Assembly (NCBI GenBank): GCA_002245135.1
Contig: NGBS01000871.1
Coordinates: forward strand, 186,001-250,000
Origin: Proteromonas lacertae
Lineage: Eukaryota; Sar; Bigyra; Opalinata; Proteromonadidae
Reading direction: 5' to 3'
DNA: 64,000 nucleotides
Shown here: in pieces, positions 1 through 64,000 of the stretch
How the letters are laid out: each line of letters starts with the position of its first letter
How positions within the stretch are numbered: position 1 is the stretch's first letter
Notes under the pieces: generated by a model
Databases searched by the model: none
The model's input: the letters and a program-made list of their open reading frames with translations, nothing else
What the model was told of the DNA's origin: nothing
Position numbers and translations under genes: made by a program

Positions 1-78
1 TTTCCAGTACAGGAACCTAAGCATGACTATACGATATTAGGCCAACGTAACTATTTTGGAAAACAAAGTATTGATTAG
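1..78 (+). CDS. 3' end of an upstream gene (partial)
   Basis: The first 78 bases are open in frame 1 and end in TAG. They encode a 25-residue tail ending GQRNYFGKQSID. It may be the last exon of a gene that starts outside the window. Nothing in it identifies a family. The evidence is only an uninterrupted frame with a normal amino-acid mix, so a chance frame is possible. Confidence 0.3.
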   Translation, partial: FPVQEPKHDYTILGQRNYFGKQSID

Positions 79-138
79 TAATATTGAAGGGCCAGAGGTT
101 ACGTTTATGATATTAGAATTGAAAAAAGTCTTCTTAAC

Positions 139-168
139 GCTCAACGGCGCATTTAGCTCAACGGCGCA
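139..168. repeat. GC-rich direct repeat, 13 bp x2
   Basis: GCTCAACGGCGCA occurs at 139-151 and again at 156-168, separated by 4 bases. Its composition is unlike the surrounding AT-rich DNA. Function unknown. Confidence 0.8.
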
Positions 169-540
169 CAACATATATATATATATATATTCATAATTAT
201 TTTACATAAATTATTTATAAACATTATGTTACATAAATTATTTTAAAAAAAGACTTAAAAGGCAGGCTTGAGTGATGCTTGAATCTTTTTTTTTCTTTTT
301 TTTTAATATTATAACATCAAAATCAGTTTATTCTATTTATATTAGATAATGTATTCTAGACTATAGTAGTAACTGAAACATAAACTTAGAAAATATTAAA
401 AATTTATCGCAGATGTTATGTTATAGGACAAACTCACTATATATATATTTGTAAATACCTCCTTATAACTAAGGAAAAATTATATTTTTAAATTCCTTTC
501 GTTTGAAATAAACATTTTCTATATTTTAAAAATAATAATT

Positions 541-561
541 CGTTTCATATAATATGAAACG
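541..561. promoter_or_regulatory. perfect 9-bp inverted repeat upstream of the RING gene
   Basis: CGTTTCATA and its reverse complement TATGAAACG flank three bases, about 60 bp before the start codon at 622. The symmetry suits a dimeric DNA-binding protein or a hairpin. The role is inferred from position only. Confidence 0.35.
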
Positions 562-621
562 TATATATTTTAAACAGTTATTTTTTTCTTTTTTAATTTT
601 CTCATAATATAATCAATAATA

Positions 622-3600
622 ATGTCAGATAATGACGAATATGAAGATGGTAAAAGTACAAAAGATGATAGAAATGTAATATCAGTTCGTTCAGATGATG
701 TTAAGAAAAATAGAGAAATGGTAGGTATGTTGGAGTTATACCCTCCTGTTGCTAAAGCAATACCAGAACCAGAACCACCCAAACAAGTTTTCAGAGTATA
801 AATTGATTTTTTATGAAAATTAGCTGACAAGAAAGATAATAGATCCATGTGCAGAACCTGTCAAACCAATATGGCTTCCTAATTTAAATGATCGTAATTC
901 CAGCTCAAATATAATGGCAGGAAAGAGATTTCGTCATACACCTTATTGGTTTAGAATGCACAAGAAATATAAAATTCAAGACAGTTTAATCCCAGCATTA
1001 GAAGTAACTCCAGAAATTATAAGCCCCAGAGGTAAAACTCAAAAACCACATCAACCAGATTATAAATGGTTAAATGCAGATCAAAAAGAAAAAAGTATAT
1101 AAAAATGATGTAACATTATTATTTACAATAGAATATCGAAATTATTTATCAGCAAGAGAGAATCAAAAAAGAAAATATCCTCAATTGAAATGGTTGAATA
1201 TCTCACCAAGATATAAAGAGGATCTACTACCAAGAGAGTTAAGTAAAAGTCCAATATCACGTCATACATATTGTCCAGATGAAACAAATGTATATTTATA
1301 GAAATATATTTTTATTTTTTTCAATTAAATAGGTTTCTCCTCCAAAATATTGTCGATATGTTCCAACTGGAGATTTTTATTATGACACTGAGCAGAGAGT
1401 AAGAAAGTATTTATATTCATATACATTATGTTATTATTTAGATTACCATTTTTACTATCAGAAGATGAAAGAAATTCACCTATTCAACCACCTTCACCAT
1501 TAGGAGATGAAATAAATAATATAAAGAAAGAAGGAAGGCAATATTACCCAATAAATAGAAGATTTCAATTACAACAACAGCAGTTAAAACAACAGCAGTA
1601 CAATGATAATGCTGATGATGAATATAGTGGTTCAGACAATGATGAAAATAATGAATATAAAGAGAAAGGAAATCTACAAATGTCTCCTTCACAGATGATT
1701 AAATATTTGCCAAAATCAAAAGATTATTATCTCAAAGATTATGAAGCAGATTTAAGAAAACAAAAACTGAAAGAAAAAATTGAAAGAGAAAGAAAATTGA
1801 GAGAAGAGAAAGAACAAAGACATAAAAATAATTATGAAGATAAAAATCGAAATGAAAATGATAATGAAAATTATGATTCAACAAGTTCAAAGAGTTTAAT
1901 ATCTGAAAATGAGATAGAAGATAAAGAAAGTATAAATGAAACAGTAATCACAAATGAAGAACCAAATAGTAGAAAAGTTGCAAATAATCAATATAACAGT
2001 AATAAGAATCAGCAACAACATCAACCAGAACAGTATTATAATGAACCACATCCTCCATTAAATGATAATAACAACAAAGGAGAGGATTATCACCATCACC
2101 ATCATCATAAAAAGAGAAGAAATAGTAATAGAAAATCCATTACCAATAGAAGAGACTCAAAAACAGGATCAAGAACACCATCAAGAAATAGTCGAAGGAA
2201 TAGTCGAAGTGGTAGTTCAAATGGAAGAAGAAGGAGAAGTTCAATAATAAGTAATGGAAGTTCATCCAGAAGATCATCAATTAGAAAATCATCACCATTA
2301 AAGAATGAGATTAATAATAATAAGAATAATGATTTTAATGATAATATTTATATACCAGGTTCAATGACTCCTTCACCTGAGATGCTGGATAATGGTAATT
2401 CTGATTCATCTGATAATGAAATTGATAATGATGGAAGTGCTGTTATTAATAACGACAGCAGAACAATGACAATAACCGGTGGAGAAGATGAAGGAGAAGA
2501 ATATGTAGAAGAAGAAGAAGAAGAAGAAAGAGAAACAGGAGATGGTAAATCAAAAATGAAAGTTAAAGTTCATCATGCAAAAGTAAAGAAGATAAAAGAT
2601 GATGAAAAATCACCACGAGGAAGAAGATCAGTAGTTGGATCAAGAAGAAATAGTAAAATTGTAAATACACAATCATCATCCTCTCAATCACCAACTCTAT
2701 CATCCACAGCAATAAATAAATCAAAAAGAATGAAAAAGAAAAATAATGAAAAATTGGAGAAGAAATTGAGAATACTAACAGGTGAAGATGATGAAGTTAA
2801 TAATAATAATGAAGAAGAAGAAAATGATGAATTAAAAGATAAAATAAGAGATGAAAATACTCAATATTCATCCAATTTAAATACACCAATGACGGCTAAT
2901 ACAAATGAAATATTTTCATTTGATAATGTTAACACACCCAAAACTCCATTATCATCATCATCAAGGAGAAATTCTCTTTTTGGTGGTAGTAGTAGCAGAA
3001 GAACCAGTAGATTAATGACTCCAAGAAATAATAAGATTGAAGCAGAAAATGAATTTGAAAAGAAAAGAAAAGAACATAAAAGGATGGTTGAATTTAATAA
3101 AATAATATCTTTATATCAAAATAGAACAAAAGAATGTATAATTATATATTTATTTTATTTGCATTAATAGTGGAACAACAAATAAAAACCATTCAAACAA
3201 AGAGATTAAATACTTATCAATCAAAGAGTGAAGGAATAATAAAGAATGCAAGTGCTGTTATTCAAGAAAATGAATTTAATATAAAGAAGAAAAACGCTTT
3301 GATAGAACAAATTACAAAATATGAAAAAGAAATAGGAGATCAATATAGTAGTGAAGAGAAGATGAAAGAGAAAAAAGAAATACAATTGAAAGAAATAGAA
3401 AGTTTAAATGTAAAATTAAAGGGAATAAAGAATGAATTGAATGATGTAAAAGAGAAATTAAGTAAAGTGAATGAAAAAGTTTCATTTAGACAAGAAACAC
3501 GAGAAAGATTTCAGAGTATGATAGATGATATTGATGATAAGATCTTAAATATGAAATATGATGATTTAGATATAATAAAAGAAAGTAAATATTTATTGAA

Positions 3601-4030
3601 AATGATAAAATTCGTGTTTAATATGTATGATAATATGTCAATTCATATATTATGTTGTCATTGTTATGAGAATTTATATAATTGTCGATTTATATGGAGT
3701 TGTGGTCATATAATATGTCGAAAATGTATATTGGAATTAGTGAATGTAGAATATTGTAGTATTTGTAATCCTGAATTGGATGAAGAAGAAATGAAGAAGA
3801 AGAGAGAAGAAGACGATGATGATGATGATTATAAATTTCATTGTCCACAATGTAATTTCTGTGTTAAAGCAATTCATAGGCCAATGGTTGAATTGGAAGA
3901 AATTAGTTCAATATTTAGTAATAAAAAGAATGAATTGGGTGAGATTAAGAAGATGATGATAAATGAAAGCAGTAAGATGTTGAAACATTTGAAGACTGGT
4001 ATTAGAAATAGTTCTAAATTAAAGAAATAA
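622..4030 (+). CDS. RING-finger/coiled-coil protein, six exons
   Basis: Splicing five short GTAT...TAG introns (28, 37, 43, 35 and 35 nt) joins one frame of about 1,076 residues from the ATG at 622. The N-terminal ~190 residues are compact and unassigned (HTPYWFRMHKKYK, RHTYCPDETNVSPPKYCRY). A long disordered part follows, rich in Asn, Glu, Lys and SR/RS motifs (RRNSRSGSSNGRRRR), with a His tract. Next comes a coiled coil, and near the C-terminus a zinc-binding RING-like cluster: CCHCYENL, then WSCGHIICRKC, CSICN and later CPQC. By family knowledge such proteins are usually E3 ubiquitin ligases. The substrate is unknown. The SR-like region could suggest a nuclear role, which is speculative. 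TTTGTTTGT lies a few bases after the stop. Confidence 0.75.
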
Positions 4031-4145
4031 TTTGTTTGTAATGTTTTTTTGATGAAATACACAATAATACACAATTATTAGTCAATTTGACATTTAATTA
4101 CATTTTCATATTTTTGTTTGTTATTTCTTCGCTTGACTGTTTTCA

Positions 4146-5966
4146 ATGATTATTAAAAGTGAAATATGTAAAAATGAAGGGTATATATGCATTATCGGCT
4201 GTAATTATGTTTTTATTAGATTAATTCGAGAAGCTGTAAAATGCGGCTTTGGTGATTTGAGAGTGATAGTAGAAAATGAAGAAATTAAAACATTCAAATT
4301 TATTCTTTATGTATGTAATGAAACCTTCAGAAGATTATTGGATGATCCTCTCTTCGAAGAACCGTTAAAGTTGTGTGATGAATGTAGTAAAGAAAGTTTC
4401 TTGATGTTAGAAAAATATTATCAAGGTATAGAAATTAAGATAACTGAAAAGAATTGCGTAGAACTATTAGCTATCTGTGTATGTTATAATGAAAACAGAA
4501 TTATAAGTGCAGTAAGTGATTATATTATAAATCATTTAAATGAAAACATTGTTGTTGATTTATTAAGTAAAAAGGAGATATTAAGAAGTGAAAGTTTGAA
4601 GGATTTGAAAGAAGAATTTGAATATTTCTTAAAGAATGAGAATTACAAAATAGTGAAAAATGAGTTATTAAATTGCATATCCATTGACCATCTTGCACAG
4701 TTATTTTCATTAGGAGTAATGTTTAATGGAAGTGAAGTTTAATTATTGAAATTATTGATTGACTATTGTAACCACAATTTAAACAATTCAAAAGTAGTAG
4801 AAAAAATGAAGAGAATAATTGAAAGATGTAGTTTTGATTCAAAATTACAAAATGAGTTAAATGATGAAGAAAAGAAGGTATTAAACGATTTATACATCTC
4901 TCTTAATGTAAAAGCAAGTGAAAAATATTCTATTCGATATTATTCTCTTCCAGAAGTAAAGAATGTGTATTTTTATGATTTCTTAATACATTATTATCCT
5001 GAAGAAGATATTCAAGAAATAATATTTAATAGTATATAAAATTATAGTAATTTCTTATAGAATCTCACTTAGTTTCTTTAAAGAGTGAAGATATTTCATG
5101 TGATATTGATAAACTATTGAAAGAAGGTAATATTAGAATTATTATGTTAACTTTGCAATTATATGATGGCTTATATATGAAATTTGATGAAGATAAATAT
5201 TCTATGATTCTAGATGTTATTCTTAATACTTATACAAACATTTATAATGAAGATAAACGAATGTTGTTAATGATGCAAATAAAAAAATTCATTACTGATG
5301 ATGATGATGAAAAGAATGATGTAATATTTGAAAAACTGAAAGAAAAATGTGGAATAGAGTTGTTGTATAAGTTATTTAAAGATGAAAAGATCTTAGGTTA
5401 TAAAAGATATTCATCATTATTGAATTATATGCATAAATTTAGGTTAGATGATGCTGAGTGTAGATTATTAGATTCAACAGTAGAAGATGAAGAAACAAAG
5501 AAAAAGATAAAATGTATTGATATTCATTAACACCTTATTATATCATAGATCATAAATTAAAATCAATCTTTTATTCTGATGATCGAAACAATTATAATGG
5601 AGATTGTTGGTATTCTTCTTGTAGTCATGAATTACATTGTTAATTTATAATTGGAGATAAAATTGATTTAAAACCAATAATTGATAATATTATAGATGTT
5701 GAGAGTATAACAATTGAACCTAGTATAATAACTTATTACATATATATACATATATATATTTATTCTTCATTTTAGAACTTCCGTCTGGATTATCTTTTGA
5801 TCAAAACGCTGGAATTGTAAGTGGAAAAGCTAGTGTATGTATTAATCAGAAATACACAATAGCAATTAAGAATGTGCATGGTTCAAAAAAAGTAAAAATT
5901 GACCTTACTATCAAAAGAAAAAATGAAGATAATAACTCTACTGCAAATAGGTATAGATATTTTTAA
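4146..5966 (+). pseudogene. BTB-BACK protein with He_PIG-like tail, interrupted by two in-frame stops
   Basis: The first ~120 residues resemble a BTB domain (GDLRVIVENEEIKTFKFIL, then a LEKYYQG strand) followed by a BACK-like helical region. The frame is broken by TAA at 4740-4742 but continues in the same frame with normal protein sequence. Two short introns later (one begins GTATATAAAA near 5035, one begins GTATTGATAT near 5513) it meets a second in-frame TAA at 5640-5642. A last exon after an intron ending near 5774 encodes LPSGLSFDQNAGIVSGKAS, the signature of a putative Ig-like (He_PIG) domain. A further intron at the 3' end is possible, moving the stop to about 5997. The 22039 gene has a related BTB-BACK region. 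GCTTGA lies 10 bp before the start. A recent pseudogene or stop readthrough are both possible. Confidence 0.55.
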
Positions 5967-6306
5967 ATAATACAGCAACTGCGCTATTAAAACTTGATTT
6001 TGACATAATTCTACTATTTATATGTTGTTTCAGCTTAAATAATTTCATAAATGTAATCTAAGCCAAGTGATAATGCAAATTATCATGTTTTTGTAACATA
6101 ACTAAGCTTCATTGGAGTAATAGGCAACTACAAAATTTTCCATGAAAATAAGCGAATAAATCAAGAGATAGTAGCTATTTGTATAAAAATACATCCTATC
6201 CCTTAAAAGATTTTCAACCAAATTAATTCTAAATTACTCAAACAATGAAAAAAGCTTGATAAAATTTTAGTTAACTTTTTACCCTTTTGTCATTTTTGAA
6301 CAGAAT
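5967..6306. other. intergenic region, no gene seen
   Basis: About 340 bp without a supported frame. It contains AAAGCTTGA near 6252, about 48 bp before the next start codon. Nothing else was recognised. Confidence 0.6.
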
Positions 6307-7611
6307 ATGGAGATTATAATAGTTTTATTATTGGTTTCTATGATAATGTATATCATCTTATCAAAAATAAACAAGAGTAAGTCATACTTTTTTAATAGCC
6401 AGTTAGCAACTAGAAGTTTAAAAAGTGATAAAATAAACAGCTGGCTTATAGATGGGTTTAATGAGTTGAAAATCAGTCATTATTCAAAACTAAAGACAGC
6501 TATGTTGTTGATTTGTTATAACAGAGATAAGTATTTAGAAAGAACATTAAAATCTGTTTTGAAACTATACAATTTGCCAAATCCTCCATCAAAGCCAGAT
6601 TTAGTCATTAGTCAAGATGGAAATGATAAAGAAGTAAGTAAAGTAATAAAAGATTTTATAAAAGAAAATAAAGAGAAAATAAAAACAATTCATATAAATC
6701 ATGAAGTAGCAAAAGCCAGAGATGGATATAAAAGACTGGCAATTCATTATGGTTGGGCATTAAAACAGATATTTGATGAATTGAATTATAAACAAGTAAT
6801 AGTAATAGAAGATGATTTAGAATTTGCTGATGATTTTCTTGAATTCTTTTATGGTTTATCTGATATAATGAGTGAAGATAAATCGTATAATATAATTATG
6901 TAATATTTTTTTAATAGAATAATGTGTCTTAGTGCTTGGAATGATAATGGTTTTCCACAGAATGTAGAAAATCCAAGTATATAATATATATAATATATTA
7001 ATATAATAATAATAATAGAAGCATTATATAGAACTGATTTTTTCCCTGGTTTAGGATGGTTAATGAGAAAAGACTTTTGGGATGAAATAAGAAATAAATG
7101 GCCAAAAGCATATTGGGATGATTGTATTAGAGATAATAAAATTCGTAAGAATAGAGTATGTATATATCCTGAAGTTAGTAGAAGTTATACATTTGGTTCA
7201 AAAGGAACAAGCTTTGGAAGTAGAGCTAATTCACCAAATTCATTTTTTACAAAATATTTATTAAATATTAAATTGAATGATAAAAGTGTGAAATGGAGTG
7301 AGATTAATTATAAACCATTACTTAAGAATAATTATGATATGGTAATAAAAGAAGTTGTAAAAGAAAGTAAAGAAATAAATATTGAAGACTTATCCAGTAT
7401 ATTAGAAAAAAAGAGTGATAATGTTGAAGTTTATAAAATATATTATGAAGATATTAGAGATTACAAAAGGAAGTTAAGAAAAATGAAAATGTTTGACAGT
7501 TTGAATAATGGTGGTGGTATTGGAAGAGGAAGTTATCATAGTCTATCAATAAAGAGAAATAACAACAAATTAATACTATTAGTGCCAAAACACTCAACTT
7601 TTTATGTTTAG
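6307..7611 (+). CDS. GT13-family GlcNAc-transferase I-like glycosyltransferase, intact copy
   Basis: Three exons joined by introns at 6885-6917 and about 6979-7019 give about 409 residues. Residues ~2-18 form a hydrophobic signal anchor, as in type II Golgi enzymes. The catalytic domain shows AMLLICYNRDKYLERTLKS, DLVISQDGND and VIEDDLEFADDFLEFF, whose EDD matches the metal/UDP-sugar motif of MGAT1. CLSAWNDNG and TDFFPGLGWLMRKDFWDE follow, all typical of GT13 (MGAT1/POMGNT1). MGAT1 adds GlcNAc to Man5 N-glycans in the Golgi; the acceptor here is unknown. From about base 6437 to 7679 it is nearly identical to the inverted copy at 30730-31976, but the first ~45 residues differ. TGTTTGTT is not seen right after the stop. 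Confidence 0.85.
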
Positions 7612-7771
7612 GTAGATCTAGGTATTTTATAGTCAAATAGATGTATTGAGTATCATAATAATATTTTGATTTAATGATTTTTTTTTTTTAAGTTTCTTGG
7701 TCAAGCTAAGTTTGAATGTAATTGACACGTCATTTTTTAATATTTTTTGTTTTTCAATTTAATAGTAAGAA

Positions 7772-9591
7772 ATGGCTTTGTTTAATCCTGAAGTAATGTT
7801 TGTTTTGCTTTCTTCATTTATTATAATAAAATTAAGCAAAATATTTTCAATTCCTCACCTTGTATCACTTGATTTTTAATTATATTACAAATTAGATCTT
7901 AAAAGGAATAAAATTTTGGATAACTCCATCCAATGAAGCATTATCAATGTTAATACCACCAAAAGGCAAGAAAGAAAAAGTGAGTTTAGAAGAAAAGTTG
8001 AAACAAAAAGAGGAAGTATTGCCCGCTGTATAATTTGCATATTATAATTCCATTCTAGCAAGTTAGAAGATTAATGGACTTATCATCAGGAACAATCACT
8101 TCTGATTCTCTCTATAAGCATCTCTTCTTTAATGAGTTAAATACAGTGTCATTTTTAATGGTTATGTTAATGTCAACATTCCTATTTACCTCACTCATTA
8201 TGTATTTAGGAATTTGTCCTTCATCTATAACATTGTATATCTCAGTAATGACAGTATATTCATATATTTATTCACTGTAGTTTACTATTGCTGTATATGT
8301 ACTATCAATATGGGTAATTAAACAAAATTATAATTCCTTTGAAGTTAAATTAGTGATACTAGTTTCAATAATAGGTTTTATCATATGTTTATTAACAATA
8401 TCATTCAATCCTTCATTTATAGACAATACACTTGTAGAGGCCCTTGATGATATAACATACAACATGAAGAGATACTTTGTTGCTTTAAAAATAGAATCAT
8501 TTGATGGATTAAACACTTACACATTAGGAATCAGTTTTAGTATATTTGTAGGTGTTTTAACAGGGTTAATCTTAATGCCAACAATTCGATTTGTACAAAC
8601 ATATTTGAATTACATATCAAATCCTGATACTAATGTAATAATGAAGTTTGTATTTCATATTGCTTTTGCTTTACCTATAATCATATATTTATCATATTAT
8701 AAGCCATTATTGAGAGATTTTATTTTACCTGATGATCTAGTGAAATGCAATAATGAAAGTATATCTAAGGAGTGTAAAGTAGTAGAAACTGATGAATACT
8801 AGTATATATATATTCACTTTATATTTTCTTTCACTCATTGTTTTTATTTATTTATTGGTGTTTATATATATATATATAGTATGAATGAAGAAGATTGGAT
8901 TACACTTCGTGTTTATATAATAATAATATTCATATTATTAAAACTATTACTATTCCGATCAAATATTCAAGAATTCTTAAAATTAGCTCATTCTAAAGAT
9001 ATTGAAGAAGATATAACAAACAGTTTGGTTCATCCAAAGATTGTAAAAGATTTAACAGGTAAAAAAGACATTGTTACTGTTGATATAAAGAGTCATTATA
9101 CAAATGTTTATAGTTATTTATGTATAGCTTCTACACAGTATTTAGCACCATTAAGTTTGTTTCTATCACTTGTTGTTATTTTGATTAGATATGGAAATAT
9201 CAATTTACATATATTTGATGTATATATATATATTTAACATAAATATAAATAATAGTTGTTGAAGTATTTATCATTATCTCCAATTGTGAATTGTAAACCT
9301 TCAGAATCTATTACTGAGAAGAAATTACAGCATTTTGTTGATACTGTGTTTGTTAATAATGATGTAAGTCATATTAAACTATTCACACCTTTGGTATATC
9401 GTTCAATTACAAATTTTATGCTTTTTTGGTTGTTTGGATGTTTAGTAGTTGAATCTACCTTGTCTATTGTGTATTGGAGATCATATCAACCAGGTGGTTT
9501 GCTTTATAAACAACATGTATACATATTTAGATTATGTTTTCATTTTCAATAGAAACTTAATGAGTTAAACGAAAATAAAAAGAGTAAATAA
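7772..9591 (+). CDS. TMEM161-family multi-pass membrane protein
   Basis: Six short introns, the longest about 80 nt at ~8803-8880, join seven exons into roughly 525 residues with many hydrophobic segments. Family resemblance is clearest in three places. The GVLTGLILMPTIRFVQTYL helix matches the GxxLGAFLTFPGLRLAQT region of TMEM161A/B. HIAFALPIIIYLSYYKPLLRDF matches HTSFLSPLFILWLWTKPIARDF in order and spacing. YSYLCIASTQYLAPLSLFL matches CYVTVVSLQYLTPLIL near the C-terminus. TMEM161 proteins are conserved in eukaryotes, and TMEM161B modulates cardiac rhythm and neuronal excitability in animals. Their biochemical activity is not established. The protein ends in a Lys-rich tail. TCAAGC lies at 7701, 71 bp before the start. 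Confidence 0.75.
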
Positions 9592-9710
9592 TTAAATTTT
9601 AATTGTTTTTTTACTACTAATTATTGTTTTAGTGTGTTATTGAAGATTGTAATTTTTAATGTAAAAATGTCATTATTTGGTATTTTTGACGTTATATTTT
9701 ATTTTTAAAA

Positions 9711-10562
9711 ATGGGAGTATAATAAAGTGTATATTAGGTAATAGAAACTAAAAGTGGAAGAAACTGAAGTAAAGACACTTGATGGCAAACCAATATCTTT
9801 AAATTATTTGAATCTTACTAATCCTTAATTTTTTTCACACCAATACTCGAATTGTGAAATTGACTGTAGGACCATTACAAGCTAATTGTTATTTGGTATA
9901 TACAAATGATGTAAATAGAGGAGTTATTGTTGATCCAGGTTATGAGACAAAAAAGATACTTAAAATGGTTGAAGAAAGAAAAGTGGAGATATCTTTTTTC
10001 ATTTTTTGTTTATATATAATGATTATTGTTTCTTAATTGAAAATAAATTACTGGTGTTTATTTAACTCATGGTCATGCTGATCACATGGGTTCAGCACAG
10101 GAGATCCATGAACAATTGAATATTCCAATTTATGGACATCCAGCAGATGATATGTTTTATAAAGATCTTCTTGCATTAGGTGATTTTGATATGCCAGATG
10201 CTAAAGTGATGAAAGAATATGAGACAATAAAGGATGGAGATACTCTACGTTGGGGGACACAAAGTGTAACTGTAATACATACTCCAGGACATTCCAATGG
10301 ATCAGTTTGCTTTTATTTTAATGATTCATTGCTGAGTGGAGATACACTTTTTAGAGACTCTGTAGGAAGAACTGATTTTCCGCAAGGAGAGTATTGTTTC
10401 ATTTTTTAATAATATAGTCCAAAGCTGTTAATGAATAGTATAAAGAAGAAGCTATATGTACTAAATGACAATGTGATTGTTCACCCTGGACATATGGGAA
10501 CAACAACAATAAGTAGAGAAAAAAGAGGTAATCCTTTCACAAATGGTTTTAGTTTCAATTAA
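9711..10562 (+). CDS. metallo-beta-lactamase-fold hydrolase, YcbL/glyoxalase II-like
   Basis: About 230 residues after removing four introns: 9717-9744 and 10391-10417 of the usual GTAT...TAG type, and two U12-type introns at 9793-9838 and 9989-10046. The spliced product runs without a gap through KLTVGPLQANCYLV, the metal motif THGHADH, TPGHSNGSVCF, SGDTLFRDSVGRTDFP and VHPGHMGTTTISREKR. These match the single-domain MBL hydrolases (E. coli YcbL-like), which bind two metal ions and hydrolyse thioesters such as S-lactoylglutathione. It lacks the extra helical domain of classic glyoxalase II. The start is set by a six-base first exon (ATG GGA). Without the AT-AC intron the protein would have no ATG, which supports the model. 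No TCAAGC element was seen upstream. Confidence 0.85.
9793..9838 (+). other. U12-type AT-AC intron
   Basis: 46 nt, starting ATATCTTTAA and ending TTTCAC. ATCCTTAATT is a near-perfect U12 branch site, with its branch A 10 nt before the 3' end. Removing it joins GGC AAA CCA to ACC AAT ACT in phase 0. Confidence 0.85.
9989..10046 (+). other. U12-type AT-AA intron
   Basis: 58 nt, starting ATATCTTTTT and ending AAATAA. The branch-like TTTCTTAATT has its A 10 nt before the end, the same spacing as in the other U12 intron of this gene. There is no AG at a usable place. Removal restores KVE-ITGVYLTHGHADH across the join in phase 0. Confidence 0.8.
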
Positions 10563-10684
10563 AATAGTTAATATTTCATAAATAATTGACATTTTAAAAA
10601 TATTTTCAATTTTTGAATGAGATAGAGAATATTTCTTTTTAATGAAACGGATATATTTCGAATTTTATTTTAGTTTACATAGAG

Positions 10685-11480
10685 ATGTCAGACAAGGAAA
10701 CTGATCAGGAAAGCTGTCCTGTTTGTTATTCAAATAAACCAATAACTGGATTTGAAAAGTTGCGTTGCTCACATTCACTGTGGTATAGTTTTATGTTATA
10801 GAGTAATAAATATAGCAAAAGATGTCTTAGAAAGTGGAAAGATGAGGGCAAAAATACTTGCCCTTTATGCAGAGCACTAATTGACCCAAATTTACCACCA
10901 TCAAGTAGAAGTCATTATTATAGAATTGTTTCTCCATTTGCTGATTTTAGGTTAGAACCAGAATTCTTATCATATGAAATATATTCTCATCCATCAACTC
11001 CTAGACCTTCACCGCTAGAAGAAGAAGGAGGAGGAGGAGATTTTTATCCAGAAAATCGTGATCTTTCTATAAGATCTATGCATAATAATATTCATCGTTA
11101 TTCTGTTATACGTCAACGTCGTTTAATGAATTACATGGATAGCATTCCTTATGCAAGTAATTCATATAGATCTATGTCTAACGTTCCTTTATTTCCACTC
11201 AATCAATATCCTCCTCCACAAATTCATCGATATAGACGTATAGTAGATGTTCCTTCTCCTCCTCCTCCTCCACCTCCACCTCTACCTCTACCTCTACAAC
11301 AACCTCCACCACCTCTACAACGACAAAGGATAATACAACCACCACTTTATGGATTTACTGGTTATAATTCTACTCCTATTTATCCTCTTTCTACACCTCT
11401 ACAACAACATCAACAACCTCCACCACCACTACCACCTCAACAACTACAACGACAACAACCTCCACCACCACTACCACCTC

Positions 11481-11527
<47 letters not shown>

Positions 11528-11943
11528 CCACAACAAGAAGAAGAATTTCGACAAAATCTACAAATACTATCACGAGAAGAACAAGATCTACAACGATTTT
11601 ATGATCTTCATCGTCCTCTTCGTACTCCTTTTAGAGAAAATCCTGCTACTCATAATACTCCTTATATAGATAATAATCATTCACCACCTCGTTTTAGAGT
11701 TTCAGATTTATTTTATTCTCCACCTACTTCACCAATACATTCTACTCCTATTCCTCCTCGCTCACCACAATTGTCACCATCATATTTATTGACTCGTAGA
11801 AATCTTCCATTCAGAATTGATAGAAATAGAAGAAGAACAATGCCAATTCCAAGAAGAGATAACGATGATTATGTTTCAGTAAGTTTAGATAATTCAGATA
11901 ATGAAAGACGTAATTCGCATACAGAAGTAATTGATTTAACAAT

Positions 11944-12004
<61 letters not shown>

Positions 12005-12187
12005 ACTGAGAGTATTTTTGAATTTAGTGACTTTGAAGATAGTGGTGAAAATGATGATAATGATAGTGAAGATAGTGAAAGTGAATCAGAATATAGTGAA
12101 AATGAAAATAATAATGCAACAAAAAGAAAATGTGAAAGAAAATGTGAAGAATGTGATGAGAAGAAGAAGAAGAAACCAAAAAAATAG
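10685..12187 (+). CDS. RING-finger protein with Pro/Gln- and Asp-rich tail (tandem copy 1)
   Basis: A 33-nt intron (10783-10815) splits the codon of a zinc-ligand cysteine. The joined RING reads CPVCYSNKP, LRCSHSLCKRCLRKW and CPLCR, as in RING-type E3 ubiquitin ligases. It lies within the first ~60 residues. The rest (~430 residues) is low complexity: proline runs, a CAA-coded glutamine run (11479-11527), an aspartate run coded by GAT repeats (11943-12005), an acidic/Ser stretch and a Lys-rich end (KKKKKPKK). VIDLTIDDDD resembles a SUMO-interacting motif next to the acidic run, which might suggest a SUMO-targeted ligase; this is inference. The next gene has the same layout and intron position, so the two are tandem paralogs. 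Confidence 0.75.
11943..12005 (+). repeat. GAT trinucleotide run (poly-Asp)
   Basis: About 20 tandem GAT codons inside the RING protein. Such runs slip easily, so the length is likely polymorphic. Confidence 0.9.
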
Positions 12188-12321
12188 TTCTTGGTAGTAA
12201 AATTAATCATATATATTTTATTCTATGTATTATAATTACATAAATATATTTATGTGTAAAATGAAATTGAGTGTAAAAATAACGACTATATTTTTGTTTA
12301 TGTTATTTATTGAATTTCAAA

Positions 12322-14174
12322 ATGACTGACTCTGAAAATGATGAAATAGAGTGTCCAATTTGTTTTACGAAAGTAAAAAAATCCGAATTGCAAAAATTAC
12401 CTTGTAAGCACTTATTATGGTATAATTAATGCTATACTATTGAATTTAATATAGTCATTCATGTTATGATAATTGGGTGAATGAAGGGAAGAATACTTGT
12501 CCATTTTGTAGAACAAAAATAAAACCTAACAGTCATATACGAATAAGCCGATTGCTTAATGATGGCTTCAATCCATACAGCCGTAATAGATATATTGACA
12601 TTAGTGATTCTCTTTTTATAGATAATTTACAAGATGATTATGATAATATAAGTGATGATGCTCTTGAAATACACAATAATTATGATTATTATAATGCACA
12701 ACCTCCTATTCGTTCATATCAAAATTCTATCGAGAGTTGCATGAATTATAGAAGAGAAAGAGTAGAAAATGAAAGACGAAATAGAAGACAACCACATACA
12801 TTACCTCCAGATCTACAAATATATGCACAAACATTATCACAAGATATATTAGATTTACAATATGAAATGACACAACGACAATGGATACAATTCCTCAGAG
12901 ATAATAAATCTGATACAAGTAATTCAAACAGTAATAATTACTCCAATAATCGACACTTGCCTGAACCACATTCACCACCACATTCATCATTATCATCAAA
13001 TATGTTTGAGCCACCACCAGCACCTGCAAGACCAATATCTCGTTTTAGAAATGAACCATTTCAAATTCCAATACAAGAACCTCCACCACCGCCACCACTT
13101 CAACCTCAACAACAATGTAATTCTCTTCAATTTCCACCACCATTACCATTTGAATCACATCACAGAATAATTGTTGAAAAGAAAAAAACAAAAACTACTA
13201 GTAATAAGATATATTTAGAATCATCAGATAGTTCTGAAGTTTCATCTATATCTTTTTCTGACTCAGATTCAGAAGATGATTCAAAGAATAAAACTGGATA
13301 TAGATATGGAAGAAGAAGAAGAAATAGAAAGAACAAATTAAAAATAATTAAAAATAAACCTCTAAATATTAGCAACAATGATAAAAGAAAAGAACTTCCA
13401 CAATATTCTAAATATGAATTGCCATCACCATTTGCTCCACAACAATCATCATCTTCAGATCAAATTATCCAACCATTACCATTTGCTGCACAACAATCAT
13501 CATCATCAGATCAATTCAATATACCAGCACCATTTGCTGCACAACAATCATCATCATCAGATCAATTCAATATACCAGCACCATTTGCTGCACAACAATC
13601 ATCATCATCAGATCAATTCAATATACCAGCACCATTTGCTGCACAACAATCATCATCTTCAGATCAATTTATCCAACCACCACCATTTGCTCCACAACAA
13701 TCATTATCATCAAATCAATCTATTCAACCACCACCATTCACTCAATCATCATCATCAGATCAATTCAATATACCGCCATTTGCTTATCCACCTCCACAAC
13801 GATTTATTCAACCTCCACCATTTACCCAATCACAAACACAAGAGACACAATCAAATCAATTTATCCAACCACCACCACCTCAACAACAACAACAGAATCA
13901 TTCATTTACAGCTCCACAATTTCCTAAATTCCCTATTTATCAACCATATTTACCTTCTTTTCAATCATTTCAACAAATACCTCCTCCAGCAACATCACAC
14001 CATCAACAAATACAAATTCAACATCCTCAAAAATTGATTGAAATAAAAGAATCTAATCATACATATGCTGATGGTGAAGATCAACAAATATCTCAACCAT
14101 TTAAATCAATACTTCAACATTTGAATCAAAATGAAAAAGAGAATAGTTATTATTTTGATGAAAATAAGATTTAA
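12322..14174 (+). CDS. RING-finger protein with Pro/Gln/Ser repeats (tandem copy 2)
   Basis: A 35-nt intron at 12420-12454 again splits a zinc-ligand cysteine codon. The joined RING reads CPICFTKVK, LPCKHLLCHSCYDNW and CPFCR. About 605 residues follow from the ATG at 12322. The tail is mostly disordered and contains five to six near-identical ~20-residue units (PFAAQQSSSSDQFNIPA type) from about 13428 to 13760. Pro- and Gln-rich segments follow, then an acidic end. RING proteins of this kind are usually E3 ubiquitin ligases, and the tail probably binds partners. The gene sits 134 bp after copy 1 on the same strand. Tails of the two copies share composition but not sequence. Confidence 0.75.
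13428..13760 (+). repeat. in-frame minisatellite, ~60-bp unit
   Basis: Units of about 60 bp encoding PFAAQQSSSSDQFNIPA-like sequence repeat five to six times; the middle ones are nearly identical. This points to recent expansion by slippage or unequal exchange. Confidence 0.85.
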
Positions 14175-14247
14175 TCTTATTATTATATTTTTATATTAAT
14201 GTTGTCTGTTTATGGGTTAAAATAATACAATAAAAAATAAACATATT

Positions 14248-15116
14248 CTATTCGTTTACAGTTAATTTTATAAATGGAACTTTCTTCAAATTATTATTAA
14301 TTATCTCTCTAGTTTTATTCAATTCTACTTTCACTGTTTTATTATTTGGATCTATTTCTAATGCCTTCTTTAAGTCTTTTACAGCGGATCTATGTTTACA
14401 CTCACCATTTTTAGCCATAGCTCTTCTATAATATGATTTAACAAAGCTACTATCTAATTTCAATGAATAATCACAATCTTCTTCAGCATTCTTATACTCT
14501 TTTAATTTCAGATAATGTCATTGCTCTGTTACTAAAACTAACAGCACATTCGCTATTCAATGCAATTGATTTAGTATAACACTTCAATGCTTCTTCAAAA
14601 TTACCTTCACTAAAATATTTATTACCTTTTTCTCTTTCAAGTACATCCAATGGTTTTGTATTTTCACTTTCTAATGAATGATTATTTACTGGTTTTTCAT
14701 CATCATCATTATTTATGATTATATCTCTTCCTATATCAGCTGGACTAATTATTAGAGGTTTTGCTTGTGATACAACTGTAGCATCAGTTGTATTGGTTGG
14801 AGAATTTGCATCTGATTCGTCGAGTTCTTTCAATGCTCCATCTACATCAAATTTTTCCCATTTCTTATACCCTTTATCATATGTATGTGCATCAGCTGGT
14901 TTGGGAGGTTTTGGTTCGATCTGGTTTTTCTTCTACTGTTTTTGGTATTTCTGGATTATTCTTTACCAATGTGTTTTTATACATTTTCTTTTTCTGTAGC
15001 TCTTTATCTCTCTTGGTAATATCTGATTCCCATTTATCTAAATCAGAATAAAAATCTTGCATTTCTAAAGCATTTTGTCTGATTCGCATTTGTAAATCCA
15101 TTGTTGATTTGCTCAT
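14248..15116 (-). CDS. RPAP3-like TPR co-chaperone, two apparent +1 frameshifts
   Basis: The N-terminus from the ATG at 15116 (LQMRIRQNALEMQDFYSDL, then DKWESDITKRD) closely follows the start of RPAP3, a subunit of the R2TP/Hsp90 co-chaperone complex that helps assemble RNA polymerases and, in ciliates and animals, axonemal dyneins. A TPR domain follows (KGNKYFSEGNFEEALKCYT, SNRAM, SYYRRAMAKN, KKALEIDPNN). Two single-base insertions must be removed to keep the frame: one in the A run near 14930, one in the TT near 14510. With both removed the TPR reads YLKLKEYKNAEEDCDYS, as expected. The product is about 288 residues, shorter than animal RPAP3, and lacks its C-terminal RUVBL-binding domain. 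TCAAGCTT lies at 15203-15210, upstream. Flagellar neighbours on the same strand fit a dynein-assembly role. Confidence 0.7.
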
Positions 15117-15202
15117 TTTTGTTATTTTGGTAATTATAAGTTAATTCTAAAAGTAGATGAAAAGAAATTATAATTTAGAAACAGAAATTATCAAATCGAC
15201 AT

Positions 15203-15210
15203 TCAAGCTT
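15203..15210. promoter_or_regulatory. TCAAGCTT promoter-type element
   Basis: One instance of the element shared by many genes here, 87 bp upstream of the RPAP3-like start. Confidence 0.4.
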
Positions 15211-15332
15211 ACATAAAATAATTCACCAATTAAACTATTTAACATATCAATTCATAAAGTATAATACACAATAATATCAATTCAAACAAAATATAGAAAA
15301 TAAAGATATAATAATTAGTACTTTATACATAT

Positions 15333-15785
15333 CTAATATTCCTCTGTTCCTGGTAAAGGTATTGTTCCATTCTCATATCCATGCATCAAACTATATTTAT
15401 AGATAATATTTAATAAATATAATACTCTGGACGGAGATGAGTTTGAATATTTCTTTCAACTATTGCCACATCATTTGCTTGTAAAGGTAATTTCGCACTA
15501 CTTAAAAATTTATTAACTTCATAATTTATTATTTTTTTCATAATGATATTTTTTGTATATTTAGGTGTGATTTGTGTAATTAAATATGATTTTGCTTTTT
15601 TAACTTTTTCTTCTTTTTCCCTTTGCCTTCTTAATTCTTTACTATGTTTGATTTGTTCTCTCATGTCTAATGTAAACTGTGAAGGAGCAACTCCAATGGT
15701 TGCGTGACTCAACTTTAAATCATTCATTAAGTCAGTAGTACTATACACTAAACAATAAACAATACTCTAAATGTTTAGTTGACAT
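15333..15785 (-). CDS. small protein related to the N-terminus of the next flagellar-type gene
   Basis: Three exons give about 131 residues: MSTKHLD, a 25-nt intron, the main exon, then a 34-nt intron and a tail ending LPGTEEY. The centre (ATIGVAPSQFTLDMREQIK, EKVKKAKSYL, ERNIQTHLRPE) parallels residues ~20-120 of the 15954-17749 product (ATIGIAPSEFTMNMRESVQ, EKVKKAKGLI, EVNIQAQMRPE). An intron falls at the same place after RPE. It is therefore a paralog of that N-terminal module without the long coiled coil, not a random frame. Its function is unknown, but its partner's family suggests a flagellar or centriolar role. TCAAGCC lies 51 bp upstream of the ATG at 15785. Confidence 0.65.
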
Positions 15786-15953
15786 GTATATCACACAAAA
15801 TAAATAAATAACGATTTTATAAGTCAAACTAGATATCAAGCCTATTTACTATTTTTGTCATTTTCTCTTTATTCATTCACCTAAATATAAAAAAAAGAAC
15901 AGTTAAAATTATAATAATAGATAATTAATATATTCATTTATTATTTATATATT

Positions 15954-17749
15954 TTAAAATAATTTAGTAGTTTGTTTTTGATGTCGAACTGGTGATGCTT
16001 CAGGTGCATACATTCCCATTCTAGCTTCTAATGTATTTCTCAATCCATCATTAGTTTTAATTTCATTTAATATCTTTTTATTCATTTCTCTTTCACGATC
16101 AGATAATTTATATTCACTTCGCAATCTATTCTCTTCCATTTGACGGAATTGAATATCTCTCACCTTCTCAGCTTCCATTCTACGTCTTCGAGTCTCGGCT
16201 TGTTCTCTTTCCAAAGCTTTTTTATTTTCAATAATCATTTGTCTTCTATATTCTTTATCTCTAGCATCTTCTTCTTCACTATATCATAAAATATAATAAA
16301 AAATATATATACTGCTCATGTTTCTTTACTTCCATTTGATTCAATAATGCTCTAGTTTGTTCCTCATTATTTCTTCTTATTTCTTCTTGTTTCTCTCTTT
16401 CAATTCTGTCTAATTCAGCTTCTCTTTCTCTAAAGTGTTGATCAATACGTGCATTCAATGCTTCTTCACTCATAAACTCTTCTTTCCTATTCATTTTATT
16501 CATTTCTGCTAATTTTTGTTGTCTATCATAAGTTTTTCTTAACCATAATTCTCTTTCTAATTCTTGTTGATCTAATCTTTCCTTTTCTTCTTTCATTAAT
16601 CTCATATCATTCATACGCTCTATTTCTGCTTCTTTAGCTAATCTTGCTTTATTCTTGATATTATCAGCTTGGATTTGATCTAATTCTTGTTTACGTCTAA
16701 GCTTTTCCTCTCTAGCTTGTTGTTCTTCATATTCCATTAATTTCTGAATTCTACGGACTTCTTTTCTTTCTTGTTTTCGTGTATGCTCAGCTTCTTGCTC
16801 TTTAGCTTCAGCTCTTTCTCTTAATTGAGTTAATTGAATTTGTCTAATTCTTTCAGATTGTTTCTGTTTCTCTATCATTTTCTGTCTTTCTTCTTCTTTG
16901 AATTTTTCATAATCTTTCTTTATTTCATTTCTTGTTTGCTCTATTTTATGTTCTTCTTCTTGTCTATATTGTTGATGCTCTTGTAATTGTAACGTTCTTA
17001 CTCTATTTGTTTCATTGATTCTTTCTTGTTCTTCACGTCTTCTTCTTTCATCATCTTCTTCTTCCTTTAAATTATAATATGTTTGTAATAAAGTCCAGTC
17101 CATTTCTCCTTGACCCACTCTTTGAGTTGTTTTCTTTGCATCTTCTGCATAATCTCTTAATGTATCATCATCTAATGCTTCTTCTTCTTCTTCTGGATAT
17201 TTCTTACTTCTATAGTTATTGATACTTCCTGTTGTGCTTGGACGACTACCAGTTCCTCCTGCTGGTGCAGTTGGAAGGTTTGTCTCCCATTTGCCTGTTA
17301 AACGCATTAATCTTGGGGATTTGAATGTCAATCTACCTGTTTTGAATGCAAATAATGTACTATATGGATTATTAGATTATTTATTAAATATTTATACTCT
17401 GGACGCATTTGTGCTTGAATATTTACTTCTAATTGTGAGAGATCATTTTGTTGGATTGGAAAACGGACATGCTTCATAAATTCATTTACTTCAGTATTGA
17501 TTATTTTACGAATTAATGGATCCTTAGCATATTTGGGGTATAATTGGTTTAAGATCAAACCTTTAGCTTTTTTAACTTTCTCATCTCTTTCTCTTTGTCT
17601 TTTGATCATTCTACTGTGTTGAACACTTTCTCTCATATTCATTGTGAATTCTGAAGGAGCAATTCCAATTGTAGCTGGTTTTGGTATTACGGTAAGTGAT
17701 GGTAGTCTATCAGACGATATTATTTCAATAAATACGTAGTCTTATGCAT
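15954..17749 (-). CDS. long coiled-coil protein, trichohyalin/plectin-homology-like (flagellar type)
   Basis: Four exons, with introns of about 29 nt (17735-17707), 65 nt and 35 nt, give about 555 residues. The N-terminus is globular and shared with the gene at 15333. The rest is one continuous charged helix (EAEIERMNDMRLMKEEKERL, REREAELDRIEREKQEEIRR). Such Glu/Arg/Lys-rich heptad arrays are typical of TPH-domain proteins such as CFAP45, CFAP53 and MNS1, many of which are microtubule inner proteins of the axoneme. I cannot pick one member. The first exon is only 14 nt (ATG CAT AAG ACT AC). GGCTTGA at 17812-17818 lies between this gene and the divergent JmjC gene. Confidence 0.65.
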
Positions 17750-17811
17750 TCCTATCAATAAAATGGCGTTATTAAAAAGAAAAAACCGTTATTAAAACAG
17801 CTAGATTTGAT

Positions 17812-17818
17812 GGCTTGA
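17812..17818. promoter_or_regulatory. GGCTTGA element in a divergent promoter
   Basis: Lies 63 bp from the coiled-coil start (minus strand) and 83 bp from the JmjC start (plus strand). It is a member of the TCAAGC/GCTTGA family seen across the window. Confidence 0.4.
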
Positions 17819-17900
17819 CAAAACCACTATATATTTATAATTGATTTACCAAAAGCAACAAAAAAATAACCCCAAAATAACAAGATTCACATTTTTAGGA

Positions 17901-20727
17901 ATGAGTGGAACTCCAAATAACGAAGGTTCTCCACCATCATTTTCTAATAGTATGCATAGTCATCATTCAAATGGTTATAATAGTATTTCTTTTACATCTT
18001 ACTCATTTGCAGATAATTACAGTGGGAATGAAAATGAAATTAACCAAGATGATTTTGGATCTATTGCAGCCCCACCTAACATACAAATATCGCAGGAGTC
18101 ACAAGTGAATAACGAAATGCGTAATACAGGTGAAATAGAAATATCTGGATTTCAATTATCACCTACTGCTTCATTTTTCCCTACAGATCAAGTGTATGAT
18201 TTTATGGAAACTGAAAATGGACCACTTCCTGGTGCAACGAACTGTATATTATATTGTAATTGTTATTATTATAGTCTCTCAACAACCAATTGCAGATGAA
18301 CGAGTAGACTCAGCAAATATACTGAATGATTTTCAAATAGAAAGTGAGGAGAATGATGATGGTATAAAATCATATTATTTTCTAATTTCTAAAGATTTTT
18401 TCCTCACACAACAGGAAATAGATCCAAACCCTCAATCATCACCATCAAAACTTCAAAATCAAAACGCTTCACCTCCATCCTATCTTAATTTTATGGATGC
18501 TGAGCCAATATCACAAGATATACAATCTTCACCTCCATTGATATCATCTTCAAGAAAAATCTTCTCATCACTTGAATATCGTATATTTATATATTATAAT
18601 TAATTAGAGTCAAGGATATATGATGATAGAACAATCAAAAACCTAACATCAGAATCCAATGAATTATTAAAGGATGTGGATATATTAGAACCAAATCAAT
18701 TAAATATGAATTACTTTAGAAAGACAGGATTTCGAAATGTAGTGTTGGTTAATTCAATCACTAAAATGACTGATTTTCATTGCCCTGATATTACAAGAGA
18801 TAATTTGATTATTACATTGACAGGATTAGATTTAAAAGCATATAATGTATATATATTATTATTATTATTATTAATTATTATATGTAAATAGATAGAAACA
18901 CGTAAATATGAATCATTCAACCAAAATCAATGGCTGGAAATATACAATCATGCATCTGTTACACATAGAACTATTCAATCACAACGTATAATATAATATA
19001 TAATATAATATAATATAGCTTGTCGTTTCATCAGTACAGATGTATCCAATACAATATTAAACTCATTTCGTTTACCTAAGATCATTCATGATTTAGACTT
19101 CAAATCATTAGTTCCAAAATATAAAGATATTCGTTCAGGTTTATATTTGTTGATGTCAGTGAGTGGTTTTTATTTAGATTTTCATATTGAACAAAGTGGA
19201 ACAGCTACTTGGTATTACTGCTGTGATGGAGATTTATATTTCTACTTAATTTGTCCAAATGAAGAGAATTTAGAGTTATTTAAAGAATGGTATGAAAGTA
19301 ATTCAATAGACAGTAATATACTATACACTGATATGAATGATAATGATGGAAATCCATTGAAAGAAAAGATGATTACAATAACATTAAAAGTGGGCGATTT
19401 TATGATAATACCATCAGGATGGATATATAGCTTTTATTGTAGTTCAAATGCAATATTATTTTCTGGAAATTTCTTACATGGTTTTGATTTATTAGTTGAA
19501 TTATATGTAAGAGATTTAGAAGAAACGTTGAAATATCCTGATACAATATTATATGAGAATTTTCAAGAGGAATTATGGCATGGTTGTCAGAAATACTTGG
19601 GATTATTGAGATTAATGAGTTTCAATAATAATAATAATAATATGATAAGTAATTATGAATTAAATGGTTTACCTTCATTGATCTGTTCATTATCCAATTG
19701 GTTTCAATGTTTAAGTGATGAATCTGATAATGATACTTATGACAATAGTATAAGAGAAGCAGCAAATAATGCATCAATAGCAACACACTGTAATGGTCCA
19801 TTAGATATGTTGAGTGAATTAATCACAAGATTAAGAAAAGAACAATGGAAAGAACGTAAAAGTAGTGTTCCTAAGATATCATATTCTATTGAAAGTGAAA
19901 CAACAATGCAACAAGTATTAGGTGATAACAATAGTGATGATAATGATAATGATAATGAAAGTGATAGTGAAAGTGAAAGTAATGATAGTAGAAATAATAA
20001 TAACAATAATATTCATACAATAGGTAAAGTTCCACCAGTTGGTTTAGTTGGTGGAGGTAAATATATACCAATTAATAATAATAATAATAATAATTTATCA
20101 TCATATTCTGAAAGTGATAATGATTCTGATGATTTTAATTATAACAACAACAATCAATAATAAAATACCATCATCATCATCATTATCTTTACCACCAACT
20201 TATTTTGTAGATTGTATATGTGGATTGAGAGGAATGAATTTAAAAGATAATTTACCGTTAGTTCAGTGTTGTATTTGCCAAGTTTATTTTCATAAAGAAC
20301 ATGTTTTACAATCAAATAATAGTTATTATTATTGTCATAAATGTAAAGAAAAACAATCATCACCACAACCACCTGATTTACCTCCAAAACCTCCTGCATT
20401 ACCTCCCAAACCAATAATATTGAGTAATAATAATAATAAAACTAAAAAAGTAGTAAAAATAAATGAAAATGATATTTTACCAACTAAAAAGAGGAGGAGA
20501 AGATCAATTCAGAAAGATTATGAAATAGATGATGATTATATAGAAAAAGAAGAAGAATATATTTATAATAAAGATGATGGAGGATATGATGATGATGGAG
20601 ATGGAGATTATGGAAGTGAAGATGATGGTGAAATGATGAAAAAGAAGAAAAATACAAAGAAACGAAAAAGAACCAATTATTATGTAAATCAAATAAATTC
20701 TGATAGGAAAGCTCAACATTTGTTGTT

Positions 20728-20759
<32 letters not shown>

Positions 20760-20869
20760 CTGGAGTAATTCCTCCACCTGTTTCAGCACCACCACCTAAA
20801 AAGAAAGAAAATAAAAAACAATCATCATTTAAAAACATTATGAAGAATTTGAAAAAGAAAAGAGATTAA
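17901..20869 (+). CDS. KDM2/7-like JmjC protein with C-terminal PHD finger, probably inactive
   Basis: Five exons plus one apparent +1 insertion near 20150 give about 944 residues. A disordered N-terminus leads to KDM2/7-type sequence (VNSITKMTDFHCPDIT, QWLEIYNHASVTHR) and the JmjC core (LLMSVSGFYLDFHIEQSG, GDFMIIPSGWIYSF, LFSGNFLHGFDLLVELYVR). Known JmjC demethylases need H-x-D...H to hold Fe(II). Here it reads HIE, and the distal His of the GWIH motif is Tyr. A threonine and lysine that bind 2-oxoglutarate also appear replaced, so catalysis is doubtful. The PHD finger (CICGLRG, CCICQVYFHKEH, CHKC) lies C-terminal in another frame. A likely role is reading methylated histone H3 in the nucleus. 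A Gln run and Lys-rich end close the protein. Confidence 0.7.
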
Positions 20870-22038
20870 GTGTTTATTTTTTTGTATTTAATTTTATGTT
20901 TTATAAGTGTTGTATTTTGTTTTTTGTTGTTATTTATTATTTATAAAGTAAAGAAAACAATTACATGTAATTATGTCATTTTGACCCAAAAATTTTATTT
21001 TATTTATTTATTTATTTATTTATTTACTTTAGAAAGTATTAAGTGATAGAGAAAGATATAGCTTCATTTCATTGTTTTTGAGGTGATTTTCGCTAATTAG
21101 ACTTTAAAAGCAGTATAGATTGAAAAACACCATTGAGTGTAATATAAAAGTATACTATTCGAATTTATATATCATCACGTATAAAGAATATAAACACATA
21201 CTAATGCAAATTAGCTATGATGGAGTTGAATTCACAGTAAATCAAATTATTCAAAGAATGATTTGAAGATATGAATTATATAAAAAATAGTCGCTTTTAT
21301 GAATGACTTGTGTAAATATAAAAAGAACTATAAGAATAGAGTTTTCTGATATATATTAATTAATAAAGAAGAAAACATATATCAAATTCTTAATTACTTG
21401 AATTTTAACACTTTTTATCTATTTTCCTATAAAATAGTGTAGTATTGTAAAAAATTCTCGGCTTTATATTTGATTTTCTTAGAAGATTGACTAGGAAATA
21501 CAATTCTTTTGGTATAGTCGAAGTTGTTGTATATAGGGTTCTTGCGCAATTTTGGCGGTATGATAAAACCTCGATGAAATAAGCTTGTTAATTATTTTCT
21601 CTAAATTTATGGATTATAGATGGTATGGTATGGTATAGAGACATTAAAAAAGTATGATTATGCGCATAAACTGCAAAATGCTGTCCCAATTCCTATCTCA
21701 GATTTCAATATATGTTTTGCTATGAGTAAAGAATACTAAATCCATCTGATAACAACCAGGTTTTCTTAATTGAAGCAAATGGTAGATCATTCTAATAATT
21801 TTTGAATGAAGATTTCCACTATTGATATGCTTTGTGTTGTTGCGGATATAAAATGATTAAACATACAATTTTTAACTGTATTAAGTCAGTATAACCATTT
21901 TATAAAAAGAACAAATTTTTATTTATTTGGCTTGATGTAAAGTTTGAATATATTACACAAGAAAATGAGAGTATTTAAAGAGAGTATTGGGGATGGGTAT
22001 ATGTTAAACTTTGCTATTGTTATAGATTCTATTCAGCA
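20870..22038. other. long intergenic region, possible small RNA inside
   Basis: Over 1.1 kb without a supported reading frame, the longest empty stretch in the window. It contains a TTTA tandem run near 21000-21024, a GGTAT triplication at 21621-21636, GGCTTGA at 21929-21935 (about 105 bp before the next start) and a U4-like segment near 21541-21640. TTGTTGTT tracts just after 20869 may be the 3'-end signal of the JmjC gene. Confidence 0.6.
21541..21640 (+). ncRNA. possible U4 snRNA-like segment (tentative)
   Basis: CTTGCGCAATTTTGGCGGTA resembles the 5' end of U4 (CTTTGCGCAGTGGCAGTA), the strand that pairs with U6 in stem II. TTGTTAAT downstream resembles the U4 stem I strand (TTGCTAAT) in the right order. 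A weak Sm-like AAATTTATGG follows, then TCTCTA/TAGAGA that could pair. The spacer between the two elements is shorter than in known U4 and no clear k-turn is visible, so chance remains possible. Confidence 0.2.
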
Positions 22039-24523
22039 ATGGTGAATAGAAAGTTCAAAGAAGTTGAATTGATTATTGAAAATGAAGAAACTCCTTGTGT
22101 TTCTTCTATTTTGTGTGTATCAAATGAAAGGATGAATGATATAATAAATGACGATATAATTGAAGATAAAGTTACACTTCCTGACCAAATTACCAAGAAA
22201 GCGTTTTCACTATTATGTAGCTATTATGGATATGGAATGATAGATATTAATAAAGATAATGTGGTTGAATTATTGATATGTTGTCTTTGTTTGAATGAAG
22301 TAAATCTACTATGTATATGTAGAAAATACATACTAACTCATCTGAACAACAGATTTGTAGTTGATATAATTAAATTAATTGAAGAAGTACCAAGTAATTA
22401 TTTGGATGATGAAGAAGCATTAGTGAGTGATTATATTAGGTTAAGATGTATATCAATATTGGATGATAATAAAATATTTCGCATGTTAAATCTAAACAAT
22501 CTAAAATTCATAATTACACTTGAGAATCTATTAATTCCAAATGAAAAATATATATTAAATAAGATCTTGAAACACTACCATGAAAATATCGAAAGAATAG
22601 AAAGTATAAAACATAAAAATGCAAAATACAATGAAATTATGAAATATATAAATTGGAAAGATATCAAAATTCATGAGATTGATGAAAGTGATTTAGAAAT
22701 TATAGATATGAATATAATGAAAAAAAGTCCAAAATCAAAAATTAATAAAAAGAAAAAATGGAAGAATTCCTCATACGAGAAATGAAGTATTAAATGAGAT
22801 GATATTAAAGGGTATAAAGGATATTGATTCAATAGAAAAAATATATTGTATATTATTATTATAATTATATTTCAAATAGATGAAGATTGTAAATATATAT
22901 TATCATTTGATAATTTATTTGTTGAAATTAGTAAATATTTGAAAGAAAGTGAATATTTAATAGAAATAGTAACCATATTGAGGATAATAAAAGAACTGAA
23001 AATAGACAAGAACAAATTGGATATGAAAAATAGTGACAAAAGAAGTGTAATTAGATTATTAGTTAAGGAATATGAATCAAATGAAGAAGACAAATCACTG
23101 ATTGTGGAATGTTTATTATTTTTCTTAGATAATAGTATATATACTGTAATATATTATCATAAATATAGAAGAAATAATGCAATCTGTCTTTAATTTTTAT
23201 GGTAATTCTATATTTGCAGACTTATTAAATTGTGAAAGAATTGATGATAAATCAAAAATAATTGAATATGTTAGAGATTGTATGAATGAAAGTGATAGAA
23301 AACAAATAATATTGGCTATAAATGATGATGAAATAAAAGGTGAATTATTTCCACCATCCTTATATCACTTTTATGATTCTAGTATAGAATATAAACTTAC
23401 ATCATCAAATGATATAAAAGTGGGAATAGAACTAAATTATTTCACATCATCATGTTCAATACTAAAAGGTAATGAAATAACAGAATTAAGATCAGATGGT
23501 TATTCATGTTGCGTTCCTAATTATGTATATTATCATTCCTCTAAGAATGAAGTAAATGTTGGTGAACTTGCAGAAGTCAATGGTAAACAGAATCAAATAA
23601 TAAAATATCCAATGAATATAATTGGGCTAAGATATACTAATTCAGTTGTTCAAAATGCAGTTCGTAATTCTCCAGTAGCAATAGTAAACGATAATGGAAT
23701 TCCTAAATATGAATTACAATTCAATAACAATATTGTTCATTTGTCTGCTAAAGATGTTTTACTAGAAATTTTGAAATATATAAAAAGAAGAATTAACAAC
23801 AGTCTTAATCTAAACAATGGCCAAAAAATAATAGCGAAAATGTCAATTCCTATTGATTTAAATGATAAACAGAAAAAAGAGATTATAGAATGTGCAAAAG
23901 AAGCTGATATACTAGTAGAAATATTAATTCCTACTCCAATAGCAATATGCTCATCTTATTATCGTAATATTAATATGGATAATTATAAAATAGAGAAAAT
24001 ATTAGTATGTGATTTAAATTTGGAAAGTTTTGAATGTTCTATTGTAGAAATGAATAATAGAAGAAAAGCCATGAAAATTATATCATCTATACAAATTGAT
24101 ACTGGAAGTAATATGTTTATAGAAAAACTTGTTAATTATTATAGAAATGAATGCGAAGTACAAGCAGGATTAAAGATATCAAATCAAAAAATGCTGTGCA
24201 AACTTAGAAAAGAATGCCGAAATGTAGGAGAATATCTGTATGACGATAGTTATATTTACAACATTGATTGTGATTTTTTAGAAGATTGTGATGTTGATAC
24301 AGAAGTTACTCCAGCCACATTTCAACATATATGTAGAGATTTGTTTGATAGAGTATATAATAGAGTTTATTCCCTTATAAATGAAAGTATATTGTCAAAG
24401 AATGATATTAGAAGAATAGTTATAAAATGTAGTGATGTGAAAATAATGAAAAAGTATTTAAAATCTAGATTATCGATTGAAACAGAAGATGTGAAAAGTA
24501 TTAGTTCAATTAACATTGAGTAA
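22039..24523 (+). CDS. BTB-BACK protein fused to a degenerate Hsp70-type ATPase domain
   Basis: About 805 residues in three exons (introns of ~32 nt near 22850 and ~34 nt near 23140), with one apparent +1 insertion in the A run near 22750. Residues ~1-140 are BTB-BACK-like (KKAFSLLCSYYGYGMIDINK, NVVELLICCLCLNEVNLL). A helical middle follows. From about residue 425 the actin-fold ATPase of Hsp70 appears: IKVGIELNYFTSSCSIL, CCVPNYVYYH, IIKYPMNIIGLRY, KMSIPIDLNDKQKKEI and VEILIPTPIAICSSYY. Hsp70 has VGIDLGTT at phosphate loop 1 and a DLGGGT-type loop 2. Here they read VGIELNYF and VCDLNLESF, so the ATP-binding glycines and threonines are lost. It is probably an inactive scaffold, perhaps a Cullin-3 adaptor; that is inference. 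No Hsp70 substrate-binding domain is present. GGCTTGA lies ~105 bp upstream. Confidence 0.65.
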
Positions 24524-24622
24524 TAATGCTTTTATTTTAAAATTATTTGTTGTTATTATTAAATATTTTAAAATCAAAAAAAAGAAGAGTAATTTTACAA
24601 ATTTGTACAATAATTAGTCATT

Positions 24623-26002
24623 TTAACTGTCATTAAGAGCTGCAACACCTGGTAATAATTTACCTTCCATAACTTCTAAGCTAGCACCTCCTCCAGTTGA
24701 AACATGGCTGATCTTTCCAGATAATCCAGTCTTTTTCAAAGCAGATACTGAATCACCTCCTCCAACGATTGAAATAGCACCATTTTCAGTACATTTAGCT
24801 ACAGTTTGTGCAATTGATAATGTACCTTTAGCGAATGGAGCATATTCAAATACACCCATTGGTCCATTCCATACAATAGTTTTAGCTTCACCTAATTTCT
24901 TAGCGAATAATTCTTCAGTCTTTGGACCTATATCTAAACCTAATTTACCAGCTGGCATATGATCCCAAGCACATACTTCATGAGCTGATTTAGCACTCAT
25001 TTCATCTGCACATACTACATCTACTGGTAATACTAATTCTACACCTTTAGCTTTAGCATCCTTTACTAATTGTTGTGTGAATTCCATTTGTGCTGGTTCT
25101 ACTAAACTCTTACCTACTTCTTTACCCATTGCTTTGTAGAAGGTGAACATCATAGCACCACCGATCAATAATTTATTAGCTTTTTGAATCAATGATTTCA
25201 TTACTGGAATCTTTGTTGATACTTTTGCACCACCAACTACTACAACTAATGGACGTTTTGGATCATCAATAGCACCATATAAGAAGGCTAATTCTTTTTC
25301 CATTAACATACCAGCAGCAGCTCTCTTGCATAACTTAGCAACACCAGCTGTTGATGCATGAGCTCTATGAGCTGTACCAAAGGCATCATTGACGTAGTAT
25401 GTTGCTCCTGTTGATTCTACTAATGCTTTAGCGAAATCTGGCTTGTTCTTTGTCTCACCTGGGTTGAATCTTACATTTTCTAATAACATTAAATCTCCGT
25501 CTTTTAATTGATCAGCTTGTTTCTTTACAACTGGGCCTGTGACTTCGGGTACATAGTAGACTTTTTTACCGAATAATTCTGATAATCTGTTAGCTACTGG
25601 GTCTAATCTTAATTTATCATCAACCTTCTTTGGTTTGCCTAAATGAGTGCAGACTACTACACGAGCTCCAGCTTCTGATAATAATTTAAGAGTTGGAATG
25701 GCAGCTCTGATTCTTGTATCATCGGTAATCTTTCTTGATCCATCCTTTGCAAGTGGTACATTCAAATCACATCTTACAAATACAGTTTGTCCCTAATTTA
25801 TTGATAATAAACAATGTATAATATACTTTTAAGTTTTCTGATGCAATGAGTTTTTTTACTGTTAATTTATTAGCTGGATGATTAGCTGGTAATGCAGAGA
25901 ATGATCTCAAGGTCATTTTTGCATATAAACCACTTTTTAATACAGAAGATGATGTCTTAAATACGGCCTATAGTATAAATGCAATTAAATCCATACTTGC
26001 AT
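24623..26002 (-). CDS. PGK: phosphoglycerate kinase with mitochondrial-type presequence
   Basis: Three exons (26002-25997, 25967-25827, 25792-24623) give 438 residues. The core shows all PGK marks: VFVRCDLNVPLAKDG, LLENVRFNPGE, FGTAHRAHAS, VGGAKVSTKI, IVWNGPMGVFEY and VGGGDSVSAL. It makes 3-phosphoglycerate and ATP from 1,3-bisphosphoglycerate. Cytosolic PGKs begin near the NKLTVKKL segment. Here ~33 extra residues precede it (MQAVFKTSSSVLKSGLYAK, MTLRSFSALP), rich in Ser, Lys and Arg, without acidic residues: a typical mitochondrial transit peptide. The first exon holds only ATG CAA. Without the 29-nt intron after it the reading frame has a stop, though Met18 (MTLRSFSA) could be a second start. 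It is divergent with GAPDH, 153 bp between starts. Codon usage is visibly more constrained than in neighbours, as for highly expressed genes. Confidence 0.93.
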
Positions 26003-27208
<1,206 letters not shown>

Positions 27209-27342
27209 ATTAATTTATTTTTCTAAATTGAGCAACTGATAGATTTCAGTTTTGATCATACTAATATTTTGTGTTATTTATTTGGGTGATTATTAGTAAT
27301 TAAAAAAGATAATAATGAAAATGAAAGGCTCAAGAAAGCTAA

Positions 27343-29374
27343 TTAAGCTGACCATAATTCAGTGATATATCTCTTTTCTTCTTTCAATTTCAATATATAT
27401 CTTTCAGCTTCATCATGGTTCATATTTCCACAGGTTTCAACACAGTTGACCAAAGATTGATAAATTGCATTACCCATATCAACAGAACCAGCAGATAGCA
27501 ATTCTACATTTACTATTACCATTCAATACTTTCCATATCATTTCGCAATCTTCATCTACTTTATTCTGAACATACACTTTCTTATCAGTTTCTCTAGAAA
27601 AGGCACAATTCAAATGAGTAATAATCTTTTGTTTTTCATATTCCATTAATTCATCTCTATAAATAAAATCTTCATCACTTCTTCTACAACCATAATAGAA
27701 TAAACATTCACCTATTTCTTTATTCATATTCTTTTTAAAATAACTTCTTTCTTGTAAAATACATCTCATTAATGATATTCCAGTTCCAACACTGATCATT
27801 ATGATTGGATTGTTTATACTTTTATATAATTCATAGTTATTATGATGAATATAACCTTTAATAATTGTACCAGGAACACTGTGAAGAATATAACCTGAAC
27901 AAAATCCAACGTATTCTTTGTCTTTTGTCAATTGTTCTTTATATAATCCAATTGTTAAATTGATACAGCTTGGATTAGATAAATTGTGGTTTGAAATAGT
28001 GTAAGCTCGAGGTGTAATAAATGGAAATATCTCTAAGAAATCGTGAAGAGGGATTTTAAATGATGGATATAGTTGGATAAAATCTAATAATTTCAATTTC
28101 TTTAAACCAAATAACTTCTTATGCAATTCCTTATCATTACATACATTTTGTATCTCACTCTTTTCTTCTGAATCTGTTATATAGGGTATTAAAATACGTA
28201 AAAATGATTGTTTTATTGGACTTGAAAGATCATAATAATATTGTAATAATTCCTTTAATGTTGTAGAAGGAGGAAAGAGTAATGGAAGTGTTGATATCTT
28301 TGGCAATAAAGTAACTACAAAATGTAAATCAAAATCTAATTTTCTATTTTTAATAAATTAATATATATATATATATATATATATAATATACTCAGCAATT
28401 TCTCTAACAGTTTCTTCATCATTCTTTGCATATAAATACAGTGTATCTCCAGTTTGATAATCTAAACCAGTCTTTGAAGTAAACTCTAAATGATGAATTG
28501 ATTTTTGACATTTTCCTTCACATAATTCAATATTTCTAATTAACTGAAAATCAGCAGAATGAATATAATTCTTGACTCTGTTATCATATCCTGAATTTGG
28601 CACTTGGCTGTTAAATGGACCAGTAATTAATTCAAATTTATATTCAAATTGAGAAGCAGTAGAGGTGTTGTTATTATTAATACCATTATCTTTACACTCA
28701 TCTGGATTTATTAACTATTTTAAACAAATATATAGTAATATATACTCCTTTTAATACTTCAATTAAACCATCACACCAACTGTGGAAATCTAATTCAATA
28801 TCACCTCCAGCATCTCCTTCACAAAATTTATATATTCTTTTACCTCCTTTTCTTTCAAGTAATTTATCTGTTTGTTTACCTGTTTCACAGAATTTACGGT
28901 AAGCTCTGTCTCCTAAGCCAAAAACACTATAATTAAGTGAGGATAAAGCTCCCGGTGCTAAATCATCGTCTTTTAACCAATTACAGAATCTTATTGCATT
29001 ATCTGTTGGTTCTCCGTCTCCATAGGTTGACATTAAGAATAATCCTAATTTACAGTTCATTATTATATCCTCACTAAAATCTTCTAAATCATGTATTTCT
29101 GAACTGATTTTTACCTTTTTCAACTTATCACATAGCTGAGAAGCAAAATCTTCAGATGTACCAGACTGAGTACCATAAAAAATATCTACACATAACAAAG
29201 GCTCATCATTATCTTGATCTTTATACTCTTCATAAGGATCTTGTCTAAATCAAAAATAGAGTTTAATAAAATATACCTTGGATTTGTTGGATCATTTGCA
29301 TTGCTCAAGCAACTTGTAACCATTGATAAAGATTGAACAGCATAGCTGACAATGCTTTGTATTGAGCTAATCAT
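27343..29374 (-). CDS. NADPH-dependent diflavin reductase (cytochrome P450 reductase family)
   Basis: Four exons, introns of 32, 31 and ~48 nt, give about 640 residues. An FMN flavodoxin domain comes first (IFYGTQSGTSEDFA, LMSTYGDGEPTDNA, YSVFGLGDRAYRKFCETG). An FAD-binding domain follows (RAYTISNHNL, GFCSGYIL), then the NADP domain (ISVGTGISLMRCILQER, LFYYGCRRSDEDFIYRDEL) and the end KEEKRYITELWSA. The family moves electrons from NADPH through FAD and FMN to P450s, methionine synthase, Fe-S assembly (Tah18) or, in Blastocystis and Euglena, as the C-terminal half of pyruvate:NADP oxidoreductase. Here the protein stands alone. The N-terminus (MISSIQSIVSYAVQSLSMV) could be a weak membrane anchor. 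One extra A near 27515 must be ignored to reach the C-terminus. Two TCAAGC elements sit 16-33 bp upstream. Confidence 0.85.
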
Positions 29375-29389
29375 TTTTTCAAACTTAAT

Positions 29390-29407
29390 TCAAGCTTCAT
29401 TCAAGCC
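29390..29407. promoter_or_regulatory. paired TCAAGCTT / TCAAGCC elements
   Basis: TCAAGCTT at 29390-29397 and TCAAGCC at 29401-29407 lie directly upstream of the diflavin reductase start (minus strand). One of the clearest paired cases of the shared element. Confidence 0.45.
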
Positions 29408-29571
29408 TTTGAATTGTTTTTTCATTTTTTGAAGTTGTTTTAGATTAAAATTGAACTTATATTACTCCTTTGGATATTAAATTCTTGATAAAATTAGAAT
29501 TTAATGTGGTTATATTAAAGACAATAATCAAATATTGTTTTAAATTATCTGTATAATATTCATTTATTAAA

Positions 29572-30663
29572 TTATAGATAATAATCAATTTTTTCTGGTG
29601 ATACTTTAATTGCGCCATAGCATATACATAAACAAGCTGGCTTTACCTTTGTTTCTTTACATAATACACAGCTGAAGCACAATAAAGATGTAGATATTAA
29701 CATCTGAATAACAGCCACTACAAAATAAGTAAACATGAAATAGGATATAGGTATTGAAAGTGTTGATAGAAATATCATATATATTATTAAAAGTCTTACA
29801 TAAATAATCCATTTCTCATAACAGCTTGAAATACAAACTAAAATAATACAAACAGTTGAAATTACTGTATTAATAATTGATACAATAAAACCAGCTAAAT
29901 GAATCCATTTAAGCCATGGCATATCAACATAATACTTTGTATCTGAATGTAAATATAGTATTAGGAGTGTTAATGCGTGAATAAAATATAATACTAATAT
30001 AAATTTGACTAATTTTTCATGCTGTGAATCATCTCTCTTTGTTATTAAACAACAATTACTTCTTTTTTGATTTACTATTTCTTCATTATGTATTGTTCTT
30101 CTTTCTGTTTCTTCTGCTTCTCTTTTTTCTCTTTTATGTCTATTAATCATTCCACTTAGTTCATTTAGTGGATTATAGTAATTTTGATTGATCCAACTTT
30201 TTCTATACATCATAACTTTTATTTTTATTTCTCTTTTACCTCCTATTAGTCGATTTGCTGCATAGATCGAATCTTCAGATAAATGAACATGAACTTGGTT
30301 AAGTATTACCTCATTTCTGTCAGTTACATCAAAGAATTTGTTTTCTGATTTAATTAAATAATCAGGAACTTCGATAAACCCAACTTCTTGAGCTGTAGGC
30401 ACTGTAATTACATAATTACAAATATGGTATAATTCTTCTTCCTCTTCTATTGCCCAAGCTTTATTTTTATAATAGTTTGTATATTTTCGCCATTGTGAAT
30501 GCACTTCAAGGAATTTAGATATACAACTAAAACAATGTAAATAATACATCAGTTTAACTCTGCAATCATCTTCTACTTTTGTTGTATGTCCTGTTTCTTT
30601 TATATCTAATTCATGCCTTATTCCTACCTGAGTTCTTGTTGCTTCAACTCCTACTAAAGCCAT
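29572..30663 (-). CDS. four-TM membrane protein, unassigned
   Basis: One intronless frame of 363 residues from MALVGVEATRTQ; an upstream in-frame TTG is not needed. The first ~220 residues are soluble, with Cys-containing segments (YYLHCFSCISKFL) and a basic stretch before the membrane part (RHKREKREAEETERR). Four hydrophobic helices follow at about 236-256, 266-290, 300-318 and 320-340. A Cys-rich cytosolic end (LCKETKVKPACLCICYG) could be palmitoylated. I do not recognise a family. The gene lies just downstream of the inverted GT13 copy, and two overlapping TCAAGCTT elements begin 18 bp before its start. Confidence 0.65.
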   Translation of the reverse strand: MALVGVEATRTQVGIRHELDIKETGHTTKVEDDCRVKLMYYLHCFSCISKFLEVHSQWRKYTNYYKNKAWAIEEEEELYHICNYVITVPTAQEVGFIEVPDYLIKSENKFFDVTDRNEVILNQVHVHLSEDSIYAANRLIGGKREIKIKVMMYRKSWINQNYYNPLNELSGMINRHKREKREAEETERRTIHNEEIVNQKRSNCCLITKRDDSQHEKLVKFILVLYFIHALTLLILYLHSDTKYYVDMPWLKWIHLAGFIVSIINTVISTVCIILVCISSCYEKWIIYVRLLIIYMIFLSTLSIPISYFMFTYFVVAVIQMLISTSLLCFSCVLCKETKVKPACLCICYGAIKVSPEKIDYYL

Positions 30664-30680
30664 TTTTCGGTTTAATATTT

Positions 30681-30697
30681 TCAAGCTTTCAAGCTTG
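30681..30697. promoter_or_regulatory. tandem TCAAGCTT elements
   Basis: TCAAGCTTTCAAGCTTG contains two abutting copies of the element, 18-34 bp upstream of the four-TM gene start on the minus strand. Confidence 0.5.
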
Positions 30698-30729
30698 TTT
30701 TTGTTGTAAGAAAAAAAAACAAGCAAACA

Positions 30730-31976
30730 TCATTAAATCAAAATATTATTATGATACTCAATACATCTATTTGACTATAAAATACCTAGATCTACCTAAA
30801 CATAAAAAGTTGAGTGTTTTGGCACTAATAGTATTAATTTGTTGTTATTTCTCTTTATTGATAGACTATGATAACTTCCTCTTCCAATACCACCACCATT
30901 ATTCAAACTGTCAAACATTTTCATTTTCCTTAACTTCCTTTTGTAATCTCTAATATCTTCATAATATATTTTATAAACTTCAACATTATCACTCTTTTTT
31001 TCTAATATACTGGATAAGTCTTCAATATTTATTTCTTTACTTTCTTTTACAACTTCTTTTATTACCATATCATAATTATTCTTAAGTAATGGTTTATAAT
31101 TAATCTCACTCCATTTTCACACTTTTATCATTCAATTTAATATTTAATAAATATTTAGTATAAAATGAATTTGGTGAATTAGCTCTACTTCCAAAGCTTG
31201 TTCCTTTTGAACCAAATGTATAACTTCTACTAACTTCAGGATATATACATACTCTATTCTTACGAATTTTATTATCTCTTAATACCAATCATCCCAATGA
31301 TGCTTTTGGCCATTTATTTCTTATTTCATCCCAAAAGTCTTTTCTCATTAACCATCCTAAACCAGGGAAAAAATCAGTTCTATATAATGCTTCTATTATT
31401 ATTATTATATTAATATATTATATATATTATATACTTGGATTTTCTACATTCTGTGGAAAACCATTATCATTCCAAGCACTAAGACACATTATTCTATTAA
31501 AAAAATATTACATAATTATATTATACGATTTATCTTCACTCATTATATCAGATAAACCATAAAAGAATTCAAGAAAATCATCAGCAAATTCTAAATCATC
31601 TTCTATTACTATTACTTGTTTATAATTCAATTCATCAAATATCTGTTTTAATGCCCAACCATAATGAATTGCTAGTCTTTTATATCCATCTCTGGCTTTT
31701 GCTACTTCATGATTTATATGAATTGTTTTTATTTTCTCTTTATTTTCTTTTATAAAATCTTTTATTACTTTACTTACTTCTTTATCATTTCCATCTTGAC
31801 TAATGACTAAATCTGGCTTTGATGGAGGATTTGGCAAATTGCATAGTTTCAAAACAGATTTTAATGTTCTTTCTAAATACTTATCTCTGTTATAACAAAT
31901 CAACAACATAGCTGTCTTTAGTTTTGAATAATGACTGATTTTCAACTCATTAAACCCATCTATAAGCCAGCTGTTT
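30730..31976 (-). repeat. inverted duplicate of 6437-7679
   Basis: About 1.25 kb, including two introns and ~65 bp of 3' flank, matches 6437-7679 almost base for base in inverted orientation. Identity starts inside exon 1 and ends in the 3' flank (GATTTAATGAT). The copy here is about 4 bases longer because of single-base insertions. Confidence 0.85.
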
Positions 31977-32089
31977 ACATTATTGCCTTTGTATTTTGAC
32001 ATTTTTATTAAATGTGATTTATTTTTACAGAATTTCGATAATGCAATATACACTACACAAAAAGTTAATAAAAGCAAAGTAAACAACAT
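30796..32089 (-). pseudogene. GT13-family glycosyltransferase, second copy with frame damage
   Basis: The same enzyme as at 6307-7611: AMLLICYNRDKYLERTLKS, VIEDDLEFADDFLEFF and GLGWLMRKDFWDE are all present after splicing. The signal-anchor exon differs (MLLFTLLLLTFCVVYIALSK). Relative to copy 1 there are three one-base insertions within ~25 bp near 31285-31305. They restore the frame overall but create a TGA in the WDDCIRDN region. A fourth extra A near 31118 truncates the C-terminal part. Substitutions are very few (for example Tyr to Cys and Phe to Tyr), so the copy is young or recently converted. All damage is single-base insertion, so consensus error is a fair alternative to a true pseudogene. 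Confidence 0.65.
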
Positions 32090-32652
32090 CTCATTATAAA
32101 TTATAAAAAAAAGAGTAAAAATTGAACTTGACTTTTATCAAGCTCTTTTCATTTTTATTTTGATATTATGTGTTTATTGGCTTATATCCTGTATGAATGG
32201 AAGTAGTGTGATATCAGATTAAATATACGCAACACTGTTGTATATAATAACTCAGTTGCTATAAGTTTTTTTAACTACAAACGTCTAATTCCGGTTTATT
32301 ATTATTCCGCATTGAAACCATCCACATGCCTTAGTCATTTTATATACACTTCATATTGTTATTATAATAACAGTACAAATACTGTACATTTCGATAATGC
32401 AATTATACTTACTATAAAAAAGTGATAAGAATGAAATTAAAATAATGAATGTTTTAATTCTTTTAAATCACCTTCATCATATTTATATATAAGACTGGAC
32501 GTTATTTAATCTGATATAAAGAGTATTAATGGAAAATAAGAAATTGAATAGAGTTAATAGCTTATGTGAATTTAAGAAATTAATTAACAATAATCCCAAC
32601 CTTATCATGTCACAATAAATAATTAACTAAAAAAAAACACATATATAATTTA
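32090..32652. other. intergenic region with a 15-bp terminal inverted repeat pair
   Basis: About 560 bp without a coding frame. TCAAGC at 32138-32143 lies ~50 bp upstream of the GT13 copy. An exact 15-nt inverted repeat is at 32211-32225 and 32503-32517 and bounds a ~307-bp segment that could be a small non-autonomous element; no target duplication is seen. Confidence 0.5.
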
Positions 32653-35245
32653 TTAAATTAATAGAGATGCTAATTGATTATTCACACTCTCAGGCAAGAC
32701 AGGTTCTGGTGTTTTAGCACTATTGATCAAATACCCAAATGTCACATTTGCTTCTAATATTGGACTATATAAATTAAAATCTTCTTTATAACATCTTATA
32801 TCTAACCAACTCGATAGTTCTGATAATATTCCATATTTCTTAAACAATTTGAATAATTTTCGAGTATAAAAACCTTTCCACATTTTCTGTATATAAATTG
32901 AACATTTTGTCATATACCATTCTGGTAATCCTTTGATTCCTTCTATACAACTTCCTAATATTGAGATATTATATCCTAAATTAGACATCTTATATTCATT
33001 AGATAATAAATCCCACAATAAATGAAAGATTAATGAAGTGTGCTTCAAGTTTGACAAACACATTACGTATATGAAAATTGGTAATATAGTATCAATCGTT
33101 AAAGATTCGGATGAGATTTTGTGTATTTTCATTTTGTTTATTATATTATCAACTACTTTATTCAGAGTTAATATATAATAATCTAACGAACTTAAATCAT
33201 TCATTATATTTATTAAATCGATTTCACAATTCCAATTCACTTTGGATGGATGAATTTTTCTATTAATATTTAAGATTTTGGCTAATAACAGTGGTTTGTA
33301 TTGTAATATAAATGATTTTACACTTAATATCATTGAATCTTCATCTCTGTATTGCTTATTAGCTATTAAATGAATTTTCTATTTAATTATGAATATTAAT
33401 GAATATATATATATACTTGTAATAGTGGAACAGTTGTAAATTTCATACAGAATAAATAAATACAAGTCCAATCTAATACATTCTTACTTTTACCATATTT
33501 AGATCTTATTAATTCATATAATTTTGTAATAGTTTGATTGATGGCTTGAGTTATTTGAATATAATCATTTTGAGGGTTACTAGTGTTATTATTACTTACA
33601 TTTCCTTTGTTGTTATTAAACCAAATAATATAATCAGATATATGTTGATATTGTGATAATACTATCGAATATTCTCTCATTCTATATTCAATGTTATAAT
33701 CAATTGATTTCTCTATATCTGGTAAAGAAGGGTTGATTAATTCATCACCATTAAAATTGATTTGATTTTCATCATTTTTATTATCTATTATACTAGAATC
33801 TGATAGTTTTTGAATTGGTAATGTGGTTAGCGAAACTATAAAAAATAAAAATGAAATAATAATATATACTTTTTTCTGTTCCTAGTTTTGATATTATATT
33901 TCTCTGTTGATAACAACTTGTACAGACTCTTCTACATTTATCTTTATAAAAAAGTGGTATTCTATATTTAGAACAATCATTACACAGTATCTTTTTACAT
34001 ATTGAACATCGATGTTTCGTTGTAATAAAACTAAATGACATTCCACATCTTTGACAAGCATATATTGAATCTTTTAACGATATATTTTGATTATTATCTG
34101 GAAAATGGCTATAAAAAATTAAATAATATTATATATTTATTTATATACGGTTGTTGTATAGGTTGTTCTAATGATTTATTAAACATTTGAAATACAGAAT
34201 CTATTGCAACTGCAGCTATATAACCAGAATCACATAGATTAGGAATATTATTATTATTATTATTATTATTTTTCAAATTGTTTGTTATATTGGTGATATA
34301 TACATACAATGTAGAATCTATTGGAATTGATGAGAATTTTCCAACTATTCTTTCCCTTTGTTTTTGTAAGAATGTATTTGATAACCAATGGTGTGATCTA
34401 CCTGATAGTAATTCTAACGTTCCAATTCGTTCTTCACCTGTTGTTAAATGAGATGAATTACAGAAGCCAATGAAGGAAATGCGTGGAATTAAATCGAATT
34501 CTATATCATCATCGATTATATCTTTTACTATTGAACCACCTAAATAAATATATAAGAATATAAGAATATACATTCACCACATGCTAGTATGAGTAATGAT
34601 TGACACTTTGTTTTTTTCAATATAAATCGAAATACTGATTTTATATGTTCAAATGGTAAAACTGATTCTGGTGTTGCATTTGGATTGATTATTACTGTTC
34701 CATAACCTTTCTTTTGAGCTCGTTCAAAATAGGGATACATTGAACCAAATCTAAGGCCAGTTTTGATGGAGAGAATGTAACTCCATATACCTATTGATGA
34801 ATCAGGGGAAAGATCTGGAACAATTACCATTAACACTGGAGCTGCATAGTAGTTCCTATTTTATAAAAGTTATATGCAAAGATACTGTGTAAAATAATGA
34901 CTAGAACTGAATGAATAATCCTTTAAGGGAATGGAAATTGGTATAAAGTTGTATCTATAAATTAAATATATTTATCATAATAAAAATATATTGATACTCG
35001 GTGTACATTTGCCTTGTAATGTATTTGGTAAGAGAATTCTGAAAACCTGGCGAAAATAGGAAAGGATCAACACAGGAACTTAGTTGTCTATAATCTGATT
35101 TTTCAGTGTATTTGATATAAAGATGGCCTGATGCATCTGAATAAATAGAGTACTTTTCGTGTTTATCATCTTTATCTATGTGATATTCTATAATCTTTTT
35201 GTATTCAATGACTGGTTTTCCTGCCACTGATATTGCTGAAAACAT
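32653..35245 (-). CDS. Arb2-like + FYVE-type zinc finger + VPS9 protein (putative Rab5-class GEF)
   Basis: Seven exons, introns of ~30-44 nt, give about 790 residues. The N-terminal half resembles the Arb2/FAM172 alpha/beta-hydrolase-like fold (VLMVIVPDLSPDSSIGIWS, KKGYGTVIINPN, CQSLLILACGECGGSIVK). The usual catalytic serine context is not evident. A FYVE-like zinc finger follows (CQRCGMSF, HRCSICKKILCNDCSKYR, CTSCYQQRN), which in this family binds PI3P on endosomes, although the RKHHCR-type basic patch is weak. The C-terminal part shows a VPS9 domain (TIDTILPIFIYVMCLSNLKH, LLWDLLSNEYKMSNLGY), which activates Rab5-like GTPases. Together these suggest early-endosome control. A start at Met 35245 is preferred over longer in-frame sequence lacking an ATG. 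Poly-Asn occurs near 34240. Confidence 0.65.
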
Positions 35246-35337
35246 GATATGTTGATTGAATTGAAGAGAGGAAGAAAAAGAAATTGACTTTTGAGCCAAA
35301 GCTTGGCAATAGGTTCGGATCAAATTTCAAATTTAAA

Positions 35338-36724
35338 ATGGATTCTCAAATTTCAGCTCTGCTAGCTGAGGTATTACAAAAAGAAGAAGCAAAACCGAAT
35401 GAATGGAATGCGCTTCATACTATCATATCATTTATAAAAATCCAAGTATAGTTTTAAGATTCTATTTCTAGGCTGAGGATATTTCATTTTTAAAATCACA
35501 ATGTAACTTATTTGTACAATCTCAGAAAGCTTTTGGTGAGTTTATGGAAAGGGTACAAAGTGAATTAGAGATAATAGATACTACTCTAGTTAAAATTGAG
35601 AATCAAATAGAATTACCAGTAGATATAGTTCCAGGGTATAAAAATATCTATTGATTGTTTTAGATATCCAGAGAATAAATCATTAGCAGAAATAGTAATA
35701 GATAATTATGAGACAATTCAGCAGCATTGCAAATTATTAGATACTAAAGTGAATACAGAAGCTTGGCAAAAAGAAAACATAGAAATCGAGAAACAACTAA
35801 ACAATTTAACAGATAGAATTAGTAACACATTATCACCGATGACATTAACAAAAAAGTATTTATCCATATACTTTATTCCTTCAAATCATTAGATTACTAG
35901 AGCAAATAAACGGAATTCAAAAGAAAACTGAAGCATTAGAGTCAATTCTACATCAAAAGACAGATCGATCAGAATTAAACAAATATGAAATACTATATGA
36001 ATCACTAGAAATGAAAGAAAACACATTTAATGATATAAACGACAATATTAATCAATTATCACAACAGATTAATGAAATGTCAGAGTATAATAGTTGTATA
36101 TATAATATAAATAGTGATTATACATCACATAAAGAAGAATATAGTGAAAATATGCAAGTGTTATCATCCATTAACAATATCATTGAGACTTCATCCCTTA
36201 CAAAAGAAATAAATGAAAAAATCAAAGCAAATGAAGAGTTAAACAATAAGCAAATTAGTGAACTATATAATCAACTCAATAATCTCCAATCGTTGTTGGA
36301 AGAATACTCATCATCCAATGAAAATATGGAAAATAAGGTAAATGACAATTACAATACATTAACTGCACAATTAAATGTATTACAATCAGAAATAGTTAAA
36401 AAAGCAGATAAAACATTATTAGAGTTGAAAATCAATAAAGATATTTATGAAAATGAAATTAATAGATTAAAATTATGTTATAATACAACAGCTAGAAAGA
36501 CAGATTGTGAGAAAATTACTCAAACAATCAAAGAAATTATTCAATCAATTCAAACTCTATCAAAAAAGACAGAATATTCAATACGATTTATAGAATGGTT
36601 TTCTGAAAGAGGTGAAGCTTATGAACACAATATTTCCACTATTGAGAGGAATATTAATAATTTGGTACAAACATCTGATCCTAGAATAAGAGAACCTTAT
36701 GATGGGAGAGTTAGATTTACATAA
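35338..36724 (+). CDS. coiled-coil protein, unassigned
   Basis: Four exons, introns of ~25, 28 and 37 nt, give about 432 residues, almost all helical with heptads (LEEYSSSNENMENKVNDNY, LNVLQSEIVKKADKTLLELK). It starts MDSQISALLAEVLQKEEAKP and ends TSDPRIREPYDGRVRFT. No enzyme motif is seen. It is divergent from the VPS9 gene with only 92 bp between starts, so they may share a promoter (AAGCTTGG at 35300). Structural roles in flagellum, centrosome or tethering are all possible. Confidence 0.65.
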
Positions 36725-36793
36725 TGACATTGACAATAAAATAAAATAATAATTTATTAAATTAATTACTTATTTTTAAGTATTTTTTATTTG

Positions 36794-37165
36794 TTATTTA
36801 TCACACACTATTGAATGAGTCTTTACATCGTAACGTTTCCAACCTGGAGGTTTTGTATTTTCAGTTTCACTATCTTTAGACGGTTTAGAATCGTTGTGAT
36901 AGATGTTTGGCCTGTTATAACCATTCTTATACGCTAATTTGTCATCAAACAGCAATTTTGGTACTTTTCCTATTTCTTCAGCTTCTTCATCTTTTAAATA
37001 TGTTATAAACTTCATAAAATAATAAAAAAGAAGGAAGAAAAACGAAATTAAACAAGAATTCTTACTGGTATTGTAGGATAAGAATTGTATTGAATGACCA
37101 ATCCAAATTAACGCTATTGACACTAAAAACACAATTACTGGGACGTAACCAAACCGAAATTCCAT
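36794..37165 (-). CDS. small membrane protein, unassigned
   Basis: 123 residues from MEFRFGYVPV. The first ~30 residues form a strong hydrophobic helix (VIVFLVSIALIWIGHSIQFL). The next segment either continues as a second helix (LISFFFLLFYYFMKFI) or is an unspliced intron beginning GTAAGAATTC and ending ATGAAG. The C-terminal half is polar and soluble (GWKRYDVKTHSIVCDK). No family recognised. TCAAGCTTTTT lies 30 bp upstream. Confidence 0.5.
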   Translation of the reverse strand: MEFRFGYVPVIVFLVSIALIWIGHSIQFLSYNTSKNSCLISFFFLLFYYFMKFITYLKDEEAEEIGKVPKLLFDDKLAYKNGYNRPNIYHNDSKPSKDSETENTKPPGWKRYDVKTHSIVCDK

Positions 37166-37414
37166 TATTCTATAAAAACAAATTCAAATTATTCTCAAGC
37201 TTTTTGTTTTTGTTTTTTTGCTTTTTTACAAGATTTAGTAAAATGTAGAGATATAAAAATCTCCATATCATATATAAAGCATTCATTTTTACAATTTGAT
37301 ATATTTGCAGTTTATTCAATTACAATATAAATCGATGGGTAATGAAAAAGCGAAATGGGTTATTCAAAACATTCAAAATTCAAAATTTCACAGTTTATTT
37401 TTTCAAATTGAAAG

Positions 37415-39235
37415 ATGTATAGAAGAGCTACATTATCAGTTGTTCCAGGTAATGCATGCAGAGAATCTATGGATTATTCTTCAGGGAAGAGTCTAGGAAG
37501 AAAGTCAATGGCTGCTCCATCTAGACCTAGTTCTGGGTATTTTGTATTTTATTATTACTTAGGAGAACTAGTTGTTCTACAACATCAAGAAAATTACAAT
37601 CAAATATAAAATTATACGAATCTAAGAAATATCAAGATGCTGCAGTTGCTAAAGTACTTCAATTTCTAACTGATCGTGCATATGATCAACAAATATCATC
37701 ATCGATATTATCAAGACCGACTGGTGCTCAATACATAAATATACTTCGATTTGTATTAAAGCAACACGATCCCAATTTAATAATAACAGAAAAGAGTAAT
37801 AAAGATATTATTGGTATTCTTAAAAGTTTAAAGTATTTTTCAATATTGTATAATATAATTTAGTTGTCCATGTGCTGTATCACAAACCACATTAAGTTCA
37901 ATTGGTAGTCCTCATACATGGCCAACATTATTGTACATATTAAAATGGTTGGTAGAATTAATTGAATATATACAAAGCACAGAAGGGAATAAATCAAATG
38001 AATGGGATTACCAGTATTATGAATTTTCAGGTGAATCATATAACTACTTTTTAATGGCAAATGACGATAAAGTATTAGAATTAGAAGATGAAATGAAAAA
38101 GAAGTTAGATGAAATAATAAATCAAGCAAATAGTGAATTAGAAGCAGCAATTATTGAAAAACAAGAGTTACAAGATAGATTAAACACATTATCTCGATCA
38201 GGTATGAAGATTCAAGAATTAAAGAAGAGAAATCATGAATTATATGAAGACAAAGCAAAAATGGAAGAATATATTGAACAATATTACAAAAAAATAGATG
38301 AGAAACAAAAAGATTTGAATTTATTAGAAAATGAGGAAAAACAGTTAAATGATAAAAAAGAGGAATTACTTAAAGAAAAAAAGAAATTGGAAGAGCAAAT
38401 AAAATCACAAAAATTCTCACCTCAAGATATACTAAATATGAGAAAAGAAAAGACAATGTTAACTGAAAGTTATAACCAAGCAATAAATGATCAAAATACA
38501 CTAAAAGCTACAAGATTTGAACATAAATCAAAAATGAATGAATATATAAACAAAACGAAAACATTAATTAGAGAATATAATGATTTATGTGCTGAATTGC
38601 TGTTAATACCCACAACTGCTGCTAATGCTAATGGAAATGATTTAAGTGTAGAATTTAGAGATGATTTGTTTGAATCTGGTATTCTTTTTACAAATGACAC
38701 AAAAATGATAAAAACATACTTAAAGCAGTTTAAACAGTATCTTGTAAATGAGACTGAAGAATGTAACAATGAAGTAATGAAAAAAGATGATATTCTAGAT
38801 AAAATAAAGAAGAATCAAAAAACATTGAAAGTCTGTGTTGAACAAATAGAGCAGCAATATCAAAAACTATTAGAAAATAGCGAAAAAGAAGAATCTATGT
38901 TGAAATCAATCTTAGATGGATTGGAACATCAAATAAAAGAAACATTGGACGAAATAGAAGAGTATGAGAATAAAGCAGCAAATTTTGATCAAGAAGTAGC
39001 TAATGATTATGAAACTGTGAGTAAGTTGAGAGAGACTATTGAAATACAGAAAGTACAGAACGAGAATGAGTTGAGAGAATTTTCTAATATAGTTCTACAG
39101 AATTTAGAGATATTATCTAGCCATAAAGAACATATACAAGTATATTATACCTGTTTCACTTTAATTTCTCAATAGGATCAATTAAAATTAGTCGAGACTA
39201 CTTTAGATGAAAAATTGGGAGGCATCAGTCCTTAA
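37415..39235 (+). CDS. NDC80: NDC80/HEC1 kinetochore protein
   Basis: Four exons, introns of ~26, 31 and 35 nt, give about 576 residues (human 642). After a basic Ser-rich tail (MYRRATLSVVPGNA) comes the calponin-homology domain. It shows VLQFLTDRAYDQQIS, SRPTGAQYINILRFVLK and the family's hallmark GSPHTWPTLLYILKWLVELI, matching the AGTPHSWPTLLAALTWLVELI region of HEC1. A long coiled coil fills the rest, with a break near residue 330 as in the Ndc80 loop. NDC80 with NUF2, SPC24 and SPC25 links centromeres to spindle microtubules. No other subunit is nearby. Protists with divergent kinetochores often lack recognisable members, so a clear NDC80 here means a canonical outer kinetochore. Confidence 0.88.
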
Positions 39236-39496
39236 TAATGTTATATATAATAATACTTATTTTTAATAATTGAATGTTGCTTTTGTTCAAAACAACAAAA
39301 AATTTGAAATATTCATCAAGCCAAACTTATAATTATTGACGTTTTAAAATTTAAGTTGTTAGTGTTTTGTACTTTAGAAAAATTGAATAATCATTTATAT
39401 TTAATTCTTTTAATATAATACAATTATTTATAAATCTTTGTAAAGTAATTGGATAATACAAATAAAATTACAGTTCGTCCTTCAAGTACAATAATA
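39236..39496. other. intergenic region with promoter-type element
   Basis: 260 bp between NDC80 and the CK1-FHA gene. TCAAGCC at 39316-39322 and a TCAAG just before the ATG at 39497 are the only recognisable signals. Confidence 0.45.
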
Positions 39497-42400
39497 ATGG
39501 TATATTTATACATTGTTAATTTTAAATGTATTAGCAAGGGACAGCTAATGATGAGACTAACAGAGATTCTTTAAATAAGAAAGCAGGATCTGGAACAAAT
39601 ACTCATAATAGTGTAAATCCTGTTATAATTCCTCAATCTCGTCCATTGACTGCTAATGCGAATGATCCTAAACGAAAAAGAGAGTCGAGAAGAATGACTA
39701 ATGTATTGGATAAAGTATGCATAGACTAATATATCTAATTCATCTAGCTTGGCTCAGGATGTCTAATAGCAGAAAGATTTAAAATTGTTGAAAAAATAGG
39801 AAATGGTTCATTTGGAGAGAGTATATTTATTTTCTAATTATCTATTAAATAGTCGTAAAAGCAATAGATACAACAAACAATAACGAAGTAGCAATCAAAT
39901 TTGAAAATGCAGCAAATAACCATCCACAATTACATATGGAGATGAAAATATATGATGAATTAAAAGGTAATGTCGGTGTACCAGTAGTATATTACACTGG
40001 AGTACAATACAATTACAATATATTAGTAATGGAATTATTAGGAAAAAATTTAGATTCAATATTTGAAGAACGTAAGAAAAAATTTAACTTAAAAACAGTT
40101 TTACTATTATTCGATCAAATGTTAGATAGAATAGAACTGCTACATGAGCATGGTTTCGTCTACAGAGATATCAAACCAGAGAACTTTATGTTTGGAAATA
40201 ATGATAAAAAGGACATACTATACTTAATAGATTTTGGATTATCCAAGCGATATAGAAGCCAATTAACTAGACAACATATCCCATTCAGAGAAGAATCAAC
40301 ATTAACAGGAACAGCAAGATATTGTAGTATAAATGCACATTCAGGTGAACAATCAAGAAGAGATGATTTAGAAGCAATTGGTTATTTATTAGTATATTTT
40401 ATGAAGGGATGTTTACCATGGCAAGGTTTACCAAGAAACCATCAAATACCACAAATGAAATTAATAGAACAAAAGAAAAGATCAATTCAATTAGAAGATT
40501 TGTGTAGAGATTTACCTGATCCATTTAGACAGTATATTGAATATTGTAGAAACTTGGACTTTAAGAGTAAACCTGATTATAGATATTTGAAGAAATTATT
40601 CCACAAATTGGCTGATTCTCAGAATATTGTATATGATAATATATATGATTGGACACCTACTGCTGAAGTTCAAACTAAGACTCAAGTTTATAAATCAAAA
40701 GCAACTACTAAAGATAATAAACCAAAAACAGCTACAGATACTTGTATATATATATTTTTTAATATTTATTTATGAATAGTGTTGGAAGAAATAGATGAAT
40801 ATCGTGATAAATGTCCTTTGTGCTTATGGAGAACATCAGAAGATGGTGAAAGTAATAATGAACATTATTTTGCATTTCAGGAAGGTATTATTGGTAGTGA
40901 TATTATTCATTGTGAAATATATATTGATAATATTGACACACATCATGCAAGATTGTCATGGGATCAAGCTTGTGGTGGTTATTGTATATGTGATTGTAGT
41001 AAACCTGAATATGGAACTTACTTATTATTATCTGCAGAAAGAAGATGTAGAAAGTATATATATTATTATAATATTTCACTTTTTTTTCTTGTTATTATCA
41101 TTACTTTTCCTCCTTTTCATTATTCTTTTTTATTTTATTCTTATCATAGAACTTTTGAATTAAGAAGAGGTGATAAATTCTACATCAGTGAAGCCAGGAT
41201 TGAAGTAGAAATATTACACATTGAATACCATGCAATCTGTGGAGATGAGAATAATAGAAATACATACAAACCATCCAATCCATCACTCAATAAAGTAGAT
41301 TCAGAGAAATCGGAATTTAGATATAACAGTCTCAATAACAACACAACCAATGATAGTCCCAATAATAATAATAACAATAATAACAATAATAACAATAATA
41401 ATAACAATTTTGATTTACCTAAGCCAAAGAAGAAAAAAGGCCATATTCAATTCAATACAATTACTTATAATGATAATGGAGAAACAGAGAAACTATGTGA
41501 TTCATTTGAAGGTGATGATGCTATTAAATATCAAATAAAGGCAAGTATTTCTGTGAAAATACCTATATATAATGATGATGAAGAAAATGAAGAGATTATT
41601 CAATCATCATCTATGTATTTGAACCAAGCTACACAATTTGAAACAAAGTATATTTTATTTTTTATATTATTTTTATTATTAGAAATTATGAATTAACACA
41701 TGACACTACATTTGGCAGTCTAAAATCAAACGATGTAATTCTTCCAGAAATATGCAGTGGAGTTCATTGCAAAGTTTCAATACAAAATGACAAAATCATA
41801 TTAGAAGATTTAAGTGTAGGAGATCCAACAGGAACAAGGATATTAGTATCAAGACCAGTGGAATTATTTGAAAGAGATATTATAATATTAGGAGACTTAG
41901 AATTAGGTGTAATGCCAATTTCAGATTGTCCAATTTATAGTGCACAATGGATTTCTTGTGCTGTAAGAATTATTCCACTGAGAAAGTCAAAGAGAACTCC
42001 ATTATTGAGTAAAGAAGAAGCAATGTCACAGACTAAAGTATTTCCTATACCAATGGAAGGAGAGATTTTGATTGGAAGAGGAACAGATTGTCAGATTATA
42101 TGTGATGATGTATATATATAATAATTATTATTATTATTATCTATATTTACTATAGTATAAAGTAGCAGAGAAACATGCTTGCATGTATTATGAACCAATA
42201 GAACAGAAATATTATATTGAAAGTTTGGTTATGAGTAGAGCTCAAATTACACAGTTATTATTAGGAAGATCTTCCTCAGCATCTAAAGCGCCTTATAAAT
42301 TGAAAGAATGTATATAAATATATTTTTATATATTTATATTATTATATAGCTGATATATTTTGTGTCGGTTCATCACAAATCCAAATAATCGAAATGAAAG

Positions 42401-43874
42401 TAGAATCAATAGAAGAAATAGAAGAAAGAGAAAGAATAGCTTTTGAAAGAGTTCAATCTTTATGGAAAGATGTTTCATTACTTTCACTATTACCAAAAGA
42501 AGTATTTACAAAAGTAGCTGATGCATTTAAACCAATCAGATTCACCAAAGGTTCAACTATTATACAACAAGGTGAAGAATCAGATACATTTTATATCATC
42601 AAGCAAGGAAATGCTGATGTGTTTTTCTACAGAAGAGGCAATAAAATCAGGTTAAAGACATGTGGTCCTAATAGTTACATTGGAGAATTAGATTTGATTA
42701 ATAATTGCAATTATACTGCCACAGTTATTGCTACTTCTGATGTGGTTGATTGTTTGTCATTAGATCAAGCCACTTTTGTCAATTTTGTTGGTCCTTATAT
42801 TGGTGCAATAGGTGAAGAAGCTAGGAAAAGAGATGTTCAAACAATAATCAATGTCTTGGAGAAATTTCCATTTTTTAATTTATTACCAACAGATGTTCAT
42901 GTTGCACTATCCAATCATTTGAAGAATAAATCATTCCATGATGGAGAAGTGATAATAAAAGAAGGAGATACTGAAAATATTGTATTTTATATCATTCTAA
43001 ATGGAGAAGTGACAATCACAAAAAATGAAGATCTATCCTCTGTTATTACAATATTGAAAAATGGAGATTATTTTGGCGAGCTTGCTTGTCTATCCAAAGG
43101 TCCAAGATCTGCTAATGTAATCGCACATGGTTTAGTAGAAACTTTATATTTAGATTTACCTCATTTTGAAGAAATATTATCCAGTTATTTCATTAAATCA
43201 ACCAGTGCTAGAAGTATTAGTGAAGCTTCATCTGGATTAGGAATTCCAAAGACTGATAGGTTTAAATCAAGACATTTGAACGAAAGCAAACCTTTAGCAC
43301 CTGTATCACCACAAAGTGCACCAAGGACTAGAAAACCAGGTGCTTCTAATAGAGCATTACAGTTGTATATTATTATATTATTATTATTTAATTAATTAGA
43401 ATTGGTGATCCTGAATTGAATAGTTTAACTGAAGAAGAATTAGATTTAGGTGAAGATGATGATACAATATTATATGATAGAACAACAGCAGCTCAAAAAC
43501 CACATTATATTGTATTAAAAGTACTGTCTGGACCATTGAGAAGGGAGTTATATATAATAGAAAGTGAATTAATTACAATTGGAAGAGGTGTTTGTACTTT
43601 GTCAATTAATGATTTAAGTTTAAGCCCAATTCATTGTACAATTGAATATAGAGAAGGAGGTTATTGGTTGTCTGATGCTAATAGTGAATCTGGTACATAT
43701 TTACAGTTGGAAGTTGGATTAGCATTTCCTGTTCAAGTGGGTGATGTTTTTAGGATTGGTAATACTGAGATTAATATATTAGGTAAGACAAAGACTCAGT
43801 CTACACCTACGGATAAGCCTGGAGTGACTACACAAACAGCTGATGAGAATGAACATTGTTGTGTAATATCTTAA
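39497..43874 (+). CDS. CK1 kinase fused to FHA, FHA, two cyclic-nucleotide-binding domains, FHA and a CaaX tail
   Basis: About 1,330 residues from ten exons. Exon 1 is only the ATG; a later start at MTNVLDK is possible. The CK1-type kinase is complete: GNGSFGE loop, EVAIKFEN lysine, YRDIKPEN, LIDFGLSKRYR and the CK1 motif LTGTARYCSINAH with QSRRDDLEAIGY. No start codon lies between it and the next part (after an intron at ~40742-40777). An FHA-like domain (GSDIIHCEIYIDN, THHARLSW) follows, then FHA 2 (EILIGRGTDCQI, EKHACMYYEP), CNB 1 (FYIIKQGNADVFF, GELDLINNCNYTATVIA), CNB 2 (FYIILNGEVTI, GELACLSKGPRSANVIA) and FHA 3 (ITIGRGVCTLSI, SPIHCTIEY). Only CNB 2 keeps the phosphate-binding Arg. It ends CCVIS, a farnesylation-type CaaX preceded by a possible palmitoylated Cys. 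It is likely a membrane-bound kinase regulated by a cyclic nucleotide and phosphopeptides. Confidence 0.85.
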
Positions 43875-43980
43875 TAGTAATTTTCTATATAAGTTATTAA
43901 AATACAAGTTGTTTGTTTTGTTATAAATAGCATATAATCAAGTAGATAGTGAGATAATTACCTTTTTTCAATTTAGAATA

Positions 43981-44017
43981 TCAAGCTTTTACAAACAAAA
44001 TTTCAAGTCAAGCTTTT
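43981..44017. promoter_or_regulatory. two TCAAGCTTTT elements
   Basis: Identical 10-mers at 43981-43990 and 44008-44017, 16-53 bp before the start codon at 44033. Confidence 0.5.
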
Positions 44018-44032
44018 TTCATTGAAATTTTA

Positions 44033-44563
44033 ATGAGTGAAAACCAGCCTAGATTGGATGAGATTGGAAATTCTGTTAATCCTGATGCTAAAACAGCTAA
44101 GTGGATGTTAGAAAAAGTATTTTAAAATGTGATTCTAACCTTTAGCTTGATGAAGAAGTGAATAGACTGAAGAATTTAGGTACTAAATGCATTAAAATAC
44201 CGATTCGTAATGTATTCTGAAAATATGTAATTCAAAATAGACTGCATTGGTTGTTGAAGGAACAAAGAAGTGTATTAATAGAATAGAATTAAACACATCA
44301 TTTAATTTTAACCAAGTAAAACAAATTTTACTAAGTGATCCCATTAAAAATCCATATAAAGAGAATTATTTATATGTATAAGTTTCATTTGATATTTCTG
44401 TTAGATTAACGTTGTACTATTTACAGACAAACCAATGCCAATAATAATTCCATACACATATGATTCTACATATAAAATGAATGATTTGAAGCATTGGATG
44501 TTTATTAATGATAAAAATGAAAGATCTGAGCATGTAGTTTCTAATTATCAAGATATTGTATAA
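44033..44563 (+). CDS. small four-exon protein, unassigned
   Basis: Three 29-nt introns (GTATTTTAAA, GTATTCTGAA, GTATAAGTTT starts), all in phase 0, join a frame of 147 residues from MSENQPRLDE to SNYQDIV. The middle alternates hydrophobic residues as in beta structure (ALVVEGTKKCINRIELN, YINVVLFTDKPMPIIIPYTY). No signal peptide, membrane helix or known motif is seen. The clean intron phasing makes a real gene likely. TGTTTGTTTGG lies about 20 bases after the stop. Confidence 0.6.
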
Positions 44564-44877
44564 AATGTGTTATTAATTCTGTTTGTTTGGAGTTGTTTAT
44601 TCTTTTTTTTAAATATAACTATATTTTATTTCCAAAACAAATAATACACTTCCTAATGAACAAATTTAATTTAATTGATTATAATACAACCGCATTTAGG
44701 TATTTAGCGAAGAGCAAATGTATCTGATAGTATATATGTTGCAAACTATCTTAGTATCTTTAATAAATAGATTTAATGTATATTGTTATATATAATTATA
44801 TATTTGTTGTGATAATGAGAATAATAATAAAAGGCTTGAATTTCGATTTGATATATTTTCACAAATAAACTTAAAAT
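44564..44877. other. intergenic region before kinase A
   Basis: 314 bp. TGTTTGTT-like tracts at its left end fit the 3' end of the upstream gene. A 38-nt block near 44815-44852 containing GGCTTGA is repeated upstream of kinase B (54149-54188, inverted). No gene seen. Confidence 0.6.
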
Positions 44878-46201
44878 ATGGAATCTAGTGAAATAGAATT
44901 TGAAATCCGAGAAATAGGAAAAGGTAGGCATAGTGTTGTAATGTTAGTTGAAAGGGGTGGTGTTAAAATGGCAAGAAAAGAAATAGATGTGTCAAAACTT
45001 CCTCCTGATGAAGTTAAATCGATAGATGAGGAAATAAAATTATTAAGTGTATTGAGAGATAGAAGTGTGCTAATCTACAAAGAATATAGACATGATAATA
45101 TGAACAACAAATATTACATATACACCGAATATCTTGAAAATGGAGATCTATTTCATTTGATCCAAAAGCAAGTAGCTAAAAGAGAATATTTTGATGAAAA
45201 GGTATAATTATTGTATTATTTGATAATAATAGACTATAAGAGTATATGTTGAAGATATAGCAAATGCATTAAAGTATATTCATAGTAAAGGAATAATTCA
45301 CAGAGATTTAAAACCTGCAAACATCTTTATAGGAAATCATAACAAATTAATAATTGGAGATTTTGGAATAGCAGTAAAAAGTGGTGATAAAGAAGTAAAA
45401 TTAATCGGAACAGCAGGATATATTGCTCCAGAGTTGTGGATTAGTAATCCTCCTAGCTATACAGCATCAACTGATATATTTTCCTTTGGTTGTATTTTAT
45501 ATGAGATATATACATTTCAAATGGCTTATAATGGTGAATCAAATACAAAAATTAGAGATTTAATATTAAATCCAAATTATCAAATACAATTTAATAGAAA
45601 TCCACAAATCTTTAATGTAGAATATCTAATAACAAGAATGTTAGAAAGAAATCCAATGAATCGTATAAGTTTAGATGAAATATTTACTACAATTGAACGA
45701 TGGAAAAATGGAATAAAAATATCAATGAATAGTTCATTTGATAATATAGAAAGTTTAGGTGAAAGAATAGTTAATTCACCTATAAAACATCAACCTATAC
45801 AACAACAAAAACTTCCACAGCAACCTCCTTTACCAGTATTTCCAGTTCTACCAATTCAACAACCAGTTCAGTCCAATAAATTCATTAATATAAGTAAGAA
45901 TCAACCAAATCAGTTAAATCAAGTAATGATGACTATTTATCCACCTCCACAATCACATTCTCCACCTCTTCCACCACCATCACAACAACAACAACCATTA
46001 TCACCTTCAATTTCACCTTCAATTTCACCAACATCACTCTCAGCTCAATTATCTCCTACACAACAAAAACCAATCAAAGTAAATAAATATATAAATATAA
46101 GCAATAATTTGAATAATAAACAAATGCAATATCCTTTATCTCAACCACCAATATCACAACTAAATTTCATTCAATTAAATAATGTTTATCCATTATCTTA
46201 A
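44878..46201 (+). CDS. NEK-like protein kinase A with Pro/Gln-rich tail
   Basis: Two exons around a 33-nt intron near 45203 give about 429 residues. The kinase has IGKGRHSVVML, the lysine in GVKMARKEID, HRDLKPANIFIG, IIGDFGIAVKS and GTAGYIAPELW, so it should be active. The order and spacing best fit NIMA-related (NEK) kinases, which act on flagella and mitosis. From about RGGVKMARKE to SSFDNIE it is almost identical to kinase B (54124, opposite strand), but its first ~30 residues and its tail differ. The tail is Pro/Gln-rich (LPPPSQQQQPLSPSISPSIS) and the protein ends there, lacking the OGFr-like modules of kinase B. Confidence 0.8.
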
Positions 46202-46287
46202 AACTTAATTATTTATAATTTTTGTGTTGTTGGGATTGAAATTTCTCATAATAACAATATTTAGGTTTGATTATGATTTGATCAAAT

Positions 46288-47417
46288 ATGAATAAAAATT
46301 CTTTTTATCTCCCTGTTGAAGGATTTTTTTCTTCTCATTCACTTGATAATATCAAAAAATCACCAGTGTCTTTAATATTTGATAGTAATTCCATCTATAA
46401 AATAGAAAATGACAGTAAAAGTTGTAGTTACAAGCAAATATGTATAAAAGTAGACACATATACTTATTAGACAAATGTGAGTCGAAAATGATGTATGTAA
46501 TAGATTTTATAAATGATTCTGATTGTGAAATATTAGTACAATCGATTAATAACAAGAATAACATGGAATTATCTTTGTTTAAATATAAAGAGGAAGGGGA
46601 AGAATTACAGTTATTATCTTCCATTGTTATTGATTTTGAACCAACAGAAACTATACTTGATTCTTACCTATTCCATGATATTTCAAGTCCAATATTGGTA
46701 ATAACATCAATAGATTGTAGATGTCACTATTATACTTTCAAAAATCATAAAATAGAAAAATACACACCAAAACATTCATTTTATAATATAATGAATTTAA
46801 CATCTTCATACATAGTAAAAATGCAAATATATAAAGAGAATAGCAACAATAAAATATGGTTAATGCTTGGATATGAAGATGGATCTTTTATTGTTATTGA
46901 TACAGATGAGTATTATTGAGTTTTATATTGTATAATAGAAATATTCAATATAATTGCATTTTTCCTGGTACAGTTTCTTCAATATTAACATTTCCTAATA
47001 CATTAACCTGTAATTATAATGATCATTCTTTTATATTGATTATTGGTACAATATATGGTGAAATATATGAATGTAAATTGAATAATGAATTGGTATATGA
47101 TTTTGTAATTTTATGTGATAGAAAATAATAGAATATGATTGTTTATACAGTAAGAAGAGTTGTATTCTTTCATTATGCTATTACAAGGTATATAATGCAT
47201 ATGTATATTTTAATAGAATAGAATATATATTGGAACTTTTTCAGAAAAACTGATCATTTTGGATTATAACAATGAAGAAAGTGATAATGAAAAGAAAGTG
47301 AAGAAAATTGATTCATTTGTGTATTCATATCCAATTATGAGTTTAAAAACAGTAGAGAATGAAATGTGTATTTATATTGCTACATTAAGAGAATTGTACA
47401 TCTTAAAACTAAAATAA
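46288..47417 (+). CDS. WD40/beta-propeller-like protein, unassigned
   Basis: Five exons with ~28-30-nt introns give about 340 residues from MNKNSFYLPVEGFF to LRELYILKLK. The sequence shows repeated beta-rich units (IWLMLGYEDGSFIVIDTD, SFILIIGTIYGEIYECKL, RIYIGTFSEKLIILDY, MCIYIATLRELYILK), as in divergent WD40 or kaptin/BBS-type propellers. No canonical WD dipeptide is seen. The function is unknown; a scaffold role is typical. Its 3' end is only 14 bp from that of the convergent gene on the minus strand. Confidence 0.55.
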
Positions 47418-47431
47418 ATAATGAATTTTAT

Positions 47432-47896
47432 TTAATCTGTTTTTATTTTTGGATAGCATACATATCCTTCATAATACTGAGAGTTAATTTCTATACTTTT
47501 CTTTGTATTTGTATTATCTGATGTTTTATCATCATATAACTCGCACTCTGAATGATTAATCACTTTATAATCATTATGGTTAGGTTTATACGACTAAATA
47601 ATGTAAAATTAATAATATACTTCAATTATTTTGCAATAACTAATAAACTTGTTTAATTTCTTTTCTAATTCATTATTTGAAGATTTTCTAATATGAGATA
47701 ATTCATACAAGTGGTTTATCTAGAAAATGATAATTTCTACATATATTTACTTCTAATTTAGTTACTGCATTTTTATTCGTTTCAATAGATTTTCCTTGGA
47801 TATCATTAATAGATAAAACAGGCTTCTTAACAATCTAATCGATAATATTGCATATTATACTTGTTTTAATTCAAAATGCGAAATATACCGTCTCAT
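47432..47896 (-). CDS. small unassigned protein, 5' end unresolved
   Basis: Three exons joined by ~31-nt and ~30-nt introns read IVKKPVLSINDIQGKSIE, a helical middle (RKSSNNELEKKLNKFISYC) and the end YEGYVCYPKIKTD. The apparent first exon (ATG AGA CG at 47896) does not match the phase of exon 2, so either the start is elsewhere or one base is wrong. No family recognised. AAGCTTGA elements at 47966-47984 sit 70 bp upstream, supporting a promoter there. Confidence 0.4.
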
Positions 47897-48032
47897 TATT
47901 GATTTTAATGATATATTTAAGGTAATTAGCTTGATTGTTTTTTCAAAAAACATTAAAATAAAAATGAAGCTTGAATAAAAGCTTGTAAATCTATTTTGAT
48001 TTCTTTTAAAAAACAAAAAGAAATACAAATAA

Positions 48033-51000
48033 TTAAATGGTTTTAAAGATTGGATTTAACTTTTCCAGAAATGTTTTTAAATCTGGTTTTATAACAATCT
48101 TTGATGTATTTTTCATTAATTCTTCAATTTTTCTTTTTAAATCTCCAGTAAATTCTTTCATTTTTGGAATTGTATAAAAATCTTTAATACAATCACATAC
48201 TTTCTCTAAAATTATCCAATAATTTTCATTTTCAATGAAATTGATTTTACTATTACATAATATAATTATCAAAATATACAATTCTTTTGTATTTATATTA
48301 TCAACACTAAACCCCTTAATTTCTATTCCAATTGCCTTTAATGATTTTTGAATTGTTTCATTTACTCTTCCTAAACATTCTTTATTATTCTTTATTTCAT
48401 TGATTTCTGAATCTGTGAAGAATGGTTTTGTTGGAATAATATTCTATTCATTATAAAAACTAAATTACATACAATATTCTTAACAATTGAAGAACAAGAA
48501 GAATTAATTCTCAATTTCTTAAATTCAACTCTACCAAAGTAATAATCTTTTATTTGTTGTTTAAAGTAATCTTCTCCTGATAAAGATTTCTTAGCTGGTT
48601 GAAAACTATTAATTAGATTATTCTTCAGTTTTTTCAATTGATTCTTTATTTCATTTTCTGGAAATATACAACATTCTGTTATTAATTCCAATATATGCAG
48701 TGATTGTCCATCTCTAATAATATATTAAATTACAATATTTATATATACAAATCATCTATATTTGGATGATGTAAACCACTAATATCAAAACGAATATTAT
48801 ATTCAGATAAGAACTTGTTTGATAAATCTAAAATTTTGTTAACTTTTTCTTTATCCAGTTTAAATACTATATATTAATAGAAATTAAATCATATATACAT
48901 TCACTATCATCTTTTGTGAATTTTGGACTTTTTTGATCAATTTTGGGAAATATAATATTATAATGTTCTTCTTTAAAATCAATTGTGTGTAAAACTACAT
49001 TTTTCATCTCTATTAAATCACTTATTTTATAATAATTTCTATCTATTTTCAAAGGAGTTATATCATCATAAAACTGAAAAACTATCTAAACGTCAAATAT
49101 TATATTAATTAATACATTAATTTCATTTTTTTCCTTACTAATTGGTGATAATGGAGGTTTTTTCTTATAATTCTTTTGAAATTCTAATACAGAATTTGGA
49201 ATATCTAAAATGTCATCTAACTTTATTAATTGAGAAAAATCTTTTGCTTTAGTCATTATTTCTTTAATTCTTTCTTCATTTCCTTTGTATTTTGATTCAT
49301 CTAATAATTCTATTTTTTTGTTTAAATCATCATATATTAATCCATATTTCTGTACAAATTTATAAAGAAAATTATTGTATCTTTCGATTGTTCTTGATTT
49401 ATTCTTTTTCATTTCTTTAATATCATCTTCTGTTAGTTTTGGATTATTCTGTTTCTTTGTTGGAAATATCCACTAATGTATTATATAATTAGGAAATATA
49501 CTGGAATATATTTTTCTATATTCAATTTGTTAAAATCATATTCACTCATTTTACATATATCTTCAAAATTATATCCATTTACTCTTTTATACCATAAAAT
49601 AAATTCTTTCTATTTCAATAATACTATTGATTATATACAATTTTAACATTAGGTATAACTGGAGAAACACTTCTATTCAGTGGTGGGGGATTATCAGTTG
49701 ATTCACCATTTATAAAACTGATAATTAAATCTGGAATATCAATCAATGAATAAAATTCTACAATTTCAAAATAACTCTTCATTCTTTTCATTATTCCTTC
49801 TATCTCATTTTTATATACTTCTATTTTACTTCTATCTGTTGATATAACTCTTCTGTTTATCTCATCATATTTCAATCCATATTTGGATAAGAATTTGTTT
49901 ATTATAATTTTGTATTTCTTTTCTAATTCACTCTTTTTTCCTTTTATTTGATATACATCTACTACAGTAATTTTACTTTCTTCAGGAAATAAATACTATA
50001 AAATATAAGTGGTAATAAACTTATACAGGAATAAATTTATCTATTGAAAAACTGTTGAAGTTTGATTGAGTCATATTCACTATCTCATCAAATGTTTTTC
50101 CACAAACAGGTGAAGAAAGTAATAAGAATGATTTCTATTAATAAATAAATTGAAAAATACAATAGGATTTGAAGATGGAGGTGGTGGAGGATATATTTCT
50201 CCTTCCTTTTCATTTATAAAACGTAGAACAGCTGTAGGTATTTTCAATAATTCAATCTGATCTATATCATTTAAAGATATTTTTATTCTTCCCATTAATT
50301 GTTTTATTTTTTCTTCATTTCCTTTGTATTTTGATTCAACTATTATTTTAATTATTTTACTCTTTTCATCATATTTCAATCCATATTTGGATATTAATTT
50401 CTTAAGAAAATTGCCGTATGATTTTTCTACTCTTTTAGTAAATTCTTTCATTTTTCTAATATCATCTTCTGTTAGTTTTGGATTATTCTGTTGCTTTGTT
50501 GGAAATATCCACTAATATATTATATAATTAGGAAATATACTGGAATATATTCATCCATATAGAATTCATTAAATTCATATTGATTCATATTATATATATT
50601 TTCAAAACTGTATTGATTTACTTTTCTGTCAAATAGAATGAAATCTTTCTATTTGATTATTAATATTTTAAAAAATACAATTGCTGTAATGTTTAAATTT
50701 CTGTGATTAATTATCTTTTCTATTAAAGAATAGTATAAATCATCTATTCCACATATTACCATTAAACTATTCTTTATTCTATTTAATACTTTCAATGATT
50801 CATCTCTAACTCTCCAATAACTATTTTAATCATATTAATAGAAATATACTCATAATTATCATTAATTCTAAAATCATTTCCATTTTCAACAACATCATAA
50901 CCATATTTTTCTAATATTAAATGAATTATTTCTTTATTGTTATATTTAAATAAATCATCATTTTGAAAGATCTTTCTATCATTCTCTGTAAATGAAGGAT

Positions 51001-54000
51001 TATCTTGATCAACTATTGGTAATAACCACTAAAATATAATAATAATTATTATTTATACATTCAATTCATTCAATGGATACCATTTTCGAAGGTCTTCATG
51101 TTTCATATTGACATAATCTTTAAACCAATAGCCAGTTTCAGATCTAATCTCTCCTCTATAAAATTTTATTACCTATTTCAATAAATTATAATATATAATA
51201 CATCTGATTCTACATGCATTGTTCCTTTAATTCGATCTTGAATTATTTTATTGATCAAATTGATTTTATCATTTTCTTTGAATGTATCTTTTATGCTTTG
51301 TCTTAAATGCTCTAATACTCTCTTTGTTTCTTCTTTTCCTTTCCATATACTATAATTATTTGGATGTTGCTGAAATGAATTATCTTCAAATTCAACTACA
51401 TATCCATTCTTGATTAATACAACTCTCATTAAGTCATAATAGTATATTTTTATCATTTCATTTTCTACAAATTCTTTTCTTTCTTCTTCTGTAAATTTGG
51501 GTGGATGGATTTGATTTAAGTGAGGAAAGAAAAACTATAATCATTATCAATATAAAATATACATATAAATCATCATGATTAAAATAATTTTGAGATGTTT
51601 TTCCATCTAAATTCATATAATAATCCAATTTGTGTTTATTATATTCTAATTCTACACAATAGAACTTTATTATCTATTCATTATTATATAGAATGAAATA
51701 CGTTTGATTTAATTGCTTTATTCTCTTCTTCTTTATGTTGCTTTGATTCTATTCTTCCATTCTTTACTTTTTCTTTATTCTTGTCTTTTGATTTGTTGTT
51801 TTTATCTTGATTATTTCTTTCTTCAATTATTTGACAATCTATTATTAGTATATCAATATTTTTATTATTACTTTCTAGTAATTCGTTCAATCTATCTAAT
51901 AACTTTGAATCATTAAATGTATCTTTCATACTCTTTATCACTATCTTTAATAAATCAATACATTTTGATTTTGACATATTCTCACTCTTTCTATTATTAC
52001 AATATTACAAATATATATATACAAACATATATTTATTAAAGAATCTATCAACAAATTGTAGTTTTCTTCTATTATATCATTTTCTACAAATTCTTTTTTG
52101 ATTTCTTCATTGAATAATGGTGATAATTGGTTTAAATGAGGAAATAAATACTATTTACATTTAAATATATCATTATATACACTACTATATTTCATATATT
52201 CTTCAATACTTAGATTTTGTTGATAATCATAAACATTTTTTCCATTTATATCTTCTTCAAATATATAGAATTGAATTATCTATAAACAATTAATGAATAA
52301 ATAACAAATACTTTTGATTTTTCACATTCTACAGTCTTTTCTACATTATTTTCTCTATTATCAACTTCTTTCATTATGTCTTTTTCATTTTTTTCTTTAG
52401 GTTTTACCTTTTCTTCTTTTTTTACTTTCTTTCTTTCATCATCATTCTTCTTTTTTTTATCTACTTCTTCATCTGAAGAAGAAGATGATGATGATAATTT
52501 TCTTTTCTTTTTATGATGATGTTTTCTCTTCTTCTTTTCTTCTTCATCACTACTTTCATCATCATTTTCATCATTATTACATTGAGGAGGTGGTGGAGGT
52601 GGAGGTGGTGGATATTGTTGTGGTGGTTGCAGTGGTAGTGGTGGTTGTAATGCCATTAATGGTTGATTACGATTGTTATTAATCTGCTGAGGAGGAGGTG
52701 GAGGTGGAACAAATTGTATTTGGTTATTATTCATATAAAAAGGATAATTATTTGAATATGGTGGTGGAGGTGGAGGTGGAATATTTGGATTATAATAAGC
52801 AGTTTGCATTATTTGATTTGGTGGTGGAGGTGTTGATAAATTTCCACTAAGATATTGATGATTATTCAGATTGTTTAGAATATTCATAAATTTATTTGTT
52901 TGATTTTGATTAGGTAAACTTGACTTTCTATTACTAATTATACTACTAGGTAATGATCTTCCCAATGGGTTATCTTCTACTACTTGAGGAGGGTTAATAG
53001 CAGGTGAAGGAGTAATGGATCTTTGATGAGCTTGTGAATTTGGTCTAACTGGCTGTTGAAACTGTTGTTGTGGTGGTGGTGGTTGTATTTGTGGAAATGG
53101 TTGTTGTGGTAGAAGTGGTTGTGGTTGTAGTGGTTGTTGTTGCATTTGTAGATAAGGTTGTGGTTGTTGTAGGTTTTGTTGTAATGGTTGTTGTTGCATT
53201 TGTAGATAAGGTTGTGGTTGAGGTCTATTTACAACTGTTACACCTAAATTTTCTATATTATCAAATGAACTATTCATTGATATTTTTATTCCATTTTTCC
53301 ATCGTTCAATTGTAGTAAATATTTCATCTAAACTTATGCGATTCATTGGATTTCTTTCTAACATTCTTGTTATTAGATATTCTACATTAAAGATTTGTGG
53401 ATTTCTATTAAATTGTATTTGATAATTTGGATTTAATATTAAATCTCTAATTTTTGTATTTGATTCACCATTATAAGCCATTTGAAATGTATATATTTCA
53501 TATAAAATACAACCAAAGGAAAATATATCAGTTGATGCTGTATAGCTAGGAGGATTACTAATCCACAACTCTGGAGCAATATATCCTGCTGTTCCGATTA
53601 ATTTTACTTCTTTATCACCACTTTTTACTGCTATTCCAAAATCTCCAATTATTAATTCGTTATGATTTCCTATAAAGATGTTTGCAGGTTTTAAATCTCT
53701 GTGAATTATTCCTTTACTATGAATATACTTTAATGCATTTGCTATATCTTCAACATATACTCTTATAGTCTATTATTATCAAATAATACAATAATTATAC
53801 CTTTTCATCAAAATATTCTTTTGTAGCTGCTCGATTTTGGATTTTATGAAATAGATCTCCATTTTCAAGATATTCGGTGTATATGTAATATTTGTTGTTC
53901 ATATTATCATGTCTATTTTCTTTGTATATCAAAACACTTCTATCTCTCAATACACTTAATAATTTTATTTCTTCATCTATCGATTTAACTTCATCAGGAG

Positions 54001-54124
54001 GAAGTTTTGACACATCTATTTCTTTTCTTGCCATTTTAACACCACCCCTATCAATTAATTTCACTACACTATATCCACCTTTTCCAATTGTTTTCATCTC
54101 TATTTCATTAGTGTTATTATTCAT
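48033..54124 (-). CDS. NEK-like kinase B fused to a tandem array of OGFr-like modules
   Basis: The kinase (54124 to ~53250) matches kinase A and has HRDLKPAN, GDFG and APELW. A long Pro-, Gln- and Asn-rich linker follows, then an acidic/Lys-rich stretch (KLSSSSSSSDEEVDKKKK). From 52310 down, small introns separate about eight related modules roughly 520 bp apart. Each has a WIFP-type motif followed by a T-E-x-[DE] helix ([54 protein letters not shown]) and often a KYGL strand. This pattern resembles the conserved N-terminal domain of opioid growth factor receptor (YIQWLFP...LLTEEE). The assignment is by eye. The end is [11 protein letters not shown]. No start codon suits a separate gene between kinase and modules, so one ~1,800-residue product is likely, though a promoter inside the linker cannot be excluded. 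Confidence 0.6.
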
Positions 54125-54148
54125 TATGTAATTTTATGTGCAAAGTTC

Positions 54149-54188
54149 AAATCGAAATTCAAGCCTTTTATTATTATTCTCATTCTTT
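54149..54188. promoter_or_regulatory. shared promoter block of kinase B and the USE1-like gene
   Basis: A ~38-nt block containing TCAAGCC (54159-54165) lies between the divergent starts at 54124 and 54191. It is repeated almost exactly, inverted, before kinase A (44815-44852), although the bases between block and start codon differ. Conservation of this block amid divergence suggests function. Confidence 0.5.
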
Positions 54189-54190
54189 CA

Positions 54191-55005
54191 ATGAGTACTT
54201 CTGTGCAAACAACTAAAGTAGATTTTATAAACTTACTACAAAAAATGGAATCCTTTTCAACAGAAGAATTATCGAATATATGTGTCTCTCTGTATATATC
54301 TAAATTGAGGTATATTTTATTGAATTATATTGAATTAGTGAATTGTGGAAATTATTGAATGAAAATAACCAATATTTGAGCAAGCCACTCTCTTTTGAAA
54401 CATTAAGATCTTACGAAAAGAGATATTCAATCTTAATAAGGAATTTACATAACCCAAAATCATCAAAGAATCCAATTATAAATTCAAAATCCAAATCTTC
54501 AGATGTTCCCAACACAAAATCAAAAGAATTAGACTTAAAGAAACAGTTATTTGGTGTATGAATATATATAATTCAATACTATAAGTATTATTCATAGAAT
54601 AAGTATAAAAAAGAACTCCTAATTGATGAAGAGTATTAATAATCACATTATTCTCTATTAGGTTAGAAAATGATATAAATAAGCATGTATCATTTCAAAA
54701 TGACATAAAAAATGAAATATTATCAATGAGTGAACAGTTACAAATCCAAGGAAATGATGTAAATAGTATAATTAAATCAGATATGTCAATTTTAAAGCCT
54801 TCTCAACAATTAATGGAAGAAAGTATAAATATTTATGGAATTATTATATCATATAGATTCATATAATTTATCAAAAACTCAATTAAAGTTGGAAGAAGTG
54901 ACTCATAAAGGAAGATGTATGTGTTGCAATTATGTCTCCACTACTGTGATGATTATGATGATTTTTATGTTTATGGTGATGTTAATGAAAACATTACCAA
55001 AATAA
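54191..55005 (+). CDS. USE1-type SNARE
   Basis: Five exons, introns of ~29, 42, 29 and 35 nt, give about 226 residues. The N-terminal half is helical (LWKLLNENNQYLS). The C-terminal part reads as a SNARE helix (LENDINKHVSFQNDIKNEIL, SEQLQIQGNDVNSIIKSD), then SKTQLKLEEVTHKGRCMCC and a C-terminal membrane anchor rich in Met, ending MLMKTLPK. Order and ending match USE1, a tail-anchored SNARE for Golgi-to-ER retrograde fusion (human ends near RIMPKLK). The zero-layer residue seems to be Asp or Gln-like; I could not fix it. The small size fits (human 259). Start is 67 bp from kinase B's start, divergent. Confidence 0.7.
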
Positions 55006-55159
55006 TTAGTTTATTTATTGTTTTCTGTTGTTATGTAAATACTTTAATTAGTTCTAACCATTTTTTGTTATTCTTATTTGTCTAGCCGTTTAAATTATAT
55101 GAATATTTATAATAGGCTCGAATTGCTGTTTGAATTTTACATAGAAATTATTTAATATT

Positions 55160-58100
55160 ATGTTTAATAGCAATAATAATAATCAAGTATATACATCTTA
55201 TGGAACACTACAACAAAATGGTCCTAATACTTCTCCATATCAACCTCGTCAAGTTAATAGATATATTTACAGTGCAAATAGAGTAACACAAAATCAAATT
55301 CCATCTTTGATACCTCATTCATATCCGTATCAGCAATCTCAAACTCAACAGAAACAACAAATTAACATTCAACAACAACAACCACCTATTCAACAACAAC
55401 CACCTATTCAACAACATTCAACAACAACAACTTATTCAACAACAACATCCTATTCAACAACAACAACATCCTATTCAACAACAACAACATCCTATTCAAC
55501 AACAACAACTTATTCAACAACAACAACTTATTCAACAACAACAACATCCTATTCAACAACAACAACATCCTATTCAACAACAACAACTTATTCAACAACA
55601 ACCACCTATTCAACAACATCATTCTATTCAACAACAACAACTTATTCAACAACAACAACATCCTATTCAACAACAACAACATCCTATTCAACAACAACAA
55701 CATCCTATTCAACAACAACAACTTATTCAACAACAACAACTTATTCAACAACAACAACATCCTATTCAACAACAACAACATCCTATTCAACAACAACAAC
55801 ATCCTATTCAACAACAACAACAACTTATTCAACAACAACAACTTATTCAACAACAACAACTTATTCAACAACAACAACATCCTATTCAACAACAACAACA
55901 TCCTATTCAACAACAACAACATCCTATTCAACAACAACTTATTCAACAACAACATCCTATTCAATTACTACCTACAATTGAAGAAGAAGAATCATTACCA
56001 GCAATAGAAGATCAGTCTATTTTGGAAGATAGAGATCATATTCAAGAACAAATAATGCAGATTATAAAAGAACTACCAATACACCAGTTACATGATATAT
56101 TTCAACTTTTAGAAATTGTACAGAATCAAAAACAACAAATACTTCCTCTTCTTCATCACCTCACGATGATGCTAATGAAAGTGATGATGAAATTAGTAAT
56201 AAAGAAAAAGAAGACAAAATAGAAGAAAATTCAGATATGGAAAGGAAAGTCGATGAAATAGATGATGATGAAAAGAAAAAAAGGAAAAAAGAAGATGAGA
56301 TGAATAAAGTAGAAGAATCTATTGTATTTGCTTTTTTTGTCATTATTGTTTTATAGATAATTCAATTCTATATATTTGAAGAAGATATAAATGGAAAGAA
56401 TGTTTATGATTATCAACAAAATCTAAGTATTGAAGAATATATGAAATATAGTAGTGTATATAATGATATATTTAAATATAAATAGTATTTATTTCCTCAT
56501 TTAAACCAATTATCACCATTATTCAATGAAGAAATCAAAAAAGAATTTGTAGAAAATGATATAATAGAAGAAAACTACAATTTGTTGATAGATTCTTTAA
56601 TAAATATATGTTTGTATATATATATATATATAATTATAATAGAAAGAGTGAGAATATGTCAAAATCAAAATGTATTGATTTATTAAAGATAGTGATAAAG
56701 AGTATGAAAGATACATTTAATGATTCAAAGTTATTAGATAGATTGAACGAATTACTAGAAAGTAAAATTATTGATATAATAATAATAGATTGCCATCAAG
56801 ATAAAAACAACAAATCAAAAGAAATAAATAAATAAAAAGTAAAGAATGGAAGAATAGAATCAAAGCAACATAAAGAAGAAGAGAATAAAGCAATTAAATC
56901 AAACGTATTTCATTCTATATAATAATGAATAGATAATAAAGTTCTATTGTGTAGAATTAGAATATAATAAACACAAATTGGATTATTATATGAATTTAGA
57001 TGGAAAAACATCTCAAAATTATTTTAATCATGATGATTTATATGTATATTTTATATTGATAATGATTCTAGTTTTTCTTTCCTCACTTAAATCAAATCCA
57101 TCCACCCAAATTTACAGAAGATGAAAGAAAAGAATTTGTAGAAAATGAAATGATAAAAATATACTATTATGACTTAATGAGAGTTGTATTAATCAAGAAT
57201 GGATATGTAGTTGAATTTGAAGATAATACGTTTCAGCAACATCCTAATAATTATAGTAAATGGAAAGGAAAAGAAGAAACAAAGAGAGTATTACAGCATT
57301 TAAGACAAAGCATAAAAGATACATTCAAAGAAAATGATAAAATCAATTTGATAAATAAAATAATTCAAGATCGAATTAAAGGAACAATGCATGTAGAATC
57401 AGATGTATTATATATTATAATTTATAGAAATAGGTAATAAAATTCTACAGAGGAGAAATAAAATGTAAATACATTGAATATAATATAAATTCTTATGTCA
57501 ATATGAAACATGTAGAACTTAGAGGATGGCATCCATTGAATGAAATTAATGTATAAAGAATTATTATTATTACATTTTAGTGGTTATTACCAATAGTTGA
57601 TCAAGATAATCCTTCATTTACAGAAGATGATAGAATGATCTTTCAAAATGATGATTTATTTAAATATAACAATAAAGATATAATTTATTTAATATTAGAA
57701 AAATATGGTTATGATGTTGTTGAAAATGGAAATAATTTTAGAATTAATGATAATTATGAGTATATTTCTATTAATATGATTAAAATAGTTATTGGAGAAG
57801 TAGAGATGAATCATTGACAGTATTTGAAAGAATAAAGAATAGTTTAATGGTAATATGTGGAATAGATGATTTATACTATTCTTTAATAGAAAAGATAATT
57901 AATCACAGAAATTTAAACATTACAGCAATTGTATTTTTTAAAATATTAATAATCAAATAGAAAGATTTCATTCTATTTGACAGAAAAGTAAATCAATACA
58001 GTTTTGAAAATATATATAATATGAATCAATATGAATTTAATGAATTCTATATGGATGAATATATTCCAGTATATTTCCTAATTATATAATATATTAGTGG

Positions 58101-59477
58101 ATATTTCCAACAAAGCAACAGAATAATCCAAAACTAACAGAAGATGATATTAGAAAAATGAAAGAATTTACTAAAAGAGTAGAAAAATCATACGGCAATT
58201 TTCTTAAGAAATTAATATCCAAATATGGATTGAAATATGATGAAAAGAGTAAAATAATTAAAATAATAGTTGAATCAAAATACAAAGGAAATGATTAAAT
58301 GAAATATTTGAAATACCATTTTCTGTATTAGAATTTCAAAAGAATTATAAGAAAAAACCTCCATCATCACCAATTAGTAAGGAAAAAAATGAAATTAATG
58401 TATTAATTAATATAATATTTGATGTTTAGATAGTTTTTCAGTTTTACGATAATGTAACTCCTTTGAAAATAGATAGAAATTATTATAAAATAAGTGATTT
58501 AATAGAGATGAAAAATGAAGTTTTTTACAAACTCAATTTTAAAGTAGAACATTATAATATCATATTTCCCAAAATTGATCAAAAAAGTCCAAAATTTACC
58601 AAAGATGATAGTGAATGTATATATGATTTAATTTCTATTAAAATATAGTATTTAAACTGGATAAAGAAAAAGTTAACAGGGTGTTAGATTTATCAAACAA
58701 GTTCTTATCTGAATATGATATTCATTTTGATGCTTGTGGAAATTTAAATTATCCAGAGTTATATAAGATGTATATCAATTTTAGTTTATTATGTATTTAG
58801 AGATAATCATGCTTTACCATTAATAGCAATGATTACAGAATGTTGTACATTTCCACAAAATGAAATGAAAGAAGAATTGAGAGAAATGAAAGATAATCTT
58901 GATGATGAATTTAAATCAGTTAAACATACAATACAAGATGAATATTACTTTAAACAGCAAATAAAGGATTATTACTTTGGTAGAATAGAATTTAAGAAAT
59001 TGAGAATTAGTTTTTCATGCGATTCAATTATTGAGAATATTGTATGTAATTTTCTTGTATAATGAATAGAATATTATTCCAACAAAACCATTCTTCACAG
59101 ATTCAGAAATCAATGAAATAAAGAATAATAAAGAATGTTTAGGAAGAGTAAATGAAACAATTCAAAAATCATTAAAAGCTATTGGAATAGAAATTAAGGG
59201 GTTTAGTGTTGATAATATAAATACAAAAGAATTGTATATTTTGATAATTATATTATGTAATAGTAAAATCAATTTCATTGAAAAACAACAAAATTGGATA
59301 ATTTTAGAGAAAGTATGTGATTGCATTAAAGATTTTTATACAATTCCAAAAATGAAAGAATTTACTGGAAGTTTAAAAAGAAAAATTGAAGAATTAAAAA
59401 GTAAAAATGAAATTGTTATAAAACCAGATTTAAAAACATTTCTGGAAAAGTTAAATCCAATCTTTAAAACCATTTAA
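55160..59477 (+). CDS. Gln/His-rich protein with OGFr-like modules (inverted copy C), frame disturbed
   Basis: Starts [19 protein letters not shown]. After ~85 residues comes a repeat block (55400-55970), then an acidic/Lys region ([18 protein letters not shown]). From 56350 the OGFr-like modules follow, with the same exon-intron pattern as 48033-52310 but inverted and very similar ([38 protein letters not shown]). In the repeat block the frame from the ATG turns into Ser/Thr/Tyr repeats and stops near 55981. The frame that stays open reads HPIQQQQ and needs one T fewer near 55408. A second shift is needed near 56130. Modules ~5 and part of 4 and 6 of copy B are missing here (junction near 58293), leaving a stop. 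It is either an expressed gene with sequence errors or a decaying copy. Confidence 0.5.
55400..55970 (+). repeat. coding tandem repeat, 15-18-bp units
   Basis: About 30 units of the type CCTATTCAACAACAACAACA alternate with CTTATTCAACAACAA. Depending on frame they encode [13 protein letters not shown] or [10 protein letters not shown]. The Gln frame matches the flanking protein. Confidence 0.9.
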
Positions 59478-59553
59478 TTATTTGTATTTTCATTTTTAAT
59501 AAACAATAACTCAGATACAAACATAAAACAAAAACAAATTAAAATAAATCATC

Positions 59554-62500
59554 TCAAATTTCATCATTTTCAACTTTGCCCCATTCACCTCTCTTATATA
59601 AATTTTCATATCTTTTATCTTCTCTCAATCTCTTCTTCATTATTTCACTCTTATTCTAATTATATTATATAATATATATGTATATATACATAATTTCTCA
59701 ACGATTTTAAACAGTGAATATAACTTGCTTGACAAGTTTTATCTCCACAAGCAATTGGATAAGAAGGATCTTTACAAGGACCTTTAAATTCAGATTTTAT
59801 ACAACTTCCGATATGAGGGAAATTATATGGTTTATTATCACCATCTTCACCACATTTATTAAAATCAGATATCGTTCTTTTATAATTTGCTAACACTAAT
59901 AATACATAATATGCTTTTTCTACATAAATATCAAAAGTTTTATCTCGAGAATCATAGTCAATATAATCTAATTTTGAACCTAAAAATACTATATTCCAAG
60001 GAGCCATATCTTCATAAAGAGGTAATTTTAAAAAATTATCCCAAGCTTTCTCTCTTTGACATTCGATTATATTCATTCGCAATATCGCTATTAATGTTAT
60101 TCCATAGATTGTTGTATATGGAATTGTAGCATTATCTTGACGAATTAATTTTACACTCTATTTCAATTATAATATATATATATATACTATTATATCATCT
60201 TTATTATAATGATTTCCTAAATATAAACTAAGGATTCCTTCATTATTTTCTTTACTCTTTTTCATTAATTCCATTGCTGTTTTGTTCTGTTCTATATATA
60301 ATGTGTAAGTTCGCTCATGACCATCTAATTGATACATGAAATGATGATGAACTTCTCTCTTCACTTTTAATATATCTATTCTTACTATATCACTTGAAAG
60401 TGAAGTAGCTCTCTATAATATAAATGTTTATAATATATATATATACATACATATGAATTATCTCTATCAAGCTTTGCTGAATTTATTATCATATTCAATT
60501 GACTGTATTTATAATATTGTCTTGGATGTAATGAGATTTTATATCTATTCACTACTCTTTGAACATTATAATATGATGGATATTTATTCCAAAATATATC
60601 AGTAGAAGGATCATCAAAAAATGTCATAAACAATAATGAGATTATTTGCGAAGATGGAATTCGAATAAATGAAGACAGAGAAAGAGTGAAAAACTTCTGA
60701 TAAAAATCATATACATTAGACAGTGTATTTATATTCATAAAATCAACCAATGACATTTCATTATACTGAAAACGAACAAATTCTGGTGAATTATAAAGAT
60801 CATTAATCAACGAAATGTCACTGTTTCTTACACATATTTGAATATTTGTTATATTTTTCTTATTTATTTCATTTTCTGCTATTTTACTATCTTCGGAAGT
60901 ATCAGTTAAACTGATTATAGTTGCTTCTGGATACTTTTGTGATAATAACCTTGAAAAATCACCTGTTTTTGAATTATAATTGATAAATGAGAATTTTCCA
61001 CTGTTTGTATCTTTCATTGTCATTTCTTTGATGATTGTATTGAAATATTTCTCAACATCTTCAACTTCATTTGATTGGAAATACAGATCTTGTTTATTAT
61101 CCTCAGAATTTGTATCTGAATATACTAAATAAGAATGAGTTACATTGTGAGAATAATATATATTCCAAGGTGGAAAATATTCTACACTGGAAAGAATTGA
61201 GTCAAAATCAAAGTGTAAATACATACTGATTAGATTCTTTTTCATTTCTTTGATTACTCCCATTTTTAATAACAAATAGAGTGAAATATCGGATGTTATA
61301 CTTGATATTGGTTTGTATGTAAATTCTTGGACTTCTATTCTATATACTGATCCAGATGGAACTAATTAATGATAAATAAATGAAATATATATCTATACAT
61401 TTAGATGGTAATATATCAACTATGACTTTATTCAATCCAACTGATGATAATGCATATCTTAATATATCTTCAATTGGATTATTAGAGCTATATCTTTCTC
61501 TTAATATTTTCATCGTTTCATTCATTTCATATTGAGGAAAATTGAATATTGAAATACTTTGGAATAGTACTTCAATAGAGGGGAAATAAATGAATGTTAT
61601 ATAACCACAGTTAAGTATTGAACCTAATAATAATTCAAATGATCTATTTCAAAAAATAATAATAAAACAATTGTATATATATATATATATATATATACTC
61701 CAAATTTCTACTACTTTCCATCATAGCGTTAATTATATCCATTGATATTATTTGATAATAAAACGGCTCTTTATTTAATGAAATTGTTTCAAACAAGTGA
61801 GAATTAATATCACTTTGACATAATAAATTGTTATTTATATCCATTATATTCACTAATTGATAGTGTGATTCAATATTCTCATAATTCAGTTTTAATGATA
61901 TGATATTTGATAGTTTGTATTTCTTTGATATTTTTATTGATAATAAACTTAAATCACTTCCAATACACAGTAAATTCCATCTTTTATTTAAATCTAATTG
62001 TGAAGGTAATATTGACCACCAATAGTTGTAGATTTGTTCTTCATTATTGATCATTATTCTTTGTAATGAATCTAATTACAGTAAAAATGATATGTTTTAT
62101 ATTATATACGAATATAACTGTTATACTGAACAACATTTCGTTTTGGTGGATAATGTAATCTTATATGATTTTCAATTATGTTTAACTTTATTGAGTTTAT
62201 CCAGTTGTTGTATGATTTGTCATTATTATCATATAATAATCTTCTATTCTCCATTTCAGGCTATTTAATATAATAATATATATATATATATATTATACTT
62301 TATCTGCTTTATTATCATTTTTATCATTTTCATTTACACCTAAATCAAATTTCTTTAAGAAATTGGCAAAGTCTTTAATCTCGTCATTATTCTTGTCTTT
62401 ATCTTTTTCTTCATTTATATTTTGCAGATTATCTTTGTTTAATTGTTCTTTTTTATCATCTCTATCACCAATATCTTTATCTTTCTTCTTTTCATCGCCT

Positions 62501-64000
62501 TTTTCATCCTTTTTATTCTCATCTTTAATATTATCATTTCTATTATCTTCTTTCTTTTCTTTATTGTTATTGTCATCATTCTCCTTTTTGCCATTCTTTA
62601 CATTATCCTGTTTTACTTCACATTTATCTTTATCATCACAATCAATATCTTTATTTTCCTGTTTATTATTGTCTTTCTTATTATTCTCAACATTTTCATT
62701 ATCTCTTTCATTCTTTTCATCTTTCTTTTCATTATCATTAAACCACTTATTATCATCATTTCCATTTTCTTTCTTTTCTTCATCTTTATTCTCCTTTTTT
62801 ACTTCACATTTATCTTTATCATCACAATCATTATCTTTCTTATTAACATTCTTATCTTCTTCTTCTCTCTTTTCAACTTCATTCTTTTCATTTCCTTTAT
62901 TCTCCTTATCATTTTCATTATTAAATTTCCATTTATTATCAAAATTGTTGTTATGTTTCCACTTATTATCATCATTTTCATTATCCTTTTTCTCATTCAC
63001 ATCTTTCTTTTCATTTTCATTATTGTCATTATTCTTCCACTTATTATTATAATTATAATTATATTTCCACTTATAATCATCCATATCATCTTTCTTTTCA
63101 TTCTCATTCTCTTTACCATCTTTTTTCTCATTTTCATTATTGTCTTTATTCTTCCATTTATTATCATTATTATTGTCTTCATCATTTTCTTCTTTCTTTT
63201 TCTTCTTATATTCCTCTATTAATGATGTATTATTGTTAATATTATTTAATTGACATGATGTTATATTGCCATTAATTGTAGTGTTTGTACAATTGGCTGT
63301 TGTATTAATAAGAAGAATTGGATCAATTATATAATCATATTCATCTATATAATAATAGAGAGATAATAATAATAATATATATATACTCTTTCTTAATATT
63401 AGATTATCCATCAAAACATCAATTGTTAAATTCTGTGTAATATTAGGTAATAATATGAATTTATTAAATAACAGATTCTTTTCATATTTTGATATATTAC
63501 AATATAATAATGACTGTAATTTTATTGGATTATATGATATCTCTTCTTCTTCTTCTTCTTCTATTTCTATTTCTTCTTTATTTTCTTTATTTTTATCATT
63601 TTCTTCTTCAAGTTGTCTATTATAATAGCTATACCAACTCTTTTCCTTCTTTTCTTCTTCTTTCTTTTCATTTTCATTATCCTTCTTCTTTTCATTATTA
63701 TTATCATCATCTTTCTTATTTTCTTTGTCTTTATTCATCTTAGTTGGTTTAATTACATGTTTTTTAATTGATAGAAAATACTCTGAAGTTACAGTTCTAG
63801 AATAATAACTATCACTATTCTCTTTATATTCCACTGATATTGTATCAACTTTATATTCTATACCTTTCTTCTTATTATTACCTCTTTTAGCGATAGATTT
63901 AGCGAATTCTATTTCATTTTCCCAATATTTATAATAATTATTGTGTGATGGAAATTTAACTGGAATGTATAGATGATTTACTAATTTTAATAAACTATAT
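59554..64000 (-). CDS. large low-complexity protein with methyltransferase-like segments (5' end outside window)
   Basis: At least seven exons read continuously from the window edge to the TGA at 59554, about 1,370 residues. A hydrophobic helix (SIYILLLLSLYYYI) lies near 63370-63420, followed by N-glycosylation-like sequons (NCTNTT, NITS). A region of ~300 Lys/Asp/Asn/Glu-rich residues with repeats (WKNKDNNENEKKD) follows. The C-terminal half holds two Rossmann/methyltransferase-like stretches: RWNLLCIGSDLSLLSIKIS and FSFINYNSKTGDFSRLLSQK followed by YPEATIISLTDTS, like motif I and its acidic strand end. A Cys-rich patch (SCIKSEFKGPCKDPSYPIAC, CGDKTCQASYIHCL) sits near the end. I cannot name the protein. 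A membrane-anchored methyltransferase-like protein is one option; the missing motif I glycines argue for low or no activity. Confidence 0.55.
62300..63230 (-). repeat. Lys/Asp/Asn/Glu-rich coding repeat
   Basis: Irregular repeats of 30-60 bp encode WKNNDNNENEKKD-like and DCDDKDKCEVK-like units. The block is in frame inside the large minus-strand gene and likely evolves by slippage. Confidence 0.75.

Follow-up and report, generated by a model that had tools for sequence, protein, structure and literature searches.

Background

Cyclic-nucleotide-binding (CNB) domains share one chain with a kinase in PKG, where the kinase is of the AGC type and the CNBs precede it, and FHA domains do so in the Rad53/Chk2-like kinases, which belong to the CAMK group and carry one or two FHAs. 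No CNB is known in these FHA kinases, nor any CNB or FHA in yeast Yck2 or animal CK1-gamma.

In a review, CK1-alpha is described as constitutively active (PMC5968562). A sequence-only reading of the locus treated here had taken CK1 to be normally constitutive, which is too narrow, for CK1-delta has an autoinhibitory tail and is described as held back by that tail only (PMC7012598). It had also placed CNBs on PKA and PKG, which is likewise too narrow, CNBs being found on CAMK kinases in the kinome of Phytophthora infestans, the published account of which lists CNBs for no kinases outside the AGC and CAMK groups, counts three CK1 genes and does not contain the word FHA in its main text (PMC3019232). 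Within the CK1 domain, residues R178 and K224 form a pocket for primed substrates (PMC9794997); in the K224D mutant priming is intact and the later phosphorylation of pSxxS is compromised, the authors expecting K224A to behave alike (PMC7012598). CK1-gamma and Yck2 are reported as S-acylated (PMC11417247).

Here, I describe a gene of Proteromonas lacertae which, judging from its predicted protein, is a member of a family of at least four paralogues in which CK1 is fused to one regulatory/targeting tail. Within the reach of the searches made, the combination of CK1, FHA, CNB and CaaX seems not to have been described before, and I class it among the variants of CK1.

Gene model and single chain

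The window, that is, the whole 64,000-nucleotide stretch analysed, corresponds to C139:186001-250000 within the organism's own genome assembly (50.2 Mb, 1181 contigs). This genome is AT-rich. The gene lies on the + strand, to which all coordinates refer, and extends from start to stop codon over 39497..43874, in 10 exons (39497-39499, 39535-39714, 39748-39820, 39853-40743, 40780-41053, 41150-41647, 41683-42109, 42156-42309, 42350-43364 and 43400-43874) encoding 1329 aa. As rebuilt from sequence, its nine introns measure 32-96 nt, all read GTAT..AG, and their removal leaves one unbroken 1329-aa frame, of which the ATG (39497-39499) and the end of the stop codon (43874) coincide exactly with those proposed earlier. 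A splice-aware alignment recovered every exon but the one-codon first one and the same introns except the first, which it missed because a one-codon exon is not modelled there. The gene models of all four paralogues share an intron that coincides with the modelled start or lies no more than a few codons away.

The domains follow each other in the order CK1-FHA1-FHA2-FHA3-CNB1-CNB2-FHA4-CCVIS. On the 1329-aa protein, Pfam places Pkinase at 73-324, cNMP_binding in two stretches (E 1.9e-36) and FHA in four stretches at E<=1, three of them at E<=0.01. The domain types and the CCVIS end had thus been read correctly, and the number of FHAs is to be raised from three to four.

At the boundary between kinase and tail lies a 36-nt intron, found at 40744..40779 and thus two bases off its earlier estimate of ~40742-40777. 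Because it sits precisely between the two parts, the window alone leaves room for doubt about one chain. Kinase and tail queries against the own genome, however, returned three more genes with the same whole order, namely B (C1089, with a second copy in C707), C (C511, C143 and C144) and D (C299 and C838), the window gene being A. The copies inside each group are near-identical, several with broken frames; haplotypes or duplication in the assembly are the probable cause. The proteins of A, B, C and D measure 1329, 1309, 1335 and 1333 aa, and since three paralogues only 47-51% identical to A keep the entire order, the fusion is not a matter of chance.

In paralogue B a single exon (G000:C1089 380298-383872) runs from mid-kinase through the stop, and in C and D an open frame likewise spans the kinase-tail junction. 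Two candidate introns that the aligner placed in the linkers of C and D, where similarity is low, measure 69 nt (GTAATG, in C) and 117 nt (GTGTGA, in D). They were set aside; the frame stays open across both, so the tail follows the kinase in one chain whether or not they are spliced out. The earlier claim of one chain stands: two transcripts, with a separate one for the tail, are very unlikely given the intron-free junction of the paralogues, and this reading is rejected on the strength of B, C and D, where that junction falls inside an open exon. The same facts bear on a possible artefact of gene model or assembly, a CK1 gene lying beside a separate FHA/CNB gene. An intron exactly at the boundary in the window, and introns that are all predicted from sequence alone, would fit such an artefact, but the fusion recurs on other contigs, in three paralogues that have diverged and whose junction lies in an open exon, which refutes it for B-D and makes it scarcely credible overall.

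A third possibility concerns A, which might yield two products by splicing: a kinase-only CK1 where the 36-nt intron is retained, the full-length protein where it is removed, so that splicing would choose between a free kinase and one under the control of its tail. Left unspliced, the frame does meet a stop about 10 codons on, in the intron (ORF 39849-40775) and past the complete kinase domain; yet the frame of B, C and D is open at this point, hence this is not a mechanism of the family, and short introns are common in the window gene and presumably constitutive. I regard two products as highly improbable, and the predicted architecture on a single chain as practically certain.

Kinase domain and origin of the fusion

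The CK1 kinase domain (aa 66-352, 39760..40652) is intact, as had been read, its profile finding CK1-delta as best solved match (E 4e-120). Lys101, Asp191 and Asp212 are in place, YRD replaces HRD, and a CK1-type SIN motif is present. The catalytic Lys, the HRD Asp and the DFG Asp are kept in all four paralogues; the motif that stands in place of APE reads SIN in A-C and SVN in D, with its Ser kept throughout. In the CK1 tree the fused kinases make up one side of a branch (support 100/97). The ordinary CK1 of the genome, C802, falls with Blastocystis at 93/94 in this tree and at 86/88 in a smaller one; together with the Pythium and Hondaea proteins among the CNB matches, this would fit a stramenopile.

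A departure from ordinary CK1 is seen in anion site 1, the primed-substrate pocket (CK1-delta R178 and K224, numbers counted by hand on the profile alignment). Gln286 (40452..40454) occupies the position of Lys224, which holds Q, H, H and Q in A-D and K or R in 119/119 other CK1 domains, a sample of 118 search proteins plus C802 that contains many near-copies (34 rows at an 80% identity cut) and is biased toward the proteins that score highest against the family profile. The R178 position is kept in the four fused paralogues and in 118 of the 119 others, and the site is incomplete in 4/4. As anion site 1 is a property of ordinary members and not the basis of the family name, the proteins are still a CK1 variant. 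The loss of K224, together with the gain of FHAs, suggests that phosphate recognition may have shifted.

A fifth gene, in C356 (L050), sheds light on the origin of the tail. Pfam matches it to FHA three times and to CNB once, in the order FHA2-FHA3-CNB-FHA4, and a further stretch of it aligns with the end of FHA1. It is 21-38% identical to the tail in the strongest pieces and matches the tail profile at E 3.4e-36 (search space 1000). No CK1 was detected nearby among the 208 open frames of the 8-kb L050, searched without filters (best E 0.24), the upstream gene model being incomplete; a tail of this kind therefore exists apart from CK1. Probably an ancestral tail protein was joined to a duplicated CK1, and this fusion predates the split of the four paralogues. 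A single fusion with later duplication would explain the family most simply, and I call it plausible and no more, because the two trees disagree weakly: the kinase tree pairs B with C (98/79) and, being small, does not fix the order of paralogue branching, and the tail tree, rooted with the kinase-less C356 gene, whose branch is very long at 5.1 changes per column, pairs C with D (100/99).

The tail domains

The residues which I take to form the phosphothreonine-contacting face of an FHA are an Arg, a Ser, a His and the Asn of the NG(S/T) motif. In the window gene FHA4 (aa 1205-1303, 43497..43793) keeps Arg1234, Ser1247 and His1250; FHA3 (aa 758-850, 42035..42399) keeps the Arg and has Ala for Ser; FHA2 (aa 640-725, 41646..41938) has Ser for Arg; and FHA1 (aa 396-500, 40818..41228) is degenerate, with neither Arg nor Ser. 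When the domains were cut out and scanned alone, FHA2 and FHA3 scored 24.5 and 23.5 bits against Pfam FHA (cut-off 20.7), and FHA1 gave no match in that scan. FHA1 is recognised by hhalign to FHA4, at a probability of 87% (E 4e-6) with four-sequence profiles; FHA3 and FHA4 reach 91%, FHA1 and FHA3 16%, and the background of 16 comparisons between FHAs and linker or CNB at most 2.95%. The assignment of FHA2 rests on Pfam, since its hhalign probabilities to the other FHAs amount to just 3.9-9.7%.

Across the family, the Arg is absent from FHA1 and FHA2 in 4/4 paralogues and present in FHA3 in 4/4, with the Ser of FHA3 in C and D only. In FHA4, Arg and Ser occur in A and B only, C and D having T/N and N there, and the Asn is Ser in all four. 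The His is found in every FHA of every paralogue. Each paralogue consequently has the set of Arg, Ser and His in a single FHA, which is FHA4 for A and B and FHA3 for C and D, and the other three lack it as a set; the choice matches the split of AB versus CD in the tail tree (100/99). One FHA of the four in each paralogue is thus a predicted phosphothreonine reader.

A comparable asymmetry is found in the CNBs. The Glu and Arg positions considered here were aligned to PKG and are presumably those in contact with the phosphate. CNB2 (aa 1008-1115, 42871..43194) keeps both, as Glu1077 and Arg1086, in 4/4 paralogues; CNB1 (aa 893-985, 42526..42804) is without the intact pair in 4/4, its phosphate-binding Arg being replaced by Tyr955 in A and by Y, H, Y and Y across A-D. 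The single predicted ligand site earlier proposed for A, in the second CNB only, is thereby repeated in each paralogue. In single-sequence searches the tandem CNB matches best a CNB-repeat protein, PCR12 (TGME49_219070; E 5.8e-35), along with PKG 5dyk (E 9e-35), the latter reaching E 1.6e-50 by profile.

A structure model of CNB1-CNB2, as the sequence-only reading had suggested (277 residues, mean pLDDT 82.9, pTM 0.49), finds its fold matches in the tandem CNBs of PKA-R and PKG, the best being Toxoplasma PKA-R with cAMP (E 1.5e-24); the TM-scores are low (~0.44), which means that the two domains either sit at a different angle or have no fixed one. That a ligand binds CNB2 seems fairly probable from the residues kept. 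This ligand could, by analogy, be other than a cyclic nucleotide, since the fold matches also include trypanosome PKA-R structures bound to guanosine or inosine; and it may differ between paralogues, since a variable residue (S, T, N and N in A-D) follows the Arg of CNB2. The genome gives 13 exon-level matches to class III nucleotide cyclases, 11 to PDEase_I phosphodiesterases and 6, on two contigs, to PPTA prenyltransferase alpha repeats, so the machinery for ligand and lipid looks to be present. It also holds open frames matching both CNB and kinase, e.g. C143:37678-39099 (709 aa), which are probably PKG-like.

The chain ends in CCVIS (43857..43871), a Cys-CaaX signal placed directly before the stop, as noted earlier for A and now seen as Cys-Cys-a-a-X in all four paralogues (CCVIS, CCIMM, CCEVM and CCLLC in A-D) and in the fragment P0132 described below (CCSTM). 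Lipid anchoring through this end is predicted with good probability; by analogy with CK1-gamma and Yck2, the Cys-Cys end could instead be palmitoylated alone.

Should the tail serve rather as a scaffold or address label, the kinase would be constitutively active and the CNBs and FHAs mostly ligand-free modules, with lipid and partners anchoring it near its substrates. Such an interpretation is in keeping with the disappearance of most FHA signature residues and of the CNB1 Arg, and with the conservation between paralogues, which is highest in FHA4 (73-78%, the family's most conserved domain) and in the helix before CNB1 (71-79%), and is lower in CNB2 (44-56%, below FHA4 and the kinase). It also has a precedent in a membrane CK1 that does not need its lipid to be active, CK1-gamma3 being fully active without S-acylation, although the review that says so describes the deacylated form in the cytosol as hyperactive (PMC11417247). 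A mere scaffold, on the other hand, fits poorly with a CNB2 that keeps Glu and Arg in 4/4 next to a CNB1 that has lost its Arg in 4/4, as expected under selection for a ligand, and with cyclases and phosphodiesterases in the same genome. I consider it a possibility, though a rather doubtful one.

Proposed mechanism and its meaning

The reading preferred here, of a CK1 with a membrane anchor, an FHA reader and control of the kinase by a CNB2 ligand, is taken as a whole somewhat probable. Prenylation, perhaps with palmitoylation of the neighbouring Cys, would hold the protein at a membrane, and the one FHA able to do so would read phosphothreonine on a partner or on the own chain and so choose the target. 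A cyclic nucleotide, most likely cGMP or cAMP, would bind CNB2 only; CNB1, as a ligand-free arm, would relay the change, and the tail would then release or reposition the kinase. That the CNB2 ligand controls kinase activity is, as a separate step, a tentative suggestion, close to an even matter. The kinase itself would work minus one of the two basic residues for the priming phosphate, and this loss may mean that the FHA has taken over part of the phosphate reading from the kinase pocket.

Along the same line, the family might represent kinases of a new class, regulated by cyclic nucleotides and derived from CK1, in which one working CNB gates a membrane kinase that would otherwise be constitutive, and phosphate reading has moved from the substrate pocket, with its lost K224, to an FHA, the working copy having switched between FHA3 and FHA4 among the paralogues; I put this forward as a speculation, less assured than the control step. 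If true, it would be a natural experiment in the switching of CK1 and would add CK1 to AGC and CAMK as groups with cyclic-nucleotide kinases. It predicts for each paralogue a ligand site in just one of the two CNBs, a phospho-reader in just one of the four FHAs, and a lost preference for primed substrates.

Comparison with described kinases

The earlier statement that no family with this order is described agrees with the searches made. A full-length profile of the four proteins gave 1071 matches among 7877 candidates; none of the 120 matches listed, which cover 19-25% of the query, carries an FHA or cNMP Pfam domain. A single-sequence search with the tail gave 11 matches among 7992 scored candidates, all with cNMP_binding over 16-29% of the query, and the tail profile gave two among 7991, P0132 and P0133 (RhoGEF+CNB). 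What the tail searches returned were kinases with CNBs, other CNB proteins (Pythium and Hondaea being among the CNB matches) and P0132, a 575-aa fragment from a 1928-base contig of another public data set, 92% identical to paralogue C and hence a near-orthologue of it, the fragment not reaching to where a kinase would lie. Among the matches listed, in searches of 5.8 billion proteins that depend on shared 5-residue words and similar length and could miss distant relatives, there is no other CK1 with FHA or CNB. Nor did a word search of open-access papers turn up a description of CK1 with CNB or FHA.

To sum up, four kinds of described kinase invite comparison. With CK1-delta/epsilon and Hrr25 the family shares the kinase domain, the catalytic residues, the SIN motif and the EQSRRDD motif; it differs from them in a tail of ~950 aa with FHA, CNB and CaaX, in the lost K224 position and in the deletion of one residue in the HLGIEQ loop. 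With yeast Yck2 and animal CK1-gamma it shares, as a prediction, a lipid tether in the C-terminal region, which in those S-acylated kinases is described as such (PMC11417247), whereas here the Cys pair lies inside a CaaX box. Rad53/Chk2-like kinases likewise join FHA and kinase, the present ones being CK1 with four FHAs and, in addition, CNBs. PKG, notably that of apicomplexans, also has CNBs and kinase in one chain, and PKG-like kinases are among the closest sequence relatives of the CNB part; yet in the matched PKG the CNBs occupy chain residues 28-267 (profile alignment), whereas here a kinase that is CK1, and not AGC-type, by profile and tree comes first, the CNBs follow, and the FHAs are set around them.

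Paralogues and tail relatives in the genome

Paralogue D, one of the relatives of the window's CK1-FHA-CNB protein (A) elsewhere in the genome, carries inside its last FHA a 50-nt AT-AC intron (reverse strand of the fetched stretch L046, 5130-5179, equal to G000:C299 about 13371-13322), which begins with ATATCTTTTT, ends with ATAC and is letter-identical in the copy of the paralogue on C838. Its removal restores the conserved HCSIEYR, the sole such reading found; judged by the U12-type consensus, the intron looks like a U12-type one. In the linker between FHA2 and FHA3, all four paralogues keep a basic stretch, R(K/R)SKRTP (41981-42001, residues 740-746 of A), which may be phosphorylated and could then be recognised by one of the protein's own FHAs. 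A tail homologue without detectable kinase lies on G000:C356 at about 136000-138700 (stretch L050), with three FHA matches, one degenerate CNB and, by eye, an FHA1-like exon upstream.

Other features of the window

Three pairs of open frames, compared by eye, look near-identical over long stretches: a kinase (44875-46201, forward; 52276-53769, reverse), an unknown protein (48033-48443, reverse; 59070-59477, forward) and a glycosyltransferase-like protein (6271-6903, forward; 31508-32134, reverse). As the members of each pair lie on opposite strands, they point to recent inverted duplications inside the window. A low-complexity tandem repeat (55145-56222) leaves several frames open on both strands, Ser/Thr-Tyr, Gln-rich and Asn-Leu-Phe-rich. 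Two adjoining glycolytic genes, recognised by eye, are divergently oriented, namely phosphoglycerate kinase (24623-25792, reverse) and GAPDH (26123-27208, forward), the latter starting with what looks like a mitochondrial presequence, as GAPDH does in stramenopiles.

Other CK1 fusions

Among the 120 proteins listed of 1071 matches to a profile search with the four full proteins A-D, P0076, P0078, P0087, P0088 and many alike join a CK1 kinase to EF hands in one protein of 1130-1340 aa, mostly environmental; these are perhaps calcium-controlled CK1s, a further regulated CK1 fusion.
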